Below are positions 1 to 64,000 of a DNA stretch of 64,000 nt, piece after piece. The position numbers and the translations under genes are program-made. The notes under the pieces were generated by a model. It ran no database searches. It worked only from the letters and a program-made list of their open reading frames with translations, and was not told where the DNA came from. Within the stretch, counting starts at the first letter, position 1. Each line of letters starts with the position of its first letter. This DNA comes from Gallionellaceae bacterium (lineage in GTDB: Bacteria; Pseudomonadota; Gammaproteobacteria; Burkholderiales; Gallionellaceae): assembly GCA_027448945.1 (NCBI GenBank), contig DAIDMQ010000009.1, positions 1 to 64,000 on the forward strand, given 5' to 3'.

Positions 1-75
1 CTGTCCAGACTGAACTCGCTTGACTGACAATTCTCTGAATTCGGGGGTATATGCCTGCTTCGGTATCTTCTTCAT
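1..75 (-). CDS. IS3-family transposase OrfA, N-terminus (partial)
   Basis: Only 25 codons lie in the window, so the frame is absent from the ORF track. The peptide reads MKKIPKQAYTPEFRELSVKR and onward. This is the characteristic start of IS3 OrfA proteins, whose HTH domain binds the IS ends. The ATG at 75 is preceded by GGAG at a 6-nt spacing; an upstream in-frame ATG at 81 has no room for a ribosome site. OrfA normally works with OrfB (DDE integrase domain) through a programmed frameshift; OrfB would lie outside the window. Confidence 0.7.
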   Translation of the reverse strand, partial: MKKIPKQAYTPEFRELSVKRVQSGQ

Positions 76-140
76 CTTCATCTCCAATATGTGCGTAATT
101 TTACGTCACCATTGGAAGACGATTTTTCGGGGGAAGGTCA
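1..140 (-). mobile_element. IS3-family insertion sequence, 5' end only
   Basis: The minus strand from about 140 downward starts with TGACCTTCCCCCG, which resembles the terminal inverted repeats of IS3-family elements (TG..., C-rich). A short leader and the start of an IS3 OrfA reading frame follow. The element runs off the left window edge, so its other end and any target duplication cannot be seen. The boundary at 140/141 is inferred from the end motif. It falls inside the coat-protein reading frame, which suggests insertion into the prophage. Confidence 0.65.
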
Positions 141-385
141 CTAACGCCTTTCTTGACAACGTAGACACCGATCATCAAGCCAGCTACAGCTAAAATGCCG
201 AGAGACACGTCAGCAAAGCTGATACCAGTGGTCAGGTCTGCCAATGTTGCGGGAGCAACAGCGAAAGAAGGAGTTGCAGCAACCAAAGCTGTACCACCTA
301 CGGTAATTTTGACGAGAGTGCCGTCAACATAATCATAAGTTGCAGCAGCTGCGCGTTGACCCATTTGTCTAGCTTTTTTAAACAT
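101..385 (-). CDS. Inovirus major coat-like protein, 3' end probably replaced by the IS
   Basis: The 94-residue frame has a basic N-terminus, a long leader whose hydrophobic stretch ends near ATPSFA (likely signal peptidase site), a short acidic and polar segment, one membrane helix (about residues 57-77) and a KK pair. This is the plan of inovirus major coat proteins, which sit in the inner membrane before wrapping the phage ssDNA. The ribosome site is GAGGTGA ahead of the ATG. The last 13 or so codons (after VKKGV) come from sequence that looks like the IS3 end, so the native, usually basic, C-terminus is probably lost. Whether the altered protein assembles is unknown. Confidence 0.65.
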   Translation of the reverse strand: MFKKARQMGQRAAAATYDYVDGTLVKITVGGTALVAATPSFAVAPATLADLTTGISFADVSLGILAVAGLMIGVYVVKKGVSDLPPKNRLPMVT

Positions 386-456
386 GATTCACCTCACTTA
401 AGTTTTGGTATACGTCCGGCATACCAGCGGATTGCAGGGTGTCTATCCCTGAATTC

Positions 457-762
457 TCAAAGTCGCTTAATCGCTGACAAAATCATTCCAGCGTTCTTTG
501 CAATCAAATAACAGCCAAGCGAAAACGTCAGCGCAAAGGACCAGTAAGATGCGGCAAGAACCGCGTCAAATGGGGCACTTGTAACAGCAACCACACCAGA
601 TGCAGCGGCACCTGATCCAGCAATAGCCGCATTTGTATATGTAGCAAGTTCAGATGTTGTGAAAAGTGAAAAACCTGTACCGCAATCTGCCATGCCTTGT
701 GTGTAACTTTGAACAGTTGCCCAGATAGCAGGAGCAGAAAGTGTTACGCAGGTGAGAGCCAT
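457..762 (-). CDS. Small prophage membrane protein
   Basis: This 101-residue protein has a hydrophobic N-terminus, an Ala/Gly/Ser-rich middle and a C-terminal membrane helix (about residues 72-93) ending in a basic tail, AIKRL. Its ATG directly follows the stop of the upstream 59-residue gene (TAAATG), with GAGGTGA as ribosome site, the same motif used by the coat gene. Its place between the replication genes and the major coat gene suggests a minor coat or assembly protein, but I do not recognise a family. A minor virion component is inference from position and membrane topology only. Confidence 0.6.
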   Translation of the reverse strand: MALTCVTLSAPAIWATVQSYTQGMADCGTGFSLFTTSELATYTNAAIAGSGAAASGVVAVTSAPFDAVLAASYWSFALTFSLGCYLIAKNAGMILSAIKRL

Positions 763-942
763 TTAAATCACCTCACTTAGAGAGTTTGTATATGAAGAAT
801 CAATGGTTACTTCATACCCTTGGCGACGATATGAATCACGTACCGCTTGAGCGATGCGAATATCAGTAGTCCTACGAATAAGAACGCCTTCGATCCTTAC
901 GAAGTACTCAGATAAAAGAGGTGATAAGACGTAATGGATCAT
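763..942 (-). CDS. 59-residue prophage protein (missed by ORF track)
   Basis: A complete 59-codon frame, too short for the supplied track. It starts at an ATG overlapping the stop of the upstream Cys-rich gene (ATGA) and stops with TAA immediately before the next ATG, so it fills the only gap in this operon exactly. The peptide begins MIHYVLSPLL, is soluble and mixed-charge with several Arg residues in the middle, and has no obvious motif. The tight coupling to both neighbours is the main evidence that it is translated. Function unknown. Confidence 0.6.
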   Translation of the reverse strand: MIHYVLSPLLSEYFVRIEGVLIRRTTDIRIAQAVRDSYRRQGYEVTIDSSYTNSLSEVI

Positions 943-1181
943 GCTGACCTCAACTTTAAGCCAGAATCAGCAGTCCATTCGAAAGCTTCAATAGACCTTA
1001 TAAGACGTAATTTTTGAAAATCTCTTTCACCTTGTTTGAGAAGAGAGAGAGTTCGTAGACAATCTGGACAATCACAAACATCACCACCACAAGTACATAG
1101 TGAGCAGCCATCATTCATTAGATTTGAATTATCAAAAACCAATTCAGCTAAGCAATCCTGACACATAGTGGAATGTTTCAT
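939..1181 (-). CDS. Cys-rich small prophage protein, possible zinc binder
   Basis: This 80-residue protein has eight cysteines in its first half, arranged as CxxC-type pairs (CQDC, CSLCTC, CDCPDC). The pattern suggests a metal-binding (zinc ribbon-like) fold. The C-terminal half is basic and amphipathic. The start overlaps the end of the replication gene by 4 bp (ATGA) and the stop overlaps the next gene by 4 bp, indicating translational coupling. A regulatory or nucleic-acid-binding role is plausible but unproven. No family recognised. Confidence 0.6.
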   Translation of the reverse strand: MKHSTMCQDCLAELVFDNSNLMNDGCSLCTCGGDVCDCPDCLRTLSLLKQGERDFQKLRLIRSIEAFEWTADSGLKLRSA

Positions 1182-2245
1182 GCCGCAATCCTGATGTCAG
1201 ACCATGAAAGCACAGGCTCATTCAGCACTAAAGATTTGCGACGAAACGGCAAAACCACACCCGCGCATAAATCGGCACTTGAGATACCAGCCGCTTTCAA
1301 AAATGCTTGATGCCGCATAAACGTTGCCTTCGGCATTGTGTTTTTTACTTGGTCATAGCCGATTGTTTTAATCAAAGCCCATGTGCGATGGGCGGCCAGC
1401 GCTTGACCTTTGGTAGGACAAACTTTTTCAAGTTCAAGTAATAGTGTTCCCATATCGTGTACCTCCACGTCGCCGCCACCAATCAGCGAATTAAAGAATT
1501 TATGGTGGATTTCGGTTAACTCATAAGGCGTTAAGGTGTGCCAATCATCGCGGTCTTCATAGCGACGAAACCAACGCGCACCGAGCTTGAGCTCAAGTCG
1601 AAGGAGATTGTCAGCAAGATCCAGCGTTTCATCATCGATGATGATGTCGCCACGACGCGACAACATGCGCAAATGCGCGCCCTTGTGATATGCCTTACCG
1701 CATTGCAGGTCAGACGACGGATTCCAATAAACCGTGTCACCACCTTTTTTGTCAGAGTTGGTGCGGCGACGTGGTGCATCGGTCCCAAGCAACAAGCGCA
1801 GTCCTTGCTTAACCTGAGCGGCATTACCCATATCGTAATTCGCGGTCACATCGAGGCGACGACATTGCCAGTTATCCCAATTCGGCAAGATTGCATCGAG
1901 TGCAAGACCTGCACGCTCAATCAGCACTTCCGCGCAATGCTGGATGTAGAGCGAACCGAAAACATTCAAGCCATCGTTCTCAATGCTTGAAGGCGATGCG
2001 CCGATGGTGAGATAACGCTGAGACTGTCCATCGGCAGTGATAGACCAGTACAAGCCAGGTGCATCAGAACGCAGCTTGTCGATGTCTAGCGCGTGCTTGC
2101 GCCATTTTTCAACACCGTTTGAATCTACGCAGACAGTCATGCCCATGCAGCTCAAGATACGCTCCATGAGATTTTTACCAAGAAGACCTTGTGGATCATC
2201 AGGATGATTAAGCTTGATGCGGAGAGTGAGCCAGTCGATTAGCAT
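1178..2245 (-). CDS. Phage replication initiation protein (gene II/X, Phage_CRI-like)
   Basis: This 355-residue protein matches the filamentous phage and plasmid replication initiator type: an N-terminal MLIDWLTLRI-like beta strand, a central segment with DTVYWNPSS and KAYHKGAHL, and a later helical region. These proteins nick the double-stranded origin and start rolling-circle replication of the phage genome using a tyrosine; which Tyr is catalytic cannot be assigned by eye. It overlaps the upstream 177-residue gene by 7 nt and the downstream Cys-rich gene by 4 nt. Repeats that could form the origin lie just upstream inside that neighbour. Confidence 0.8.
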   Translation of the reverse strand: MLIDWLTLRIKLNHPDDPQGLLGKNLMERILSCMGMTVCVDSNGVEKWRKHALDIDKLRSDAPGLYWSITADGQSQRYLTIGASPSSIENDGLNVFGSLYIQHCAEVLIERAGLALDAILPNWDNWQCRRLDVTANYDMGNAAQVKQGLRLLLGTDAPRRRTNSDKKGGDTVYWNPSSDLQCGKAYHKGAHLRMLSRRGDIIIDDETLDLADNLLRLELKLGARWFRRYEDRDDWHTLTPYELTEIHHKFFNSLIGGGDVEVHDMGTLLLELEKVCPTKGQALAAHRTWALIKTIGYDQVKNTMPKATFMRHQAFLKAAGISSADLCAGVVLPFRRKSLVLNEPVLSWSDIRIAA

Positions 2246-2772
2246 AATTCAGACTCACATTTTTCTTCTGACCAAGCGCCGGATGAAAATGTCTCGTCCA
2301 TGGCACTTTGTCCGCCCGTTTTTTGGTGTTTAGTCTCACCCATGGGACTTTGTCCGGGTATTACATACGTACCCGGAGATTTTTCGCCGTCTTCCGCTCC
2401 GTGCTCGCTACGCTGCGCGCGGTGCTCATTTGGCGAAAATTCGTTCAGGGCAACGCCTTCACCCTCGAAAGGCTGTTCAGTCGCAGAAACACGACTGGAA
2501 GGCGTTGCCTTGAACGAACTAACAGGGCGAAGCGTGACGTAACCGAAGTTGACGGTAATCATGCGTCGAGTAGACGCATCCCAAAAATGCCCCATACAAG
2601 TGGACGAAAGAGTACGTCCGCTTGCACGAGATTCTTGATAGTCAGCACGATCAGAGGCGGCGCGGTTAATGACAGCAGAAGCTATTGCTCCACCGCCTTT
2701 AAGTGGGTTCAAATTCTGCCGAAAAAATCTATCCGGCAGAACTGGCCTTGGTGCTTTGGCAAGGGTCGCCAT
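2239..2772 (-). CDS. Prophage protein of unknown function containing repeats and a hairpin
   Basis: The 177-residue frame lies between the ssDNA-binding gene and the replication gene and overlaps the latter. It has no recognised domain; the C-terminal half is hydrophilic and low in hydrophobic residues. Its DNA contains two near-identical 17-bp direct repeats, seen in the protein as GQSPMGET and GQSAMDET, and a long inverted repeat. This makes it possible that part of the frame is really a non-coding origin or packaging region. The N-terminal third (to about residue 85) looks more protein-like. Treat the whole as a probable gene with embedded cis elements. Confidence 0.5.
   Translation of the reverse strand: MATLAKAPRPVLPDRFFRQNLNPLKGGGAIASAVINRAASDRADYQESRASGRTLSSTCMGHFWDASTRRMITVNFGYVTLRPVSSFKATPSSRVSATEQPFEGEGVALNEFSPNEHRAQRSEHGAEDGEKSPGTYVIPGQSPMGETKHQKTGGQSAMDETFSSGAWSEEKCESELC
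2298..2356. repeat. Iteron-like direct repeat pair
   Basis: Two copies of CCATGGSACTTTGTCCG lie at 2298-2314 and 2340-2356, with a 42-bp period, 53 to 111 bp upstream of the replication gene start. Spacing near four helical turns and position next to rep suggest binding sites for the initiator or part of the double-strand origin. This is inference from arrangement only. Confidence 0.5.
2440..2518. repeat. Long inverted repeat (21-bp arms) with nested hairpin
   Basis: The arms at 2440-2460 and 2498-2518 are complementary at 20 of 21 positions. The 37-nt interval holds a second stem, CAGTCG...CGACTG. In ssDNA this would fold into one large structured hairpin. In filamentous phages such structures serve as packaging signal or minus-strand origin, so that role is likely here, although a host REP-type element is an alternative. 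Confidence 0.6.
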
Positions 2773-2778
2773 GACCGT

Positions 2779-3114
2779 TTAGGCTTTTGGTTGAGATGGA
2801 ACGTGCGAAATGATTGTCGGCAGACAATCGCGAAGAATGTAGAGACCGGGCTTTCGAGTTTCAGGGTCTACCCACATACCGACAGGAACAGTTACTTCTT
2901 TGCCTATTGCTTTTTTGTACTGTTCGCCAAGTGCACGAACGTTGAAATCTTTCAGCACCAATTTCGTGCCGCTTTCCTGTTTACCTTTTCCAACAACTGG
3001 CTCTTCGTACTGAAGCTGAACTTTGTGTCCAGCTTCAGTAATTTCACCAGTCTTTTGGTCTTTAAATTCGTTGGTAGGAAATACGTTTAAAACTTTACCT
3101 GTGAGCGTAAGCAT
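2779..3114 (-). CDS. Phage single-stranded DNA-binding protein (gene V-like)
   Basis: This 111-residue protein starts MLTLTGKVLN and has the alternating strand pattern of a small OB-fold. Its size and its place just upstream of the replication genes fit inovirus gene V-type ssDNA-binding proteins, which coat progeny ssDNA and switch the phage from replication to packaging. Conserved-looking segments include KLVLKDFNVRALG and EVTVPVGMWV. The start has a GAAAGGAA-type ribosome site. Identification rests on size, position and fold-like pattern rather than a diagnostic motif. Confidence 0.7.
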   Translation of the reverse strand: MLTLTGKVLNVFPTNEFKDQKTGEITEAGHKVQLQYEEPVVGKGKQESGTKLVLKDFNVRALGEQYKKAIGKEVTVPVGMWVDPETRKPGLYILRDCLPTIISHVPSQPKA

Positions 3115-3174
3115 TTTAATTCCTTTCGAGGGTTAAACCAGTGTCCGACTGGCGGCAGTGATACAAAATCATTT

Positions 3175-3399
3175 TCATAGATGAAATGCTTTATCTAGTG
3201 CCATCTTGTTGAGCAATGCGACGTTGATCAGGGTGTACTTGCCTATTGAATAAGTCGGGACATAGCCCTTCGAAATCCAACCTCTCAAAACACCCTCTTC
3301 AATGCCAGAAAGTTCAGCAAAACGCTTAGGCGAAATCAAAGGCAATGCCATTGCGGCGGCATTAAATTGACTAGCTTCTGATGGTGCGTTCATAATCAA
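3175..3399 (-). CDS. AlpA/excisionase-like DNA-binding protein
   Basis: The 74-residue protein has a MerR/Xis-type winged helix core: LISPKRFAELSGIEEGVLRGW followed by ISKGYVPTYSIGKYTLIN, where an arm with G-Y-x-P and a K/R-Y strand is typical. Such proteins act as recombination directionality factors or as activators of early phage genes. It is the first gene of the minus-strand phage operon and is divergent from the XRE repressor, so it is likely controlled from the shared 83-bp region. Confidence 0.65.
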   Translation of the reverse strand: MIMNAPSEASQFNAAAMALPLISPKRFAELSGIEEGVLRGWISKGYVPTYSIGKYTLINVALLNKMALDKAFHL

Positions 3400-3428
3400 G
3401 AACCTTTCGTTACGTTGCTATACAGCAC

Positions 3429-3457
3429 TATAAGACAGTTGAAGTATAAGACAGTTG
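3429..3457. promoter_or_regulatory. Tandem operator candidate in divergent phage control region
   Basis: TATAAGACAGTTG occurs twice (3429-3441 and 3445-3457), with a 16-bp period, between the divergent Xis-like gene and the repressor gene. The TATAA-like segments could double as -10 elements. A direct repeat in this position is typical for binding by a phage repressor or Xis-type protein. Which protein binds is not shown by the sequence. Confidence 0.5.
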
Positions 3458-3482
3458 CGATATAACCATAAACGGGATTTAT

Positions 3483-3758
3483 GTGTCAAGCCCTATAGGA
3501 AAAAAAATTAGAAACGTTCGCGAAGCCCTTGGTATCGGGAGGCAGGAATTCGTCGATAAAACAGGAATTCCAAAAGGAACAATCATCGGGATAGAACAAG
3601 GCTTACGCGAACCAAAAGCAGGAGTGCTAATTGCAATAGCACAAGCATGGCCAGAGTACGCAGCCTATCTTTTGACAGACGAAATTAACGTAAAACAGAG
3701 AGACCCCGAAGCCGAAGAATTAGCTAAGGAGTTGCCGATAGCGAAGAAGGCGAGCTAA
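3483..3758 (+). CDS. XRE-family repressor of the prophage
   Basis: The 91-residue protein is a Cro/CI-type helix-turn-helix protein: IGKKIRNVREALGIGRQEF, then GIPKGTIIGIEQGLREP, and a short acidic tail. It starts at GTG (3483); the overlapping ATG at 3481 opens a frame that stops after five codons. It is the first rightward gene, divergent from the minus-strand phage operon, so it most likely maintains lysogeny by binding the tandem repeats upstream of its own start. Confidence 0.75.
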   Translation: MSSPIGKKIRNVREALGIGRQEFVDKTGIPKGTIIGIEQGLREPKAGVLIAIAQAWPEYAAYLLTDEINVKQRDPEAEELAKELPIAKKAS

Positions 3759-3801
3759 TCGCACAGCAAGTATTGAGGCGCTGGTTTAGGAGGTGAAACA
3801 G

Positions 3802-4320
3802 ATGTCAATTGATGAACGCGATTACTACTACAATCCAAAAGAATTTCGAGACGAAAAAATTCCAGAACCAGAATTTCAATCATCTACCAATAGCAATTAT
3901 CCGAGACAAACGGCAAGTCAAGAAGTCATCAAAAAAATGATGCTTTATCTTGCTTCAATCGCAGTAATTATCATCGTCGTAATCGTTGCGATGCAGCTGA
4001 TAAACAAGGTTGCAAATAACACGCTTAATGGAATGAAAAAAAATCTCATCGCACAAGAGCAACAACGTCAGCAAGACATCAAAATTCAAACTGCAATTCG
4101 ACAACAATCAATCGAAACTCAAGCCGCAACACAACAGCAGAAACTTGTTAAAGATACCGCCTTGCAGCAAAGAATCGAAACAGCAAAACCAAGGTTTGAA
4201 CGTGTACTTGTCAAAGGCAAATCAGCAAAGGAATGTGGCGCAGCAGGCATCATCACCAATCAAACTATTCTGTGTAAAAACGACCACTACGAGATAGTTC
4301 AAATCAATGGCAATCAGTAA
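3802..4320 (+). CDS. Single-pass membrane protein with Gln-rich coiled coil
   Basis: The start at 3802 is chosen because AGGAGG at 3788-3793 gives 8-nt spacing; the track start (GTG 3793) overlaps that site. The 172-residue protein has a charged N-terminal cytoplasmic part, one strong membrane helix (about residues 47-69), a Gln-rich coiled coil (about residues 80-130) and a C-terminal segment with two Cys (ECGAAG, ILCKND) that may form a disulfide. It overlaps the integrase start by 14 nt, so the two are co-expressed. A superinfection or envelope role is possible; no family recognised. Confidence 0.6.
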   Translation: MSIDERDYYYNPKEFRDEKIPEPEFQSSTNSNYPRQTASQEVIKKMMLYLASIAVIIIVVIVAMQLINKVANNTLNGMKKNLIAQEQQRQQDIKIQTAIRQQSIETQAATQQQKLVKDTALQQRIETAKPRFERVLVKGKSAKECGAAGIITNQTILCKNDHYEIVQINGNQ

Positions 4321-5335
4321 AGCCGCATCAGGATGGTTGGTTGACATACAGCCAGCAGGCCGAGGCGGTAAACGGTTTAGAAAAACACTATCCACCAAAG
4401 CCGAGGCGTTAGCCTGGGAGACTTGGATTAAGGCGCAAATCCAGCAGTCACCAGACTGGAAACCAGCGAAAGGCGATAGTCGCAAATTATCCGAGCTGGT
4501 GGATCTGTGGCACAAGCTACACGGCATCAATCTACGCGCCGAAAAAAACACTTTGTCGAGATTGAAACTGCTATGCGAAGCACTAGGTAATCCAATCGCC
4601 GAGCAGATGAAACCTGACACCTTCGCGGAGTATCGCGCACTTCGTTTAAAGAACGGAATCTCACCTAACAACCTGAATCGTGAACACGCTTATCTACGCG
4701 CAGTATTCAACGAACTTATACGGCTTGGACAGTGGACAACAGAAAATCCACTCACCAAGTTGCGCCAGTTCAAAATCACAGAACGCGAGTTGTCGTTTTT
4801 GTCATTAAATGAAATCAAGCTACTACTGGATACCTTGAAAGAAGGACGCAGCCGTGATGCCTGGTTAATTGCGCAAATCTGCCTTGCGACAGGAGCGCGC
4901 TGGAGTGAGGCTGAAGGATTGAGATCATCACAAGTCAGAAATTGCGCATTGCATTTTACCGGGACGAAGTCTGGCAAAAATCGCAGTGTACCTATATCAG
5001 ATGAATTGATTGCTTTGCTCGATGCGCACCTAGTCGAAAAATGCGGAGAAGAAAAAACAGTCGCTACGCGGTTTTTTATATACGGCTATGCCGCATTCAG
5101 AGAGGCGGTAGATAAATGCGGTATCGAGCTACCCAAAGGTCAAATGACGCATGTATTGCGCCACACCTTCGCTTCGCACTTCATCATGGCAGGCGGCAAT
5201 ATTTTAGTGTTACAGCGCATCCTGGGCCACAGCAGCTTAACCATGACAATGCGCTACGCACACCTTGCACCTGAACATCTACAGGAAGCAAAAACCTTCA
5301 ATCCACTGACCAAGCTGAACGAGTCAACAAACTGA
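4307..5335 (+). CDS. Tyrosine recombinase / phage integrase
   Basis: This 342-residue integrase has an N-terminal arm-binding region (about 1-55), a core-binding SAM-like domain (about 60-150) and a C-terminal catalytic domain. Catalytic residues are visible as Arg in TGARWSEAEG, HxxR in HVLRHTF, His in LGHSS and the nucleophile Tyr in MRYAHL. It starts within the end of the membrane-protein gene and stops 75 bp from the 3' end of tRNA-Phe, the usual place for an integrase next to its tRNA attachment site. It should catalyse integration and, with the Xis-like protein, excision. Confidence 0.92.
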   Translation: MAISKAASGWLVDIQPAGRGGKRFRKTLSTKAEALAWETWIKAQIQQSPDWKPAKGDSRKLSELVDLWHKLHGINLRAEKNTLSRLKLLCEALGNPIAEQMKPDTFAEYRALRLKNGISPNNLNREHAYLRAVFNELIRLGQWTTENPLTKLRQFKITERELSFLSLNEIKLLLDTLKEGRSRDAWLIAQICLATGARWSEAEGLRSSQVRNCALHFTGTKSGKNRSVPISDELIALLDAHLVEKCGEEKTVATRFFIYGYAAFREAVDKCGIELPKGQMTHVLRHTFASHFIMAGGNILVLQRILGHSSLTMTMRYAHLAPEHLQEAKTFNPLTKLNESTN

Positions 5336-5369
5336 CAACTAAAATCCGTTGACAGATTGTTGACGGCGT

Positions 5370-5402
5370 AAAAAAAGGAGCTGCGAAAAACTCCGCAACT
5401 CC
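5370..5402 (-). terminator. Rho-independent terminator of tRNA-Phe
   Basis: On the minus strand GGAGTTGCG pairs with CGCAGCTCC (one G-U pair) around an 8-nt loop and is followed by seven T. It lies 8 bp downstream of the tRNA-Phe 3' end, on the prophage side of the presumed attachment point. The phage therefore either brings its own terminator or carries a copy of the host one. Confidence 0.8.
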
Positions 5403-5410
5403 TTGATATT

Positions 5411-5486
5411 TGGTGGCCCGGGGCGGAATCGAACCACCGACACAAGGATTTTCAATCCTCTGCTCTACCGACTGAGCTACCAGGCC
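5411..5486 (-). tRNA. tRNA-Phe (GAA), prophage attachment site
   Basis: A 76-nt cloverleaf with encoded CCA. The acceptor stem GGCCTGG pairs with CCGGGCC, the D arm is AGCTCAGTCGGTAGAGC, the anticodon stem-loop is GGATTGAAAATCC with anticodon GAA, and the T arm is GGTTCGATTCC. Its 3' half faces the integrase gene and probably contains the att core, so a copy should recur at the other prophage end outside the window. Confidence 0.95.
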
Positions 5487-5534
5487 ATTTTCTACATTTC
5501 ACTAACTGTATGATGCCGTTTCGCGAAGTCGCGC

Positions 5535-5562
5535 ATTATACCGAGAAGTGCAAAAAGCACAA
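5535..5562 (-). promoter_or_regulatory. Sigma-70 promoter of tRNA-Phe
   Basis: On the minus strand the -35-like TTGTGC (5557-5562) and a perfect -10 TATAAT (5535-5540) are 16 bp apart. A GC-rich discriminator (GCGCGAC) follows, as is usual for stringently controlled stable RNA promoters. The tRNA starts about 48 bp further on. Confidence 0.65.
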
Positions 5563-5688
5563 ATGTAGTTTGTGATTTATTTTTACCTGCCGGAATGCAA
5601 ACGTTCGATGATGCTTTGTTGGGACTAAAGTGCGGCTATAGCATACAATTTTCCGCTGTTCCTTAATTTATCCTGCCCCGACTAGAAC

Positions 5689-6951
5689 ATGTCCAATCTG
5701 ACCCGCCGTGATTTCCGCACACTTGCGCTTGCTGCCTTGGGTGGTGCGCTGGAGTTTTACGACTTCATCATCTTCGTCTTCTTCGCCGTGGTCATCGGCA
5801 AGTTGTTCTTCCCGGCAGACATGCCGGATTGGTTACGCCAATTACAGACCTTTGGCATCTTCGCGGCGGGTTATCTGGCGCGACCGTTGGGCGGTATCGT
5901 GATGGCCCACTTTGGCGACTTGCTGGGTCGCAAGCGTATGTTCACCCTGAGCATTTTTCTGATGTCAGTGCCTACGCTGGCGATAGGTTTGATGCCCACC
6001 TATGCCAGCATCGGTATCTGGGCACCGATATTATTGTTGGCATTACGTGTGATGCAGGGTGCTGCTATAGGGGGTGAGGTGCCGGGGGCGTGGGTGTTCG
6101 TCTCCGAGCATGTACCGGCACGTCATGTGGGTTTCGCCTGTGGCACGCTGACTGCCGGTTTGACCGGCGGCATCTTGCTGGGTTCGCTGGTCGCGACGGC
6201 GGTGAATCGCGCCTATAGTCCGGAGGCTTTGTTGAGTGAGGGTTGGCGCGTGCCTTTCATCATTGGTGGAATATTCGGTTTCATTTCAGTGTGGTTGCGC
6301 CAGTGGTTGCACGAGACGCCGGTATTTCAGGAGATGCAAGCACGCCAGGCTTTGGCGAATGAGTTGCCGCTCAAGCAGGTGATACGCGCGCACAAGCCGG
6401 CCATCGTAGAGACCATGTTGATGACTTGGTTGTTATCGGCGGCCATCGTGGTGATGATCTTGATGACACCGACCCTGGTGCAGAAGCTCTACGCGATTCC
6501 GGCAACCGCCGCTTTGCAGGCGAACAGCATCGCGACGCTGTTTCTGAGTCTGGGTTGTGTGGTGTTCGGTGCTCTGGCTGACAGATATGGTGCGGGACGT
6601 GTGTTGATGGTCGGCTGTGCGATGTTGGGTATCAGTGCCATGGTCTTCTATCAGCAAATGGCGGTGGCACCGCAGAATATAGACATCTTATATGCGGTGA
6701 CGGGCTTTTGCGTGGGGGTGATAGGGGTGGTGCCCAGCACCGCAGTCCGAGCCTTCCCGCCGGAAGTGCGTTTTTCCGGATTGTCCTTTTCTTATAACGT
6801 GGCGTATGCGGTGTTCGGCGGATTGACCCCTATCATGGTCAGTATGATGTTGCCGCTGGACCGTATGGCGCCCGCGCATTATGTGTTGGCGCTGAGCCTG
6901 GTGGGGATAGGCATAGGGGCGACTTTGCGCAAGCGCGAGCGGGTCGTTTAG
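5689..6951 (+). CDS. MFS transporter, metabolite:H+ symporter (MHS) type
   Basis: This 420-residue protein has about 12 membrane helices. It shows the MHS signature: an N-terminal LGGALEFYDFIIF, the helix 2-3 loop GDLLGRKRM, and GAAIGGEVPGAWVFVSEHVP in helix 4-5. Family members (ProP, KgtP, ShiA, citrate permeases) import osmolytes or organic acids with protons across the inner membrane. The substrate cannot be read from sequence. It stands alone downstream of tRNA-Phe with no metabolic genes next to it to narrow the substrate. Start ATG as in the track. Confidence 0.85.
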   Translation: MSNLTRRDFRTLALAALGGALEFYDFIIFVFFAVVIGKLFFPADMPDWLRQLQTFGIFAAGYLARPLGGIVMAHFGDLLGRKRMFTLSIFLMSVPTLAIGLMPTYASIGIWAPILLLALRVMQGAAIGGEVPGAWVFVSEHVPARHVGFACGTLTAGLTGGILLGSLVATAVNRAYSPEALLSEGWRVPFIIGGIFGFISVWLRQWLHETPVFQEMQARQALANELPLKQVIRAHKPAIVETMLMTWLLSAAIVVMILMTPTLVQKLYAIPATAALQANSIATLFLSLGCVVFGALADRYGAGRVLMVGCAMLGISAMVFYQQMAVAPQNIDILYAVTGFCVGVIGVVPSTAVRAFPPEVRFSGLSFSYNVAYAVFGGLTPIMVSMMLPLDRMAPAHYVLALSLVGIGIGATLRKRERVV

Positions 6952-7053
6952 GCATGGAAGGCGAGTGGCGTGATTTATGAGACAATGCGCGCCACAAAAA
7001 ATCAGGCAGGATAGCTAGTGCTTGTTGTTCAGGAGAAATGATCGGGATGGAAA

Positions 7054-8022
7054 GTGTTTTTAGATAATTTCAAAAAATTGCTGGCCAGTGATATGGCCGC
7101 TGTAGACCAAGTCATACGTACACGCTTGCACTCCGAAGTGTTGTTGGTAAATCAGATCGGCGAATACATCATCGGCGGTGGCGGCAAACGCCTGCGTCCC
7201 GCGCTGGTGGTTTTGTCGGCTCACGCTTTCGGCTATCAGGGCAAACAGCACCATGATCTGGCGGCGGTGGTGGAGTTTATCCATACCGCGACGCTGCTGC
7301 ATGACGACGTGGTCGATGAATCAGACTTGCGTCGTGGCAAAGCTACCGCCAGCGCCCTGTTCGGTAACGCTGCCAGTGTATTGGTCGGTGACTTCTTGTA
7401 TTCGCGTGCCTTCCAGATGATGGTTGAGGTGGGCGAGATGAGTGTGATGCAGACGCTGGCCGATGCGACCAATCTGATCGCCGAGGGCGAGGTGTTGCAG
7501 TTGCTCAACTGTCATGATGCCGATGTCGACACCGAGAACTACATGCGAGTGATCCACTGCAAGACTGCCAAGCTGTTCGAGGCGGCGATGCGCTTGGGGG
7601 CCATCCTGGGAAAGTCTGCGATCGTCGATCGGGAAGCCGCAGCCAAGTACGGCATGCATCTGGGAACGGCATTTCAATTGGTGGACGACGTACTGGATTA
7701 CTCTGCCGACGAAGCACAGACCGGCAAGCATCTGGGAGACGATCTGGCAGAAGGTAAGCCGACCTTGCCGTTGATCTACGCCATGCAGCACGGCACGCCC
7801 GGGCAGGCGGCCGTGGTCCGTCAGGCGATTGAGATGGGGGATGTGACGCAGTTCTCGTCAGTGCTGGAGATCATCCATGCCACTGGCGCCCTGCAACACA
7901 CCAGAAGTGTGGCGCAGCGCGAGACTGAGTTGGCATGTGCCGCGCTGGCAGGCTTGCCCGATTCGGCACATAAACAGTGTTTGCTCGATCTGGCCCGCTT
8001 TGCAGCGGATCGTGAATTCTAA
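7054..8022 (+). CDS. ispB: Octaprenyl diphosphate synthase
   Basis: This 322-residue trans-polyprenyl synthase has the usual length for IspB. The first Asp-rich motif is LLHDDVVDESD, the second is LVDDVLDYSADE, and the GGGGKRLRP loop near residue 45 binds isopentenyl diphosphate. It elongates farnesyl diphosphate to the side chain of ubiquinone, the quinone used by the complex I encoded further right. The start is GTG at 7054, the first possible start after an in-frame stop; GGGATGG is a weak ribosome site. The better-placed upstream ATGs are in another frame that stops after a few codons. Confidence 0.9.
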   Translation: MFLDNFKKLLASDMAAVDQVIRTRLHSEVLLVNQIGEYIIGGGGKRLRPALVVLSAHAFGYQGKQHHDLAAVVEFIHTATLLHDDVVDESDLRRGKATASALFGNAASVLVGDFLYSRAFQMMVEVGEMSVMQTLADATNLIAEGEVLQLLNCHDADVDTENYMRVIHCKTAKLFEAAMRLGAILGKSAIVDREAAAKYGMHLGTAFQLVDDVLDYSADEAQTGKHLGDDLAEGKPTLPLIYAMQHGTPGQAAVVRQAIEMGDVTQFSSVLEIIHATGALQHTRSVAQRETELACAALAGLPDSAHKQCLLDLARFAADREF

Positions 8023-8115
8023 CCAGCCGCTACACAGACCGGCTAGCTGGTAGCATATACGCCACGGCTAAGTGCTGTTGCCTACCCGCGCAAATTTCAC
8101 AGGAGCCCACTTTTC

Positions 8116-8340
8116 ATGAGTCGTTTACTTTTCTTTTTTGCGATAGCGGCGGTGGTCTATCTGCTGCTGAAATCTTATCGTCGAAATTCCACGCCTCCGC
8201 CTGAGAATGCACCCAAGACTGAAGATATGGTGCGTTGTTTGCAATGCGGTGTGCATGTACCCAAGAGTGAGAGCGTGCAGGCTGAGGGTCGCAATTTCTG
8301 TTGTATTGCGCATCGCGACAGTTACCAAAAGCAACACTGA
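8116..8340 (+). CDS. PP0621-family small membrane protein
   Basis: The 74-residue protein has an N-terminal membrane helix (residues 4-19) and a C-terminal CLQCGVHVP ... FCCIAHRD segment, a likely metal-binding treble-clef-like site. Small proteins of this kind lie directly upstream of pilS in many betaproteobacteria. AGGAG lies ahead of the ATG, and pilS starts 17 bp after the stop, so co-transcription with pilS-pilR is likely. Function unknown; the conserved position hints at a link to pilus regulation or to AmpD-type wall recycling. Confidence 0.75.
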   Translation: MSRLLFFFAIAAVVYLLLKSYRRNSTPPPENAPKTEDMVRCLQCGVHVPKSESVQAEGRNFCCIAHRDSYQKQH

Positions 8341-8357
8341 GAGTCTTACGCTGAGAA

Positions 8358-9947
8358 ATGAATGACAAAGTGAGTGCTCAGCAATATACGGGTGACTACT
8401 GGCGTTCGCTGAGCTATTACAACGTATATCGTTTTGCACTGGCCCTGTTGTTTGTCCTGCTGGCGGGCGTAGTCGGTACACGTTTGTCGCTGGGCGCCGA
8501 GAACTTGCTGGTGTTCTATTCGGTCAGCGTGTTCTATCTTGCCGCAGCCCTGGTTTCCTTCATCCTGTTGCGTATCCGCAAGCCGCGCTTCACTTTGCAA
8601 CTCGCCTTGCAAGTGTGCGGGGACATTCTGGTATTGCCGATACTTTCCTACGCCAGTGGCGGTGTACAAAGCAACATTGGTTTATTGCTACTGATTTCTT
8701 TGGCAGCCGCAGGTTTGACCAGTCGCGGTCGTATCACTCTGTTTTTTGCCGCGCTTGCGAGTATCGCAACGCTGCTGGTGCAGTCTTATGCAGCCTTGCA
8801 TGACGAAGCGTCAGCGGCACAATTCATACAAGTAGGTTTGCAGTGTGCCGCATATTTTGCGGTGGCATGGATGGCGCACAGTCTGGCGAAATATGCGGTG
8901 GACAGTCAGTTGCTGGCGCAACGACGAGGTAGAGATTTGGTGAGTATGTCCGAGGCCAATCGTTTGGTGATGCGCGATATGCAGGACGGCATACTGGTGG
9001 TAGATGCCAACGGGGTGATTATGCAAATGAATCCCAGCGCCTCGCGTTTGTTGCGTCATACGCCCATCTCGGGCGAAACGATGTCCCAGACTTTCCCTAT
9101 TCTGTACGGACAATATGCGATCTGGAAGATGCATGGCAGGAGCAGTCGAGATACCTTGCAACTGGACGTCGGGATGCAAGCACGTCTGCGATTTGTTGCC
9201 GTGGAGCGCGATGCCGCGCATGGTGTGGTGATCTTCCTGGAGGATATGCAACGGGTTCAGGCAGAGGCACAGCAATTTAAGCTGGCGGCCTTGGGGCGGT
9301 TGACGGCCAATATCGCCCACGAGGTACGCAACCCGCTTTCGGCGATTAGTTATGCCACTGAACTTATGCAAGACGGGAATATAGACCCTCAACAACAGCG
9401 ATTGTTGAAGATTGTGTTGGACAATACACAGCGTATTAATCGTATCGTGCACGATGTCATGCAACTCAATCGCCGTGACCGTGCCGAGCCCGAGCGCTTT
9501 GATTTGCATGAATTGATGCAGACTTTCGTTGAGGAATTTATACGTTCTGAAAAGCTGGAAAGTGGCGTGGTCGTGCTGTTGGCGGCGGGAGCTCATCAAG
9601 TGGATTTTGATCGCGGACATTTGCGTCAAGTGCTGTGTAATCTGTGCGGGAATGCATTGCGTTATGGTCAGGGTAAACAGGGCAGTCTGATGCTGATACT
9701 GGGAAATGAAGATGAGTCGGTGGTGTTGGATGTGCAGGATGACGGTGCCGGCATCCCCGCCGAATATAGCGGCCGATTGTTCGAGCCTTTCTTTACTACT
9801 GCCGCACAGGGTACTGGGCTGGGCTTATATATCGCCAAGGAGTTGTGCGAGGCCAATGGTGCCCGCTTGAATTATCGGGCACGGGAAGGACATGCGGGTG
9901 CATGCTTCCGTATCACTTTTGGAGAGTTGTATGAGTCCGACGAGTAA
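8358..9947 (+). CDS. pilS: Sensor histidine kinase PilS
   Basis: The 529-residue protein has an N-terminal membrane domain with about six helices (residues 20-180), a PAS domain (about 195-300), a HisKA domain with phospho-acceptor His in NIAHEVRNPLSAISYA, and an ATPase domain with N, G1 (DDGAGIP) and G2 (GTGLGLYIAKEL) boxes. In type IV pilus bacteria PilS phosphorylates PilR to control pilin transcription through sigma-54. The stop overlaps the pilR start by 17 bp. The pilin gene is not in the window. Confidence 0.88.
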   Translation: MNDKVSAQQYTGDYWRSLSYYNVYRFALALLFVLLAGVVGTRLSLGAENLLVFYSVSVFYLAAALVSFILLRIRKPRFTLQLALQVCGDILVLPILSYASGGVQSNIGLLLLISLAAAGLTSRGRITLFFAALASIATLLVQSYAALHDEASAAQFIQVGLQCAAYFAVAWMAHSLAKYAVDSQLLAQRRGRDLVSMSEANRLVMRDMQDGILVVDANGVIMQMNPSASRLLRHTPISGETMSQTFPILYGQYAIWKMHGRSSRDTLQLDVGMQARLRFVAVERDAAHGVVIFLEDMQRVQAEAQQFKLAALGRLTANIAHEVRNPLSAISYATELMQDGNIDPQQQRLLKIVLDNTQRINRIVHDVMQLNRRDRAEPERFDLHELMQTFVEEFIRSEKLESGVVVLLAAGAHQVDFDRGHLRQVLCNLCGNALRYGQGKQGSLMLILGNEDESVVLDVQDDGAGIPAEYSGRLFEPFFTTAAQGTGLGLYIAKELCEANGARLNYRAREGHAGACFRITFGELYESDE

Positions 9948-11298
9948 GAAGAAGAGTACTACGCCCCATGTCCTGCTCGTAGATGACGAGCAGGACATAC
10001 TTGAGCTGTTAGAGATGACACTACTCAAGATGGGTTTGCAAGTGGATAAGGCCTGCAATGTTAAGCAGGCTTTGGTCAAGTTGGCGGAACAAAGTTATGA
10101 CCTTTGTCTGACCGACATGCGTATGCCCGACGGGGATGGTCTGCAGATTGTTCAGTACATCAGCCAGCATAATCTGGATGTGCCGGTTGCCGTGATAACT
10201 GCCCACGGCAATATGGAAAATGCCATCACCGTACTAAAGGCGGGTGCCTTCGATTATCTGGCCAAGCCTGTAGCTTTAGATCAGTTGCGCAGTTTGATTA
10301 AATCGGCATTAAGCTTGCCTCAAGTTGCACCGAGTGGTGACAAGGTCTTGTTGGGACATTCTCCGGCCATGCAAAAAGTGCGTGATCTAATAGAGCGCGT
10401 GGCACGCAGTCAGGCACCGGTGCATATCAGCGGTGAGTCGGGTAGTGGCAAGGAATTGGCTGCACGCCTCATCGTCGCAAGAGGGCCGCGTCACGAACAA
10501 GCCATAATCGCAGTGAATTGCGGTGCTATCCCCGAGAATCTTATGGAAAGTGAGTTCTTCGGTTACAAGAAGGGCGCGTTCACGGGTGCAGAAAGAGATA
10601 GGGAGGGCTTCTTCCAAGCGGCTAATGGTGGAACGTTATTCTTGGATGAGGTCGCCGATCTGCCTTTGGCGATGCAGGTCAAACTGTTGCGCGTCATCCA
10701 AGAGAAGCAGGTACGCAAAGTTGGGGCAACCAATGAAGAGCCTGTTGATGTGCGCATCATCAGTGCCACCCATAATAATCTTGCCGAGCGGGTCAAGCAG
10801 GGTAAGTTCAGGCAGGATCTTTATTACCGACTCAATGTAATTCCCATCAATATGCCGCCCTTGCGCGAATTGCGTGAGGATGTGCGCGAGATTGCGCAGC
10901 GCACCTTGGACAGATTGCGTGGAAATTCCGCAGTGGCTTTCTCTGAATCTGCAATGCGCAAATTGTGTGCTTATGCCTTCCCTGGCAACGTGCGGGAGTT
11001 GGAGAACATCATTGAACGCGCCTTGGCATTATGTTTGGACGGCGTGATTACTGAGCATGACTTGCAACTGTCTCCAGACGACAGCGAGTCCGCTGCTTCC
11101 ACCCTGCCGGGTGGTAAGTACTCATTGACAGAGCATCTGGATCAAGTCGAGCGTCAGGCCTTGTTAGCTGCCTTGGAACAAACTCGCTTCAATCGCACCG
11201 CAGCCGCCAAGTTATTGGGACTGACTTTCCGTACTATGCGTTACCGCATGGAAAGATTGGGTATCAAGGGACCTGATGGTGAAGATGATGAAGGTTGA
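9931..11298 (+). CDS. pilR: Sigma-54 response regulator PilR
   Basis: The start at 9931 is chosen because GGAGAG stands 4 nt upstream; the track start (9892) lies deep inside pilS. The 455-residue NtrC-type activator has a receiver domain with phospho-Asp in CLTDMRMPDGDG, an AAA+ domain with Walker A GESGSGKE and the sigma-54 contact loop GAFTGA, and a C-terminal Fis-type HTH (FNRTAAAKLLGLTFRTMRYR). It is expected to activate pilin and other sigma-54 promoters. Its end overlaps ampD by 23 bp. Confidence 0.9.
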   Translation: MSPTSKKKSTTPHVLLVDDEQDILELLEMTLLKMGLQVDKACNVKQALVKLAEQSYDLCLTDMRMPDGDGLQIVQYISQHNLDVPVAVITAHGNMENAITVLKAGAFDYLAKPVALDQLRSLIKSALSLPQVAPSGDKVLLGHSPAMQKVRDLIERVARSQAPVHISGESGSGKELAARLIVARGPRHEQAIIAVNCGAIPENLMESEFFGYKKGAFTGAERDREGFFQAANGGTLFLDEVADLPLAMQVKLLRVIQEKQVRKVGATNEEPVDVRIISATHNNLAERVKQGKFRQDLYYRLNVIPINMPPLRELREDVREIAQRTLDRLRGNSAVAFSESAMRKLCAYAFPGNVRELENIIERALALCLDGVITEHDLQLSPDDSESAASTLPGGKYSLTEHLDQVERQALLAALEQTRFNRTAAAKLLGLTFRTMRYRMERLGIKGPDGEDDEG

Positions 11299-11827
11299 TG
11301 AGTCAGGCTGGGTGAGTGAGGCCGAGCATTTTCCTTCGCCTAATCATGATGACCGGCCTTGCGGCGAAATACCTTTATTGGTGATACATAACATCAGTCT
11401 GCCGCCGGATGAGTTTGGTGGTGACGGCGTGCAGCGTCTGTTCACCAATACGCTGGATGTGAACGCACATCCCTATTACCGGACTATAGCGGGGCTCACG
11501 GTCTCATCGCATTTCTATATACGTCGCGATGGCCATCTGATTCAATTTGTCTCCTGCCAGCAACGTGCTTGGCATGCGGGAGCATCCTGCTGGCAGGGTG
11601 TTGAACGCTGTAATGACTACTCTATAGGGATAGAGCTGGAAGGTAGTGACTTCGTGCCCTTTACCGATGAGCAATACTCGGTTTTGCGTGAACTGACTTT
11701 AGCTTTGCGTAAGCACTTTCCCTTGCAGGGCATCGCTGGTCATAGCGATATCGCCCCCCAGCGCAAGACCGATCCCGGCCCCTATTTCGACTGGCTGCGT
11801 TATCTCGCCAGCCTGAGCGGAAAATAA
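11276..11827 (+). CDS. ampD: 1,6-anhydro-N-acetylmuramyl-L-alanine amidase AmpD
   Basis: This 183-residue cytoplasmic amidase cleaves the peptide from anhydro-muropeptides during peptidoglycan recycling. The zinc ligands are visible: His in LLVIHNIS, His in GHSDIAP and Asp in KTDPGPYFDW, with the catalytic Lys two residues before that Asp. Length matches AmpD (about 180). Several ATG codons open the frame (11276, 11285, 11288), so the exact start is uncertain. The gene ends the pilS-pilR unit and is followed by a terminator. Confidence 0.9.
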   Translation: MVKMMKVDESGWVSEAEHFPSPNHDDRPCGEIPLLVIHNISLPPDEFGGDGVQRLFTNTLDVNAHPYYRTIAGLTVSSHFYIRRDGHLIQFVSCQQRAWHAGASCWQGVERCNDYSIGIELEGSDFVPFTDEQYSVLRELTLALRKHFPLQGIAGHSDIAPQRKTDPGPYFDWLRYLASLSGK

Positions 11828-11842
11828 ATTCCCAAGTGTAAG

Positions 11843-11872
11843 AACGGCCTAACTATCTAGGCCGTTTTTTTT
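11843..11872 (+). terminator. Rho-independent terminator after ampD
   Basis: A perfect 9-bp stem AACGGCCTA/TAGGCCGTT with a 6-nt loop is followed by a run of T (TTTTTTTT). It closes the pilS-pilR-ampD transcript before nrdA. Confidence 0.9.
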
Positions 11873-11891
11873 CTTGCAATATTCTCGATGA

Positions 11892-11938
11892 ACACTACAA
11901 TTAGCGCTCAAGCCAATAATAAATACTATATATAGTGG
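11892..11938. promoter_or_regulatory. Pair of NrdR boxes upstream of nrdA
   Basis: The proximal box is the perfect palindrome ACTATATATAGT (11925-11936). A second, weaker copy, ACTACAATTAGC, sits at 11894-11905. The centres are 31 bp apart, three helical turns, the spacing known for NrdR repressor sites. This predicts ATP/dATP-dependent repression of nrdAB by NrdR. Confidence 0.85.
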
Positions 11939-11990
11939 TTTTGATCGCCAGCCGAATTATCTTTCCAACCCAACTCACAGGGAGAAATAC

Positions 11991-14852
11991 ATGCTACAAG
12001 CCTCTACCGACAGCGCTACGCCTACACAAATGCCCATCAGAAAAATGTCCGATTCAGTCATTTCATCAGCAACACCTTCTACACCACTCGATCAATATAA
12101 AGTGATACGCCGTAATGGTTCGGTTGTGTCCTTCGAGCCATCTAAGATCGCCGTCGCATTGACCAAGGCGTTCATCGCGGTAAGTGGTGCTCAAGGTGCA
12201 GCCTCTGCTCGTGTTCGTGAGTTGGTTGATCAACTGACAGCTGCGGTTGTGAATGCCATGCTGCGCCGCATGCCACACGGCGGCACGATGCATATCGAAG
12301 ATATCCAAGATCAGGTTGAGTTGGGACTGATGCGTTCGGGTGAGCACGATGTGGCGCGTGCCTATGTGCTGTACCGTGAAGAGCGTTCCCGCAGTCGTGC
12401 CAAATCCAAACATTTGGAGCCGGTACAAGTAATCAACGTGAAGCATGCCGATGGCCAGTTGTTGCCTTTGGATATTGAACGCCTTACTGCTGTGGTGACT
12501 TCTGCTTGTGTGGGTTTGGGTGATGTGGTCGATGCGGAAGCGGTAATCAAGCTGACGCTCAAAGATCTTTACGATGGCGTGCCTCAAGTTGAGGTCGATA
12601 AGTGTTTGATTATGTCGGCACGTTCTTTAATCGAGAAAGAGCCTTCTTATGATTTCGTGACTGCCCGTCTGTTGTTGAATAGTTTCTGCAGTGAAGTCTT
12701 GGGTGAAGAAGTCATACAGGCAGATATGTCCGCGCGTTACGCAGACTATTTCCCCAAGTACATCAAGCAAGCGGTCGCCGCTGAGCTGCTGGACGTGCGT
12801 TTGTCGCAGTTCGATCTACAACGTTTGGGTCAAGAGTTGGACGCACAGCGAGATCTTCAATTCGGCTATTTGGGCCTGCAAACGCTGTATGACAGATACT
12901 TCTTGCACATCAAACAGAAGCGGATCGAGTTGCCACAGGCATTCTTCATGCGCGTAGCGATGGGCTTGTCGCTGAATGAAATTGACAGGGAAGAGCGCGC
13001 AATCGAGTTTTATCGCCTGCTGTCCAGCTTCGATTTCATGAGCTCCACGCCGACTTTATTTAACTCTGGCACGCAACGTTCGCAATTATCTTCATGCTAT
13101 TTGACTACGGTGGCAGATGATTTGGATGGTATCTACGAGGCAATCAAGGAAAATGCACTGCTGGCGAAATTTGCAGGCGGTCTGGGTAACGATTGGACAC
13201 CCGTTCGTGCTTTGGGCGCGCACATCAAGGGCACCAATGGTGAATCGCAGGGTGTCGTTCCCTTCCTTAAGGTCGTGAACGATACGGCTGTCGCGGTGAA
13301 CCAAGGCGGCAAACGTAAAGGCGCAGTTTGTGCATATTTGGAAACATGGCATCTGGATATAGAGGAATTCCTCGATCTGCGCAAAAACACGGGTGACGAT
13401 CGCCGCCGTACTCACGACATGAATACAGCGAACTGGATCCCTGATCTGTTTATGAAGCGGGTCATGGAAGGCGGTGAATGGACACTGTTCTCCCCTAATG
13501 ATGCGATTGATTTGCACGACAAGTTTGGCGCGGATTTTGAGCGGGCCTATGTGGCATATGAGGCCAAGACTGTAAGTGGTGAGCTGAAGTTGTTTAAGCG
13601 CGTTCAAGCAGCGGGATTGTGGCGCAAGATACTTACTATGTTGTTCGAAACCGGTCACCCATGGATCACTTTCAAAGATCCTTGCAATATCCGTTCGCCT
13701 CAGCAGCATGTAGGCGTTGTCCATAGTTCCAACCTGTGTACCGAAATCACCCTCAATACCAATGAAAGTGAGATTGCGGTCTGCAATCTGGGCTCGGTTA
13801 ATCTGGCGGCCCATTTGTATCCTCGCGGCCATGAGAAGTTCGGTCAGTTGGATCATGAAAAGTTGCGTCACACCATCAATACTGCGATGCGCATGCTGGA
13901 TAACGTCATCGATATCAATTACTACGCTGTTCCTAAGGCGCGCAACTCAAATTTGAAGCACCGCCCGGTCGGTATGGGCATCATGGGCTTTCAGGATTGT
14001 TTGCATGAATTGCGCATTCCTTACTCTTCGCAAGAGGCTGTGGAGTTCGCGGATCGTTCCATGGAGGCTGTGTGCTATTTCGCTTACTGGGCTTCTACAG
14101 AATTGGCCGAGCAACGTGGTCGATATGCAAGCTATCGCGGCAGTCTGTGGGATAGAGGGATATTGCCTCAAGATACATTAGATATGTTGCGTGCAGAACG
14201 TGGCGGCTATGTGGAGGTGGATACCTCGGTGAGTATGGATTGGGATGCCTTGCGTTCCCGCATCAAGCAATTCGGTATGCGTAACTCCAATTGTGTGGCG
14301 ATTGCGCCAACCGCGACCATCTCCAACATCATCGGAGTGTCCGCATGCATCGAACCTACCTACCAGAACATTTTTGTGAAATCGAATCTGTCGGGTGAGT
14401 TTACGGTGATGAACGAACACTTGGTTAGGGATTTGAAGCAACTGGGTCTTTGGGATGAAGTGATGATTGCCGATCTGAAGTACTTTGACGGCAGCTTGTC
14501 TAAGATTGATCGTATCCCGGCCGAATTGCGCACCCTGTATGCGACTGCATTTGAAGTCGAACCAAGCTGGTTGATCGAAGCGGCTTCGCGTCGTCAAAAG
14601 TGGATCGACCAAGCTCAGTCGTTGAACATCTACATGTCTGGTGTGTCGGGCCGCAAGCTAGATGAGACCTACAAGTTGGCTTGGTTGCGCGGCTTGAAGA
14701 CAACTTACTATCTGCGCACTTTGGGTGCGACTTCGGCAGAAAAATCGACAGGGAAAGCGGGTGCTTTGAATGCTGTTCCGAGCGACGGCGGTGTCGTGGA
14801 GGAGACTAAATTCTGCTCAATTGACAACCCTGAATGCGAAGCTTGCCAATAG
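11991..14852 (+). CDS. nrdA: Ribonucleoside-diphosphate reductase class Ia, alpha subunit
   Basis: The 953-residue large subunit makes deoxyribonucleotides with NrdB. Two consecutive ATP-cone-like domains occupy about residues 35-135 and 145-240, the second in the segment starting VINVKHADGQ. The catalytic core shows SSCYLTT (redox Cys), SNLCTEITL (radical Cys with Asn and Glu), AVCNLGSVNL (partner Cys) and a Tyr pair in TTYYLRTLGA for radical transfer. The C-terminus ends in CEAC, the CxxC that exchanges with thioredoxin. It is longer than E. coli NrdA (761) because of the extra N-terminal domain. GGGAGAA precedes the ATG; NrdR boxes lie upstream. Confidence 0.95.
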   Translation: MLQASTDSATPTQMPIRKMSDSVISSATPSTPLDQYKVIRRNGSVVSFEPSKIAVALTKAFIAVSGAQGAASARVRELVDQLTAAVVNAMLRRMPHGGTMHIEDIQDQVELGLMRSGEHDVARAYVLYREERSRSRAKSKHLEPVQVINVKHADGQLLPLDIERLTAVVTSACVGLGDVVDAEAVIKLTLKDLYDGVPQVEVDKCLIMSARSLIEKEPSYDFVTARLLLNSFCSEVLGEEVIQADMSARYADYFPKYIKQAVAAELLDVRLSQFDLQRLGQELDAQRDLQFGYLGLQTLYDRYFLHIKQKRIELPQAFFMRVAMGLSLNEIDREERAIEFYRLLSSFDFMSSTPTLFNSGTQRSQLSSCYLTTVADDLDGIYEAIKENALLAKFAGGLGNDWTPVRALGAHIKGTNGESQGVVPFLKVVNDTAVAVNQGGKRKGAVCAYLETWHLDIEEFLDLRKNTGDDRRRTHDMNTANWIPDLFMKRVMEGGEWTLFSPNDAIDLHDKFGADFERAYVAYEAKTVSGELKLFKRVQAAGLWRKILTMLFETGHPWITFKDPCNIRSPQQHVGVVHSSNLCTEITLNTNESEIAVCNLGSVNLAAHLYPRGHEKFGQLDHEKLRHTINTAMRMLDNVIDINYYAVPKARNSNLKHRPVGMGIMGFQDCLHELRIPYSSQEAVEFADRSMEAVCYFAYWASTELAEQRGRYASYRGSLWDRGILPQDTLDMLRAERGGYVEVDTSVSMDWDALRSRIKQFGMRNSNCVAIAPTATISNIIGVSACIEPTYQNIFVKSNLSGEFTVMNEHLVRDLKQLGLWDEVMIADLKYFDGSLSKIDRIPAELRTLYATAFEVEPSWLIEAASRRQKWIDQAQSLNIYMSGVSGRKLDETYKLAWLRGLKTTYYLRTLGATSAEKSTGKAGALNAVPSDGGVVEETKFCSIDNPECEACQ

Positions 14853-14930
14853 CCGTGATACAGAAAAGTAAGAGGTGGATTACGTGCCTCTTGCAAAATT
14901 AAAAATCAAGAATTAGGAGGAAATAAAAAT

Positions 14931-16097
14931 ATGTTGACTTTTGATGAAGAAATTAAACCTAACGCTTCAGCTTTAGGTATGATGCGCACATCGACGATAG
15001 ACGATGTTCCGGGGATGCAATTACAACAAGCAAGAGTGACAGCAAGCATAATCCCACCGACACCCGAAAAGACAGTGTCTACCGGACGTATTCGCGTCGA
15101 AGATAAACGCATTATCAATTGCAACGCCGACGTGAATCAGTTGGTGCCTTTCAAATATAAATGGGCTTGGGAAAAATATCTTTCTGCGTGCGCGAATCAT
15201 TGGATGCCGCAAGAAGTGAATATGACTGCCGACATCGCGCTTTGGAAGAGTGACAAGCTCAGCGACGATGAGCGTCGTCTGATCAAGCGTAATCTGGGCT
15301 TCTTTACGACAGCAGATAGTCTTGCTGCCAACAACATCGTACTGGGTACTTATCGCCACATCAGCAATCCGGAATGCCGCCAGTTTCTGTTGCGCCAAGC
15401 TTTCGAAGAAGCGATTCACACACACGCATACCAATACATCGTTGAGAGTCTCGGCCTGGATGATGGCGAGATATTCAATATGTATCACGAAGTGGATAGT
15501 ATCCGTGCCAAAGACGAGTTCTTGCTTCCCTTCATTGATGTACTTACTAATCCAGCCTTTAAAACAGGTACGCCGCAAGCAGATCAAGCATTGTTGCGTA
15601 GTCTGATTGTGTTCGCTTGCATTATGGAAGGCCTGTTCTTCTATGTTGGTTTTGTTCAGATACTGGCTTTGGGTCGTCAGAATAAGATGACTGGCGCCGC
15701 AGAACAGTATCAATATATTTTGCGTGATGAATCTATGCACTTGAATTTTGGTGTGGACGTTATTAATCAGATCAAGATGGAAAATCCGCATCTGTGGACT
15801 TCGGAGTTCCGTGAAGAGATACGCGTTCTGTTCCAAAAAGGTGTGGAGCTGGAATATGCATATGCCGAAGATACGATGCCACGCGGAGTGTTGGGTCTGA
15901 ATGCAACGATGTTCAAAGAATATTTGCGCTTCATTGCCAATCGTCGTTGTCAACAAATCGGTGTCGACATCCTTTACCCGGGAGCGACTAATCCTTTCCC
16001 ATGGATGGCAGAGATGATCGATCTGAAAAAGGAAAAAAACTTCTTTGAGACACGTGTCACTGAATATCAAACAGGTGGCGCATTGTCTTGGGATTAA
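14931..16097 (+). CDS. nrdB: Ribonucleoside-diphosphate reductase class Ia, beta subunit
   Basis: The 388-residue radical subunit has the di-iron ligands and the radical Tyr: Asp in TADSLAANN, Glu, His and Tyr in [13 protein letters not shown], Glu in [10 protein letters not shown], and Glu plus His in RDESMHLNF. The tyrosine is present, so this is a Tyr-radical class Ia type rather than class Ic. A strong ribosome site (AGGAGG) precedes the ATG. The 78-bp gap to nrdA has only a weak hairpin, so the two genes are probably one operon under NrdR. A small perfect hairpin (CATAAGC/GCTTATG at 16099-16115) follows without a T run. Confidence 0.95.
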
Positions 16098-16303
16098 TCA
16101 TAAGCTCGGCTTATGAGGTTTGGCGATTAAAGATTCTGCCGCATCACTAGTGTGCTGGTGATGACGAAGCACTGGTGATTTTCAGTACAGGACTGGATCC
16201 CAGTTGTGTGGCGTAGGCTTTGGGTCGTGCCTGAAATTGGGCACGGGCTGAGGGTGTAGTAGTCGTAGGTGTTGTTTTTTAACTTTCATCGAAGGAGAGC
16301 AAA

Positions 16304-16618
16304 ATGGCAGCAGTAAAGAAAACTAAACCAGCAGCAAAAAAAGCCGTGGCAGCTAAGAAGCCGGTGGCTAAAAAGGCAGTAGCAGCTAAGAAGCCAGTGG
16401 CTAAAAAGGCAGCTCCGGCTAAGAAGCCAGCAGTCAAGGCGGCAGCTCCAGTTAAGAAGCCAGTAGCTAAAAAGCCAGCAGCCAAGCCAGCCGTAAAGGC
16501 AGCAGTTCCAGCTCCAGTGGTAAGCAAACCAGCTGCGCCTGCTCCATCGGCACCAGCTCCTGTTCGTCCGGCAGCATCTTGGCCTTTTCCGACACCAGGT
16601 ATCGGCAAGCCAAACTGA
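16304..16618 (+). CDS. Lys/Ala/Pro-rich histone H1-like protein
   Basis: This 104-residue, very basic protein is built of AAKKPVAKKA-type repeats (residues 5-75), then a Pro/Ala segment and a short hydrophobic tail with WPFPTPG. It resembles bacterial H1-like and AlgP-type proteins that bind DNA non-specifically and compact the nucleoid. GGAGAG precedes the ATG. The DNA repeat is almost in register with the protein repeat, so copy number probably varies between strains. The opposite-strand 109-residue frame is a shadow of the repeat. Confidence 0.8.
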   Translation: MAAVKKTKPAAKKAVAAKKPVAKKAVAAKKPVAKKAAPAKKPAVKAAAPVKKPVAKKPAAKPAVKAAVPAPVVSKPAAPAPSAPAPVRPAASWPFPTPGIGKPN

Positions 16619-16684
16619 TCAGGGCGTTAAGGGGTAAGCCCCTGAAAGTTTTTTGATGGGGCCCACCTAGGGGCTTGAATATTT

Positions 16685-16713
16685 GGCGCACTACCCGGTG
16701 CGTGCGCCTTTTT
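16685..16713 (+). terminator. Rho-independent terminator after histone-like gene
   Basis: A 7-bp stem GGCGCAC/GTGCGCC is followed by TTTTTG. A further hairpin (AGGGG TAAG CCCCT) with a T-rich tail about 50 bp upstream may assist. Confidence 0.65.
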
Positions 16714-16783
16714 GTTTGCTTAAATTAAGGTAATTAGATGCACTTACAGTACTTTTTAGAGTACGTGAGTGGTTTTTTTCGTC

Positions 16784-17359
16784 CTAAATATGATGTTTCA
16801 GTGCCACGCTATATAGCGTAATTGGTGCCGCGCTATTTTTGTCTAGTGCAATTCCTGCTTCTACTCCCGCCATCGCTATAACCGTCGAATCATCGAATTG
16901 ACTGTACGCCAGATGTAATGCGCCTAGGGAGAATTCGTGCCCAGAGCCTATCGCCCAATATTGCGTGTACTCGAATACTTCGCGCATGGAATAAATGCCA
17001 AATATGCCGGATTGATTTGCAATCAGTGCGGTGATCTGACTGGATTCATATGGATCTTCCTCGTCTTCTTTGGGATTAAGAAAACACTCTTCTTTGAGTA
17101 CGGGGTGTAGTTTGCGAAACGTTTCGTAAATCTCGGCCTTGCTGTTAAGCTTCACATCAGGTGTCTTGGCCAAAAGATTGGCCAGTACCAAGTGATGGGC
17201 CGCACTGCCACACACGCCGACATAGCTTTCTCCGATGTGCAATATCTTGTCGTGAGAGGCATCAAGATGAGAAGGTAAGCGGGTGTTGCCAAAGGTGGTC
17301 AGTGTATCTGCGGCAATAGTGGCGATACCATGCTTTCTGACAGCGACGATCGTGGTCAT
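16784..17359 (-). CDS. Proteasome-like Ntn hydrolase (BPH/HslV-related)
   Basis: The 191-residue protein opens MTTIVAVRKHGIATIAADT, which is close to the HslV start. Removal of Met exposes Thr as the catalytic nucleophile, and a Lys in SHDKILHIG matches the conserved active-site Lys near position 33. It differs from HslV in the rest of the chain, and no hslU partner is adjacent. This matches the betaproteobacterial proteasome homologue (BPH) family, known as double-ring peptidases without a firmly assigned unfoldase. Its natural substrate is not evident from the neighbourhood; pabB is divergent. Confidence 0.75.
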   Translation of the reverse strand: MTTIVAVRKHGIATIAADTLTTFGNTRLPSHLDASHDKILHIGESYVGVCGSAAHHLVLANLLAKTPDVKLNSKAEIYETFRKLHPVLKEECFLNPKEDEEDPYESSQITALIANQSGIFGIYSMREVFEYTQYWAIGSGHEFSLGALHLAYSQFDDSTVIAMAGVEAGIALDKNSAAPITLYSVALKHHI

Positions 17360-17424
17360 GATGAGTATCCTAGGATTTAGATGATGGTGACATTATCCCC
17401 GATTAAAACGAGATTGAATTTCCC

Positions 17425-18762
17425 TTGAGCTTCTTTAGTCTAGAATTACCTTACGTTCGTGATGCGTCACGATATTTTTCTCCACTACGCGATATGCATG
17501 GTGCAATCTGGTTGGATAGCGGCAACCTGTCTCGCTACGACATCATCAGCGCCTCTCCTCAACATTCACTTAAGATCAGTGACGCGAAAGTAGATCCTTT
17601 TGTTTGGCTGCGAGATATATTGGGTGTGTCCATTCCTCCGGTCGCAGATGTACCATTCGCAGGAGGAGCATTGGGTTACTGGAGCTACGAACTTGCTAGA
17701 AACCAAATGAATCTGCCTGAAGGGCATAGTCAATTTGACAGCATTCCATTGATGTACATGGGTATCTATGATTGGGCATTGCTAATAGACCATGAAACTA
17801 AACGAGCTCGCTTGGTCTCGCACAAAAGATATGCGGAAACCGATCAGAAGCTCGTGGAAGTCCAATCCCGACTAAAACATGGGACCCCATCTCCTCCAAG
17901 CGCCTTCAGTTTGAAGAGCGATGTGGTATCCAACTTTAGTCGTGCAAGCTATCAAGGCGCATATGAGCAAATACAGCAGTATCTGTGGGCGGGTGATTGT
18001 TATCAGATCAATTTGGCGCAATGCTTTAGTGCTGCGGTGAGTGGTGATGCGTTCGGGGCATATCAGAAGTTACGGGAGCTAAGTCCTGCACCCTATTCTG
18101 CTTTTATGGATATTGATGATGTGCAGGTTTTGTGTGCTTCACCAGAACGTTTTCTTAGTGTGGTCAATGGTGAAGTCGAAACTAAGCCTATCAAAGGTAC
18201 TCGTCCGCGCAGCGCGAATGCGGTGCAAGATAAGGCAAACGCTGTTGACTTGGCCGGGCATCCCAAAGATAGAGCGGAAAACTTGATGATAGTAGACTTG
18301 CTGCGAAATGATTTGGGTAAGAGTTGCGAGCCTGGTTCGGTAAGTGTGCCGAGTTTATTTGCAGTTGAGAGCTATGCCAATGTCCATCATCTGGTGAGCA
18401 CCGTGCGAGGTAAGTTGGCGCCCGGGTGTGATGCCATAGATGTTTTGCAAGATTGTTTTCCTGGCGGTTCAATCACGGGTGCTCCCAAGAAACGCGCCAT
18501 GGAGATCATCGATCAGTTGGAACCAGATAGGCGCGGCATTTATTGCGGGGTGATTGGTTATATAGGCTTTGATGGCAATATGGATACCAATATCGTGATT
18601 CGTACTATGGTGTGTTGTGCCGGCGAGATACGCTGTTGGGCGGGTGGGGGCATTGTGGCAGATTCGCTATGTGCGGAGGAGTATCAAGAAACTTTAGATA
18701 AAGCATCTGTGATGCTTGCGGTGCTGGCACATTTTGGCGGGAAATTTTCTGCACAAAATTGA
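17425..18762 (+). CDS. pabB: Aminodeoxychorismate synthase component I
   Basis: This 445-residue chorismate-binding enzyme makes 4-amino-4-deoxychorismate for folate synthesis with an amidotransferase subunit (PabA/TrpG) encoded elsewhere. The PIKGTRPR motif contains the Lys that marks PabB rather than TrpE. GDCYQINLAQ, HPKDRAENLMIVDLLRND, GGSITGAPKKRAMEII and AGGGIVADS are family motifs. The start is TTG at 17425, the first usable codon after an in-frame stop, with no clear ribosome site. The 3' end runs close to that of convergent spoT with no terminator between. Confidence 0.9.
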   Translation: MSFFSLELPYVRDASRYFSPLRDMHGAIWLDSGNLSRYDIISASPQHSLKISDAKVDPFVWLRDILGVSIPPVADVPFAGGALGYWSYELARNQMNLPEGHSQFDSIPLMYMGIYDWALLIDHETKRARLVSHKRYAETDQKLVEVQSRLKHGTPSPPSAFSLKSDVVSNFSRASYQGAYEQIQQYLWAGDCYQINLAQCFSAAVSGDAFGAYQKLRELSPAPYSAFMDIDDVQVLCASPERFLSVVNGEVETKPIKGTRPRSANAVQDKANAVDLAGHPKDRAENLMIVDLLRNDLGKSCEPGSVSVPSLFAVESYANVHHLVSTVRGKLAPGCDAIDVLQDCFPGGSITGAPKKRAMEIIDQLEPDRRGIYCGVIGYIGFDGNMDTNIVIRTMVCCAGEIRCWAGGGIVADSLCAEEYQETLDKASVMLAVLAHFGGKFSAQN

Positions 18763-18786
18763 AAATGAGTGCGCCACAAGCGGCGA

Positions 18787-20898
18787 CTATACGCTGTTCT
18801 TGACCCGTATGATGCGTACCACCTCGGGTATTCTGCGCAAGCTGCGCATCACGCGGGCCAGATGCAATCTGTGGCTGACTTCAAGTGTGAAATAGAGTGC
18901 AGTGTACTCACCCTCGTTGTTGAAGTTGATGTTCTCGATGTTGGACTCCGCATCAGAGATCGCCGCAGCGACCTTGGCCAGCACACCACGTTGGTTGGAA
19001 ACCAGTAACTTGATACTCACCACGAAGGTGCGGTTGATATTTTTGTCCCAAGCTACATCCAACCATTGTTCACCACTGCGCCCACGCCGCAATGAAGTGC
19101 AGTCGTGAGTGTGCACTATTAGTCCCTGACCACTTTTGATGACGCCTATGATAGGGTCGCCCGGGATAGGGCGACAGCACTTGGCGAACTGTATCGCCAT
19201 GCCCTCAGTACCTTGTATAGTAATGACTGATGCCACGGGGGCTTCACCATTCTGTGCGTCATTGACTTGAGCCAATTGACGGGCGACCACCATATTCAAT
19301 CTGCGTCCCAAGCCTATATCGGCAAGCAAGTCTTGTTTGCTCTTGATGCCGGTATCGCGCAACAGCTTTTGCCATTGAGTCTCTTCTATGTCCTGTAATC
19401 GCAACCCCAAGGAATGGAATGCCTGACTTAGCAGTCTCTCGCCCAACTGGGATGACTCACCAGACTGCTGAACCTTCAAGAAATGGCGTATATGGCTACG
19501 CGCTTTGCTAGTCGTGACGTAGCCCAGCCAAGCCGGATTGGGTTTTGCGTGTGCAGCGGTGATGATCTCTACACGATCACCGTTTTTCAGCTCGCTACGT
19601 AAGGGGACTAGTTCAAAATTGACTTTCACCGCAACGCAACGGTTACCAATGTCCGTGTGTACGTTGTAAGCGAAGTCAACCGCAGTCGATCCTCTGGGTA
19701 ATGACATGATCTTGCCTTTGGGGGTGAATACATAGACTTCATCCGGGAAGAGGTCGACTTTGAGGTGTTCTAAGAATTCCGCCGAGTCACTACTTTGACT
19801 CAAGCTTTCCAATAGATCCTGTAGCCACTGATGTGTCTTCTGGTGCAGGTCGTTGATGCTATCGTGACCACTTTTGTATAACCAATGTGAGGCGACACCA
19901 GCGTCGGCAATCTTGTGCATTTCATGTGTACGTATCTGTATCTCTATGGGCGTGCCAAAGGGGCCGAACAGCGTGGTGTGGAGCGATTGGTAACCATTCA
20001 CTTTGGGAATGGCGATGTAGTCTTTGAATTTTCCTGGTATTGGTTTGTACAAACCATGCAATGCGCCCAAGGTGATATAGCAAGAATCTATGTCTTCTAC
20101 CAATACACGAAAGCCATAGATATCCAGTACTTCGGCAAATGCCAATGACTTGCTTTGCATCTTTTTGTAGATACTAAAAATATCCTTTTCACGTCCGGTG
20201 ACGTCAGCAAGGATATGTTGCTCGGCCAAGCGTCTCTGCACGGAATCCAATATCTTGTTGACGACCTCGCGGCGATTACCGCGCGCGACCTTGAGCGCCT
20301 TGCTGAGTACCGAATAGCGGTTCGGATGTAGATATTTGAAGCTCAATTCCTGCAGTTCATGATGAAAATCATTTAGTCCAAGACGATTTGCAATGGGGGC
20401 GTAGATATCCATCGTCTCCTTGGCAATACGCGCACACTTTTCGGGAGCCATCGCACCCAAGGTGCGCATATTGTGGAGGCGATCGGCCAGCTTGATCAGA
20501 ATGACGCGTACATCGCGAGCCATCGCCAACAGCATCTTGCGAAAGTTCTCGGCTTGCGCATCTTCGCGCGTCTCGAATTGGATTTTGTCCAGCTTGCTCA
20601 AGCCCTCGACCAGTTCGGCAACGGGGGTGCCGTAGCGCTCTGCGACTTGTGCTGCCGTGATAGGTGTATCTTCGATTACATCATGCAGTAAGGCTGCAAT
20701 GATGGCTTGTACGTCTAGGTGTAGCGGGGTGAGGATGCGTGCTACTGCGATGGGGTGTGTTACATAGGGGTCGCCGGAATGGCGCATCTGACCTTCATGC
20801 GCTAACCGGCTGAATTCAATGGCATCGCGGATGTACTCGACATCCTGTGTTTTGAGGTAAGTGGATACTTCCTCTAGGAGTCTTTCTGCGTCCGCCAT
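18787..20898 (-). CDS. spoT: Bifunctional (p)ppGpp synthetase/hydrolase
   Basis: The 703-residue Rel/Spo homologue has an intact HD hydrolase domain (HPIAVARIL, LLHDVIEDT, LADRLHNMRTL; residues 25-200), a synthetase domain (YGFRVLVEDI, YQSLHTTLFG; about 230-345), a TGS domain (VFTPKGKIMSLPRGST) and a C-terminal ACT domain. The intact HD motif separates it from hydrolase-dead RelA. It sets alarmone levels that link starvation to transcription. It is the last gene of the yicC-gmk-rpoZ-spoT group, an order shared with enterobacteria for gmk-rpoZ-spoT. Confidence 0.93.
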   Translation of the reverse strand: MADAERLLEEVSTYLKTQDVEYIRDAIEFSRLAHEGQMRHSGDPYVTHPIAVARILTPLHLDVQAIIAALLHDVIEDTPITAAQVAERYGTPVAELVEGLSKLDKIQFETREDAQAENFRKMLLAMARDVRVILIKLADRLHNMRTLGAMAPEKCARIAKETMDIYAPIANRLGLNDFHHELQELSFKYLHPNRYSVLSKALKVARGNRREVVNKILDSVQRRLAEQHILADVTGREKDIFSIYKKMQSKSLAFAEVLDIYGFRVLVEDIDSCYITLGALHGLYKPIPGKFKDYIAIPKVNGYQSLHTTLFGPFGTPIEIQIRTHEMHKIADAGVASHWLYKSGHDSINDLHQKTHQWLQDLLESLSQSSDSAEFLEHLKVDLFPDEVYVFTPKGKIMSLPRGSTAVDFAYNVHTDIGNRCVAVKVNFELVPLRSELKNGDRVEIITAAHAKPNPAWLGYVTTSKARSHIRHFLKVQQSGESSQLGERLLSQAFHSLGLRLQDIEETQWQKLLRDTGIKSKQDLLADIGLGRRLNMVVARQLAQVNDAQNGEAPVASVITIQGTEGMAIQFAKCCRPIPGDPIIGVIKSGQGLIVHTHDCTSLRRGRSGEQWLDVAWDKNINRTFVVSIKLLVSNQRGVLAKVAAAISDAESNIENINFNNEGEYTALYFTLEVSHRLHLARVMRSLRRIPEVVRIIRVKNSV

Positions 20899-20921
20899 AC
20901 ATCACTCGATTCTTCGGGTGA

Positions 20922-21128
20922 CTAAGCCATGCCGCGATTCAAGATCTCTTTGCCAACTTTACCTTCGCTGATTTCTCGCAGTGCAACCACGGTTGGTTTA
21001 TCCTTACTCTCTTCAACAAGGTGAGTCGCACCATTGGAAAGCTGGCGAGCGCGGTAGGCGGCTGCCAGTGTCAATTCGAAACGGTTAGGGATGTGTGACA
21101 GACATTCTTCGACAGTGATACGAGCCAT
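20922..21128 (-). CDS. rpoZ: RNA polymerase omega subunit
   Basis: The 68-residue protein starts [20 protein letters not shown], the standard omega N-terminus that clamps the C-terminus of beta-prime. It promotes RNA polymerase assembly and forms part of ppGpp site 1, fitting its place between gmk and spoT. It starts 3 bp downstream of the gmk stop and the spoT start lies 23 bp after its own stop. Confidence 0.95.
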
Positions 21129-21131
21129 AAT

Positions 21132-21749
21132 TTACTCCGGTTTTTGCAATTGATTGATAAGGGATTCATAACGGGACAGCTGTTTTGCGCAAGTCAGTTT
21201 TGCGCTTAATACAACCGCATTTAACTCACGCAATGCCTCGTTAAGATTGTCGTTGATGATAACATAATCGAATTCGGCTACATGCGCGACGTCATCACGT
21301 GCCGCAGCTATGCGGCGGGCGATTACATCAGCATGGTCGGTGCCGCGCCCAGTCAGCCTTTGTCTGAGCGCTGCTAGAGAAGGTGGCAGGATGAAGATGC
21401 TGATTGCACGTGGAAATTGTGTGCGTACCTGCTGTGCACCTTGCCAGTCTATTTCCAACAGGATGTCCCTGCCCTTGGCATTTTCTTGTTCGATCCAGGT
21501 CTGGGATGTGCCGTAATAATTGCTATATACCTCCGCACTTTCCAAAAACTCTCCGCGTTTCTGCATCTCGATGAAATTTTCACGACTGATGAAGTGATAA
21601 TCCTTGCCATCCACCTCTCCCTTGCGCGCTGCGCGTGTCGTGTAAGACACAGACAAGTCAATCTGCGGATTGATGTTAAGCAGCGCGTGAACCAGGCTGG
21701 TCTTGCCTGCACCGGACGGTGCGCTGATGATGAATAGATTTCCTGACAT
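21132..21749 (-). CDS. gmk: Guanylate kinase
   Basis: The 205-residue protein phosphorylates GMP to GDP. It shows the P-loop SAPSGAGKTSL, the GMP-binding segment SYTTRAARKGEVDGKDYHF and LLEIDWQGAQQVR, all at family positions. It lies in the yicC-gmk-rpoZ-spoT group and starts 89 bp downstream of yicC. The link with spoT is logical, since (p)ppGpp is made from guanine nucleotides and inhibits this enzyme in several bacteria. Confidence 0.95.
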   Translation of the reverse strand: MSGNLFIISAPSGAGKTSLVHALLNINPQIDLSVSYTTRAARKGEVDGKDYHFISRENFIEMQKRGEFLESAEVYSNYYGTSQTWIEQENAKGRDILLEIDWQGAQQVRTQFPRAISIFILPPSLAALRQRLTGRGTDHADVIARRIAAARDDVAHVAEFDYVIINDNLNEALRELNAVVLSAKLTCAKQLSRYESLINQLQKPE

Positions 21750-21838
21750 ATAAAACCTCGTTACTTAATTGTCTTGTGGACTGGAGTGGCACCCATGATG
21801 CGCACTTCACCCCCCGGTATTTGACACTGTATGGCAAA

Positions 21839-22702
21839 TCACTCCAGATTCTGGATTTGCTCGCGCATTTGTTCGATCAGAATCTTCATTTCCATCGCGC
21901 TACGTGACACTTCGGCATCCACGGACTTGGAGCCCAGTGTATTGGCCTCGCGGTTAAGCTCCTGCATCAGAAAGTCCAGACGCTTACCTACGGCACCACC
22001 TTGCTTAAGGATGCGACGCATCTCGGTCAGGTGACTGGCTAGTCTGGATAATTCTTCATCCACATCGATCTTGCTGGCGAACATTATGATCTCTTGGCGT
22101 ATGCGTTCGTCATCCGTGTTTTGCATCGCGTCACGCAAACGGCCTATGAGTTTTTGCTCATAGGCCGCGATGGCCGCTGGCACATTGGGCATGACGGCGG
22201 TACGCAGTGCCTCGATCTTGTCCACGCGCTGCAGCAAAAAATCCTTGAGTTTCTCCCCTTCTCGGGCGCGGCTGGCAGAGAATTCTTGCAGCGCAGCTTT
22301 GAGTAAGTCGAACAGTGTAGTGCGTAATGATTCATTGTCATCGTTGGCGGTGACCATCATGCCGGTCCAGCGCAAAACATCGATCACGCTAAGACTGGCC
22401 GAGCCCGGTATGGTGGTCTGGACTTGGCGGTTCCACGTGGCCAATTGCTGTAATAGTTCATGGTTAAGTTGAGCGCTGCCCAGTTGGCTACGAGCGGCGT
22501 AGTTGATACGGCATTCGACTTTGCCGCGTTGCAACTGTGCGCTGATGGACTCGCGCATCGCGCCTTCAAAACCACGCAACTCATCAGGCATACGCAACTG
22601 GATGTCCAAGTAACGATGGTTTACTGCGCGTAACTCCACACTCAAGGTGCCGCTGGAGAAATCAGCGCTGGTGTTAGCGTAGCCTGTCATGCTCAGTATC
22701 AT
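21839..22702 (-). CDS. yicC: YicC-family endoribonuclease
   Basis: The start at 22702 is chosen because AGAGG lies 6 nt upstream and the protein then begins MILSMTGYA, as in the family; the track start adds 13 residues. The 287-residue protein carries the N-terminal YicC domain (VELRAVNHRYLDIQLRMPD) and the C-terminal DUF1732-type domain ending with KSVDAEVSRSAMEMKILIEQ. Family members are metal-dependent endoribonucleases with roles in stress and RNA decay. It heads the gmk-rpoZ-spoT group and is divergent from the PP2C gene. Confidence 0.9.
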   Translation of the reverse strand: MILSMTGYANTSADFSSGTLSVELRAVNHRYLDIQLRMPDELRGFEGAMRESISAQLQRGKVECRINYAARSQLGSAQLNHELLQQLATWNRQVQTTIPGSASLSVIDVLRWTGMMVTANDDNESLRTTLFDLLKAALQEFSASRAREGEKLKDFLLQRVDKIEALRTAVMPNVPAAIAAYEQKLIGRLRDAMQNTDDERIRQEIIMFASKIDVDEELSRLASHLTEMRRILKQGGAVGKRLDFLMQELNREANTLGSKSVDAEVSRSAMEMKILIEQMREQIQNLE

Positions 22703-22905
22703 GGTTTGCCTCTTTGGGTCGATCCGATCGGTGCGCGCCACTCCTTGTTAATCAACCAAAAGTGGCGGATGTACCTGTTGTCTGTCTTAGACCTGTGTAG
22801 ACAGGAAAAGCAGACACCAAATAAAGGACTGGGCGGCGGGCGCGCATTATATTACGATTGCGACCTTATCCGATTCGATAAGTGATACTTACGCCGCTTC
22901 CATAC

Positions 22906-23694
22906 ATGAAATTTTCCGTTCACCAAGCCAGTTTGATCGGCAATCGCAAATACAATCAAGACAGGGTTGCATACGCCTATCGCAATGATGCATTGCTGCT
23001 AGTCTTGGCTGACGGTATGGGCGGCCATCTTCATGGCGAGTTGGCGGCAACGTTGGCGGTAGCGGCCTTCGTGGAACTTTTCACTCTGCATGAAGGGCCA
23101 TTCGGCGATCCGCAATCCTTTCTCAATGAGACTATGCGTGAGGCGCATCAGCGCATCATGCAATTGCCTCACGATAAGGATGTCGGTTTCCCGGGCACCA
23201 CTTGTGTTGTTGCATTGATACAGGACGGCAAGATGTATGGTGCGCATGCGGGCGACTCACGTTTGTACGTCCTGCGTGAACAGGCTGTATACAGCCGTAC
23301 CCGCGATCATTCCATGGTGCAACAGTGGTATGAATGGGGCGTAATCTCGGAAGAAGAGGCGCGCGTCCATCCCAGACGCAATCAGATCACCAATTGTCTG
23401 GGTGGCATAGAGGATATGTTCTATGTCGAGTCCACTCCCGCGATGCAATTGCAGCACGGTGATGTGTTGTTGCTCGGTAGTGATGGCCTGTGGGGGCCGT
23501 TCACCGATGAGGAGCTGGCGGAGTCTTTCTTTGTAAGGCCACTTGAGCAGGCGCTGGATAATCTGATGATACGAGCTTACGAGCGTGAAGAAGGTCATTC
23601 TGACAACATCACAGGTGTCGCTATAGCGTGGGGCGACAGCGAGCAAGATCGCGAAACGGACGGCACAGTCAGCTATGAACTGGATATTGGCTGA
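22906..23694 (+). CDS. PP2C-family serine/threonine protein phosphatase
   Basis: The start at 22906 (MKFSVHQASLIG) is preferred over the GTG at 22882, which has no ribosome site. The 262-residue protein has the metal-binding Asp motifs of PP2C phosphatases: NQDRVAY, LADGMGGH, GDSRLYVLRE, LLLGSDGLWG and SDNITGVAI. It removes phosphate from Ser/Thr in the cytoplasm. No partner kinase is adjacent. A terminator-like hairpin follows the gene. Confidence 0.88.
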   Translation: MKFSVHQASLIGNRKYNQDRVAYAYRNDALLLVLADGMGGHLHGELAATLAVAAFVELFTLHEGPFGDPQSFLNETMREAHQRIMQLPHDKDVGFPGTTCVVALIQDGKMYGAHAGDSRLYVLREQAVYSRTRDHSMVQQWYEWGVISEEEARVHPRRNQITNCLGGIEDMFYVESTPAMQLQHGDVLLLGSDGLWGPFTDEELAESFFVRPLEQALDNLMIRAYEREEGHSDNITGVAIAWGDSEQDRETDGTVSYELDIG

Positions 23695-23782
23695 TAGCAG
23701 GTCGGGTCGACCCTTCGACAAATAAATCATTATTTCAGGGTGGCGCCAAAAATTCAAAATCTTAAGTGAGGCAAGGCGCGGG

Positions 23783-23831
23783 AAAAAATTACACCGCCGC
23801 ATATTGCGGAGAGGTAAAAAGTAATTTTTTT
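23783..23831 (+). terminator. Probable terminator after PP2C gene
   Basis: AAAAAATTAC and GTAATTTTTT can pair as an outer stem, with CCGCATATTGCGG forming an inner hairpin, and the structure ends in a run of seven T. The A/T outer stem is weak, so strength is uncertain. Confidence 0.45.
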
Positions 23832-23904
23832 AAGCAACGCCGCTTGCAACGGAGTTTTGATTATCAGAGGCGGCCTTAATTTAGTTCAACAAGACAGGAT
23901 AGAC

Positions 23905-24627
23905 ATGCGCCCAAGTAATAGAACCGCCGATCAACTTAGAGCCATACGCATCACACGCAACTACACCAAGCATGCGGAAGGTTCGGTATTGATTGAATGT
24001 GGCGATACCAAAGTGATTTGCACAGCCAGTGTCGAAGAGCGTGTGCCACCGCACAAAAAAGGTTCTGGTGAGGGTTGGGTTACGGCTGAATACGGCATGC
24101 TGCCACGCTCCACCGGCAGCCGTATGCAGCGCGAATCTGCAAAGGGCAAACAGTCTGGACGCACACAAGAGATACAACGCCTGATTGGACGCAGCCTGCG
24201 TGCAGTGGTTGATCTGAAAAAACTGGGCGAGCGCACCATACAGATTGATTGCGATGTGATTCAAGCAGACGGCGGTACACGAACCGCTAGTATCACAGGT
24301 GCTTACGTTGCCCTCCATGATGCGGTGACAGGCTTGTTGGGCCAAGGCCTGATTGCCGAATCGCCATTGAAGGACTTCATCGCCGCCATCTCGGTCGGCA
24401 TCTATGAAGGTACGCCAGTACTGGATCTGGACTATGTTGAAGACTCAGCCTGTGATACCGACATGAACGTTGTGATGCTGGGCAGCGGCCATTTTGTCGA
24501 AGTGCAGGGTACAGCGGAGGGCCATGCGTTCAGTCGTGGCGAAATGGATGCGCTGTTGAACCTGGCGCAAGCGGGTATCGCGGAATTGATTGTTAGACAG
24601 CGCGCGGCGCTAGGCTTGCAGAAGTAG
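23905..24627 (+). CDS. rph: Ribonuclease PH
   Basis: The start at 23905 gives [12 protein letters not shown], the standard RNase PH N-terminus, with AGGAT upstream; the track start adds 16 unrelated residues. The 240-residue phosphorolytic 3'-5' exoribonuclease trims tRNA 3' ends. Family segments include [32 protein letters not shown] and [20 protein letters not shown]. Full length, with none of the C-terminal truncation known from E. coli K-12. It is followed by rdgB and, after a PEBP gene, hemW. Confidence 0.93.
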
Positions 24628-24741
24628 TCGTAATATGTAAGTTACCGCGCTCCGTCATTTTATTGCAGCCAATTATTCCCAAAAGCCCGCGTAGCGGATA
24701 AAACCAACTTATGACCCCAAGCTTACTCCTTGCGTCCAATT

Positions 24742-25326
24742 ATGAAAAAACTCGTCATCGCATCCAATAACCCCGGCAAGCTGGCGGAGTTCCAGCGTTT
24801 GCTCGCACCGCTTGGCACAGAGGTCATGACTCAAGCTGAGTTAGGCATCTCTGAAGCCGAGGAGCCGCATCTGACCTTCGTCGAGAACGCACTCGCCAAG
24901 GCGCGTCATGCCAGTCGTGAGAGTGGTTTGCCCGCGCTGGCGGATGACTCTGGTATCTGCGTGACTGCGCTCAATGGTGCGCCCGGGGTGATCTCGGCAC
25001 GTTATTCGGGCTTCCCAAAGTCAGACGAGCGCAACAACCGCGCATTGTTGGAAGCGATGAAGAGCGCCACGGACCGACGTGCTCATTACACGTGTGTGCT
25101 GGTGTTGATGCATTCTGCAGGCGATCCGCAACCCCTGATTGCCGAAGGTGAATGGCATGGTGAGATCGCAAGCGTTCCATGTGGCAATGGTGGCTTTGGC
25201 TATGACCCCTTGTTCTGGTTACCCGATTTGGGCAAGACGGCAGCCGAATTGAGTCACGATGAGAAACAGGACATCAGTCACAGAGGCAAGGCCATGCAGG
25301 CTTTGCTGGCGCGATTGAAAGCCTAA
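24742..25326 (+). CDS. rdgB: XTP/dITP pyrophosphatase (non-canonical purine NTPase)
   Basis: The start at 24742 gives MKKLVIASNNPGKLAEFQ, as in the family; the track start is a TTG four codons upstream. The 194-residue enzyme hydrolyses XTP and dITP to monophosphates and keeps deaminated purines out of DNA. Visible motifs are SNNPGKL (phosphate binding), ADDSGICV (catalytic Asp), GVISARYSG and FGYDPLF. It lies downstream of rph, a common pairing. Confidence 0.92.
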   Translation: MKKLVIASNNPGKLAEFQRLLAPLGTEVMTQAELGISEAEEPHLTFVENALAKARHASRESGLPALADDSGICVTALNGAPGVISARYSGFPKSDERNNRALLEAMKSATDRRAHYTCVLVLMHSAGDPQPLIAEGEWHGEIASVPCGNGGFGYDPLFWLPDLGKTAAELSHDEKQDISHRGKAMQALLARLKA

Positions 25327-25382
25327 CTAGTTCACTTGGCTAGGAATAGAATCACCTCCCCTCTACCCATTAGGAGACTCAG

Positions 25383-25937
25383 ATGAAACATATCTTGTTC
25401 AGTGTCGCATTGTCACTTGCTTGTAGTGCTGCTGTTGCAGCCGACTTCAAACTCTCCAGTCCTGAAATTAAGCCTCATGCCTTGATGGATCAGCGCTTCG
25501 AGTTCAATAGTTTCGGTTGCTCGGGTCAGAATAAATCTCCCGCTTTGAAGTGGAGTGGTGCGCCCAAGGGCACCAAGAGCTATGCGCTCACCGTTTATGA
25601 TCCAGATGCACCCACGGGTTCAGGTTGGTGGCATTGGATGGTCATCAACCTCCCGGCCGACACTCAGGGATTGCCCGCCGGAGCCGGTGATTTGAATAGC
25701 ACGACCCTGCCAGCTGGCGCAGTACAAAATCGTATCGACTACGGTTTCGCAGCTTGGGGTGGTACTTGCCCACCCAAAGGCGATAAACCGCATCACTATA
25801 TCTTCACTATATACGCGCTGAAGACCGACAAGCTGGAAGTCCCCGCAGATGCGACTGCCGCGCTGACCGGCTTCATGATCCATGCCAACGCCATTGGCAA
25901 AGCGAGCTTCACCGCACGCTATGGTCGCGCAAAATAA
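25383..25937 (+). CDS. YbhB/YbcL-family PEBP-like periplasmic protein
   Basis: The 184-residue protein has a signal peptide (residues 1-20, cleavage near AVAAD) followed by a phosphatidylethanolamine-binding protein fold: YALTVYDPDAPTGSGWWHW and PPKGDKPHHYIFTIYAL contain the conserved ligand-pocket residues. TAGGAGA is 7 nt ahead of the ATG. The biological ligand of bacterial members is not established. Two Cys (FGCSGQ, GGTCPP) may form a disulfide, as in E. coli YbcL. Confidence 0.85.
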   Translation: MKHILFSVALSLACSAAVAADFKLSSPEIKPHALMDQRFEFNSFGCSGQNKSPALKWSGAPKGTKSYALTVYDPDAPTGSGWWHWMVINLPADTQGLPAGAGDLNSTTLPAGAVQNRIDYGFAAWGGTCPPKGDKPHHYIFTIYALKTDKLEVPADATAALTGFMIHANAIGKASFTARYGRAK

Positions 25938-25987
25938 TCGGCTTGGCCGCACTATAGGGGGATGCATCACATCCCCCGCTTTTCCAG

Positions 25988-27190
25988 ATGATTCCTATCA
26001 CACTGCATGCCCCGACCTCGAAACGTTCGCGGTCACTAAACTTCAAAGCTTTACCCCCTTTGTCGTTATATATCCACATCCCGTGGTGCGTACGTAAATG
26101 TCCCTATTGTGATTTCAATTCGCACGAAGCCAAGGCAGATATACCAGAGCAGGCCTATGTGGCTGCACTGGTACGTGATTTGGAGATGGCCTTGCCTCAG
26201 ATATGGGGGCGCAAGGTGTATACGGTGTTTTTCGGCGGTGGTACACCCAGCCTGTTGAGCGGTGATGCCATCGGCGAAATTCTGCGTAATGTGCGCATGT
26301 TGTTACCCTTGGATTTGAATGCGGAGATCACACTGGAGGCGAATCCCGGCACTGTGGAAGCGGATAAGTTCGCGGCTTTTCGAGATGCGGGTGTAAACCG
26401 ACTGTCGATGGGAATCCAAAGTTTTAATGATGAACATCTGCAAGCTTTGGGGCGCATCCACTCTGCCGATGATGCACGTCGTGCTATCGAAATTGCACAA
26501 CAGCATTTCGATAATTTTAATCTCGATTTGATGTATGCCTTGCCTAATCAGTCTTTAGAGCAAGCCTTGGCAGATGTGCGCACTGCGTTGTCGTTTGCGC
26601 CGAATCATTTGTCTTGTTATCACTTTACGCTAGAGCCGAACACTTTGTTCTATCGCAATCCACCTTCTTTGCCAGACGATGATGCGAGTAGCGAAATGCA
26701 GCAGCGCATCGAGGAATTGTTGGCTGAAAATGGCTATGAACATTACGAGACTTCGGCGTTTGCAAAATCCAATCGTCGCGCTAAGCACAACATCAATTAT
26801 TGGAAATTTGGCGACTACTTAGGCATAGGCGCGGGCGCACATAGCAAGCTCAGTTTTCCCGATAAAATCATCCGTCAGGCGCGCTACAGACAGCCGCAAG
26901 CCTATATGCAGCAGGTCATGCAGGGTGCGGCTATACAAACTGAAAATGAGGTGAGCCGCGAGGAACTCGCGTTTGAATTTATGTTGAATGCCTTGCGTTT
27001 GAACCAAGGATTCGATGCGACTTTGTTCAACGAACGCACCAGTTTGTCTTTGCTCAATATCCAGCGTGAATTGAACGAGGCACAGCAGCGCGGATTGCTG
27101 TTTCGTGACCACCAGCGCATTGCCCCGACCGAGTTGGGGCAACGCTTTCTGAATGATTTGCTGGAGATATTTCTGAACGAAAAACAATGA
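25988..27190 (+). CDS. hemW: Heme chaperone HemW (HemN-like radical SAM protein)
   Basis: The 400-residue protein has the radical SAM cluster motif CVRKCPYCDF near residue 35, then FFGGGTPSLL and the HemN C-terminal domain. HemW members use CPYCDF and are heme-trafficking chaperones rather than coproporphyrinogen oxidases, and the length (about 380-400) and the rph-rdgB neighbourhood fit HemW. The track start is an ATG with no clear ribosome site; initiation further in, just ahead of LSLYIHIPWC, is possible. Confidence 0.88.
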   Translation: MIPITLHAPTSKRSRSLNFKALPPLSLYIHIPWCVRKCPYCDFNSHEAKADIPEQAYVAALVRDLEMALPQIWGRKVYTVFFGGGTPSLLSGDAIGEILRNVRMLLPLDLNAEITLEANPGTVEADKFAAFRDAGVNRLSMGIQSFNDEHLQALGRIHSADDARRAIEIAQQHFDNFNLDLMYALPNQSLEQALADVRTALSFAPNHLSCYHFTLEPNTLFYRNPPSLPDDDASSEMQQRIEELLAENGYEHYETSAFAKSNRRAKHNINYWKFGDYLGIGAGAHSKLSFPDKIIRQARYRQPQAYMQQVMQGAAIQTENEVSREELAFEFMLNALRLNQGFDATLFNERTSLSLLNIQRELNEAQQRGLLFRDHQRIAPTELGQRFLNDLLEIFLNEKQ

Positions 27191-27214
27191 GGCTGTGATG
27201 ACGGCCTCGGCGGT

Positions 27215-27745
27215 TTATTTGCTATTGCGGCATTGGATCAAAAACTTGCGACGTTCTTTGCCCTTCAGACCGTCATTGCTTGCTTCCTTGCTGCAATTAC
27301 GTTTCTGCTTGGCGGCTCTTGCTTCTTGCTTCTTAGCCGCCTTATGTTGGTGGGGAGTCTCAGCTTGACGCTTTTCGACAGTAGCTCTGTTGACATGCTG
27401 GGGGCGTGCAGTTGGTGTGCTCTGGTCATCTATGCCGTAACGTTTCGCTTCTGCGACCGCTTCGTTTTTATTTGCGCATGAGTTTATGTAGTCACCTTTG
27501 CGACCACCTTCCATTTTCATGTTCTTGGCGTTTTGTTCGCAAGTAGCTCGCTTTTCCGCAGCGGTTATTGCGCGTACGTGCTCGGGGGTATTGGTTTGAG
27601 CCAGACAGTCTTGCATGAATACATGGCGATTGTTCGCGGGTTCACGCATGCTGCGTTCTTCACAGCTTGCTTGGCCGGCAGCCAAAGCAATAGAACTGGC
27701 CAAAAACAGCAATAAAAATTGAAAGATTTGTGAAATGCGATTCAT
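27215..27745 (-). CDS. PsiF-repeat secreted protein
   Basis: The 176-residue protein has a signal peptide (cut after SSIALA) and three Cys-containing repeats: RATCEQNAKNMKMEGGRKGDY, the first CEERS...DCLAQ copy, and NCSKEASNDGLKGKERRKF at the C-terminus. The last matches the PsiF repeat (C...A...LKGKERxxF..C). Between repeats two and three is a long basic linker rich in Lys, Ala and Gln. PsiF is phosphate-starvation inducible in E. coli, with unknown function. AGGAGG sits upstream of the ATG. The long linker is unusual for the family. Confidence 0.75.
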   Translation of the reverse strand: MNRISQIFQFLLLFLASSIALAAGQASCEERSMREPANNRHVFMQDCLAQTNTPEHVRAITAAEKRATCEQNAKNMKMEGGRKGDYINSCANKNEAVAEAKRYGIDDQSTPTARPQHVNRATVEKRQAETPHQHKAAKKQEARAAKQKRNCSKEASNDGLKGKERRKFLIQCRNSK

Positions 27746-27860
27746 GATGATCGTCCTCCTGTTCTGAGAAGCCGCACTCTAACACCACAAAAATCAACAA
27801 CTCAAGTTTTATTATGGCCTATATATTCATTAAATCAGAGTAAAAACATCAACTTATAGC

Positions 27861-28208
27861 CTACCAACTACGCCCGTCTACTAGGCTAATTTTGAGTGTG
27901 GTGAGATCCACAGCCTCAAGGCAGCGCGCATTGATACTGAACATCTCCACGCCTTTGTACGAGCCTGTGCCCATAGGTGCACAGCCGCAGATGGCGCAGA
28001 AGTGATGGCTGATGGACTTTTTGCCAAATTGATAAGTGGAGAGATTGCTCTCGGGGGTCAGGAAGCGCACCTGGCTGCGTGGGACGAACCAGCGCAAGGC
28101 ACCTAATCGTTGACAGATAGAGCAATTGCATTGCTTGACGCCATGCAGATCGCCTTCAACTTCGAACTTGATATGTCCGCAATGACAACTTCCTTGATAG
28201 ATCATCAT
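27861..28208 (-). CDS. GFA/CENP-V-family zinc protein
   Basis: The 115-residue protein has the GFA fold zinc ligands: GSCHCGHIKFE, CNCSICQR and FCAICGCAP. Members are named after glutathione-dependent formaldehyde-activating enzyme, but most have no proven activity. Its length is typical for small members. It sits 22 bp downstream of trmB, and may be read through from thiS-thiG-trmB. Confidence 0.85.
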   Translation of the reverse strand: MMIYQGSCHCGHIKFEVEGDLHGVKQCNCSICQRLGALRWFVPRSQVRFLTPESNLSTYQFGKKSISHHFCAICGCAPMGTGSYKGVEMFSINARCLEAVDLTTLKISLVDGRSW

Positions 28209-28229
28209 GCGCCCCTTGATGGTTGAGTA

Positions 28230-28916
28230 TCAGATGCGAGTGTAGACCAGATCCCACACGCCATGCCCCAAGTTCAAACCGCGTTTCTCGAATTTAGTGA
28301 GCGGGCGATATTCGGGGCGGGGCGCGTAATCGCTGACGGTGTTTTTCAATCGGGCTTCATCGTTCAAGACTTGCAGCACCTGCTCGGCATATTCATGCCA
28401 ATCAGTCGCAACATGGATGTATCCACCTGCCTTGATCTTCTGTACTAGCGCGGCGATGAATGGCGACTGTATCAAACGGCGTTTGTTGTGACGCGCTTTA
28501 TGCCACGGGTCGGGAAAGAAAATATGCACGCCATCTAATGCGCCGTCGGCAACCATATCGCGTAATACTTCCACGGCATCGTGCTGGATGATGCGGATGT
28601 TTTGTATCTGATTTGACTCTATGAGCTTGAGCAGATTACCTACACCCGGGGTATGCACTTCCAAGCAAAGATAATCATTCCCGGGGTTTGCTTGCGCGAT
28701 GGTTGCGGTGCTGTCGCCCATGCCAAAACCAATCTCCAAAATTTTCGGCGCGGTGCGTGAAAATGCAGATTCAAGATTGAGCAATTTATTCGAATAGTTG
28801 ATGCCAAACTGCGGCAGCAAGGTCTCGCAAGCGCGCTGTTGTGCAGGCGAAACGCGGCCCTGACGGCGCACGAAACTGCGGATGTGACGGTGAGTGTTAG
28901 CTGTTGTGTCAGTCAT
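28230..28916 (-). CDS. trmB: tRNA (guanine-N7-)-methyltransferase
   Basis: The 228-residue SAM-dependent enzyme forms m7G46 in tRNA variable loops. It shows the SAM loop [14 protein letters not shown], the family motif [15 protein letters not shown] and a C-terminal T-KFEKRG segment. It lies 15 bp downstream of thiG in the thiS-thiG-trmB group that recurs in betaproteobacteria. Confidence 0.93.
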
Positions 28917-28931
28917 GGTGTCAACGGTAAT

Positions 28932-29726
28932 TTAAGCGCGGGTCGAAGTGATGATGCCCGCTGTCGGCGAACTGGGGCTGGCACTGTAAAGCTTCTTCGG
29001 CATGCGTCCCGCGAGGTAAGCGGAGCGGCCTGCCTCTACGGCTTGCTTCATCGCCTTCGCCATCAGCACAGGCTGTTGCGCACCCGCGATCGCGGTGTTC
29101 ATCAACACGCCAGCGCAACCGAGTTCCATTGCAATCGCCGCATCGGAAGCCGTGCCCACGCCCGCATCGACGATGACGGGAACGCTGACTCTGTCCATGA
29201 TGAGTTGCAGATTCCATGGATTCAAAATGCCCATGCCCGAACCGATCAACGAAGCCAGCGGCATGATCGCCACGCAACCAATGTCCTCCAATTGTTTGGC
29301 GATGATAGGGTCGTCCGAGGTGTAGACCATCACCTGAAAACCTTCTGCCACCAGCGTTTTTGCGGCAGCAATCGTTTCGATGACGTTGGGATACAGCGAT
29401 TGCGGGTCGCCCAATACTTCCAGTTTCACCAAGCTATGACCGTCCAATAATTCACGTGCCAAACGCAACGTGCGCACCGCATCGTCGGCGGTATAGCAGC
29501 CCGCCGTATTCGGCAGCAGAGTGTATTTGGACGGTGGCAAGATTTCCAGCAAGCTAGGCTCGTTGGGATGCTGTCCGATGTTGCTGCGACGAATTGCGAT
29601 AGTGATAATCTCCGCGCCGCTGGTCTCGATGGCATTTTTTGTCTCGGTAAAATCTTTGTACTTGCCCGTGCCGACCAACAGGCGCGAATCATAAGATTTA
29701 CCGGCGATGATTAGTTTGTCGTTCAT
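28932..29726 (-). CDS. thiG: Thiazole synthase
   Basis: The 264-residue TIM-barrel enzyme forms the thiazole phosphate of thiamine from deoxyxylulose phosphate, dehydroglycine and ThiS thiocarboxylate. Visible motifs are [19 protein letters not shown] with the Schiff-base Lys, [21 protein letters not shown] and [11 protein letters not shown]. It lies 52 bp downstream of thiS. No TPP riboswitch is recognisable upstream of the pair. Confidence 0.95.
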
Positions 29727-29778
29727 GTTTATTTCCTTAAACTTTGATTACAGCGTATCAGATTACATCTGAATTTAT

Positions 29779-29982
29779 TTAGCCCCCGCCAACTGCAACC
29801 ACCACCTCAAGCTGATCGCCCTCTGCCAACAGCACATTCGCGTAATTGCTGCGCGGCACAATCTCGCCGTTGCGTTCCAGCGCGATGCGTTTGCCGGTGT
29901 ATCCCAGTTGTTCGATTAAATCCGCCGCGCTCAATACGGCGGGAAAGGTGCGGCTCTCGCCGTTGAGTTTTAAGGTTATCAC
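29779..29982 (-). CDS. thiS: Sulfur carrier protein ThiS
   Basis: The 67-residue ubiquitin-fold protein ends in VAVGGG; the C-terminal Gly is adenylated and converted to thiocarboxylate to donate sulfur for thiazole formation. It starts with GTG at 29982, giving MITLKLNGE. Its 5' end overlaps the -35 element of the divergent tRNA-Gly promoter. It is the first gene of thiS-thiG-trmB. Confidence 0.93.
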   Translation of the reverse strand: MITLKLNGESRTFPAVLSAADLIEQLGYTGKRIALERNGEIVPRSNYANVLLAEGDQLEVVVAVGGG

Positions 29983-30004
29983 TGCGTGGTGTCCGTGTTA
30001 GAAT
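29976..30004 (+). promoter_or_regulatory. Promoter of tRNA-Gly
   Basis: TTATCA (29976-29981) and TAGAAT (29999-30004) are spaced 17 bp apart, with a GC-rich discriminator and the tRNA beginning 35 bp downstream. Confidence 0.5.
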
Positions 30005-30038
30005 TCGCGCCGCATTTTACACGATGCGTTTTATCCAG

Positions 30039-30112
30039 GCGGGTGTAGTTCAATGGTAGAACGGCAGCTTCCCAAGCTGCATACGAGGGTTCGATCCCCT
30101 TCACCCGCTCCA
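30039..30112 (+). tRNA. tRNA-Gly (CCC)
   Basis: A 74-nt cloverleaf including the encoded CCA. The acceptor GCGGGTG pairs with CACCCGC, the anticodon stem-loop is GCAGC-TTCCCAA-GCTGC (anticodon CCC), and the T arm is GAGGGTTCGATCCCCTT. It lies between the thiS group and a convergent MFS gene whose stop is only 10 bp away. Confidence 0.95.
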
Positions 30113-30122
30113 AATTCCTTTT

Positions 30123-31358
30123 TTACTTCAACGCCACGTCTGGAATGACCACTGTATGGTCATGCATGGCGATGCGCGAGACAAACCAAATAGCTATTCC
30201 GTTCGCAACCAGTGCGACCAAGCCCACCGTTCCGTAATCCACCAACGCGCCTGTGGCATCTTGCGTGATGAGGTAGCCTGCAAGTGTGCTGGCGAGTGCC
30301 ATTGCCAGTGATTGCACGGTGGCGTTGAGTGACATGAATGTGCCGCGCAGTTTGGGTTGTGCGGCGGAGGTGATGATGGCCATCGCGGGAATCATGCGAC
30401 CTGAAACCAGGACGAAAAATATCGTGGTGTAGATCAGCCATGCCCATAGCGGTGCGGCGGTGACTTGGGTGAGCAGTACCAGCGGCACGGATGCGGCTAT
30501 GGCGACCAGTCGATAGATTTTCACTTTGCCATGCAGATCGGCCTGATGACCGATAAAGCGCGCGGTGAATAGCGTTGCAGCACCGCCTGCGAGGTAGATG
30601 AACGGAATGTCATGCTGATGGATGCCGATGTTATGCACGGCATACAGGGTGATGTATGGAATCACGGTGAAGCCGGCAAAAATAATTAACGCGGAAAATA
30701 ATAGCGCGCGCAAATGATTGGCTTCGCGTAATACTTCAAACATCGGCACAAAAGGATGGGCGCGCTTTTGCGCGCTGATGTGGTGGCGTAATTGCGGCAA
30801 GACTTGTTGACCGATGATGACGAATATCACCGTCAAGAATGCGACTAATACGAAGGGTGCGCGCCAGTTTAGCCAGTTTGCCAACCACAAAGAAATCGGC
30901 ACGCCCGCGATGGTGGAGAAAGAGAACGCCGACATCACCACGCCACTGGCGCGCGCGCGTCGCTCGAAGGGAATCACGTCGCCGATGATGGTCTGTACCA
31001 TCGCGCCCATCACGCCGCCGAATGCGCCCGCGAAGGCACGGGCGATGATCAGCGTCGCATAGCCGGGGGCGAGTCCGCAGGCGAGTGAGGCGATGCCGAA
31101 CAGTGCGAACATCAGGAGCAGCAAGCGTTTGCGCTCGAATCTATCCACGAAGGTCGCGCCCAACAAACCCGACACTGCAGCGCTAAAACTATAGCTTGCG
31201 ACCAGCAGACCAAACTGATGCGTGCTGATGCCGAAAGTCTGAATCAGTATTGGGCCGAGCGGCATCATGATCATGAAATCCAGGATGTGCGAAAACTGTA
31301 TGCCCGCGAGGGTGAGCAGCAGTCGGTTTTCTTGTTTGAGTGTCAGGGTCGGGTGCAT
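30123..31358 (-). CDS. MFS transporter, drug:H+ antiporter (AraJ-like) type
   Basis: The 411-residue protein has 12 predicted membrane helices. It shows the MFS loop motif DRFERKRLLL after helix 2 and a helix-5 segment VMSAFSFSTIAGVPISLW, like motif C of the DHA1 antiporters. Export of small molecules or sugars is the usual role; no substrate can be assigned. It ends 10 bp from tRNA-Gly and is preceded by the pseudouridine-synthase-like gene in the same orientation. Confidence 0.82.
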   Translation of the reverse strand: MHPTLTLKQENRLLLTLAGIQFSHILDFMIMMPLGPILIQTFGISTHQFGLLVASYSFSAAVSGLLGATFVDRFERKRLLLLMFALFGIASLACGLAPGYATLIIARAFAGAFGGVMGAMVQTIIGDVIPFERRARASGVVMSAFSFSTIAGVPISLWLANWLNWRAPFVLVAFLTVIFVIIGQQVLPQLRHHISAQKRAHPFVPMFEVLREANHLRALLFSALIIFAGFTVIPYITLYAVHNIGIHQHDIPFIYLAGGAATLFTARFIGHQADLHGKVKIYRLVAIAASVPLVLLTQVTAAPLWAWLIYTTIFFVLVSGRMIPAMAIITSAAQPKLRGTFMSLNATVQSLAMALASTLAGYLITQDATGALVDYGTVGLVALVANGIAIWFVSRIAMHDHTVVIPDVALK

Positions 31359-31413
31359 GGCGAACAGGGTTATTGTGCGAGCGGCATTCTAACAGCGTGA
31401 CGCTGAACGGGTT

Positions 31414-32109
31414 TTAAAACCGTTCACTTTGTACCAGGTAACGCCATTGACCTTGCGGCAATTTGGACATCGCGACGCGACCGATGCGGAGTCTTTTGTA
31501 ACTGATGACTTGCAGGCCTACGGTCTCACATGCGTGTTTGATCTGGCCGGTGACGATGCCTTTGATGGCGAAACGTAGACGAGTCTCGTTCTGCCAGCTG
31601 ACTTTGCAGGGTGTCAGTGCGCGGTCTCTGTATGTCAGGCCGTGATTCAACAGTTTCAGGCCCTCGGCACTCAAAGTGCCCGCGACCTCGACGAGGTATT
31701 CCTGTTCCAGTGTCGCGGCGTCCGCTTTTAGTTTGCGTTCCACGCGCCAGTCTTGGCTGTAGACCGTTAAGCCATCTGCGCCAGGTTCTAGCGGTGCGAA
31801 CTGCGAAAGTCTGTGGTGGTATTTGAGAATGCGGATTTCTGATGCGTCATCGCTACTGCGGGTCGATGTCTCCAAGAGTTGAGGCGCGATGCCGGATATT
31901 TGATGGGCGATGAGGGTAATGGGCGGCAAGGGTAGGGGCTGTGCACCCGCTTGCAGTTCGACATGCTCATCGCCCACCATGAATTGCGGCTCTTCGATGA
32001 TCACACCATCCACCGTCACATTGCCGGCAGTGATAAGAAGTTCGGCTTCGCGGCGCGAACAGCCTATAAGTGCGATCAATTTTTTGGCGAGGCGTATGGA
32101 TTCAGTCAT
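31414..32109 (-). CDS. S4-domain RsuA/RluB-like protein lacking the catalytic Asp motif
   Basis: The 231-residue protein has an N-terminal S4 RNA-binding domain (RLAKKLIALIGCSRREAELLI) followed by a pseudouridine synthase fold with YLVEVAGTLS and a C-terminal LRIGRVAMSKLPQGQWRYL as in RsuA/RluB/RluF. Where active enzymes have GRLDxxTxGL, this one reads APLEPGADGL, so the nucleophilic Asp is Glu and the Arg is Pro. It is either an inactive RNA-binding paralogue or an unusual enzyme. The frame is intact, so selection on another function is likely. Confidence 0.75.
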   Translation of the reverse strand: MTESIRLAKKLIALIGCSRREAELLITAGNVTVDGVIIEEPQFMVGDEHVELQAGAQPLPLPPITLIAHQISGIAPQLLETSTRSSDDASEIRILKYHHRLSQFAPLEPGADGLTVYSQDWRVERKLKADAATLEQEYLVEVAGTLSAEGLKLLNHGLTYRDRALTPCKVSWQNETRLRFAIKGIVTGQIKHACETVGLQVISYKRLRIGRVAMSKLPQGQWRYLVQSERF

Positions 32110-32195
32110 GGTAGTAGCGAATGCGAAGAGGTGAGCATTGTAATTGCTCGGCTGGACTAAGGTGTGTATCAGAACAGTTGCGGGAGTCAGGCCGT

Positions 32196-32387
32196 TCAGT
32201 TAGCGCTTCTGTCGGCTTCTTTGGGGGTGTGTAGCTCACAAACGTCGCAGTAGTCGGCAGGCATATTTTTAAGGTGTGGCACGCACACGACGACATCATG
32301 GCTACATTTTCGTCTGAAGGTATGCGCGCACAAGCCGCAACTGGGTTCCAGTTCCACAACATCAATCTTCTTCACTTCTTGACCCAT
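32196..32387 (-). CDS. 63-residue Cys-rich protein under riboswitch control
   Basis: The start at 32387 (MGQEVKKIDVVEL) is chosen because GGAGGGG lies 5 nt upstream and because the longer track frame (to 32588) runs through a riboswitch. The protein has six Cys in CGLCAH, KCSHD, CVPH and DYCDVC patterns with three nearby His, suggesting a small zinc- or Fe-S-binding domain. It has no signal peptide. I do not recognise a family. Its control by a c-di-GMP riboswitch implies a role in lifestyle switching (motility, attachment, or extracellular structures). Confidence 0.65.
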   Translation of the reverse strand: MGQEVKKIDVVELEPSCGLCAHTFRRKCSHDVVVCVPHLKNMPADYCDVCELHTPKEADRSAN

Positions 32388-32392
32388 GCGTC

Positions 32393-32407
32393 GCCCCTCC
32401 AGAGGGC
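32393..32407 (-). promoter_or_regulatory. Hairpin covering the ribosome site of the Cys-rich gene
   Basis: On the minus strand GCCCTCTGGAGGGGC can fold so that the GGAGGGG ribosome site pairs with the preceding CCCTC. This is a plausible translational expression platform for the riboswitch about 65 nt upstream. Confidence 0.5.
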
Positions 32408-32472
32408 TGTGATGTTTAGCGTTCCGGTGAGCTAACGAGGGAGATTTAAGACTGCCAGGGCCGGGATAAGGT

Positions 32473-32556
32473 GCCTGATGCCGCAGTCCCGCTACCACAG
32501 TTACCCTGAGGCCGGAGATCTTGCGCCCATATCTTTCGATAGCTTTGCCAGTGGGC
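32473..32556 (-). ncRNA. Candidate c-di-GMP-I (GEMM) riboswitch aptamer
   Basis: The minus strand reads CACTGGCAAAGC, a stem closed by a GAAA tetraloop (TATCGAAAGATA), GGGCGCAAGA, the tetraloop-receptor-like CTCCGGCCTC and a second arm with GGTAGCGGGACTGC. The order and these conserved blocks match the GEMM-I consensus, including G at the position that selects c-di-GMP over cGAMP. It lies in the leader of the 63-residue Cys-rich gene. No covariance model could be run; identification is by motif. Confidence 0.82.
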
Positions 32557-32750
32557 GGCAACATACTCTGGGTGTGTCGAGTGGTCAATCAAAACCGCAT
32601 ACTTGAATGGGTCGTATGGGGCATCCTAAAAATTCATCTCCTTATTAAACAGTGACATCAGTTGGTCATGTGTAAGTGTGCTCAGAATGAGTCCGCCATC
32701 GCTGCGTGCTCGGTGTAAAATTCGAGACGAAATATTTTCTTCTTTACCAC

Positions 32751-35700
32751 ATGTCAGCTCCCTCTTTCGTCCATTTGCGCCTGCACAGCGAGTACTCCAT
32801 TGCCGACGGCATGGTGCGTGTAGACGAGGCCGTTGCTGCAGCAATCGCTGATCGGATGCCGGCGCTCGCGTTGACTGATCTTAGCAATGTGTTCGGTCTG
32901 ATCAAGTTCTATAAAGCTGCACGCGGCAAGGGTGTTAAGCCGGTGATAGGCTGCGATGTCTTCATCAGCAACGAGGTGGATAGGGATAAGCCGCAGCGCA
33001 TGTTGTTGTTGTGCCAGTCGCGTGAGGGTTATCTGCTGTTATGCCAATTGCTGTCGCGGGCATATCTGGAGAACCAGTATCGTGGCCGCGCCGAGTTTAG
33101 GCGCGAGTGGTTCCATGAAACGGGGACAACAGGGCTGATTGCCCTCTCTGGCGCGCATCAGGGTGATGTTGGCAGTGCCTTGGTGACGGGCAATCTGTTA
33201 TTGGCCAAGCAATACGCAAATGAGTGGGCTGCCTTGTTCGGTCAGCGTTATTACATCGAAGTGCAACGCGTTGGCCATCCCGAAGAGGAGAACCACATCG
33301 CGGCGGCAGTGACATTGGCTGCCGAATTGGCGCTGCCTGTGGTTGCCACCCACCCTGTGCAATTTTTAAGCGGCGACGATTTCAAGGCGCATGAGGCGCG
33401 GGTGTGTATCGCCGAGGGGTATGTGCTGAACGACAAGCGTCGCGTCAAAGCCTTCACCGAGCAGCAATATTTCAAGACACAGGCCGAGATGGTGGAATTA
33501 TTCGCCGATTTGCCCGAGGCCTTAGAGAACAGCATAGAGATCGCGCGACGCTGTAATCTCTCGCTGGTACTGGGCAAGCCGCACCTCCCTGATTTCCCTA
33601 CGCCGGATGGGCAAGGTTTGGATGACTTTCTGCGTGCCGAGAGCCAGCGTGGTTTGTTGCAGCGTATGAAATTCCTTTATCCGGACGAGGCGGTGCGTGT
33701 CGCCAAGATGCCCGAATATCAGGCGCGACTGGATTTCGAGAACGAGACCATCATCAAGATGGGTTTCCCCGGCTATTTTCTCATCGTGGCGGACTTCATC
33801 CGCTGGGCGAAGGCCAACGGTGTGCCGGTCGGGCCGGGTCGCGGTTCAGGCGCTGGCTCTCTGGTGGCATACAGTCTGAGCATCACCGATCTGGACCCAT
33901 TGCGTTATGACTTGCTGTTCGAGCGCTTCCTTAATCCCGAGCGCGTATCCATGCCCGATTTCGACGTGGACTTTTGTCAGGACGGGCGCGAACGCGTCAT
34001 CGACTATGTGAAGCAAAAATACGGCGCGCAATGCGTGTCGCAGATCGCCACCTTCGGCACCATGGCGTCCAAGGGGGTGATCCGCGATGTGGGGCGTGTG
34101 CTGGACTTCCCCTATGGCCTGTGTGATCGACTGTCCAAGCTGGTGCCATTGGATGGCGTGAAGCCAGTCTCGCTGAAGAAGGCGCGTGAGATGGAACCCG
34201 AGTTCAATGCCATCATCGATAACGAAGAGGGCGTGGACGAATTTCTGGAACTAGCCGAGCGTCTGGAAGACATGACGCGTAATGTCGGTATGCATGCTGG
34301 TGGTGTGTTGATCGCACCAGGCAAGCTTACCGATTTCTGCCCGCTGTATAGCGCGGAGAATGTGCAGGCCGGGCAAGACGGTAAGGCGGTGAGTCAATAT
34401 GACAAAGACGATGTCGAAGCCATCGGTTTGGTCAAGTTCGACTTCTTGGGTTTGCGCACGCTGACCATCATAGATTGGGCGGTACGGTATATAAAAGGAT
34501 CGGGGATACAGGGAGGTAGCTCATCCGCACCCGCTGATCTGTTGCTTCCTGCCTCCTGCATCCTGAATCCAGACTTCAATATCGATGCCATTCCGCTAGA
34601 CGACAAGCCGACATACGACAAGATATTCAAGACCGCGAACACCACGGCGGTGTTCCAGTTTGAATCGCGCGGTATGAAGGACACATTGATTAAGGCCAAG
34701 CCGGACTGTCTGGAAGACTTGATCGCGCTGAACGCCTTGTATCGTCCGGGTCCTATGGATTTCATCCCCGATTACATCAATCGCAAGCACGGCAAGGAGA
34801 ACGTTGTTCTTCCGCATCCGCTGCTGGGGAAAGTGGTCAACAGCACCTACGGCATCATGGTGTACCAAGAGCAGGTGATGCAATCGGCGCAGGTGATCGC
34901 TGGATACACGCTGGGCGGTGCGGATATGTTGCGCCGTGCGATGGGTAAGAAGAAGGCCGAGGAGATGGCCGAGCAACGTGCCATTTTCGTTTCGGGTGCG
35001 GAGAAGAATAATCAGATTGGCGAGAAGATTGCTAACGAGATTTTCGACACGATGGAGAAGTTCGCGGGTTATGGCTTTAACAAGTCGCACGCTGCCGCCT
35101 ACTCATTGGTTGCCTATCAGACCGCTTATCTAAAGTGTCACTTCCCGGCAGCCTTTATGGCGTCGACCATGACCTCGGAAATGGTCAACACCGACAAGAT
35201 CAGTTTTTTCTATCAGGACACGTTGCTGCAGGGCTTGCAGATCCTCAAGCCTGACATCAATGCCTCCTGCTTCCGCTTTCAACCTGTGGACGAGAAGACC
35301 ATCGCATATGGTCTGGGTGCGGTCAAAGGTGCGGGTGAGGGCGCGGTTGAGAACATCGTGCAGGCACGCAATAAGGCTGGCCCATTCAAGGATATCTTCG
35401 AATTTTGTCGTCGCGTGGATAAGCGCGTGGTCAATCGCCGCACCATAGAGGCGCTGATACGTGCTGGCGCCTTCGATGTCATCAACGATCATCGCGCACA
35501 ATTGCTGGCCTCACTGGATGCGGCCTTGAGTAGTGCTGATCAGCTCGCGCGTGCCGCCAACCAGAACAGTTTGTTCGGTGAGGATGAGGCCGATGCGGTT
35601 TTGATCGAGCAGATGCAGGATGTACCGCGCTGGTCTATGCGCGAGCAATTGGCGAATGAGAAACTCAGTCTGGGCATGTATCTGGGGGGCCATCCCTATC

Positions 35701-36311
35701 AGGAGTATCAGGAAGAGCTCGCCAATTTCGTCAAGGTGAAGTTGGCGGATCTCACGCCGGCCTTTGTCGGCAAGGGTAATGATGGCAACGGTTATGGCGG
35801 TGGACAGCGTCGCGGTGTCCCCGTACTGCTGGCGGGTATCGTTTCGTCCTTGCGGCTACAACAGACCAGAAGAGGTCGCATGGCAGTCATCACCTTGGAG
35901 GATGGCGCGGGTCAGACCGAGCTCACTGTGTTCAATGAAATCTATGAAGCCAACCGCCCCTGGATCAAAGAGGACGAGGTGTTGGTGGTGCAAGGTAAGG
36001 CCAGTCTGGATGAGTATTCAGGCAGCATACGTGTCAGCGGAGAGGCGTTATACGACCTGGCGACTGCACGTTCACACTTCGCCCAACAATTGTCATTGCG
36101 CTGCGATTGCAAGGCGGACATCGCAAAACTTAAAGCTTTGCTTGCGCCCTACAAAGAAGGCAAGTGTGTCGTGCAGCTCTATTACCGCAATGCCACTGCG
36201 GTGTGTCAGATGCGTTTGGGCGAAGCTTGGCAGGTAACCCTGCAAGATGAGTTGATGCAAGATTTACGCGGCCTGCTCGGCAATCAGAATGTCCAGGTGG
36301 AGTACGGTTAA
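32751..36311 (+). CDS. dnaE: DNA polymerase III alpha subunit
   Basis: The start at 32751 gives MSAPSFVHLRLHSEYS, as in the family; the track start is 15 codons upstream. The 1186-residue replicative polymerase has an N-terminal PHP domain (HLRLHSEYS), the catalytic palm with PDFDVDFCQDGRERVIDYV, fingers with LYRPGPMDFIPDYI and FNKSHAAAYS, and a C-terminal OB fold. Between YIKGS and FNIDAIPLDD it carries about 20 extra residues encoded by an imperfect palindrome (see repeat). The reading frame remains open through it. No clear ribosome site. Confidence 0.96.
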   Translation: MSAPSFVHLRLHSEYSIADGMVRVDEAVAAAIADRMPALALTDLSNVFGLIKFYKAARGKGVKPVIGCDVFISNEVDRDKPQRMLLLCQSREGYLLLCQLLSRAYLENQYRGRAEFRREWFHETGTTGLIALSGAHQGDVGSALVTGNLLLAKQYANEWAALFGQRYYIEVQRVGHPEEENHIAAAVTLAAELALPVVATHPVQFLSGDDFKAHEARVCIAEGYVLNDKRRVKAFTEQQYFKTQAEMVELFADLPEALENSIEIARRCNLSLVLGKPHLPDFPTPDGQGLDDFLRAESQRGLLQRMKFLYPDEAVRVAKMPEYQARLDFENETIIKMGFPGYFLIVADFIRWAKANGVPVGPGRGSGAGSLVAYSLSITDLDPLRYDLLFERFLNPERVSMPDFDVDFCQDGRERVIDYVKQKYGAQCVSQIATFGTMASKGVIRDVGRVLDFPYGLCDRLSKLVPLDGVKPVSLKKAREMEPEFNAIIDNEEGVDEFLELAERLEDMTRNVGMHAGGVLIAPGKLTDFCPLYSAENVQAGQDGKAVSQYDKDDVEAIGLVKFDFLGLRTLTIIDWAVRYIKGSGIQGGSSSAPADLLLPASCILNPDFNIDAIPLDDKPTYDKIFKTANTTAVFQFESRGMKDTLIKAKPDCLEDLIALNALYRPGPMDFIPDYINRKHGKENVVLPHPLLGKVVNSTYGIMVYQEQVMQSAQVIAGYTLGGADMLRRAMGKKKAEEMAEQRAIFVSGAEKNNQIGEKIANEIFDTMEKFAGYGFNKSHAAAYSLVAYQTAYLKCHFPAAFMASTMTSEMVNTDKISFFYQDTLLQGLQILKPDINASCFRFQPVDEKTIAYGLGAVKGAGEGAVENIVQARNKAGPFKDIFEFCRRVDKRVVNRRTIEALIRAGAFDVINDHRAQLLASLDAALSSADQLARAANQNSLFGEDEADAVLIEQMQDVPRWSMREQLANEKLSLGMYLGGHPYQEYQEELANFVKVKLADLTPAFVGKGNDGNGYGGGQRRGVPVLLAGIVSSLRLQQTRRGRMAVITLEDGAGQTELTVFNEIYEANRPWIKEDEVLVVQGKASLDEYSGSIRVSGEALYDLATARSHFAQQLSLRCDCKADIAKLKALLAPYKEGKCVVQLYYRNATAVCQMRLGEAWQVTLQDELMQDLRGLLGNQNVQVEYG
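34497..34570. repeat. Palindromic, heptad-like repeat inserted in frame in dnaE
   Basis: The left arm GGATACAGGGAGGTAGC and the reverse complement of the right arm, GGATGCAGGAGGCAGGAAGC, are near copies. The right arm reads as GGANNCA units (GGATTCA GGATGCA GGAGGCA GGAAGC). The stretch encodes a low-complexity peptide (SGIQGGSSSAPADLL) at a point where DnaE homologues have a short linker. It looks like a small repetitive palindromic element that inserted without breaking the frame. Confidence 0.65.
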
Positions 36312-36810
36312 CAGAGAGGTGATAAGAGGCCTTGCTTCGGTAAGAAAACTCTGGCGATCTACTGCTTCTGGTATCGGGGTGTGTGGGGATAGCGAGGCAG
36401 AGGAATAAGTTATTGCCGGGTGTCGCTGCAATCAGCGCAATAATGACCCTTGCAGTCATGCTAGCGACTTCCTTAGTGATCAGTCATCAGTTCCTGGACG
36501 AATTGAATACGCTGTTGAAAAATGCATCTGACATCATCAATGATGCGTCTAGATAAGCGTAGGGGAGTTGAATGGGATACATCTTGTCACGCTTAGCGCA
36601 GATACACGAAGGTCACATCACGGCTATATCAGTCACGGGGAATACTTAACTGCCGCGCTGCGTGATACCGGTGACAGGCCTGGCCAGTATTCCATAAGCC
36701 GCTCAACATGAACCAGTTGATAACCCCCTTGCTTGCCAAAGTGGTCAAAATTTAGCGTCACGCTGCTGGCGTACAAGTTTTATTCAACAGTGCTCCGTAC
36801 CGAGTTATGA
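36312..36810. other. Intergenic region, 500 bp, mostly featureless
   Basis: Apart from a small membrane-protein frame (36383-36556) I see no strong gene. At 36662-36780 the minus strand can be read as TLNFDHFGKQGGYQLVHVER... ending after about 45 codons without a good start, possibly an old gene or IS remnant. No terminator is evident after dnaE. Confidence 0.4.
36383..36556 (+). CDS. Possible 57-residue single-pass membrane protein
   Basis: A GTG-started frame too short for the track. The product begins with a basic stretch (ARQRNK), then one strong membrane helix (LLPGVAAISAIMTLAVMLAT) and an amphipathic C-terminal helix with Asp and Asn. GGGG lies 6 nt upstream. The regular topology suggests a real small protein, but there is no family match by eye and no conserved neighbour. 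Confidence 0.4.
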   Translation: MGIARQRNKLLPGVAAISAIMTLAVMLATSLVISHQFLDELNTLLKNASDIINDASR

Positions 36811-38730
36811 CTAGCGCCCTTCGGTACGATTGCGACCGCCACGTTTGGCCTCGTACATATTTACATCGGCTCTTTTGAGTAGATCATCTAGCGTGTCAGT
36901 GCCGGCCAATTTTTCGGCGATGCCTATGCTTACGGTCATTTTTAACTCGATATTGTCAGGAATGAGTAGGCGTTGTGCAGCGATTTCGAGACGTATGCGC
37001 TCTGCGAGTAGAAACGCCTGATCTAGGGGCGTGTTGGAGCAGAGGACTAAAAATTCTTCGCCTCCATAACGGCACACTAGATCTGTCGTTCGTGATGTCC
37101 GCTTCAGGGATTGGGAGACACGTTGCAGGGCCTCATCGCCGACTTGATGCCCATGATTGTCATTGATGGATTTGAAATGATCGATATCCAGCATCAAGCA
37201 GCTGAGTGGTAAATGACTGCGTTCCGAGAATTTCCATTCCTGGGACAAGCGCTCCATAGCCATACGTCTATTAGGGAGTTCTGTCAGTGCATCGGTTTGG
37301 GATTGATGTTGCAACTGTGCATTGGTCTCGGAAAGTTCAATGGAAAAACGCACCATCTGCTCACGCTCATTCGCGAGCTCCTCTTGCAATTTGATCACCC
37401 GCTGGGCGGCGCGCATTCTTGCAAAGAGAATCTTGGGGATAATGGGTTTGACGAGATAGTCATCTGCACCCGCCTCAAATGCATCCACCAACTCCTCTGC
37501 CGATTCATGTGCAGTGACGACTGTAATGTATATGGCCCGATTCTTGAATCGGGCCCTTGTTTCCCTGCATAAAGTGATGCCGTCCATCAGTGGCATCTGC
37601 CAGTCAGTGATGACCAGTTGAGGATGCTCTTTCTCGATTTTCTGCAAGGCTTCGACACCGTTGGTCGCGGTGATAACTTTGTGCCCCACAGAATTGAGCA
37701 TATTGCTCAGCAAGGTCAGCATCAATCTGTCGTCGTCTATCACCAGCACACGTAAGGCGTAGTCTTGGGTTGAGTAAGTCGGCACTGCCAGTTCGAGTTT
37801 TGGAGTCGTATTTTCAAGCTCGTCAAACAATTCGGAAAATGACGGTATGGTGCGCGGCGGGAGACTGAACAGTGCTGTCCACTGTGGCCAATTGCTACTG
37901 CAAATTTCAGCGATCTTGATAATCGTTTGCTCTTCTACTGCGACCTCGGCTGCTTTGAGTTTAAGTGCTTCAACAAGTTTTGGTCGTTGTGAAGGCAAGG
38001 CCAAGCTGATCCGTGCAATCAACGAGGAAACTTGCAGCATCTTGAGTAGTTTCCATTCGCGTGAACCTTCGGTCCAACCCTCGATTCCGATTAATTGAAA
38101 TTGGCGCGCTAGTCGTTGGAATATCTCGGGGAAACTCAATTCTGCCATGATGGCCGCGCTCGCCTCGGCATGATCAAAGCCAAAAATGCTTTGCTCCGCG
38201 GCTAGCAGTTCGGTGATTTCGGTCTTGTTAGTACTGGCTACCATGCTGGCAAATTGTTCCGGGTAAGCTGACGCTATGGCCAATTCGCCAATCTCTGACA
38301 GTAGGCCGACAACAAAAAGCTCATCAGCAGAGGCTACTTTTGCTTCTTGCGCTAGATGCCGCATGGCGATGCCGGTTAGCAGGGAGCATGACCAAAAATA
38401 TTCGTAATCGTATTGTTTGCATGCCCCTTGCTTGTTGTCATGCACGATGGAGATCGACAGCACCAATTGTCTTAAGGTACGCATCCCCAAGATGGCTATG
38501 GCATCAGAGATCGAGACAACGGAATGACGTAAACCAAACAACATGGCATTGGCCGCCTTGAGGATGCGTACGCTGAGAGCCGGGTCGCTCGCTATCAATT
38601 CTATTACTTCAGCACTGGAGTACTCTTCCTTGGCGGTGAGTTTAATTAATTCCAGTGCAATTCCTTTAGGCGTGGGCAATTTTCCGCCAGCGTCGAGGTT
38701 TCTGATTATCGATTGTTGTTTTATATCCAT
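36811..38730 (-). CDS. HDOD-REC-GGDEF signalling protein (diguanylate cyclase)
   Basis: The 639-residue cytoplasmic protein has an HDOD domain (about 15-215), a linker, a receiver domain with phospho-Asp in LVITDWQMPLMDG (about 326-445) and a GGDEF domain (about 475-635) with the active signature RYGGEEFLVL and DIDHFKSINDNHGHQVGD. It is therefore expected to synthesise c-di-GMP on phosphorylation by an unlinked kinase. The HDOD domain usually serves as a scaffold in motility and stress signalling. A predicted c-di-GMP riboswitch lies 4 kb upstream on the same strand, across dnaE. Confidence 0.88.
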   Translation of the reverse strand: MDIKQQSIIRNLDAGGKLPTPKGIALELIKLTAKEEYSSAEVIELIASDPALSVRILKAANAMLFGLRHSVVSISDAIAILGMRTLRQLVLSISIVHDNKQGACKQYDYEYFWSCSLLTGIAMRHLAQEAKVASADELFVVGLLSEIGELAIASAYPEQFASMVASTNKTEITELLAAEQSIFGFDHAEASAAIMAELSFPEIFQRLARQFQLIGIEGWTEGSREWKLLKMLQVSSLIARISLALPSQRPKLVEALKLKAAEVAVEEQTIIKIAEICSSNWPQWTALFSLPPRTIPSFSELFDELENTTPKLELAVPTYSTQDYALRVLVIDDDRLMLTLLSNMLNSVGHKVITATNGVEALQKIEKEHPQLVITDWQMPLMDGITLCRETRARFKNRAIYITVVTAHESAEELVDAFEAGADDYLVKPIIPKILFARMRAAQRVIKLQEELANEREQMVRFSIELSETNAQLQHQSQTDALTELPNRRMAMERLSQEWKFSERSHLPLSCLMLDIDHFKSINDNHGHQVGDEALQRVSQSLKRTSRTTDLVCRYGGEEFLVLCSNTPLDQAFLLAERIRLEIAAQRLLIPDNIELKMTVSIGIAEKLAGTDTLDDLLKRADVNMYEAKRGGRNRTEGR

Positions 38731-38833
38731 ACGTCATGATGCTGCGCAAGGTTCGTGGCCGATATCAAGAAAAGCTAGGTGTTTTGGGGCTATTTGCGGG
38801 AATAAAGCCGCAATCTTTAGGCGACAAGAGGGT

Positions 38834-40621
38834 TCAATAGCCCAATAGACGTGCGCCTTGATAGAAGACGAAACTGATCAGCCAGGCTAAGCCTAATGAC
38901 CAGAAGATGGAGAAAGTGGTGAACCATTTGTCTTTGGACTCGCTGCGTAATGTCGCGATAGTCGACAAGCAGGGCGTGTAGATCAGGGTGAACAACATGA
39001 AGCTATACGCTTGTACCCAGTCTATCTGATGTGCCAATGCGCCACCCAGTGCGTCACCCGACATGCCATAGATGACGGCCAGCGATCCGATGACGATCTC
39101 TTTGGCGACAAATCCGAAAATCAGTGCGATGGTGAGTTCAGGCGTGATACCCACAGGCGAAAACAAGGGATGTAGCCATGCACCTATCATGCCCGAGAGG
39201 GTGTCTGCACTGGCAGGTACGGCCGAGAACGGCACATGGGTCAGAAACCAAACCAGGACCACGCCGGCGATGATGAACTGTGTGGCACGGCGCAGGAAGT
39301 GGGTGACTTCCAGCCAGCCGCGCAACACCATCTGGCGCGCGGTGGGGAAGCGGTAGGGGGGCAGTTCCAGCACGAAGGGTTCATTATTCTTGAACTTATT
39401 CTTGAACAACAGTGCGGTCAGAATGGCGGTGGCGAAGCTAAACAGATATAGGCTGAACAACACCAGGGGCGCTGCGTGCGGAGAGAACAGGGCGGCAGTG
39501 ATGAAGACGAATACTTGCAAGCGTGCCGAACAGAGCGAGAAGGGGATGACCAGCATGGTGAGCAAGCGCATGGCACGCGAGCGCATCACTCGCGTACCCA
39601 TCAGAGCGGGTACGTTGCAACCGAAACCCATCAGCAACATCACGAAGCCGCGACCATCCAAGCCCAACTTGGCCATGAGTGCATCCATCAGGAACGCGGC
39701 ACGAGACAGATAGCCGCTGTCTTCTATGATGGCCATAAATAGGAAGAATAATATGATGATGGGGACGAAGGCGGCGACAGTTGCCACGCCGTTGTAGACA
39801 CCATCCAGTAATAAGCCTTGTATGGCAAGTGGCAAACCGCTGAGTGCGGGTTCAAGCGCGCTCTCGCGCAACCAAGTGAATAGTTCGGCGATACCGATCT
39901 GTAAGGGTTGACCGAATAGGAAGATGGCTTGGAACAAGAGATACATGATGCCGAAGAAGATGGGCAATCCCAGTACGGGATGCAGCATCACCTGATCCAA
40001 TTTTTCGGTCAGGTTTTCGGGCAAGCGTGCGGGAATCTGTACGGCATGTTTCATCACACGCGCCATTTCTGCGGCGATGTGCTCGTCCTGTTCCAATTGG
40101 TCGCGCAATTGCTCGGCCATGCCGGGCGTGGGATAACGCAGGGCTTTGGTGATGGCTTGTAGTGCTTCGCCATAACCGTTGCCATATTTGCCACTGAGCA
40201 AAAATATCGGCATGCCCAGCATCTCGGTCATTTTGCCGATGTCTATGGTGATGCCGTATTTCTTGGCTTCATCTGACATATTCAGCAGCACCACGAGATT
40301 CATATTGAGTTGCTTGAGTTGTAGCAACAGACTCATTTGGCGTTCAATCTGGGTCGCGTTGAGGATCACCAGCGCGAGGTCGGGGACGTTGTCATGCAGG
40401 AAATGACGCACCACTTGCTCGTCGTCTGAAAATCCGTGCAGATCATAGATGCCGGGTAGATCGATGATCTCCACCATGTCGCTGCCTAGCAATATCTTGC
40501 CGCTGAGCAACTCGACGGTGATACCCGGCCAATTGCCGACACGCGCCGAACCACCCGTCATGCGGTTGAAGAAGGTGGACTTGCCGGTGTTGGGCATGCC
40601 CAAAAGAGCGATGCGCTTCAT
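38834..40621 (-). CDS. feoB: Ferrous iron transport protein B
   Basis: The 595-residue protein has an N-terminal G domain with G1 GMPNTGKS, G3 DLPGIYDL and G4 NMSD, a helical spacer and a membrane part with Gate motifs including GFGCNVPALMGTRVM and TLIYTPCLSTIATLRSE. It imports Fe(II) through the inner membrane. It is shorter than E. coli FeoB (773) but in the range of compact versions. The start overlaps the end of feoA by 4 bp. No Fur box could be recognised upstream. Confidence 0.93.
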   Translation of the reverse strand: MKRIALLGMPNTGKSTFFNRMTGGSARVGNWPGITVELLSGKILLGSDMVEIIDLPGIYDLHGFSDDEQVVRHFLHDNVPDLALVILNATQIERQMSLLLQLKQLNMNLVVLLNMSDEAKKYGITIDIGKMTEMLGMPIFLLSGKYGNGYGEALQAITKALRYPTPGMAEQLRDQLEQDEHIAAEMARVMKHAVQIPARLPENLTEKLDQVMLHPVLGLPIFFGIMYLLFQAIFLFGQPLQIGIAELFTWLRESALEPALSGLPLAIQGLLLDGVYNGVATVAAFVPIIILFFLFMAIIEDSGYLSRAAFLMDALMAKLGLDGRGFVMLLMGFGCNVPALMGTRVMRSRAMRLLTMLVIPFSLCSARLQVFVFITAALFSPHAAPLVLFSLYLFSFATAILTALLFKNKFKNNEPFVLELPPYRFPTARQMVLRGWLEVTHFLRRATQFIIAGVVLVWFLTHVPFSAVPASADTLSGMIGAWLHPLFSPVGITPELTIALIFGFVAKEIVIGSLAVIYGMSGDALGGALAHQIDWVQAYSFMLFTLIYTPCLSTIATLRSESKDKWFTTFSIFWSLGLAWLISFVFYQGARLLGY

Positions 40622-40917
40622 GGTCTGGACACCTTGATTTTGCCGGCTTCGCTGCGGCGCAGCATCACATCTGTTGTGCCGATGCGAACTTGTAAGGGAC
40701 CTGAAAAACTCGCTTTGCGTATAACTTCAATTTGTTTCCCGGTGCGAAAGCCCAGCGCGAGTAAACGCTGATGCAAGGCTTCTTCGGCGTGTATCGAGAC
40801 GATGGTGGCGATGTCACCGGGATGCAAAGTGGCTAGGGTGTTGGCGGGCATGACAGCGGTTGAATTCAACAGTGTCACCATTATTCCACAGCCACGCCGT
40901 TCTTGTCGCGCCGTCAT
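40618..40917 (-). CDS. feoA: Ferrous iron transport protein A
   Basis: The frame encodes up to 99 residues; a start at the internal Met at 40881 (MVTLLNS) would give 87, nearer the usual FeoA length. It has the SH3-like FeoA fold, with HPGDIATIVSIHAEE, RLLALGFRTGKQIEV and a VMLRRSEAGKI end. FeoA supports FeoB function at the cytoplasmic side of the membrane. It overlaps feoB by 4 bp. Confidence 0.88.
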   Translation of the reverse strand: MTARQERRGCGIMVTLLNSTAVMPANTLATLHPGDIATIVSIHAEEALHQRLLALGFRTGKQIEVIRKASFSGPLQVRIGTTDVMLRRSEAGKIKVSRP

Positions 40918-41198
40918 TTCCCACCTGTCTTAAATCAGCCGATTCTGCACTGTCATCTCGCGCACGCGTGCGAATTTCAGCAACTGGGTCATGCCTGCCG
41001 CCTTGTCGTCATACCTAAGAGCACGCAGGATGCACATCTAGCCTATTCAGGCATCGCATAAACGTTGATGTGTGCCTTGTAGGTACAGGCGGTTAAAACG
41101 CTATATTCAAGAGTATCTCGTGTCAGCACGAGGGGAAATCAATAGGATTGGGAGGCAAAAGGGATATTTCTATTTAGCGTTGGCAGTAGTAAGTCGTG

Positions 41199-42728
41199 TC
41201 AAATAGAGCGACACCTCGCCACTATTTCTTCATTCTCGATTTTGTAGCCATGCGCCCGTTGTATTGAAGAGCCTACACCCTTGATGAGCATGTCGCCCTT
41301 GCCCAACAATAACTCTGCTCCTGACTCATCAAGAATAATGTTTGACTCGGTAGATTTCTGTACCTTAAGCGCAATGCGTGCAGGGCAATTGCTACGCAGT
41401 AGTCCGCTGAAAGTTTTGGCATCCGGTCGTTGCGTGGCTAGAATCAGATGTATGCCTGCAGATCGTGCCTCTTGTGCTAATTGCACCAATTTTTCCTCGG
41501 CACTTTTGCCAGATTTACCTTGCATAACCAGATCAGCTAATTCATCCACTGCAACTACGATCCAGCCCCCATCAAAGCCGCGATCGCGTGCCTCTACTAA
41601 ATTTTTTACGCCCAACAATGCAAATTGCGAATAACGATTTTCCATTTCGTCAACTAACTCACTGAGTAAGTTAATGGCTGTCGAAGTCGATGTGGCTATG
41701 TCTGAGTACAGCAACCCACATTTTCGCCAAAGTGCAAACTCAACTTGCTTGGGATCAATCAAGGCCAGCTTGATTGGTCGAGTACGTGAGGCAAGTACAA
41801 GGCTTAGCAACAGTGAATTGACGCATACGCTTTTGCCGCTGCCCGTTGTGCCGCCGACCAGTAGATGTGGCGCATCAGCCAAGTCAAATACAACTGGCGT
41901 ACCGATTACATCTACGCCGGGACTAACTGGCAATAACATATTGGAAGCGCAGAAATTGCTAGCAGCTTTGTCGAAGCAATCAACGACAACGGTCTGCCAA
42001 TCAGTTGGTTTGCGAGGTATTTCGAGAAAGCAGGTTTGTGGCTCGTTTGCCTGATAAAGTTTGATGCTGCCCACTCCTAAAGAAAATTCCAACTCATCTA
42101 GGCGGCCATCAAGCAAAGACAAATCGCCTGAATCTGACAAAAATAGGCAATAACGTATGAGGCGCGGGCCGATCGCGGAGTTACGAACTTCTGCCGCAAC
42201 ACCTAAATCCTTTAATTTTTTTAGCAGATTGGTGCAATCCATTTCTGTGGCAGAAATAAGCGGCGCGGACACACCAGTATCACCGTTGTCTGTCGAAGAT
42301 AACGTTTCTGGCAACGCCGCACGCCGTGCGAGTAAATCGATAAATTTGGCTTCGTCCTCGCCTGCACTTTGCCAGTCTGCTTCCAGTAAATACACGCCAC
42401 GATGCCAATGATTTCGTACCAGTTGCTGCAAAGCTTCCAAAGAGAATTGCGGCTGCCCATACAAGCGTAATTGTTCACCGAGGAGTGCTATCCACAAATA
42501 ATTGCCGTCATCTTCGCTACCAAACAATGTCGCACCTTTTATTGATAACCCCTTGCCATCGGGTGCTGATGGTGGAGCTTCTTCAAGCATGAGTGAGCGC
42601 CCGAGTGCCAATCTGGCCACTTCGTAGTTTGCTTCACATCCCAGCCATTTTTTCAGATTTTTACTGACGGAATCTGCGTCTTTACTTGTCGAGTAGGATG
42701 ACGTGACAATGTCGCTGATTGTATTCAT
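41199..42728 (-). CDS. FtsK/SpoIIIE-type DNA motor with DndE-like N-terminus
   Basis: The 509-residue protein has a C-terminal FtsK-type motor (about 265-480): Walker A GGTTGSGKSVCVNSLLLSL, DPKQVEFALW, Walker B WIVVAVDELADLV and HLILATQRPDAKTFSGLLRSN. There is no membrane domain and no FtsK gamma domain. The N-terminal 100 residues (SKDADSVSKNLKKWLG, RLALGRSLMLEE, IKGATLFG, NYLWIALLG) follow the DndE pattern, a small DNA-nick-binding protein of phosphorothioation systems. It overlaps dndD by 4 bp and ends the cassette. It is probably a dedicated DNA-translocating part of the Dnd-like system. The DndE relation is by-eye inference. Confidence 0.7.
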   Translation of the reverse strand: MNTISDIVTSSYSTSKDADSVSKNLKKWLGCEANYEVARLALGRSLMLEEAPPSAPDGKGLSIKGATLFGSEDDGNYLWIALLGEQLRLYGQPQFSLEALQQLVRNHWHRGVYLLEADWQSAGEDEAKFIDLLARRAALPETLSSTDNGDTGVSAPLISATEMDCTNLLKKLKDLGVAAEVRNSAIGPRLIRYCLFLSDSGDLSLLDGRLDELEFSLGVGSIKLYQANEPQTCFLEIPRKPTDWQTVVVDCFDKAASNFCASNMLLPVSPGVDVIGTPVVFDLADAPHLLVGGTTGSGKSVCVNSLLLSLVLASRTRPIKLALIDPKQVEFALWRKCGLLYSDIATSTSTAINLLSELVDEMENRYSQFALLGVKNLVEARDRGFDGGWIVVAVDELADLVMQGKSGKSAEEKLVQLAQEARSAGIHLILATQRPDAKTFSGLLRSNCPARIALKVQKSTESNIILDESGAELLLGKGDMLIKGVGSSIQRAHGYKIENEEIVARCRSI

Positions 42729-44785
42729 GCTCGTTCCTCGAAATATGAATTTTCCTGTGCGCTACTTGAGCCAACACCTTCACGCACTTGGCGATGGTCA
42801 AGTAAATATGTTTTGTTTACTGAACCGGCTAATTTGCGGTAATCGTCGGCACTGATTTCTTTGTCTTGAGCCAGCAGAATGACCTGTCGCTCAGGATCAG
42901 ATGCCCAGTATCTCAATAAATTTTTGCAGTGTATTTCAGAGAGCCTTGCCAATGGTGTGTCAATAATCATTGGTACGCGATAGCCTGTTACTTCTGCTAA
43001 TGCCCCAACCAGTGCAAGGACAAAGAGTTGAGACTCACCCGAAGATTTTGGCAAATTAATTACCGCTCCTTCATGGCTAAACAAGGTAGCGCTACCTTCA
43101 CGCGAGATTTCAATGCGTGCCACTTGGTCTTTGTGGTGTAACTCACGGTAAATACGAGTAACAGTCTCTGATAGCTCTTTGAGCTTCAAATCAAATAGAC
43201 GCGGTAATAGCTTGTCTATCATGTTCACCACTTTCTCTGCTTCCTGCGCTGCTTGCCGCTCTGGGTGTCCTTCTACTAGCTTTTTGCGTTCTCGCTCGTA
43301 GGTTGCTGCCTGGTTACTGATTTCACCTTGTAGCGCGCGGTGTTCATTTTCTTTTGCGCCCAGCTCTCGACCCAGCAAATCTACCTTTTCTTGTGCGATT
43401 GGTAACTCTTTTCTAAGCTGCGCTATCTGTTGCGCCTTACCTTCACCACTTACCCCCTCCAAACGAATCAGCTCTTGCTGCAAACGCCATTGTTCGTCTT
43501 CGGCTTGTTTATGTGCTTCCAATGCTTGACGTAAATCACCTGCTGAGATTTGGTTTTTTGAGCGCATGTCAGTTAGTTTGCGGCGCTCATTTGCTTGCAT
43601 GTAGTTGTGCCAAATATCGTTAGCGCATTCCGTGGGGCGCGGATAGTGCAAACTTTCCCAAGCCTCTAAAAGTGTGGTTTCTAATGATTCTCGTGCACCG
43701 GGTAAATGACACACGCCATTGATCCATTGCGAATTGAAAAAAGTATGGTGAAATTTCTCCCAGTTTGGCTGCATACGCGCTTTGCTTTGCTCCCACTCCA
43801 TCAGTGATTGCTCGCCACTCATAGCACTTTCTAATGCCCTGTATAGCTGTGGGCGAATTAATTGTAGAGGCAATTGCACCGCATAGAGTTCGCGTAATTT
43901 TTTCCAGCACAGATCAACCTTTTGTGCCGCTCTCCCCCTATTTTCGGCGACCTCTGCTACCGTGCGAGCATCACTTCCTTGCGCCAATCCGGTAAGTTGA
44001 TTACTGAGCCTGTCACGCTCCTCTTTGGTGTCGCTGATCTGCTGGCGTAATGTAGCAATTGTTCCAGACAGGGTGGCTTCACTTTCCTTTTCAATTTCCA
44101 GTTTGTGTTTCAACTCTGCGATGCGTTGCTCGTCTATGCCGCCAGCCTTATTTATTTTTTTGAGGCTATATTCAGCAAGCTGTTCGCGTAAACCTTTTAC
44201 CAGACCTACGCCGAGTAAGTTTTCAAGCCCAGACTGTATCCATCCGGTTCGATCCTCTTCAGCCAATCCCGCAATTTTTTCGCCGTCAAAAAAGAAAAAT
44301 GATGCTAGCCAAGGCGGCGTAGCATAACTTTCTAGTAACTCAGGGAGCCTTTCTTCTTTTTGCGGCATCCAGTCGCCAGATTTTGCGCGTGTTTCGACTA
44401 CTACTTTTTGGTCGTTGTATTTTCCCTTGCCGTTGAAAAACCATCGGCGTGTTACACGTAACGCACCATCGTCCTCGCGTGAGAATTCAACGCAAACCTC
44501 CATGCGTTCCTGCTCATCCGCTGGAGCAAGGCGATTAAATGCTGTTTCGAGAAAATGCCCATAGCTTTTTGCTTTTAGCCCAGCACTATCTAGCGCCTTT
44601 TGCTTGATTGCTTCTTCTCCATAAAGGCCAACATAAATGGCCTCAAGCAGAGTGGTTTTACCATAGCCATTAACGCCGCCAATAAGCACCATATTTTTCC
44701 CCGCTTGCGGCTGCGGGAACTCAAATACTTGTTGGCGGTAACTCTTGAAATTTTTTAATTCGATACGTGATAGCCACATAATCAA
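42725..44785 (-). CDS. dndD: DndD-like SMC-type ATPase
   Basis: The 686-residue protein has an ABC/SMC head split by a long coiled coil: N-terminal Walker A GGVNGYGKTTLLEAIYVGLYG, coiled-coil segments (about 215-280 and 420-520), then the ABC signature SSGESQLFVLALVGAL and Walker B VPMIIDTPLARL. FFFFDGEKIAGLAEE is typical of DndD and related Rad50-like proteins. In Dnd systems DndD provides ATPase and DNA-structure functions for sulfur insertion into the backbone. It is coupled to both neighbours by 4-bp overlaps. The start may be Met 1 or Met 3. Confidence 0.85.
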   Translation of the reverse strand: MIMWLSRIELKNFKSYRQQVFEFPQPQAGKNMVLIGGVNGYGKTTLLEAIYVGLYGEEAIKQKALDSAGLKAKSYGHFLETAFNRLAPADEQERMEVCVEFSREDDGALRVTRRWFFNGKGKYNDQKVVVETRAKSGDWMPQKEERLPELLESYATPPWLASFFFFDGEKIAGLAEEDRTGWIQSGLENLLGVGLVKGLREQLAEYSLKKINKAGGIDEQRIAELKHKLEIEKESEATLSGTIATLRQQISDTKEERDRLSNQLTGLAQGSDARTVAEVAENRGRAAQKVDLCWKKLRELYAVQLPLQLIRPQLYRALESAMSGEQSLMEWEQSKARMQPNWEKFHHTFFNSQWINGVCHLPGARESLETTLLEAWESLHYPRPTECANDIWHNYMQANERRKLTDMRSKNQISAGDLRQALEAHKQAEDEQWRLQQELIRLEGVSGEGKAQQIAQLRKELPIAQEKVDLLGRELGAKENEHRALQGEISNQAATYERERKKLVEGHPERQAAQEAEKVVNMIDKLLPRLFDLKLKELSETVTRIYRELHHKDQVARIEISREGSATLFSHEGAVINLPKSSGESQLFVLALVGALAEVTGYRVPMIIDTPLARLSEIHCKNLLRYWASDPERQVILLAQDKEISADDYRKLAGSVNKTYLLDHRQVREGVGSSSAQENSYFEERA

Positions 44786-45006
44786 TTTATCCCACCAATG
44801 GATTGAAAGATTTCATCAAACTCGACTGTCGTATGAATTTTTTGTTTATGAGCGTTTCCGCGATAGGCAGATAACAAGCGGGCAAAAACTTCTTCATCTA
44901 CGCCTTGGGTTGATAACGATTCCAGTAGCACGTTGTGCGAGCCAGAATCACGCCAAAGAGGTAGATCATCCACGTCATGGCGTATTGAGATTTCATTAGT
45001 AGTCAT
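44782..45006 (-). CDS. 74-residue small protein of the Dnd-like cassette
   Basis: The small acidic, soluble protein lies between dndC and dndD, with 4-bp overlaps on both sides. It begins MTTNEISIRHDVDDLPLWRD and has no Cys, signal or membrane segment. A central VDEEVFARLLSAYRGNAHKQK helix is followed by TTVEFDEIFQSIGG. Small proteins of similar size are found in some DNA modification cassettes; a role as adaptor between DndC and DndD is inference. Confidence 0.7.
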   Translation of the reverse strand: MTTNEISIRHDVDDLPLWRDSGSHNVLLESLSTQGVDEEVFARLLSAYRGNAHKQKIHTTVEFDEIFQSIGGIN

Positions 45007-46166
45007 TCATTTTCTCCCTGAGTTTGTATGGCAATTAAATCCGTTGCCCAAATACGTTTGATTGTTTCGATTTCTTGGTCGGAAATTAAGGTATCGCCAT
45101 ATTCGTTTTGGGTTTGAAGCAAACGATCCAAAATCATTCGGCGTGCATCCAACGTGAAAGGACCTGGGATTATTTTTCCGTTGTCCATGATGCTAATTTT
45201 TCCGTTGCGTCGCCTGCCTTGACGATGAGATAAGTCATTGCGTATTCCGCGCAGCCAATCGCGGAAGGTAATCAGTGGCGCATATTGATGGTTTCCGCTG
45301 TCCACAAAACCTTGCAAGCTTTTGTCTTTTTCTACTACGGTGCAAGTCCAACAACCAAAGCGACTGGAGTTTGTTCCGCAACCAGGCGCATCTTCGTGGG
45401 ACATGACAACAGGACATTCGCCACCCGAAGCATCTCGATAAAGTTTTATTAAGCGATTATGTGATCCACCCCAAGGAGGGGCTTTGCTAGCTAAAATTTC
45501 CCAGACATCATCAGTTGCAAGTTCGACTATCGGTCGATAGACATATGCCCCTTTTAATTCTTTGTGTGGATGCAGGCGAGTGCCGACATCATTTTGAAAG
45601 CTTTCCACACTACGCCGCCGCGATGAGGACTCATCTTTTCGCACACCTAACACGATGATGGCGGATCCGCAGGCTGCAACTTGATCGAGAATGTAGCGAC
45701 TAGTGGGTTGAATTTTTAGGCGGTCAGTACACCAGCGCATGGTTGAATTTGGGCTGGGATAACCTTTGCCGATCAGCAATACCCAGAATGTGTTTTCCTT
45801 ATTGGGATTGGTCGTGGCGACAGTGACAGGAAGCTTTAGCGTCTCAGCCGCGTTTCTAAGTTCTTCCAGCGATTGGTGCAAATGCGAAACTACCAAAGGA
45901 CTCTCCACCAGCGTGTCATTGGCAATGATGTGAACGGGTCTTGTCAAACGACTGGGTGAAATATCAAGTAATGCAGCAAAAACTGCGTGCGCGACTAAGG
46001 TGCTGTCCTTTCCGCCGGAAAATCCAACGATCCAAGGAAATGACTGCGTGTCCGATAGATATTCGTCGCGCACATCCGCAACGACTTGATTGAAAATTTC
46101 TTCACTAGTAGCGGGAGGTGTGGAATCAACGGTGTCTCTCAAGGAATTTAACTGATTTTTGGACAT
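45003..46166 (-). CDS. dndC: DndC-like phosphorothioation sulfurtransferase
   Basis: The 387-residue protein belongs to the PAPS-reductase/ATP-pyrophosphatase fold: PP-loop GFSGGKDSTLVAHAV near residue 50, VHIIANDTLVESP, MRWCTDRLKIQP, and a Cys set GECPVVMS, APGCGTNSSRFGCWTCTVVEKDKS. Together these give the Cys pattern of DndC, which binds a 4Fe-4S cluster and activates the DNA backbone for sulfur transfer. It is shorter than typical DndC (about 500), lacking much of the C-terminal part. It is the first gene of the cassette. The partner cysteine desulfurase (DndA or housekeeping IscS) is not in the window. Confidence 0.88.
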   Translation of the reverse strand: MSKNQLNSLRDTVDSTPPATSEEIFNQVVADVRDEYLSDTQSFPWIVGFSGGKDSTLVAHAVFAALLDISPSRLTRPVHIIANDTLVESPLVVSHLHQSLEELRNAAETLKLPVTVATTNPNKENTFWVLLIGKGYPSPNSTMRWCTDRLKIQPTSRYILDQVAACGSAIIVLGVRKDESSSRRRSVESFQNDVGTRLHPHKELKGAYVYRPIVELATDDVWEILASKAPPWGGSHNRLIKLYRDASGGECPVVMSHEDAPGCGTNSSRFGCWTCTVVEKDKSLQGFVDSGNHQYAPLITFRDWLRGIRNDLSHRQGRRRNGKISIMDNGKIIPGPFTLDARRMILDRLLQTQNEYGDTLISDQEIETIKRIWATDLIAIQTQGENE

Positions 46167-46214
46167 CGTGATTTCATGGTATGAGTCGAAAAAATATCTG
46201 CAACTTTACCATTA

Positions 46215-46233
46215 GTTACGTTAATTGCGTAAC
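46215..46233. promoter_or_regulatory. Inverted repeat in divergent dndC/HTH region
   Basis: GTTACGTTAATTGCGTAAC is an inverted repeat with 6-bp GTTACG/CGTAAC arms around a 7-bp centre, about 50 bp from dndC and 56 bp from the HTH gene. It is a plausible operator for the divergent HTH protein. Confidence 0.55.
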
Positions 46234-46254
46234 TTGTTATTAAGCCGCACTTTA

Positions 46255-46266
46255 CCTTTGCAAAGG
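46255..46266. promoter_or_regulatory. Perfect 12-bp palindrome in divergent region
   Basis: CCTTTGCAAAGG, a perfect palindrome 23 bp upstream of the HTH start and about 36 bp centre-to-centre from the first palindrome. It may be a second operator or a binding site for another regulator. Confidence 0.4.
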
Positions 46267-46288
46267 CATACGTCAGTAATTTCGCGGC

Positions 46289-46720
46289 ATGGAAAAATCA
46301 AGTGAAAAATTTGCCAAACGATTACGTGCCGCGATGAAGTCCTGTGGCTACGAAGCCAAACCATCGGTGCTGGAACGTGAATTTAATCTTCGCTACCTCG
46401 GACAACCAATGACGTTGCACGGTGTGCGTCGTTGGTTGTTGGGGGAGTCGTTGCCCAAGCAGGATAAAGTGGAGGTGCTTGCGGAATGGTTATGTATACC
46501 GCCGCAACAGTTACGTTATGGTGTGGAAATAGAGCAACGTATAGAGCAGCAAAAATCGCGCTGGGAAGATGGCATCGGTTACCGAGAACGGGAAGTGTTC
46601 GAGGCCTTCCTCGCACTGCCGCCAACCCAGCGCAAAGTGGTGCGCGAAGTGATACAGGCTTTTTCCAAAGCCTTTCCCGCCGAGGTTGTGGTCAAACATC
46701 CTCACGTTAAAAAGCATTAG
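46289..46720 (+). CDS. HTH transcriptional regulator, divergent from Dnd-like cassette
   Basis: The 143-residue protein has an N-terminal XRE-like HTH: FAKRLRAAMKSCGYEAKPS, MTLHGVRRWLLGESLP and KVEVLAEWLCIPPQQL. The C-terminal half is helical and ends in a basic tail. Similar regulators are common in betaproteobacteria, so it may be a resident gene rather than part of the cassette. The palindromes between it and dndC make control of the cassette possible. Start ATG as in track; no strong ribosome site. Confidence 0.75.
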   Translation: MEKSSEKFAKRLRAAMKSCGYEAKPSVLEREFNLRYLGQPMTLHGVRRWLLGESLPKQDKVEVLAEWLCIPPQQLRYGVEIEQRIEQQKSRWEDGIGYREREVFEAFLALPPTQRKVVREVIQAFSKAFPAEVVVKHPHVKKH

Positions 46721-46831
46721 GTGTCGTGCGCTAAGGCATTTTTTCTCTACAAAGACCAAGCTAGGAATACGCATTCACTTTTTGTAAACCCCTGCCTTGA
46801 GTTAGAATGCGCGCTTTCGATTTAAGCGAAG

Positions 46832-47740
46832 ATGAAAATGATTAAGGGCAGCATAGTTGCAATCGTTACGCCGATGTTAGAAGACGGTAGTCTGGACATG
46901 GTGGCGTTCAAATCACTCATCGACTTTCACATCAAAGAAGGCACGGATGGCATCGTCGTGGTGGGTACGACAGGCGAATCGCCGACGGTCAATGTGGAAG
47001 AGCATGAGTTGCTCATCGCTGAAGCGGTTAAGCACGCGGCAAAACGTATTCCCATCATCGCGGGGACGGGCGCGAACTCGACCAAGGAAGCGATCGAGCT
47101 AGCGACCTTCTCTAAAAAAGTCGGCGCGGATGCTTCGCTGACGGTTGTGCCTTACTACAACAAGCCCACGCAAGAAGGGTTGTATCAGCATTTCAAAGCC
47201 ATCGCCGAAGCTGTAGATATGCCGCACATTTTGTATAACGTGCCGGGGCGTACTGTTGCAGATATGCACAATGACACGGTGCTGCGTCTGGCGCAGATTC
47301 CGAACATCGTGGGTATCAAAGATGCGACGGGCAACATCGAACGTGGTAGTGATTTGCTGGCGCGCGCGGCTTTGTTGAAGCGTGCCATTGGAGACTTTGC
47401 CATTTATAGCGGCGACGATGCCAGCACGCTGGCGTTGATGTTGCTTGGTGCGCACGGCACGATTTCTGTAACGGCGAACGTCGCGCCTAAGTTGATGCAC
47501 GAGATGTGTGTCGCGGCGTTGAATAACGATGTGGTGACGGCGCGTGGAATTAATTTCAGACTGCTCGGTTTGCACAAACATTTGTTTGTCGAAGCCAATC
47601 CGATTCCTGTTAAATGGGCGGTGTCGCGCATGGGTATGATGCAAAACACTCTGCGTCTGCCACTCACCCCTTTATCCAATACAGCACATGCAGTCGTCGA
47701 ACAGGCGATGCTGCAGGCTGGTGTCATTGCACCCCTATAG
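46832..47740 (+). CDS. dapA: 4-hydroxy-tetrahydrodipicolinate synthase
   Basis: The 302-residue (or 300, if started at 46838) TIM-barrel aldolase condenses pyruvate with aspartate semialdehyde in lysine and diaminopimelate synthesis. Visible sites are [21 protein letters not shown] with the catalytic Tyr, and VGIKDATGN with the Schiff-base Lys. It is followed after 16 bp by bamC, the same order as in E. coli. A possible promoter (TTGTAA, TAGAAT) lies about 25 bp upstream. Confidence 0.95.
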
Positions 47741-47756
47741 TTGCTGGAGGAATTAA

Positions 47757-48299
47757 ATGAAGTTATTGCAAGGTGTGATCGCCACGGTGTGTCTATTTTC
47801 AGTGACGGGCTGTGGGCTGCTCGCTCAGAAAGATATCGACTATCGTTCAGGCTCGGAATATGTCCCGGCTTTGGAAATCCCGCCGGGAATGAGTCAGCCA
47901 CCCAGCGTTGATACCTTTAAAGTGCCACAGCCTGTTAGCGCGCCAGCCGAGATTGCCACGAGCGATGTCGTCAAACAAGTTGGCGAGAATGGTGTCAATA
48001 CCCTGCGTGTAAGTGATAGCTATGACAAGACTTGGCGCAGGGTGGGTTTGGCGATAGAGGCACTTAAGCTGGAGGTCGCAGATATGGATCGCAGCAAAGG
48101 TATCTATTATCTTGCCGCAATCAAGGCGGGGGCTAGTTTGGTTCTCCCCAAAGAGGCGAGTGATACGCCAACCACATATCGTGTGTTGGTTCAACAAAAC
48201 AAGGCGTTTTGTTCGGTGTTGGTTACGGCAGCCGATGGCATTAGCGATGATTCCAGTAAAGCCATCTTAGATGCGCTATATAGCAATATTCAACCTTGA
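47757..48299 (+). CDS. bamC: Outer membrane assembly lipoprotein BamC (short form)
   Basis: The 180-residue protein has a lipoprotein signal peptide with lipobox VTGC (Cys about residue 19), then DIDYRSGSEYVPALEIPPGM, the unstructured BamC stretch that binds BamD, and one helix-grip domain. E. coli BamC (344) has two such domains, so this is the shorter type. GGAGG is ahead of the ATG. It follows dapA with 16 bp between, supporting the assignment. Part of the beta-barrel assembly complex in the outer membrane. Confidence 0.85.
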   Translation: MKLLQGVIATVCLFSVTGCGLLAQKDIDYRSGSEYVPALEIPPGMSQPPSVDTFKVPQPVSAPAEIATSDVVKQVGENGVNTLRVSDSYDKTWRRVGLAIEALKLEVADMDRSKGIYYLAAIKAGASLVLPKEASDTPTTYRVLVQQNKAFCSVLVTAADGISDDSSKAILDALYSNIQP

Positions 48300-48302
48300 G
48301 CC

Positions 48303-49079
48303 ATGCGCTTTGCTTCCTTAGGTAGCGGTAGCGAAGGGAATGCATTACTTGTCGAGGCAGGCCAGACTCGGGTGTTGATGGATTGCGGCTTTGGCCTGCA
48401 AGATTGCATCACGAGGATGGGTAAGCTGGGTGTGAAGCCGGAGCAATTGAGAGGCATCGTTGTTACACATGAACACGGCGACCACATATCAGGCGTCGCA
48501 AGACTAGCGCGAAAATTTGGATTACAGGTATGGCTGACCCATGGCACGCTATGCGCTCAACTCAAGGCATTCTCCAACATCACCACGTTGCAAGAGATAG
48601 ACGCACACGCTCCCTTTCAAATTGACGACCTTCTAGTCCTACCCTATCCCGTTCCACATGATGCGGCTGAACCTGTGCAATATGTGTTTAGTGATGGCCG
48701 CCACAAGTTAGGTGTGTTGACCGATGTGGGATGCAGTACACCTCATGTAGAGTCTATGTTGAGCGGTTGCGAGGCCTTGGTACTGGAGTGTAATCACGAT
48801 AGTGAGATGTTGGCCAACGGTGACTACCATTACAGTTTAAAGCAGCGTGTGGGCGGACGTTACGGGCACCTGAATAACCAGCAGTCGGCGCAGATATTGG
48901 CAAGCTTGGATGTGAGTCGCTTGCAGCATTTGGTCGCTGCACATTTGAGTCACAAGAATAACAAGCCAGAGCTGGCTGTTGCTGCATTGAGTGCGGTATT
49001 GGGATGCGAGCCGGAATGGGTGGGCGTTGCGACTCAGCAAGAGGGATTCGCTTGGCGGGAGATTTTCGCGATGTCATAA
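48303..49079 (+). CDS. MBL-fold metallo-hydrolase
   Basis: The 258-residue protein starts RFASLGSGSEGNALLVEAG and has the metal motif THEHGDHISG, then a further Asp in LTDVGCSTPHV and His in LVAAHLSHKNN. The pattern resembles the YycJ/WalJ group of metallo-beta-lactamase-fold nucleases and hydrolases. The gene starts 3 bp after bamC and ends at a bidirectional terminator, so dapA-bamC-this gene is probably one operon. Exact substrate unknown. Confidence 0.85.
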   Translation: MRFASLGSGSEGNALLVEAGQTRVLMDCGFGLQDCITRMGKLGVKPEQLRGIVVTHEHGDHISGVARLARKFGLQVWLTHGTLCAQLKAFSNITTLQEIDAHAPFQIDDLLVLPYPVPHDAAEPVQYVFSDGRHKLGVLTDVGCSTPHVESMLSGCEALVLECNHDSEMLANGDYHYSLKQRVGGRYGHLNNQQSAQILASLDVSRLQHLVAAHLSHKNNKPELAVAALSAVLGCEPEWVGVATQQEGFAWREIFAMS

Positions 49080-49117
49080 ACACTGAGCCTATCTGTGATA
49101 GGCCGTGAGTACAAATG

Positions 49118-49145
49118 AAAAAAGCACGCCTAGGCGTGCTTTTTT
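49118..49145. terminator. Bidirectional rho-independent terminator
   Basis: AAAAAAGCACGCCTAGGCGTGCTTTTTT is a perfect palindrome with A and T tails, placed between the convergent MBL hydrolase and small lipoprotein genes. It should stop transcripts from both sides. Confidence 0.92.
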
Positions 49146-49163
49146 GCGCTTCGTATGAAGAGA

Positions 49164-49370
49164 TTACTTCTTCATCGCTTCATCAGCAGTTGCAGCCACT
49201 TCGGAAACAGCAGCAACGCCGGATTCACCAGCAACAGCAGAAGCAGCTTCAGCAGCTACTGGTGCAACAACGGCAACAGTAGTTGCTACTTCAGTAACTG
49301 CAGGTGCTTTTTCGCCACAAGCAGTCAAAGTCAGAGCCAACAAAGCAACAAGGAGAGCAGATTGTTTCAT
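49164..49370 (-). CDS. Small Ala/Val-rich lipoprotein
   Basis: The 68-residue product has a signal peptide with lipobox LTAC (Cys about residue 18) and a low-complexity mature part rich in Ala, Val, Thr and Glu ending EAMKK. It resembles small entericidin-like or Lpp-like lipoproteins in size only. A TATACT-type -10 is visible on the minus strand upstream. Function unknown. Confidence 0.7.
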   Translation of the reverse strand: MKQSALLVALLALTLTACGEKAPAVTEVATTVAVVAPVAAEAASAVAGESGVAAVSEVAATADEAMKK

Positions 49371-49572
49371 TTTTAAAATTCCAGTTAAGTGTATAAAAAA
49401 GTATAAAAATTATGCTTAGAAATAGGTGTATTTATCGCCAGATTTCAAAGTTGGCACATTCTATCAGCGGCTTTTGGAAAATCTAGTGGGTGATGGGTAT
49501 ATATATTTTTGCAAGTTCAAGGGCTTAGCATCTAGCCAAGCGCCTCGCATTGTGTTATGGCTTACGGATTCC

Positions 49573-50064
49573 TTACAAGCCTAGGGTGGTCGCTGCTACG
49601 GAAGGATGAGAGCTAGCCCACATTTCCAAAAAACGCGCTTTGAGTGCTCGCGCTTGCTCGGGGTCATGTTGCGCCAAGATGCCGCGTGGGTCATCGAAAT
49701 GAAAGCGGCGTACATAGTGTTCGTTGTCTGCGACGGAAAATGGCTCGGTGATACTTTGCAGGTTTTTGGGCGTCTGATATATGAAAACGCTATGGCCGAA
49801 CTGTTTAAGTAGCATGGTCATGCGTGCACATTGTGTAGCCAGATAGTGCGTGTCGTGCGCCAAAATGTAGAGTCGATTGGCAGAATTGGCTAATAGAAAG
49901 TGTCGCAAAGTATTGAATCGCGCTTCGGTGTTGAAGCCTAAGCCGTCGAAATTTTTTTCGAAGATATGGAGGTCATGGTGGGCGAGTCGGCACAGTGTAT
50001 CGAGTGCGGTTCGGTAGTCATCAACACCATCTAGTTTGGTGTGCTGTAAGGTAGGTTCGTTCAT
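49573..50064 (-). CDS. Conserved protein (DUF7931-like)
   Basis: The 163-residue protein contains RLAHHDLHIFEKNFDGLGFN, RLYILAHDTHYLATQCARM and a C-terminal SSHPSVAATTLGL, the last typical of a betaproteobacterial family seen as DUF7931. The fold may be related to phospholipase D-like domains, but no HKD motif is present. It lies 15 bp downstream of the RoxA-like gene, in the same orientation, so the pair is probably co-transcribed. Confidence 0.7.
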   Translation of the reverse strand: MNEPTLQHTKLDGVDDYRTALDTLCRLAHHDLHIFEKNFDGLGFNTEARFNTLRHFLLANSANRLYILAHDTHYLATQCARMTMLLKQFGHSVFIYQTPKNLQSITEPFSVADNEHYVRRFHFDDPRGILAQHDPEQARALKARFLEMWASSHPSVAATTLGL

Positions 50065-50079
50065 GATATCCCCCTCTAA

Positions 50080-51207
50080 TTATCTCCTTGGTAACAGATA
50101 TCCATCTAGATACCACGGGTAAAGTGTAGCGCAAATCTCGGCGGAGTTCTCGCTGATGTTTTCGAGTTTGCGATCGTCTGCTAATTGACGAAGTTGCTTG
50201 TAGAGCTTGTTAGCGTAAATTTGTGACTCGCCATTCATGAAGATACTGTTGTCATGGCATAACATCTGACATTTTAGATCCAGCACCACGCCGTTTTTCT
50301 CAGCCGTAGCTTGAAATTTGGAATAACTGAGTGGACGTGATGGAGGATCGAAAAATATGTGTGATTTTGGATCGCTCAGATAACAACCTAAGAAATTGGC
50401 GATGTCTTCTTTGTCCCATGCAATTTTTTTGATTGCGCGCGCTACTTGATTGATCATTGCGGTGCTGATTTCTGAGGGATGTTTTTGTGTCTTTAAGTCA
50501 GGATCTGCATACATGCCATCGATACAGATTCTATCTTGTAGGTAAACCAAAAATTGCTCGGCAAGTTCCTGATAGGCCGGAGTGCGGAAGCCTATGGAAT
50601 ATGTCATGCATTCATCCTCTGCGATGCCGTTGTGAGCGCATTGTGGTGGAAGATAGAGCATGTCACCAGCTTCCAATATCCATTCTTGTTCTACTTTGAA
50701 ATCACTCAAAATACGCAATGGCGCACCTTCTATCAGTGTGCGGTCTTTTTGCGTAGAGATCTGCCAGCGTCTATGACCAAGGCCTTGTAATAGGAATACA
50801 TCATATGAGTCAAAGTGTGGGCCTACGCCGCCGCCCTTGGGGGCATAGCTGACCATTAAGTCATCTAATCTGGTATGCGGGATGAAATTGAAGTGCTCGA
50901 GTAGTTCGGTTGCGGAAGATAAATGATGATTCACACCTTGCACAAGAACTGTCCACTTGGATTTACCTAGGCTTGCAAAGTCTTCTTCGAAAAATGGAGA
51001 TTGCTGTAGCGCGAATTTACCACGCTGTTGGGTGACCAGTCTGGCTTGCGTATCTTCAGTACAGGCCAGCGCTATAAGCGCTTGGGCATCTAGTAGGCCA
51101 GTAAAGTCAGGTATTGCCTTGCGTATGAGTAGAGGCTTTTTTTGCCAGTAGTCGCGAAGAAATTCTTCGATGCTGAGGCCGCCAAGTAGGGTAAGAGGTA
51201 TTTTCAT
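50080..51207 (-). CDS. roxA: Ribosomal protein uL16 arginine hydroxylase-like cupin (RoxA/YcfD)
   Basis: The start at 51207 gives MKIPLTLLGGLSIEEFL, as in the family; the track start adds 32 residues. The 375-residue JmjC-type 2-oxoglutarate oxygenase has iron ligands His and Asp in PHFDSYDVF and a later His in PPQCAHNG, plus GHRRWQIS. YcfD hydroxylates an Arg of ribosomal protein L16. The C-terminal winged-helix part is also present. Assignment of the exact substrate is by family only. Confidence 0.88.
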   Translation of the reverse strand: MKIPLTLLGGLSIEEFLRDYWQKKPLLIRKAIPDFTGLLDAQALIALACTEDTQARLVTQQRGKFALQQSPFFEEDFASLGKSKWTVLVQGVNHHLSSATELLEHFNFIPHTRLDDLMVSYAPKGGGVGPHFDSYDVFLLQGLGHRRWQISTQKDRTLIEGAPLRILSDFKVEQEWILEAGDMLYLPPQCAHNGIAEDECMTYSIGFRTPAYQELAEQFLVYLQDRICIDGMYADPDLKTQKHPSEISTAMINQVARAIKKIAWDKEDIANFLGCYLSDPKSHIFFDPPSRPLSYSKFQATAEKNGVVLDLKCQMLCHDNSIFMNGESQIYANKLYKQLRQLADDRKLENISENSAEICATLYPWYLDGYLLPRR

Positions 51208-51331
51208 GGACGCGATTATAGCCTTGCAAATTGAGGGTGGTGGTGCTGTGAAAAATATATTTAGCGTGCGTGGAAAAATTATATAGGCACTTGCAAAAAG
51301 CATTTACAATGCCAAGAAGGGAGAGCCAATT

Positions 51332-51811
51332 ATGCAAACTGAAGCACTTAGCGCAGGAATGGAGGCGCCACATTTTGAGTTGCCCGATGCAGATATGGAG
51401 ACATTTGCGCTGACCTCACAACACGGCGCGAATAAAGTCGTGCTGTATTTTTACCCGCGCGATGACACACCAGGTTGCACGATGGAAGCTAATGAGTTCA
51501 GTGATCTGGAAGAAGAATTCAGCAAGCATGAGACGGTTGTGATCGGCATCAGTCGGGATGACTGTCTAAGTCACGCCAGCTTTAGAGATAAATACGGTTT
51601 GTCAGTGCTGTTGTTGTCCGATCCGGATGCGCGCGTTTGCAAACGTTATGGCGTGATGTATGAGAAGGAAGTCGATGGACATAAGAAATTGTCTATCAAG
51701 CGCTCAACCTTCGTCATCGGTAAAGACGGCAAATTGCAACATGTTATGTACGGAGTGCAAGCTCATGGGCATGCGCAAGAGATTTTGAATTTAATAAAGG
51801 AAATGAAATGA
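51332..51811 (+). CDS. bcp: Thioredoxin-dependent thiol peroxidase (Bcp/PrxQ)
   Basis: The 159-residue peroxiredoxin has the peroxidatic Cys in DDTPGCTMEANEF and a second Cys 35 or so residues later (ISRDDCLSH). It reduces peroxides with thioredoxin. GGGAGAG precedes the ATG, and the stop overlaps the slyD-like start by 4 bp (ATGA), indicating coupled expression. Confidence 0.92.
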   Translation: MQTEALSAGMEAPHFELPDADMETFALTSQHGANKVVLYFYPRDDTPGCTMEANEFSDLEEEFSKHETVVIGISRDDCLSHASFRDKYGLSVLLLSDPDARVCKRYGVMYEKEVDGHKKLSIKRSTFVIGKDGKLQHVMYGVQAHGHAQEILNLIKEMK

Positions 51812-52293
51812 AAATCATTAAAGACTCGGTAGTGTCACTACGTTACGAATTGGTGGATTCGACTGGCGAGATGGTGGAGAAAGTTGAGGATCCTATTAGC
51901 TATCTTCATGGTGGCTATGATGGCATCTTCCCTTTGGTAGAGGAAGCTCTGCACGGCAAAGGTGTGGGCGATAAAGTCAGCGTGACACTGCAGCCTGATG
52001 ATGCATTCGGTCAATACGAACATGAGATGGTCGAAGTTGAGGCACGCAGCTCCTTTCCCAAAGATGTAGCTGTTGGTATGCAGTTCGAAGGTGCGCCGGA
52101 AGAGTCGGATGATGAGGATTTCATTCTCTATACCGTAGTTGAGGTGAATGAAGATGAGGTTACCGTGGATGGCAATCATCCTTTGGCGGGCAAGACGCTG
52201 ACATTCAATTGCGAAGTGACTGGTGTGCGTGTGGCGACAGAAGAGGAGTTGGAGCACGGCCATGTGCATGAAGAAGGTGGTCATCTGCACTAG
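51808..52293 (+). CDS. slyD: SlyD-like FKBP-type peptidyl-prolyl isomerase
   Basis: The 161-residue protein has the FKBP core split by an insert-in-flap chaperone domain (about residues 70-130): YLHGGYDGIFPLVEEALHGK and PDDAFGQYEHEMVEVE are family motifs. The C-terminus is His-rich (HGHVHEEGGHLH), as in metal-binding SlyD. It acts as a folding helper and nickel chaperone in the cytoplasm. Confidence 0.88.
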   Translation: MKIIKDSVVSLRYELVDSTGEMVEKVEDPISYLHGGYDGIFPLVEEALHGKGVGDKVSVTLQPDDAFGQYEHEMVEVEARSSFPKDVAVGMQFEGAPEESDDEDFILYTVVEVNEDEVTVDGNHPLAGKTLTFNCEVTGVRVATEEELEHGHVHEEGGHLH

Positions 52294-52409
52294 GCGCATA
52301 CATGTAAGGGTGCTATTGATAAGCTCCTTGTCGTATGTAATGTTTGAAGTAGGGGACTCTGAATGGCATTGATGCTATTCGAGTCCTTGTTCATTTGAGC
52401 GGTGATTTC

Positions 52410-53234
52410 ATGCAAATAATAAACACCATTGCCGAACTGCGAGTACGACTTCGCAGTGAAGGCCGCATCGCATTCGTGCCCACCATGGGGAATTTGCACG
52501 AAGGTCATCTCACCCTGATGCGAGAAGCTAGGCAGCATGGTTCTTGCGTGGTGGCGAGTATCTTTGTCAATCCTTTGCAATTTGGTCCGAATGAAGATTT
52601 TGATCGCTATCCGCGGACCTTGGCTGCGGATTGTGAGCGTATGCAAGATTTGGTGGATGTGGTGTTTGCGCCTACGGTGCAAGAGATATATCCGTGCCAG
52701 CAAGAGATATACATCGAACTGCCCGAGATTGCGAACGAGTTGTGTGGTGCATCCAGGCCGGGCCACTTTCGTGGCATGGCGACCGTGGTGCTCAAGCTAC
52801 TGAACATCGTGCAGCCGCAGGTCGCATTGTTCGGGAAGAAGGATTATCAACAGTTGCACATCGTTCGTGCATTAGTGACGCAGTTCAATCTGCCTATCAC
52901 TCTCGTGGGTGGTGAGACTGTTCGTGCCGATGATGGTTTGGCCTTGAGCTCGCGTAATCAGTATCTGCTTGCAGCTGAGCGCGAGGAAGCGCCCAGACTT
53001 TACCGCAGCCTGCAGCTTATGCGTGATGGATTGCTGGCGGGGCATTCATTGCAGTCGCTGCAGCAAGAGGCGGTGAATGTGCTCGCGAGTCATGGCTGGG
53101 AGGTGGAATATGTGTCGGTGCGCCAGCGTGTTGATTTGCGACCCGTAAAAGAAGAGGTTGGGGATCTGGTGATATTGGCGGCGGCAAAATTGGGACAGAC
53201 GCGATTGCTGGATAACTTGGAAGTGATGTTGTAG
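52410..53234 (+). CDS. panC: Pantothenate synthetase
   Basis: The start at 52410 gives [11 protein letters not shown]; the track start is a TTG five codons upstream. The 274-residue enzyme joins pantoate and beta-alanine, the last step to vitamin B5. Motifs include [15 protein letters not shown] (ATP site), [15 protein letters not shown] and [10 protein letters not shown]. panD follows 59 bp later behind its own promoter. panB is not in the window. Confidence 0.95.
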
Positions 53235-53239
53235 CGGCT

Positions 53240-53267
53240 TGTATTTTCGAGTGTCACATATATAATC
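53240..53267 (+). promoter_or_regulatory. Promoter of panD
   Basis: TTGTAT (53240-53245) and a perfect TATAAT (53262-53267) with 16-bp spacing, just after the panC stop. The ribosome site AAGGAG lies 6 nt ahead of the panD ATG. Confidence 0.65.
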
Positions 53268-53293
53268 CGCGCCCTGTTGAAAAGGAGTCTCCT

Positions 53294-53674
53294 ATGCAAA
53301 GAATCATGCTTAAAGCCAAGCTGCATCGAGTGAATGTCACGCATTCCGAATTGCACTATGAGGGCTCATGCGCGATTGATGACGATTTGCTGGATGCTGC
53401 CGATATACGTGAATACCAACAGATCGATATTTATAATGTGACAAATGGAGAGCGCTTCACGACCTATGCAATTCGTGCGCAGCGAGGTTCGGGTGTGATT
53501 TCCGTGAATGGCGCTGCCGCACATAAGGCGAACCCCGGTGACATATTGATCATTGCGACTTACGCAATGTATACCGAGCTGGAACTAGAAAAATTTCACC
53601 CCAAGCTGGTATATGTTAATGAAATGAATCGCATCGTGGCACAGCGCGATGAAATCCCCGTTCAGGCGGCATAA
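53294..53674 (+). CDS. panD: Aspartate 1-decarboxylase proenzyme
   Basis: The 126-residue proenzyme self-cleaves at Gly-Ser in YEGSCAID (residues 24-25) to give the pyruvoyl group, and then makes beta-alanine from aspartate for PanC. N-terminal [16 protein letters not shown] and [20 protein letters not shown] are family motifs. Its own promoter and a strong ribosome site suggest expression separate from panC. Confidence 0.95.
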
Positions 53675-53771
53675 CATGCACTGAAAATGTGCTTTTCCCG
53701 CCGAGTTTAATTGACCGTAATCTTGTTCACGGGTAGGATTGCACGCTTTGGTGCATAGCGGAATAAATATA

Positions 53772-54527
53772 ATGCGACGCAAATTGGTAGTTGGAAATTG
53801 GAAGATGTATGGTCGTCTTGCGCGCAATAAGTCGTTGCTGGAGGGGGTGTTGGCGGGCGTTCGTGCGATGACAAGCGCAGACTATGCGGTTTGTGTTCCG
53901 TATCCTTACTTGGGTCAAGCGCAGTCTATGCTGCAAGGCAGTAATGTGGCATGGGGTGCGCAGAACGTCAGTCAGAATGAAGAAGGTGCCTTTACAGGGG
54001 CTGTGGCGCCTGGCATGTTGGTGGATTTCGATTGCAAATACGTCATCATCGGTCATTCCGAGCGTCGTGGTTTGTTTCATGAAAGCAATGAGATTGCTTC
54101 AGCCAAATTCGAGGCCGTACAAAAGGCGGGCATGACGCCTATTTTCTGTGTGGGCGAGACCTTGGCTGAGCGCGAGGCGGCCGTCACTGAGCAGGTTGTC
54201 GCAACTCAGCTTGATGCCGTGTTACGCCGTTTTGGTGCTCAAGCGCTAGTTAATTCGGTCATCGCTTACGAGCCGGTGTGGGCAATTGGTACGGGCAAGA
54301 CGGCCAGTCCGGAGCAGGCGCAAGCGGTGCATGCATTTATTCGTCAGCGAGTTGCAGCGCAGGATGCCAAGGTCGCTGAAAAGCTGTGTATACTCTACGG
54401 TGGTAGCGTAAAGGCGGCGAATGCTAATGCTTTGTTCGGGATGGCGGATATCGATGGGGGTCTCATTGGTGGTGCGTCACTGGTAGTGGAAGATTTTGTG
54501 GCAATCTGTCGCGCAGCGCAGAAATAA
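53772..54527 (+). CDS. tpiA: Triosephosphate isomerase
   Basis: The start at 53772 gives MRRKLVVGNWKMYG; the track start is 11 codons upstream. The 251-residue enzyme interconverts dihydroxyacetone phosphate and glyceraldehyde 3-phosphate. Active-site Lys (NWKM), His (IIGHSERR) and Glu (AYEPVWAIGTG), and the phosphate loop YGGSVKAANA, are all present. secG follows closely, the usual arrangement. Confidence 0.95.
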   Translation: MRRKLVVGNWKMYGRLARNKSLLEGVLAGVRAMTSADYAVCVPYPYLGQAQSMLQGSNVAWGAQNVSQNEEGAFTGAVAPGMLVDFDCKYVIIGHSERRGLFHESNEIASAKFEAVQKAGMTPIFCVGETLAEREAAVTEQVVATQLDAVLRRFGAQALVNSVIAYEPVWAIGTGKTASPEQAQAVHAFIRQRVAAQDAKVAEKLCILYGGSVKAANANALFGMADIDGGLIGGASLVVEDFVAICRAAQK

Positions 54528-54549
54528 TTTGATAGTTTTGGGGTGAAGT

Positions 54550-54876
54550 GTGGAAACATTGGTTTGGGTAGTGCACGTATTGACCGCTGTAGTGTTGATC
54601 GGTTTGGTGTTGATGCAGCATGGTAAGGGTGCTGATATGGGCGCTGCTTTCGGTACCGGTTCGGCTGGTAGTCTGTTTGGCTCCAGTGGCTCGGCAAACT
54701 TTTTAAGTCGTAGTACGGCTGTAGCTGCAACCGTATTCTTTTTGACTAGTCTCTCGTTGACTTATATCTATGCGCATCCCGCGCAGCAAAATGGTGTCAT
54801 GGATAAAGTGAATGCTGCAGCAAGTGTTGCTGCTCCTGCAGTGGACGCTTCAAAGTCTAAGGAAATACCTAAGTAA
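54550..54876 (+). CDS. secG: Preprotein translocase subunit SecG
   Basis: The 108-residue protein has two membrane helices (about 1-20 and 52-72) around a Gly-rich loop with VLMQHGKGADMGAAFG and GSAGSLFGSSG, then an Ala/Lys-rich tail. It starts with GTG, preceded by GGGGTGAA. It is part of the SecYEG channel. Order tpiA-secG-tRNA-Leu-nuoA is widely conserved. Confidence 0.93.
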   Translation: METLVWVVHVLTAVVLIGLVLMQHGKGADMGAAFGTGSAGSLFGSSGSANFLSRSTAVAATVFFLTSLSLTYIYAHPAQQNGVMDKVNAAASVAAPAVDASKSKEIPK

Positions 54877-54882
54877 AAAATC

Positions 54883-54969
<87 letters not shown>

Positions 54970-55095
54970 AATATCAGGCCGATATGTGATGTATCGGTGA
55001 ATTAAAAAAATCAATATCGATAATAATAACGACAATAACGATAAAAAATAATGCGTCCGGGTTATCCGGGGGTCTATACAGAGGGGGGAAGCTCT

Positions 55096-55452
55096 ATGTT
55101 GGAAAATTATTTTCCGGTGCTGCTATTCATATGCGTCGGTTTGGCTATCGGTGTTGTGCCTGTGATACTTGGCAGGCTGGTCGCCCCAAATCGTCCTGAT
55201 AGTAAAAAGCTCTCGCCCTATGAGTGCGGCTTCGAGGCTTTCGAGGATGCGCGTATGAAATTCGACGTGCGTTACTATCTCGTCGCTATCTTGTTTATTC
55301 TGTTTGATCTCGAAATTGCATTCCTGTTTCCTTGGGCGATTGTGCTCAAAGAAATCGGGATGTTCGGCTTTGTTTCCATGATGATATTTCTGGCTATTTT
55401 GGTTGTCGGCTTTATCTATGAATGGATGAAAGGGGCATTGGAATGGGAATAG
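55096..55452 (+). CDS. nuoA: NADH-quinone oxidoreductase subunit A
   Basis: The start at 55096 has GAGGGGGGAAG 5 nt upstream and gives [11 protein letters not shown]; the track start adds 15 residues. The 118-residue membrane subunit has three helices and the conserved loop [14 protein letters not shown] with the Cys near the quinone site. It is the first gene of the nuo operon, and overlaps nuoB by 10 bp. Confidence 0.95.
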
Positions 55453-55919
55453 AAGGCGTATTGGAAAAAGGCGTCGTCACGACGACCTTGGATACCATCA
55501 TCAATTACACTCGTACGGGTTCCTTGTGGCCCATGACATTTGGTCTCGCATGTTGTGCGGTAGAGATGATGCAAGCAGGTGCTGCGCGATATGACTTGGA
55601 TCGTTTTGGTATCGTGTTTCGCCCCAGTCCGCGTCAGTCTGATGTGATGATTGTGGCGGGCACACTGTGCAACAAGATGGCGCCTGCTTTGCGTAAGGTC
55701 TACGATCAAATGGCCGAGCCGCGCTGGGTGATCTCGATGGGATCTTGCGCCAATGGCGGTGGTTATTATCACTATTCCTATTCGGTGGTGCGCGGATGTG
55801 ATCGCATCGTTCCGGTGGATGTCTATGTGCCCGGTTGTCCTCCGACTGCTGAAGCCTTGCTGTACGGCATCATCCAGTTGCAAAACAAAATCAAACGTAC
55901 CAATACCATTGCGCGCTAG
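55443..55919 (+). CDS. nuoB: NADH-quinone oxidoreductase subunit B
   Basis: The start at 55443 gives [11 protein letters not shown]; the track start is seven codons inside nuoA. The 158-residue peripheral subunit carries the N2 iron-sulfur cluster: [18 protein letters not shown] and [10 protein letters not shown] supply the Cys ligands, including the consecutive Cys pair. It passes electrons to quinone. Confidence 0.96.
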
Positions 55920-55927
55920 GGTGAATT

Positions 55928-56533
55928 ATGGCTGCTGACTTGACTGTATTGCGCGACCACTTGACCCAGGCTTTGGGTGATAAGTTGGTGAGTGTGCAAG
56001 AAAAATTGCAAGAGTTGACCGTGGTGGTGCGAGCCGCTGATTTGTTGTCGGCAATGACGACTTTGCGTGATTCCGACGCACTTCGTTTCGAGCAGATGAT
56101 AGATTTGTGCGGTATGGACTATTCCGAATATGGCGGTGAAGGCGAATGGATGGGCAAGCGTTTTGCGGTTGTCTACCATCTGATGTCTGTTTCACGCAAT
56201 CAGCGACTACGTGTGCGTGTTTTTGCCGAAGAGGATAGCTTTCCGGTGCTGCCTTCAGTGGTGAATATCTGGTCGGTTTCGAACTGGTTTGAGCGTGAAG
56301 CTTTCGACTTGTACGGCATCGTATTCACGGGCCACCCGGATTTGCGTCGCCTGTTGACTGACTATGGATTTGTCGGCAATCCGTTCCGCAAGGACTTCCC
56401 ATTGTCTGGTCATGTGGAAATGAAATATGACCCTTCCCAGCAGCGTGTGGTCTATCAGCCGGTGTCTATTGATCCGCGCGAAGTGACTCCACGTATTGTT
56501 CGTGATGCGCTGTACGGTTCGGTTCGAGGATAA
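55928..56533 (+). CDS. nuoC: NADH-quinone oxidoreductase subunit C
   Basis: The 201-residue peripheral subunit is separate from NuoD, unlike the E. coli NuoCD fusion. It shows [20 protein letters not shown] and [20 protein letters not shown], the 30-kDa subunit signature. The 5' end lies 8 bp after nuoB, and the stop is 4 bp ahead of nuoD. Confidence 0.95.
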
Positions 56534-56537
56534 CGCC

Positions 56538-57791
56538 ATGCCAGAAATCAAGAATTACACGATGAACTTCGGTCCACAGCACCCTGCTGCGCACGGTGTG
56601 TTGCGATTGGTGTTGGAGTTAGATGGTGAGGTGATCGAGCGTGCCGATCCGCATATTGGTTTGTTGCACCGCGCTACCGAGAAGTTGGCTGAGCACAAAA
56701 CTTTCTTGCAATCTGTTCCCTATATGGATCGTCTGGATTACGTATCCATGATGTGCAACGAGCATGCATATGTGATGGCCATCGAAAAATTGGCTGGCAT
56801 CGAGGTTCCGTTGCGTGCGCAGTATATGCGTGTGATGTTCGATGAAATCACTCGTATATTGAATCACTTGTTGTGGTTGGGTGCTCACGGTCTTGATATA
56901 GGCGCGATGACTATGTTCTTGTATTGTTTCCGTGAACGCGAAGACCTGATGGATGTCTATGAAGCCGCCTCGGGTGCGCGTCTGCACGCGGCATACTATC
57001 GTCCGGGCGGTGTGTATCGCGATTTGCCAGACGTCATGCCGCAATATCAAGCCTCCAAGATTCACAATGCTGCAGCAGTCGCCAAGCTTAATGAGAATCG
57101 TCAGGGTTCGGTACTCGACTTCATTGCCGATTTCACCAAGCGTTTCCGCAAGTGTGTAGACGAATACGAGACGCTGCTGACAGATAACCGCATCTGGAAA
57201 CAGCGCACGGTCGGTATTGGTGTGGTCACGCCTGAACGTGCTTTGGCAATGGGCTTCTCCGGTCCTATGTTGCGCGGTTCGGGTATCGAATGGGATCTGC
57301 GCAAGAAGCAGCCCTACGAAGTTTACGACCGTTTGGATTTCGACATCCCGGTTGGCAAGACTGGTGACTCGTATGACCGTTATCTGGTGCGTGTGGAAGA
57401 GATGCGCCAGTCCAATCGCATCATTGAGCAATGCGTGACTTGGTTGAAAGCCAATCCGGGCCCGGTGATGACTAGCAATCACAAGTTCGCTCCTCCAAGC
57501 CGCGTGGCAATGAAGGAAAACATGGAAGAATTGATTCATCACTTTAAGCTGTTCACTGAAGGCATGCATGTGCCGGCCGGTGAGGCGTATGCGGCGGTTG
57601 AGCATCCCAAGGGTGAGTTCGGTATTTATCTGGTTTCTGATGGCGCCAACAAGCCATATCGTATGAAGATTCGTGCACCAGGTTTTGCGCATCTCGCTGG
57701 TTTGGATGAGATGTCGCGTGGTCATATGATTGCTGACGTGGTGACCATCATTGGTACGCAGGACATCGTTTTTGGAGAGATAGACCGCTAA
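56538..57791 (+). CDS. nuoD: NADH-quinone oxidoreductase subunit D
   Basis: The start at 56538 gives [20 protein letters not shown]; the track start lies inside nuoC. The 417-residue 49-kDa subunit forms the quinone pocket with NuoB. Signatures include [24 protein letters not shown] and [17 protein letters not shown]. It overlaps the nuoE start by 1 bp. The long antisense frame over it is a shadow. Confidence 0.96.
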
Positions 57792-58270
57792 TGTTATCCG
57801 CACATATACAAGAACAGATCAACCGCGAACTGATTAAGTATCCGGCTGAGCAGAAACAATCCGCAGTGATGGCCGCTTTGCGCTTCGTGCAAGACGAAAA
57901 GGGCTGGATCTCCAACGATGATATGACCGAAGTGGCTGCCTTCCTTGGTATGCCGCAGATGGCTGTCTATGAAGTGGCGACTTTCTATCACATGTACAAC
58001 CTTAAGCCGATGGGGAAGAACACCCTGACCGTGTGTACCAACCTGTCATGTACATTGTGCGGCGCTTTGGATACGGTCAAATACATCGAGAACAAGCTGG
58101 GTATAGGCATAGGTGAAGTCACGGCAGATGGCAAGTTTGGTCTGCGCGAAGGCGAATGCATGGGTGCATGCATAGACGCACCTTTGCTTACTATTAACAA
58201 CAAGAAGATGTGCGGTCGCCTGACACCGCAAAAGATCGATGCAATGTTGTCTGAATTGGATAAATCATGA
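57791..58270 (+). CDS. nuoE: NADH-quinone oxidoreductase subunit E
   Basis: The 159-residue 24-kDa subunit binds the 2Fe-2S cluster N1a with Cys in [11 protein letters not shown] and [11 protein letters not shown]. It belongs to the NADH dehydrogenase module with NuoF and NuoG. The stop overlaps nuoF by 4 bp. Confidence 0.95.
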
Positions 58271-59532
58271 GAGGTCCGGTCACGCAAGCCACGATGGATT
58301 TCGATCAACCGTGGACGCTAGAGAATTATCTGAAGGTTGGTGGTTACCAAGCATTGCGCAAGGTGCTCACCGAAAAATTGTCACCCGAAGCGATCATCGC
58401 TGAAGTCAAGCTGTCGGCGCTTCGCGGTCGTGGTGGTGCGGGCTTCCCTACGGGTCTGAAGTGGAGCTTCATGCCACGCGGTTTTGCCGGCGACAAATAC
58501 ATCGTCTGTAACTCCGATGAAGGCGAGCCGGGCACATGCAAAGACTGGGATATCCTGCGTTACAACCCGCATCTGTTAATAGAAGGCATGGCGATCGCCG
58601 CATACACCATGGGTGTGAAGGTGGGTTACAACTATGTGCACGGTGAAATCTTTGAAGCCTATGAGCGTATGGAAGCTGCCGGTGAAGAGGCGCGTGCTGC
58701 CGGATTCATGGGCAAGAACATCATGGGCTTGGACTTCGACTTTGAGTTGCATAATCATCTGGGCTTCGGTGCCTACATCTGCGGCGAGGAAACCGCATTG
58801 CTCGAATCCATAGAAGGCAAAAAAGGCCAGCCGCGCTTCAAGCCGCCTTTCCCTGCAAGCTTTGGTTTATATGGCAAACCGACCACCATCAACAATACCG
58901 AAACTTTTGCAAGCATCCCTTACATCATCAACAACGGCGGTCAAGCGTTTTTGGATTTGGGCAAACCTAATAACGGCGGCACGAAATTGTTTTCGGTATC
59001 CGGTCATGTAAATAATCCAGGCAACTTTGAAGTGCCTATGGGCACACCGTTTGCCAAGCTGCTGGAAATGGCGGGCGGTGTGCGCACCGGCCATAAGTTG
59101 AAAGCGGTTATTCCTGGCGGTTCATCCATGCCTGTGCTGACCGGTGATGTGATGATGGATCTGACCATGGATTACGACGCCATCTCCAAGGCGGGTTCCG
59201 GGCTGGGTAGTGGTGCTGTTATCGTAATGGATGACACAACTTGTATGGTGCGTGCGCTGGAGCGCCTGTCCTATTTCTATTACGAAGAATCATGCGGTCA
59301 ATGCACACCGTGCCGCGAAGGTACCGGTTGGCTGTATCGCATCGTGCATCGTATCGAGCATGGTGAAGGTCGCAAGGAAGATCTGGACCTGTTGTTAAGC
59401 GTGGGCGAGAACATCGCGGGCCGAACTATTTGTGCATTGGGTGAAGCGGCAGTGTGGCCAGTACAGGGCATGCTGAAGAACTTCCGCGATGAATTTGAAT
59501 ATCACATCGAACACAAGCGTTGCTTGGTGTAG
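58267..59532 (+). CDS. nuoF: NADH-quinone oxidoreductase subunit F
   Basis: The 421-residue 51-kDa subunit binds NADH, FMN and the N3 4Fe-4S cluster. Motifs are [14 protein letters not shown] (NADH), [30 protein letters not shown] (FMN) and [15 protein letters not shown] (cluster Cys) with a fourth Cys in TICALGEAA. It follows nuoE with ATGA overlap. Confidence 0.96.
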
Positions 59533-59543
59533 CACACGGGTGA

Positions 59544-61904
59544 ATGGACATGATTAAAATCGAAATTGACGGCAAGCAGGTCGAGACCGCTAAGGGCTCG
59601 ATGGTTATAGAAGCCGCGCAGCAGGCAGGGGTATACATCCCGCATTTTTGCTACCACAAAAAATTATCCATTGCAGCCAGTTGCCGCATGTGTCTGGTTG
59701 AAGTGGAAAAAGCGCCTAAGCCTTTGCCTGCATGTGCGACACCTGTTGCTGAGGGTATGAAGATTCATACGCACTCTGATATGGCGGTCAAGGCGCAAAA
59801 GGGCGTGATGGAGTTTCTGCTCATCAACCATCCGCTGGATTGCCCGATCTGCGATCAGGGTGGCGAATGTCAGTTGCAAGACTTGGCGGTTGGTTACGGC
59901 GGCGGAGACTCGCGCTATCAAGAAGCTAAACGTATTGTCATGCATAAGTCTATAGGCGAACTTGTTTCTACCGAAGAAATGAGCCGCTGCATACATTGCA
60001 CGCGTTGTGTACGTTTCGGTCAGGAAGTGGCTGGCATTATGGAATTGGGCATGGCCTTCCGTGGCGAGAACGCCGAGATCATGAGTTTTGTGAACAGCAC
60101 GGTCGATTCGGAACTGTCCGGCAACATGATAGATTTGTGTCCAGTCGGTGCACTGACCAGCAAACCTTTCCGTTACACCGCACGCTCGTGGGAGTTGTCA
60201 CGTCGCAAGTCGGTCAGCCCGCATGACAGTCTGGGCGCCAACCTCGCAGTGCAGACCAAAGATAATAGAGTCGCACGTGTAGTGCCGATAGAGAACGAAG
60301 CGATCAACGAGTGCTGGTTGTCCGATAAGGATAGATTCAGCTACGAAGGTCTGAATGCACCAGAACGTCTGACCAAGCCTATGATCAAGCAAGATGGCAA
60401 ATGGTTGGAAGTGGAATGGCAAGCAGCGTTGGAGTACGTGGCCAACGGTCTGCGCCAGATCAAGAATTCGGCGGGTTCGGAACACATCGGCGCCTTGGCA
60501 ACACCCCACAGCACGTTAGAAGAGTTGTCCTTGTTGCAAAAACTGATGCGCGGCATGGGTAGCAATAACGTCGATTTCCGTCTGCGCCAGGCAGATTTCA
60601 GTGCCGATGGTCATCAAGCTGGTATCCCTTATCTGGGAATGAACATCGCTGAAATTAATACGCGTGATCGATTTTTATTGGTGGGTAGTTTCCTGCGTAA
60701 AGACCATCCCTTGTTGGCACAGCGTATCCGTGCTGCCATTAAGAAGGGCGCGCAAGCCAACGTTATACATTCTGCTGCCGATGATTTGCTGATGAAAGTG
60801 GCGAATCAAGCGATTGTCGCACCGAATCAGATGGTCAATGAGTTGGCGCAAGTGCTCAAAGCCTTGGCTGAGATTACGCAGACAGCTTTGACTGCCGAAG
60901 TACAAGCATCCGTTGCGCATGTCACAGTGACACCTGAGGCTCACGCCATGGCATTGAACATGAGCTGCGGCGTTCATGGTGCGGTGTTGCTAGGCAATTT
61001 CGCACAACAACATCCACAAGCCACACAATTGGCTTTACTCGCATCCAATATCGCGACACTGTGCAAGGCGAGTTTCGGCTACTTGGGTGAAGCGGCCAAT
61101 AGCGTGGGTGGCTATGTGGCGCAGGCCGTACCTTTCGCTGGTGTCGCTCGCGGTATGAATGCAGCGCAGATGTTGATGGTGCCGCGCAAAGCATATCTGC
61201 TGCTGAACGTCGAAGCGGAGTTGGATATGCACAACTCCCAGCAGGCGATGGCTGCGATGCAGTCCGCTGATATGGTAGTGGCATTGAGCGCCTTTAAGCA
61301 CAACGCCACTCAGTATGCTGATGTACTGCTGCCTATCGCGCCCTTCAGCGAGACTTCCGGTACTTATGTGAACACTGAAGGTCGTGCACAAAGCTTCAAG
61401 GGTGCAGTGAAGCCTTTGGGTGAAGCACGTCCGGCATGGAAAGTATTGCGCGTGCTGGGTAATCTGATGGAAGTGGCGGGTTTCGACTACGACACCAGTG
61501 AAGCGGTGCGTGACGAGGTTTTAGCTTCATACAGCACTGCCGCTTTGAACAATGGTATCAACGGCGTGAAGCTGGATACGGTTGCTGTCATGCCAGTGGA
61601 TGGTTTGCAACGCGTCAGTTACGTGCCTATCTACAGCGCGGATGCAGTTGTGCGCCGTGCTGTATCTTTGCAGAAGACAGCAGATGCGGCTACTCCGCAG
61701 ATCGTGATGAACAGCAGCCAGATGGCCAAGCTGGGGCTCAGCGCCGGGGATAACGTCAAGGTATCTCAAGGCAATGGCTCTGTGCGTTTGGTCGTGCAAG
61801 CTGACGACAAGTTACCAGAGCAAGCAGTGCGTGTGGCGGCAGGTCATGCCGCGACTGCGGCACTGGGTGCGATGTTCGGAACAATTAGCGTGGAGCGTGC
61901 ATGA
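59544..61904 (+). CDS. nuoG: NADH-quinone oxidoreductase subunit G
   Basis: The 786-residue 75-kDa subunit has an N-terminal ferredoxin-like 2Fe-2S domain ([20 protein letters not shown]), a His-containing 4Fe-4S site ([19 protein letters not shown]), a second 4Fe-4S site ([19 protein letters not shown]) and a molybdopterin-type fold without cofactor ligands. The extra N7 cluster of E. coli is absent: the matching segment reads [10 protein letters not shown] without Cys. The start may be Met 1 or Met 3. It overlaps nuoH by 4 bp. Confidence 0.95.
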
Positions 61905-62941
61905 TGGATTTGCTACTCAGTTTGGAACAAGCCGGACAAAATTTATTGGGCGTATTCTGGTTGCCGCTCTGGACGCTGGTCAAGATCATGCTCATTGTCG
62001 GTCCCTTGATGGGCGCGGTGGCTTATCTGACTCTCGCAGAACGCAAGGTTATCGGTTGGATGCAGATTCGTATTGGACCCAACCGTGTGGGTTACTTCGG
62101 TTTGCTGCAACCGTTGGCGGACGGCATCAAGCTGTTGATGAAAGAGATCATCATTCCCACCGGTTCGAACAAATTCCTGTTCGTGTTGGCACCTGTCATG
62201 GCATTGATGCCGGCGCTAGCCGCATGGGCGGTTGTGCCTTTCAATGGTGAGATGGTGTTGTCCAATGTCAATGCGGGTTTGCTCTACATCTTGGCGATGA
62301 CCTCGTTGGGTGTATACGGTGTGATCATCGCGGGTTGGGCATCCAACTCCAAATACGCTTTCCTGGGTTGTTTGCGATCTGCTGCGCAGATCGTGTCTTA
62401 CGAGATCGCGATGGGCTTTGCGCTGGTGACTGTGTTGATGGCGGCACAGAGCTTGAATCTGGGCGACATCGTCAACGGTCAAAAGGGTAGTTACGGTGCC
62501 TTGAACTGGTACATCATCCCGCTGTTTCCGATGTTCATGGTCTACCTGATTTCGGGCGTGGCTGAAGCCAACCGTGCACCATTCGACGTGGCCGAAGGTG
62601 AGTCTGAGATCGTTGCGGGTTTCCACGTGGAATACTCGGGCATGACTTTCGCGCTGTTCTTCTTGGCCGAATACGCCAACATGATTCTGATTGCCTTCCT
62701 GACTTCCATCATGTTCATGGGCGGTTGGTTGTCCCCACTGCCATTTCTGCCAGACAGCATGGTTTGGTTATTGGCTAAAGCATCGTTCGTATTGTTCTTG
62801 TTTTTGTGGTTCCGCGCGACCTTCCCGCGTTATCGCTATGACCAATTGATGCGTTTGGGTTGGAAAGTGTTCATACCAATCGCGATTATATGGGTGGTAG
62901 TTGTAGGTGCGTGGATGCAGACTTCCTTGTGGGTTTGGTAA
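61901..62941 (+). CDS. nuoH: NADH-quinone oxidoreductase subunit H
   Basis: The 346-residue membrane subunit has eight helices and links the peripheral arm to the proton pumps. Visible motifs are [40 protein letters not shown] (the loop lining the quinone path) and a C-terminal [17 protein letters not shown]. It overlaps nuoG by 4 bp. An alternative start at 61904 is possible. Confidence 0.96.
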
Positions 62942-62950
62942 GCGCCGGAG

Positions 62951-63445
62951 ATGAATATGGAAAAAATCAAACACTATTTCAAGACCTTCCTGCTGTTCGA
63001 ATTGCTCAAGGGTATGGCGCTGACCGGACGTTATATGTTCGCACGCAAGATCACGGTGCAATTCCCGGAAGAAAAGACGCCACAAAGTGGCCGTTTTCGC
63101 GGACTGCACGCACAACGTCGTTACGCCAATGGCGAAGAACGTTGCATCGGTTGCAAGCTGTGTGAGGCGGTCTGCCCAGCTTTGGCGATCAAGATTGAAG
63201 TCGCCGAGCGAGAAGATGGCACCCGTCGCACTACCCAATATGACATCGACCTGACCAAGTGCATCTTCTGTGGTTTTTGTGAAGAGTCCTGCCCGGTAGA
63301 TGCCATCGTCGAGACTCGTATCTTCGAATATCACGGCGAGAAGAAAGGTGACCTGTACTACACCAAGCCTATGTTGTTGGCCGTGGGTGATAAGCACGAA
63401 GCACAGATCGCCAAAGATCGCGCTGCCGACGCCAAATACCGGTAA
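62951..63445 (+). CDS. nuoI: NADH-quinone oxidoreductase subunit I
   Basis: The 164-residue subunit binds two 4Fe-4S clusters (N6a and N6b) through [13 protein letters not shown] and [14 protein letters not shown], a classical 8Fe ferredoxin pair. The N-terminal helix anchors it near the membrane arm. The start is the ATG at 62951 or 62957. nuoJ follows after 54 bp. Confidence 0.96.
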
Positions 63446-63499
63446 CAGCCAGTCAAGCATGCGCACAGCAACTTGCCACTGACTTTGAGAGGATAAGAG

Positions 63500-64000
63500 A
63501 TGAATTTTTTGGATATAGTTTTTTACGTGTTTGCAACCATCACCGTGTTTGCGGCGATGGGTGTGATTACGTCGCGTAACCCGGTGAACGCGGCACTGTT
63601 CTTGGTATTGGCATTCTGCAGTTCTGCGGGTATCTGGATGACACTGGAAGCCGAGTTTTTGGCTATCGTGCTGGTGTTGGTCTACGTTGGAGCGGTAATG
63701 GTGCTGTTCCTGTTCGTGGTGATGATGCTGGATATCAATCTGGTGCGTCTGCGCGAGGGTTTCTGGCGCTGGTTCCCATTTGGCGCTGCGATTGCTGGTG
63801 TGATGGTGTTCGAGATGATTTATGTGCTGGGTGCGCGTCAAACGTCTGACACTGTGAACGCGGTCGCTCATCCTGCCAATTACAGCAACACCAAAGAACT
63901 GGGCCGATTGCTGTACACACAGTATGTCTACCCCTTTGAGTTGGCAGCGGTATTGTTGCTGTTGGCGATGGTCGCTGCGATTGCATTGACTTTGCGCCGT
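63500..64000 (+). CDS. nuoJ: NADH-quinone oxidoreductase subunit J (cut by window end)
   Basis: Absent from the track because the frame is open at the right edge. It starts at ATG 63500 with GAGAGGATAAGAG upstream and reads MNFLDIVFYVFATITVF, with ITSRNPVNAALFLVLAF and VLVYVGAVMVLFLFVVMML, the NuoJ signature helices. At least 167 residues are in the window, about 80 percent or more of a typical NuoJ. nuoK to nuoN would be expected beyond the edge. Confidence 0.95.
   Translation, partial: MNFLDIVFYVFATITVFAAMGVITSRNPVNAALFLVLAFCSSAGIWMTLEAEFLAIVLVLVYVGAVMVLFLFVVMMLDINLVRLREGFWRWFPFGAAIAGVMVFEMIYVLGARQTSDTVNAVAHPANYSNTKELGRLLYTQYVYPFELAAVLLLLAMVAAIALTLRR

Follow-up and report, generated by a model that had tools for sequence, protein, structure and literature searches.

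Betaproteobacteria proteasome homologs (BPHs) descend from HslV and assemble into a double ring of 14 subunits with the active sites inside; in the Thiobacillus denitrificans enzyme, epoxomicin is bound to Thr1 (PMC5777263). Purified BPHs are inert on all standard peptides and on casein, and pull-downs with the Cupriavidus metallidurans protein, with or without nucleotide, recovered neither HslU nor any other partner (PMC5777263). Published contexts of the gene are a pyruvate dehydrogenase operon, Hsp33 and argG, and in Sideroxydans lithotrophicus BPH is the only member of the proteasome family (PMC5777263). This species therefore has no HslV.

The window analysed here is a stretch of 64,000 nucleotides from a Gallionellaceae bacterium (contig DAIDMQ010000009.1 of assembly GCA_027448945.1). 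Its host, an iron-oxidising bacterium, is probably Gallionella-like. The window encodes a true BPH, in a genome devoid of both HslV and HslU. Sequence, phylogeny and fold all place the protein with BPH and outside HslV, in agreement with the original prediction of a stand-alone peptidase of BPH type.

The open reading frame starts with ATG and fills exactly the span listed in Table 1. Its translation opens with MTT, so that Thr becomes residue 1 once Met is removed. The ORF exceeds the Pfam Proteasome cut-off (28.4 versus 22.4 bits), and it is not a chance ORF, given its orthologs of 74-89% identity in 26 other Gallionellaceae genomes. From nrdA to gmk, the inspected neighbours comprise nrdA and nrdB, a histone H1-like ORF, pabB and spoT/relA; as had been predicted, no gene for HslU or another unfoldase is adjacent. 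The H1/HC2-like ORF scores below curated cut-offs, and its length is apparently variable across relatives.

Table 1. The BPH gene, its pore-loop codons and its neighbourhood, in window coordinates.
Feature	Position	Strand	Remarks
nrdA	11991-14852		neighbour of BPH
nrdB	14931-16097		neighbour of BPH
Lys/Ala/Pro-rich histone H1/HC2-like ORF, 104 aa	16304-16618	+	between nrdB and BPH
BPH, 191 aa	16784-17359	-	ORF call, profile, alignment, tree and fold; all catalytic residues present
Codons of acidic pore loop PKEDEEDPY (encoded residues 96-104)	17048-17074	-	alignment; coordinates computed from the ORF
Divergent BPH-pabB intergenic region, 65 bp between start codons	17360-17424	.	upstream alignment and scan
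pabB (aminodeoxychorismate synthase component I)	17425-18762	+	TTG start; divergent from BPH
SpoT/RelA protein (spoT/relA)	18787-20898		neighbourhood of BPH
Guanylate kinase (gmk)	21132-21749		neighbourhood of BPH

Among the sequences of solved structures, the best match is C. metallidurans BPH (5ovu; residues 2-187, E 8.7e-54), followed by T. denitrificans BPH (5ovs; E 7.9e-36); no HslV chain scores better than E 0.034. A phylogeny with HslV, Anbu and BPH had been proposed as a check. In our maximum-likelihood tree of 69 rows (46 BPH, 15 HslV and 8 Anbu), each group lies on one side of a branch, with support of 87/94 for BPH, 100/99 for HslV and 100/100 for Anbu; support for the split between BPH and HslV is thus good on the BPH side, though short of the maximum. 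The query falls inside BPH, among 28 other Gallionellaceae BPHs, and not inside HslV with hslU elsewhere in the genome. Nor does it group with Anbu in the tree; the Anbu operon of this genome sits on another contig, with a different protein.

The Thr start and Lys that had been noted as HslV-like are both found in the alignment. The query carries Thr1 (encoded residue 2), Asp17, Lys37, Gly50 and the serine of the GSG motif, with no propeptide. Asp17, Lys37 and Gly50 are invariant in the 46 BPHs, and residue 1 is Thr in 45 of them and Ser in one. The alignment column marked Lys37 reads Arg in HslV, which we read as a local misalignment beside the conserved ARK motif of HslV and not as a difference in the catalytic Lys. 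The pore loop of the query contains five successive acidic residues (EDEED). Five such residues are also described for the C. metallidurans enzyme (PMC5777263). Across the 46 aligned BPHs the pore segment between H2 and S7 has 28 residues, on average 8 of them acidic, as against 11 residues and a single acidic one in HslV; by this alignment, the acidic loop is diagnostic of BPH versus HslV. An AlphaFold monomer model of the query has a mean pLDDT of 87, and its confidence drops in two places only, the pore loop and the C-terminal tail. Compared with solved structures, it retrieves 5ovs, 5ovt and 5ovu first (TM 0.85-0.90), then HslV (TM 0.60-0.73), then 20S subunits.

A search for hslVU elsewhere in the genome, which had also been suggested, found neither gene. 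The HslU model matches only relatives of ClpX, ClpA, ClpB and FtsH, with ClpX best; the match on contig C28 is ClpX itself, beside a ClpP-sized ORF and Lon, and was rejected as HslU. The sole match of the HslV model is the BPH gene, weakly. The absence of HslU extends to the whole family: it occurs in none of 99 Gallionellaceae genomes, each at least 90% complete, versus 32 of the 40 genomes taken from the order's other families. HslV follows the same pattern, with 33 of 101 in the set of relatives and none in the genus. A single loss of HslU, close to the base of Gallionellaceae and before their diversification, is the most likely history. HslU cannot, then, be the partner of BPH in this family, and since BPH is retained there, BPH cannot require it. 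In contrast, the sampled BPH carriers outside Gallionellaceae have HslU in 17 of 17 cases.

BPH is intact in 27 of the 99 genomes and decayed in three; one of the genomes counted as intact (G141) has a TAG near the end of the gene. The decayed copies are an interrupted and frameshifted gene in G109 (L110:8800-9633), a fragment with a stop in G007 (L084:8776-8889) and a C-terminal fragment in G139 (L221:1504-1739). They are direct evidence of repeated loss of BPH. The remnants in G109 and G007 adjoin pabB, the site of the intact gene. From this distribution and common position, BPH would have been ancestral beside pabB in Gallionellaceae and subsequently lost repeatedly.

The host genome encodes another proteasome homolog, Anbu, outside the window (contig C17, 5412-12098, locus L115). 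The Anbu gene lies in its customary operon, alongside those for Alpha-E, circularly permuted ATP-grasp and DUF2126/transglutaminase-like proteins. Among the 99 genomes, nine carry both BPH and Anbu, 18 BPH only, 26 Anbu only and 46 neither. The two occur independently (Fisher p = 1), and replacement of Anbu by BPH, or the reverse, is rejected. The original prediction called such peptidases rare; on the contrary, BPH is widespread in Betaproteobacteria, with at least 328 candidate loci. Phage and plasmid collections gave no match to BPH, and an origin from either was rejected. Separately, a distant proteasome-like protein (26% identity) is encoded on a 206-kb IMG/VR viral contig (L197:5001-5396); it may belong to the phage/host proteasome homologs (PPH) described in the literature.

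By automatic ORF calling, pabB is the immediate divergent neighbour of BPH in 23 of 28 Gallionellaceae loci. Three of the five exceptions have visible pabB or pabB-like sequence upstream, and two (L206 and L214) differ. Outside the family, frequent neighbours recognised by eye are lipoamide dehydrogenase-type and Hsp33-type genes, in agreement with the published contexts (PMC5777263), among which the divergent pabB arrangement is not given. The divergence from pabB, offered earlier as a lead on regulation, is thus a real synteny that does not extend beyond Gallionellaceae. In the upstream alignment of Gallionellaceae loci, a block GATAAT/TGATAAAAT is conserved some 20-30 nt ahead of the start of BPH and may be a -10 element. 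A consensus scan of the 65-bp gap found no full sigma-70 promoter, and we dropped that assignment.

We consider it probable that the query is a true BPH acting as a Thr1 double-ring protease without a dedicated AAA+ unfoldase, an accessory enzyme retained by selection. Removal of Met would expose the catalytic Thr1. By analogy with the crystal structures of homologs of 38-48% identity, the protein would assemble into a homo-tetradecamer of two rings with the active sites inside, and its entrance would be lined by long acidic pore loops. Peptides or unfolded proteins, its presumed substrates, could enter without a dedicated AAA+ unfoldase and be cleaved, independently of ATP. Present in about a third of Gallionellaceae species, BPH would be a non-essential accessory protease that has decayed in place in others. 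Given that purified BPHs are inert (PMC5777263), activity may depend on an activator. That partners and substrates are unclear, as had been remarked, holds for the published BPH field (PMC5777263) and is no peculiarity of this locus.

We give next to no credence to the reading that the query is a divergent HslV, with HslU elsewhere in the genome. Fold and N-terminal motif are common to both, and the HslV equivalog models do score weakly on the query, at 21.6-23.1 bits; these values lie far under the cut-offs of 137-158 bits (21.6 versus 157.75 for one model), the query stands in a separate clade with a long acidic pore loop, and genome and family are without HslU. HslV identity is already refuted by this last point and the tree. 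It is likewise very improbable that BPH is a relic without function that is being lost, as its absence from about 70% of Gallionellaceae genomes and the decayed copies in G007, G109 and G139 might suggest. Identity to the BPHs of six congeners is 82-89%, at a pN of 0.06-0.12 and a pS of 0.68-0.80, synonymous sites being saturated so that pN/pS is not convertible to a reliable dN/dS; full-length matches of the adjacent pabB across the genus are 57-65% identical. The low pN against saturated pS, together with an identity higher than that of pabB, indicates strong purifying selection on BPH where it is present, which refutes the relic reading for the copy in the window. Intact copies, moreover, are 74-89% identical and retain all catalytic residues.

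Partnership with a general AAA+ unfoldase in place of HslU, such as ClpX, ClpA or another, is unlikely. The genome does encode ClpX, ClpA, ClpB, Lon and FtsH, and the published BPHs are inert alone; against this, the C. metallidurans pull-downs gave no partner with or without nucleotide (PMC5777263), and no unfoldase gene recurs as a neighbour, either at this locus or in our neighbour survey.

The BPH family itself, with its origin from HslV and its lack of a partner, is already published, as is the sole-member status in S. lithotrophicus (PMC5777263), and our analysis extends this last, BPH-only case. We add the retention of BPH in a family that lacks HslU throughout, the contrast with the HslU-bearing carriers outside, the conserved divergent pabB context and the copies decayed in place. 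That a whole family keeps BPH without any HslU provides direct evidence, from genomes, against HslU as the obligate unfoldase of BPH. Gallionellaceae also offer natural BPH-plus and BPH-minus sister species, as well as BPH-only species, in which the role of BPH can be tested without redundancy from HslV. A larger reading, quite unlikely in our judgement, is that Gallionellaceae represent a BPH freed from coexistence with HslVU, through its early loss and a fixed pabB-divergent place, maybe with a substrate particular to this lineage or an ATPase newly gained as partner. We regard the new points as supporting details and not as a new system; the locus itself is an unremarkable representative of a family already described.

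Of the known systems, Anbu shares the proteasome-like N-terminal nucleophile fold and is encoded in the same genome, but belongs to another clade, has a split-ring architecture and lies in an operon of its own with Alpha-E, ATP-grasp and transglutaminase genes. HslV (ClpQ) has the Thr1 proteasome-like fold and a double ring of beta-like subunits; unlike the query, it forms a separate clade, lacks the long acidic pore loop and works with HslU, absent from this genome. S. lithotrophicus is also a member of Gallionellaceae, whereas the genome of the window has Anbu as well. BPH of T. denitrificans (5OVS, 5OVT) matches in active site and fold (TM 0.90), but is only about 38% identical, has an argG context and resembles the other BPH sub-branch, with TKWG instead of TTFG. 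BPH of C. metallidurans (5OVU) differs in sitting in the pyruvate dehydrogenase operon, the query being divergent from pabB in a genome without HslVU, but shares with it full-length homology at about 48% identity, Thr1, Asp17 and Lys37, the acidic pore loop and the fold.
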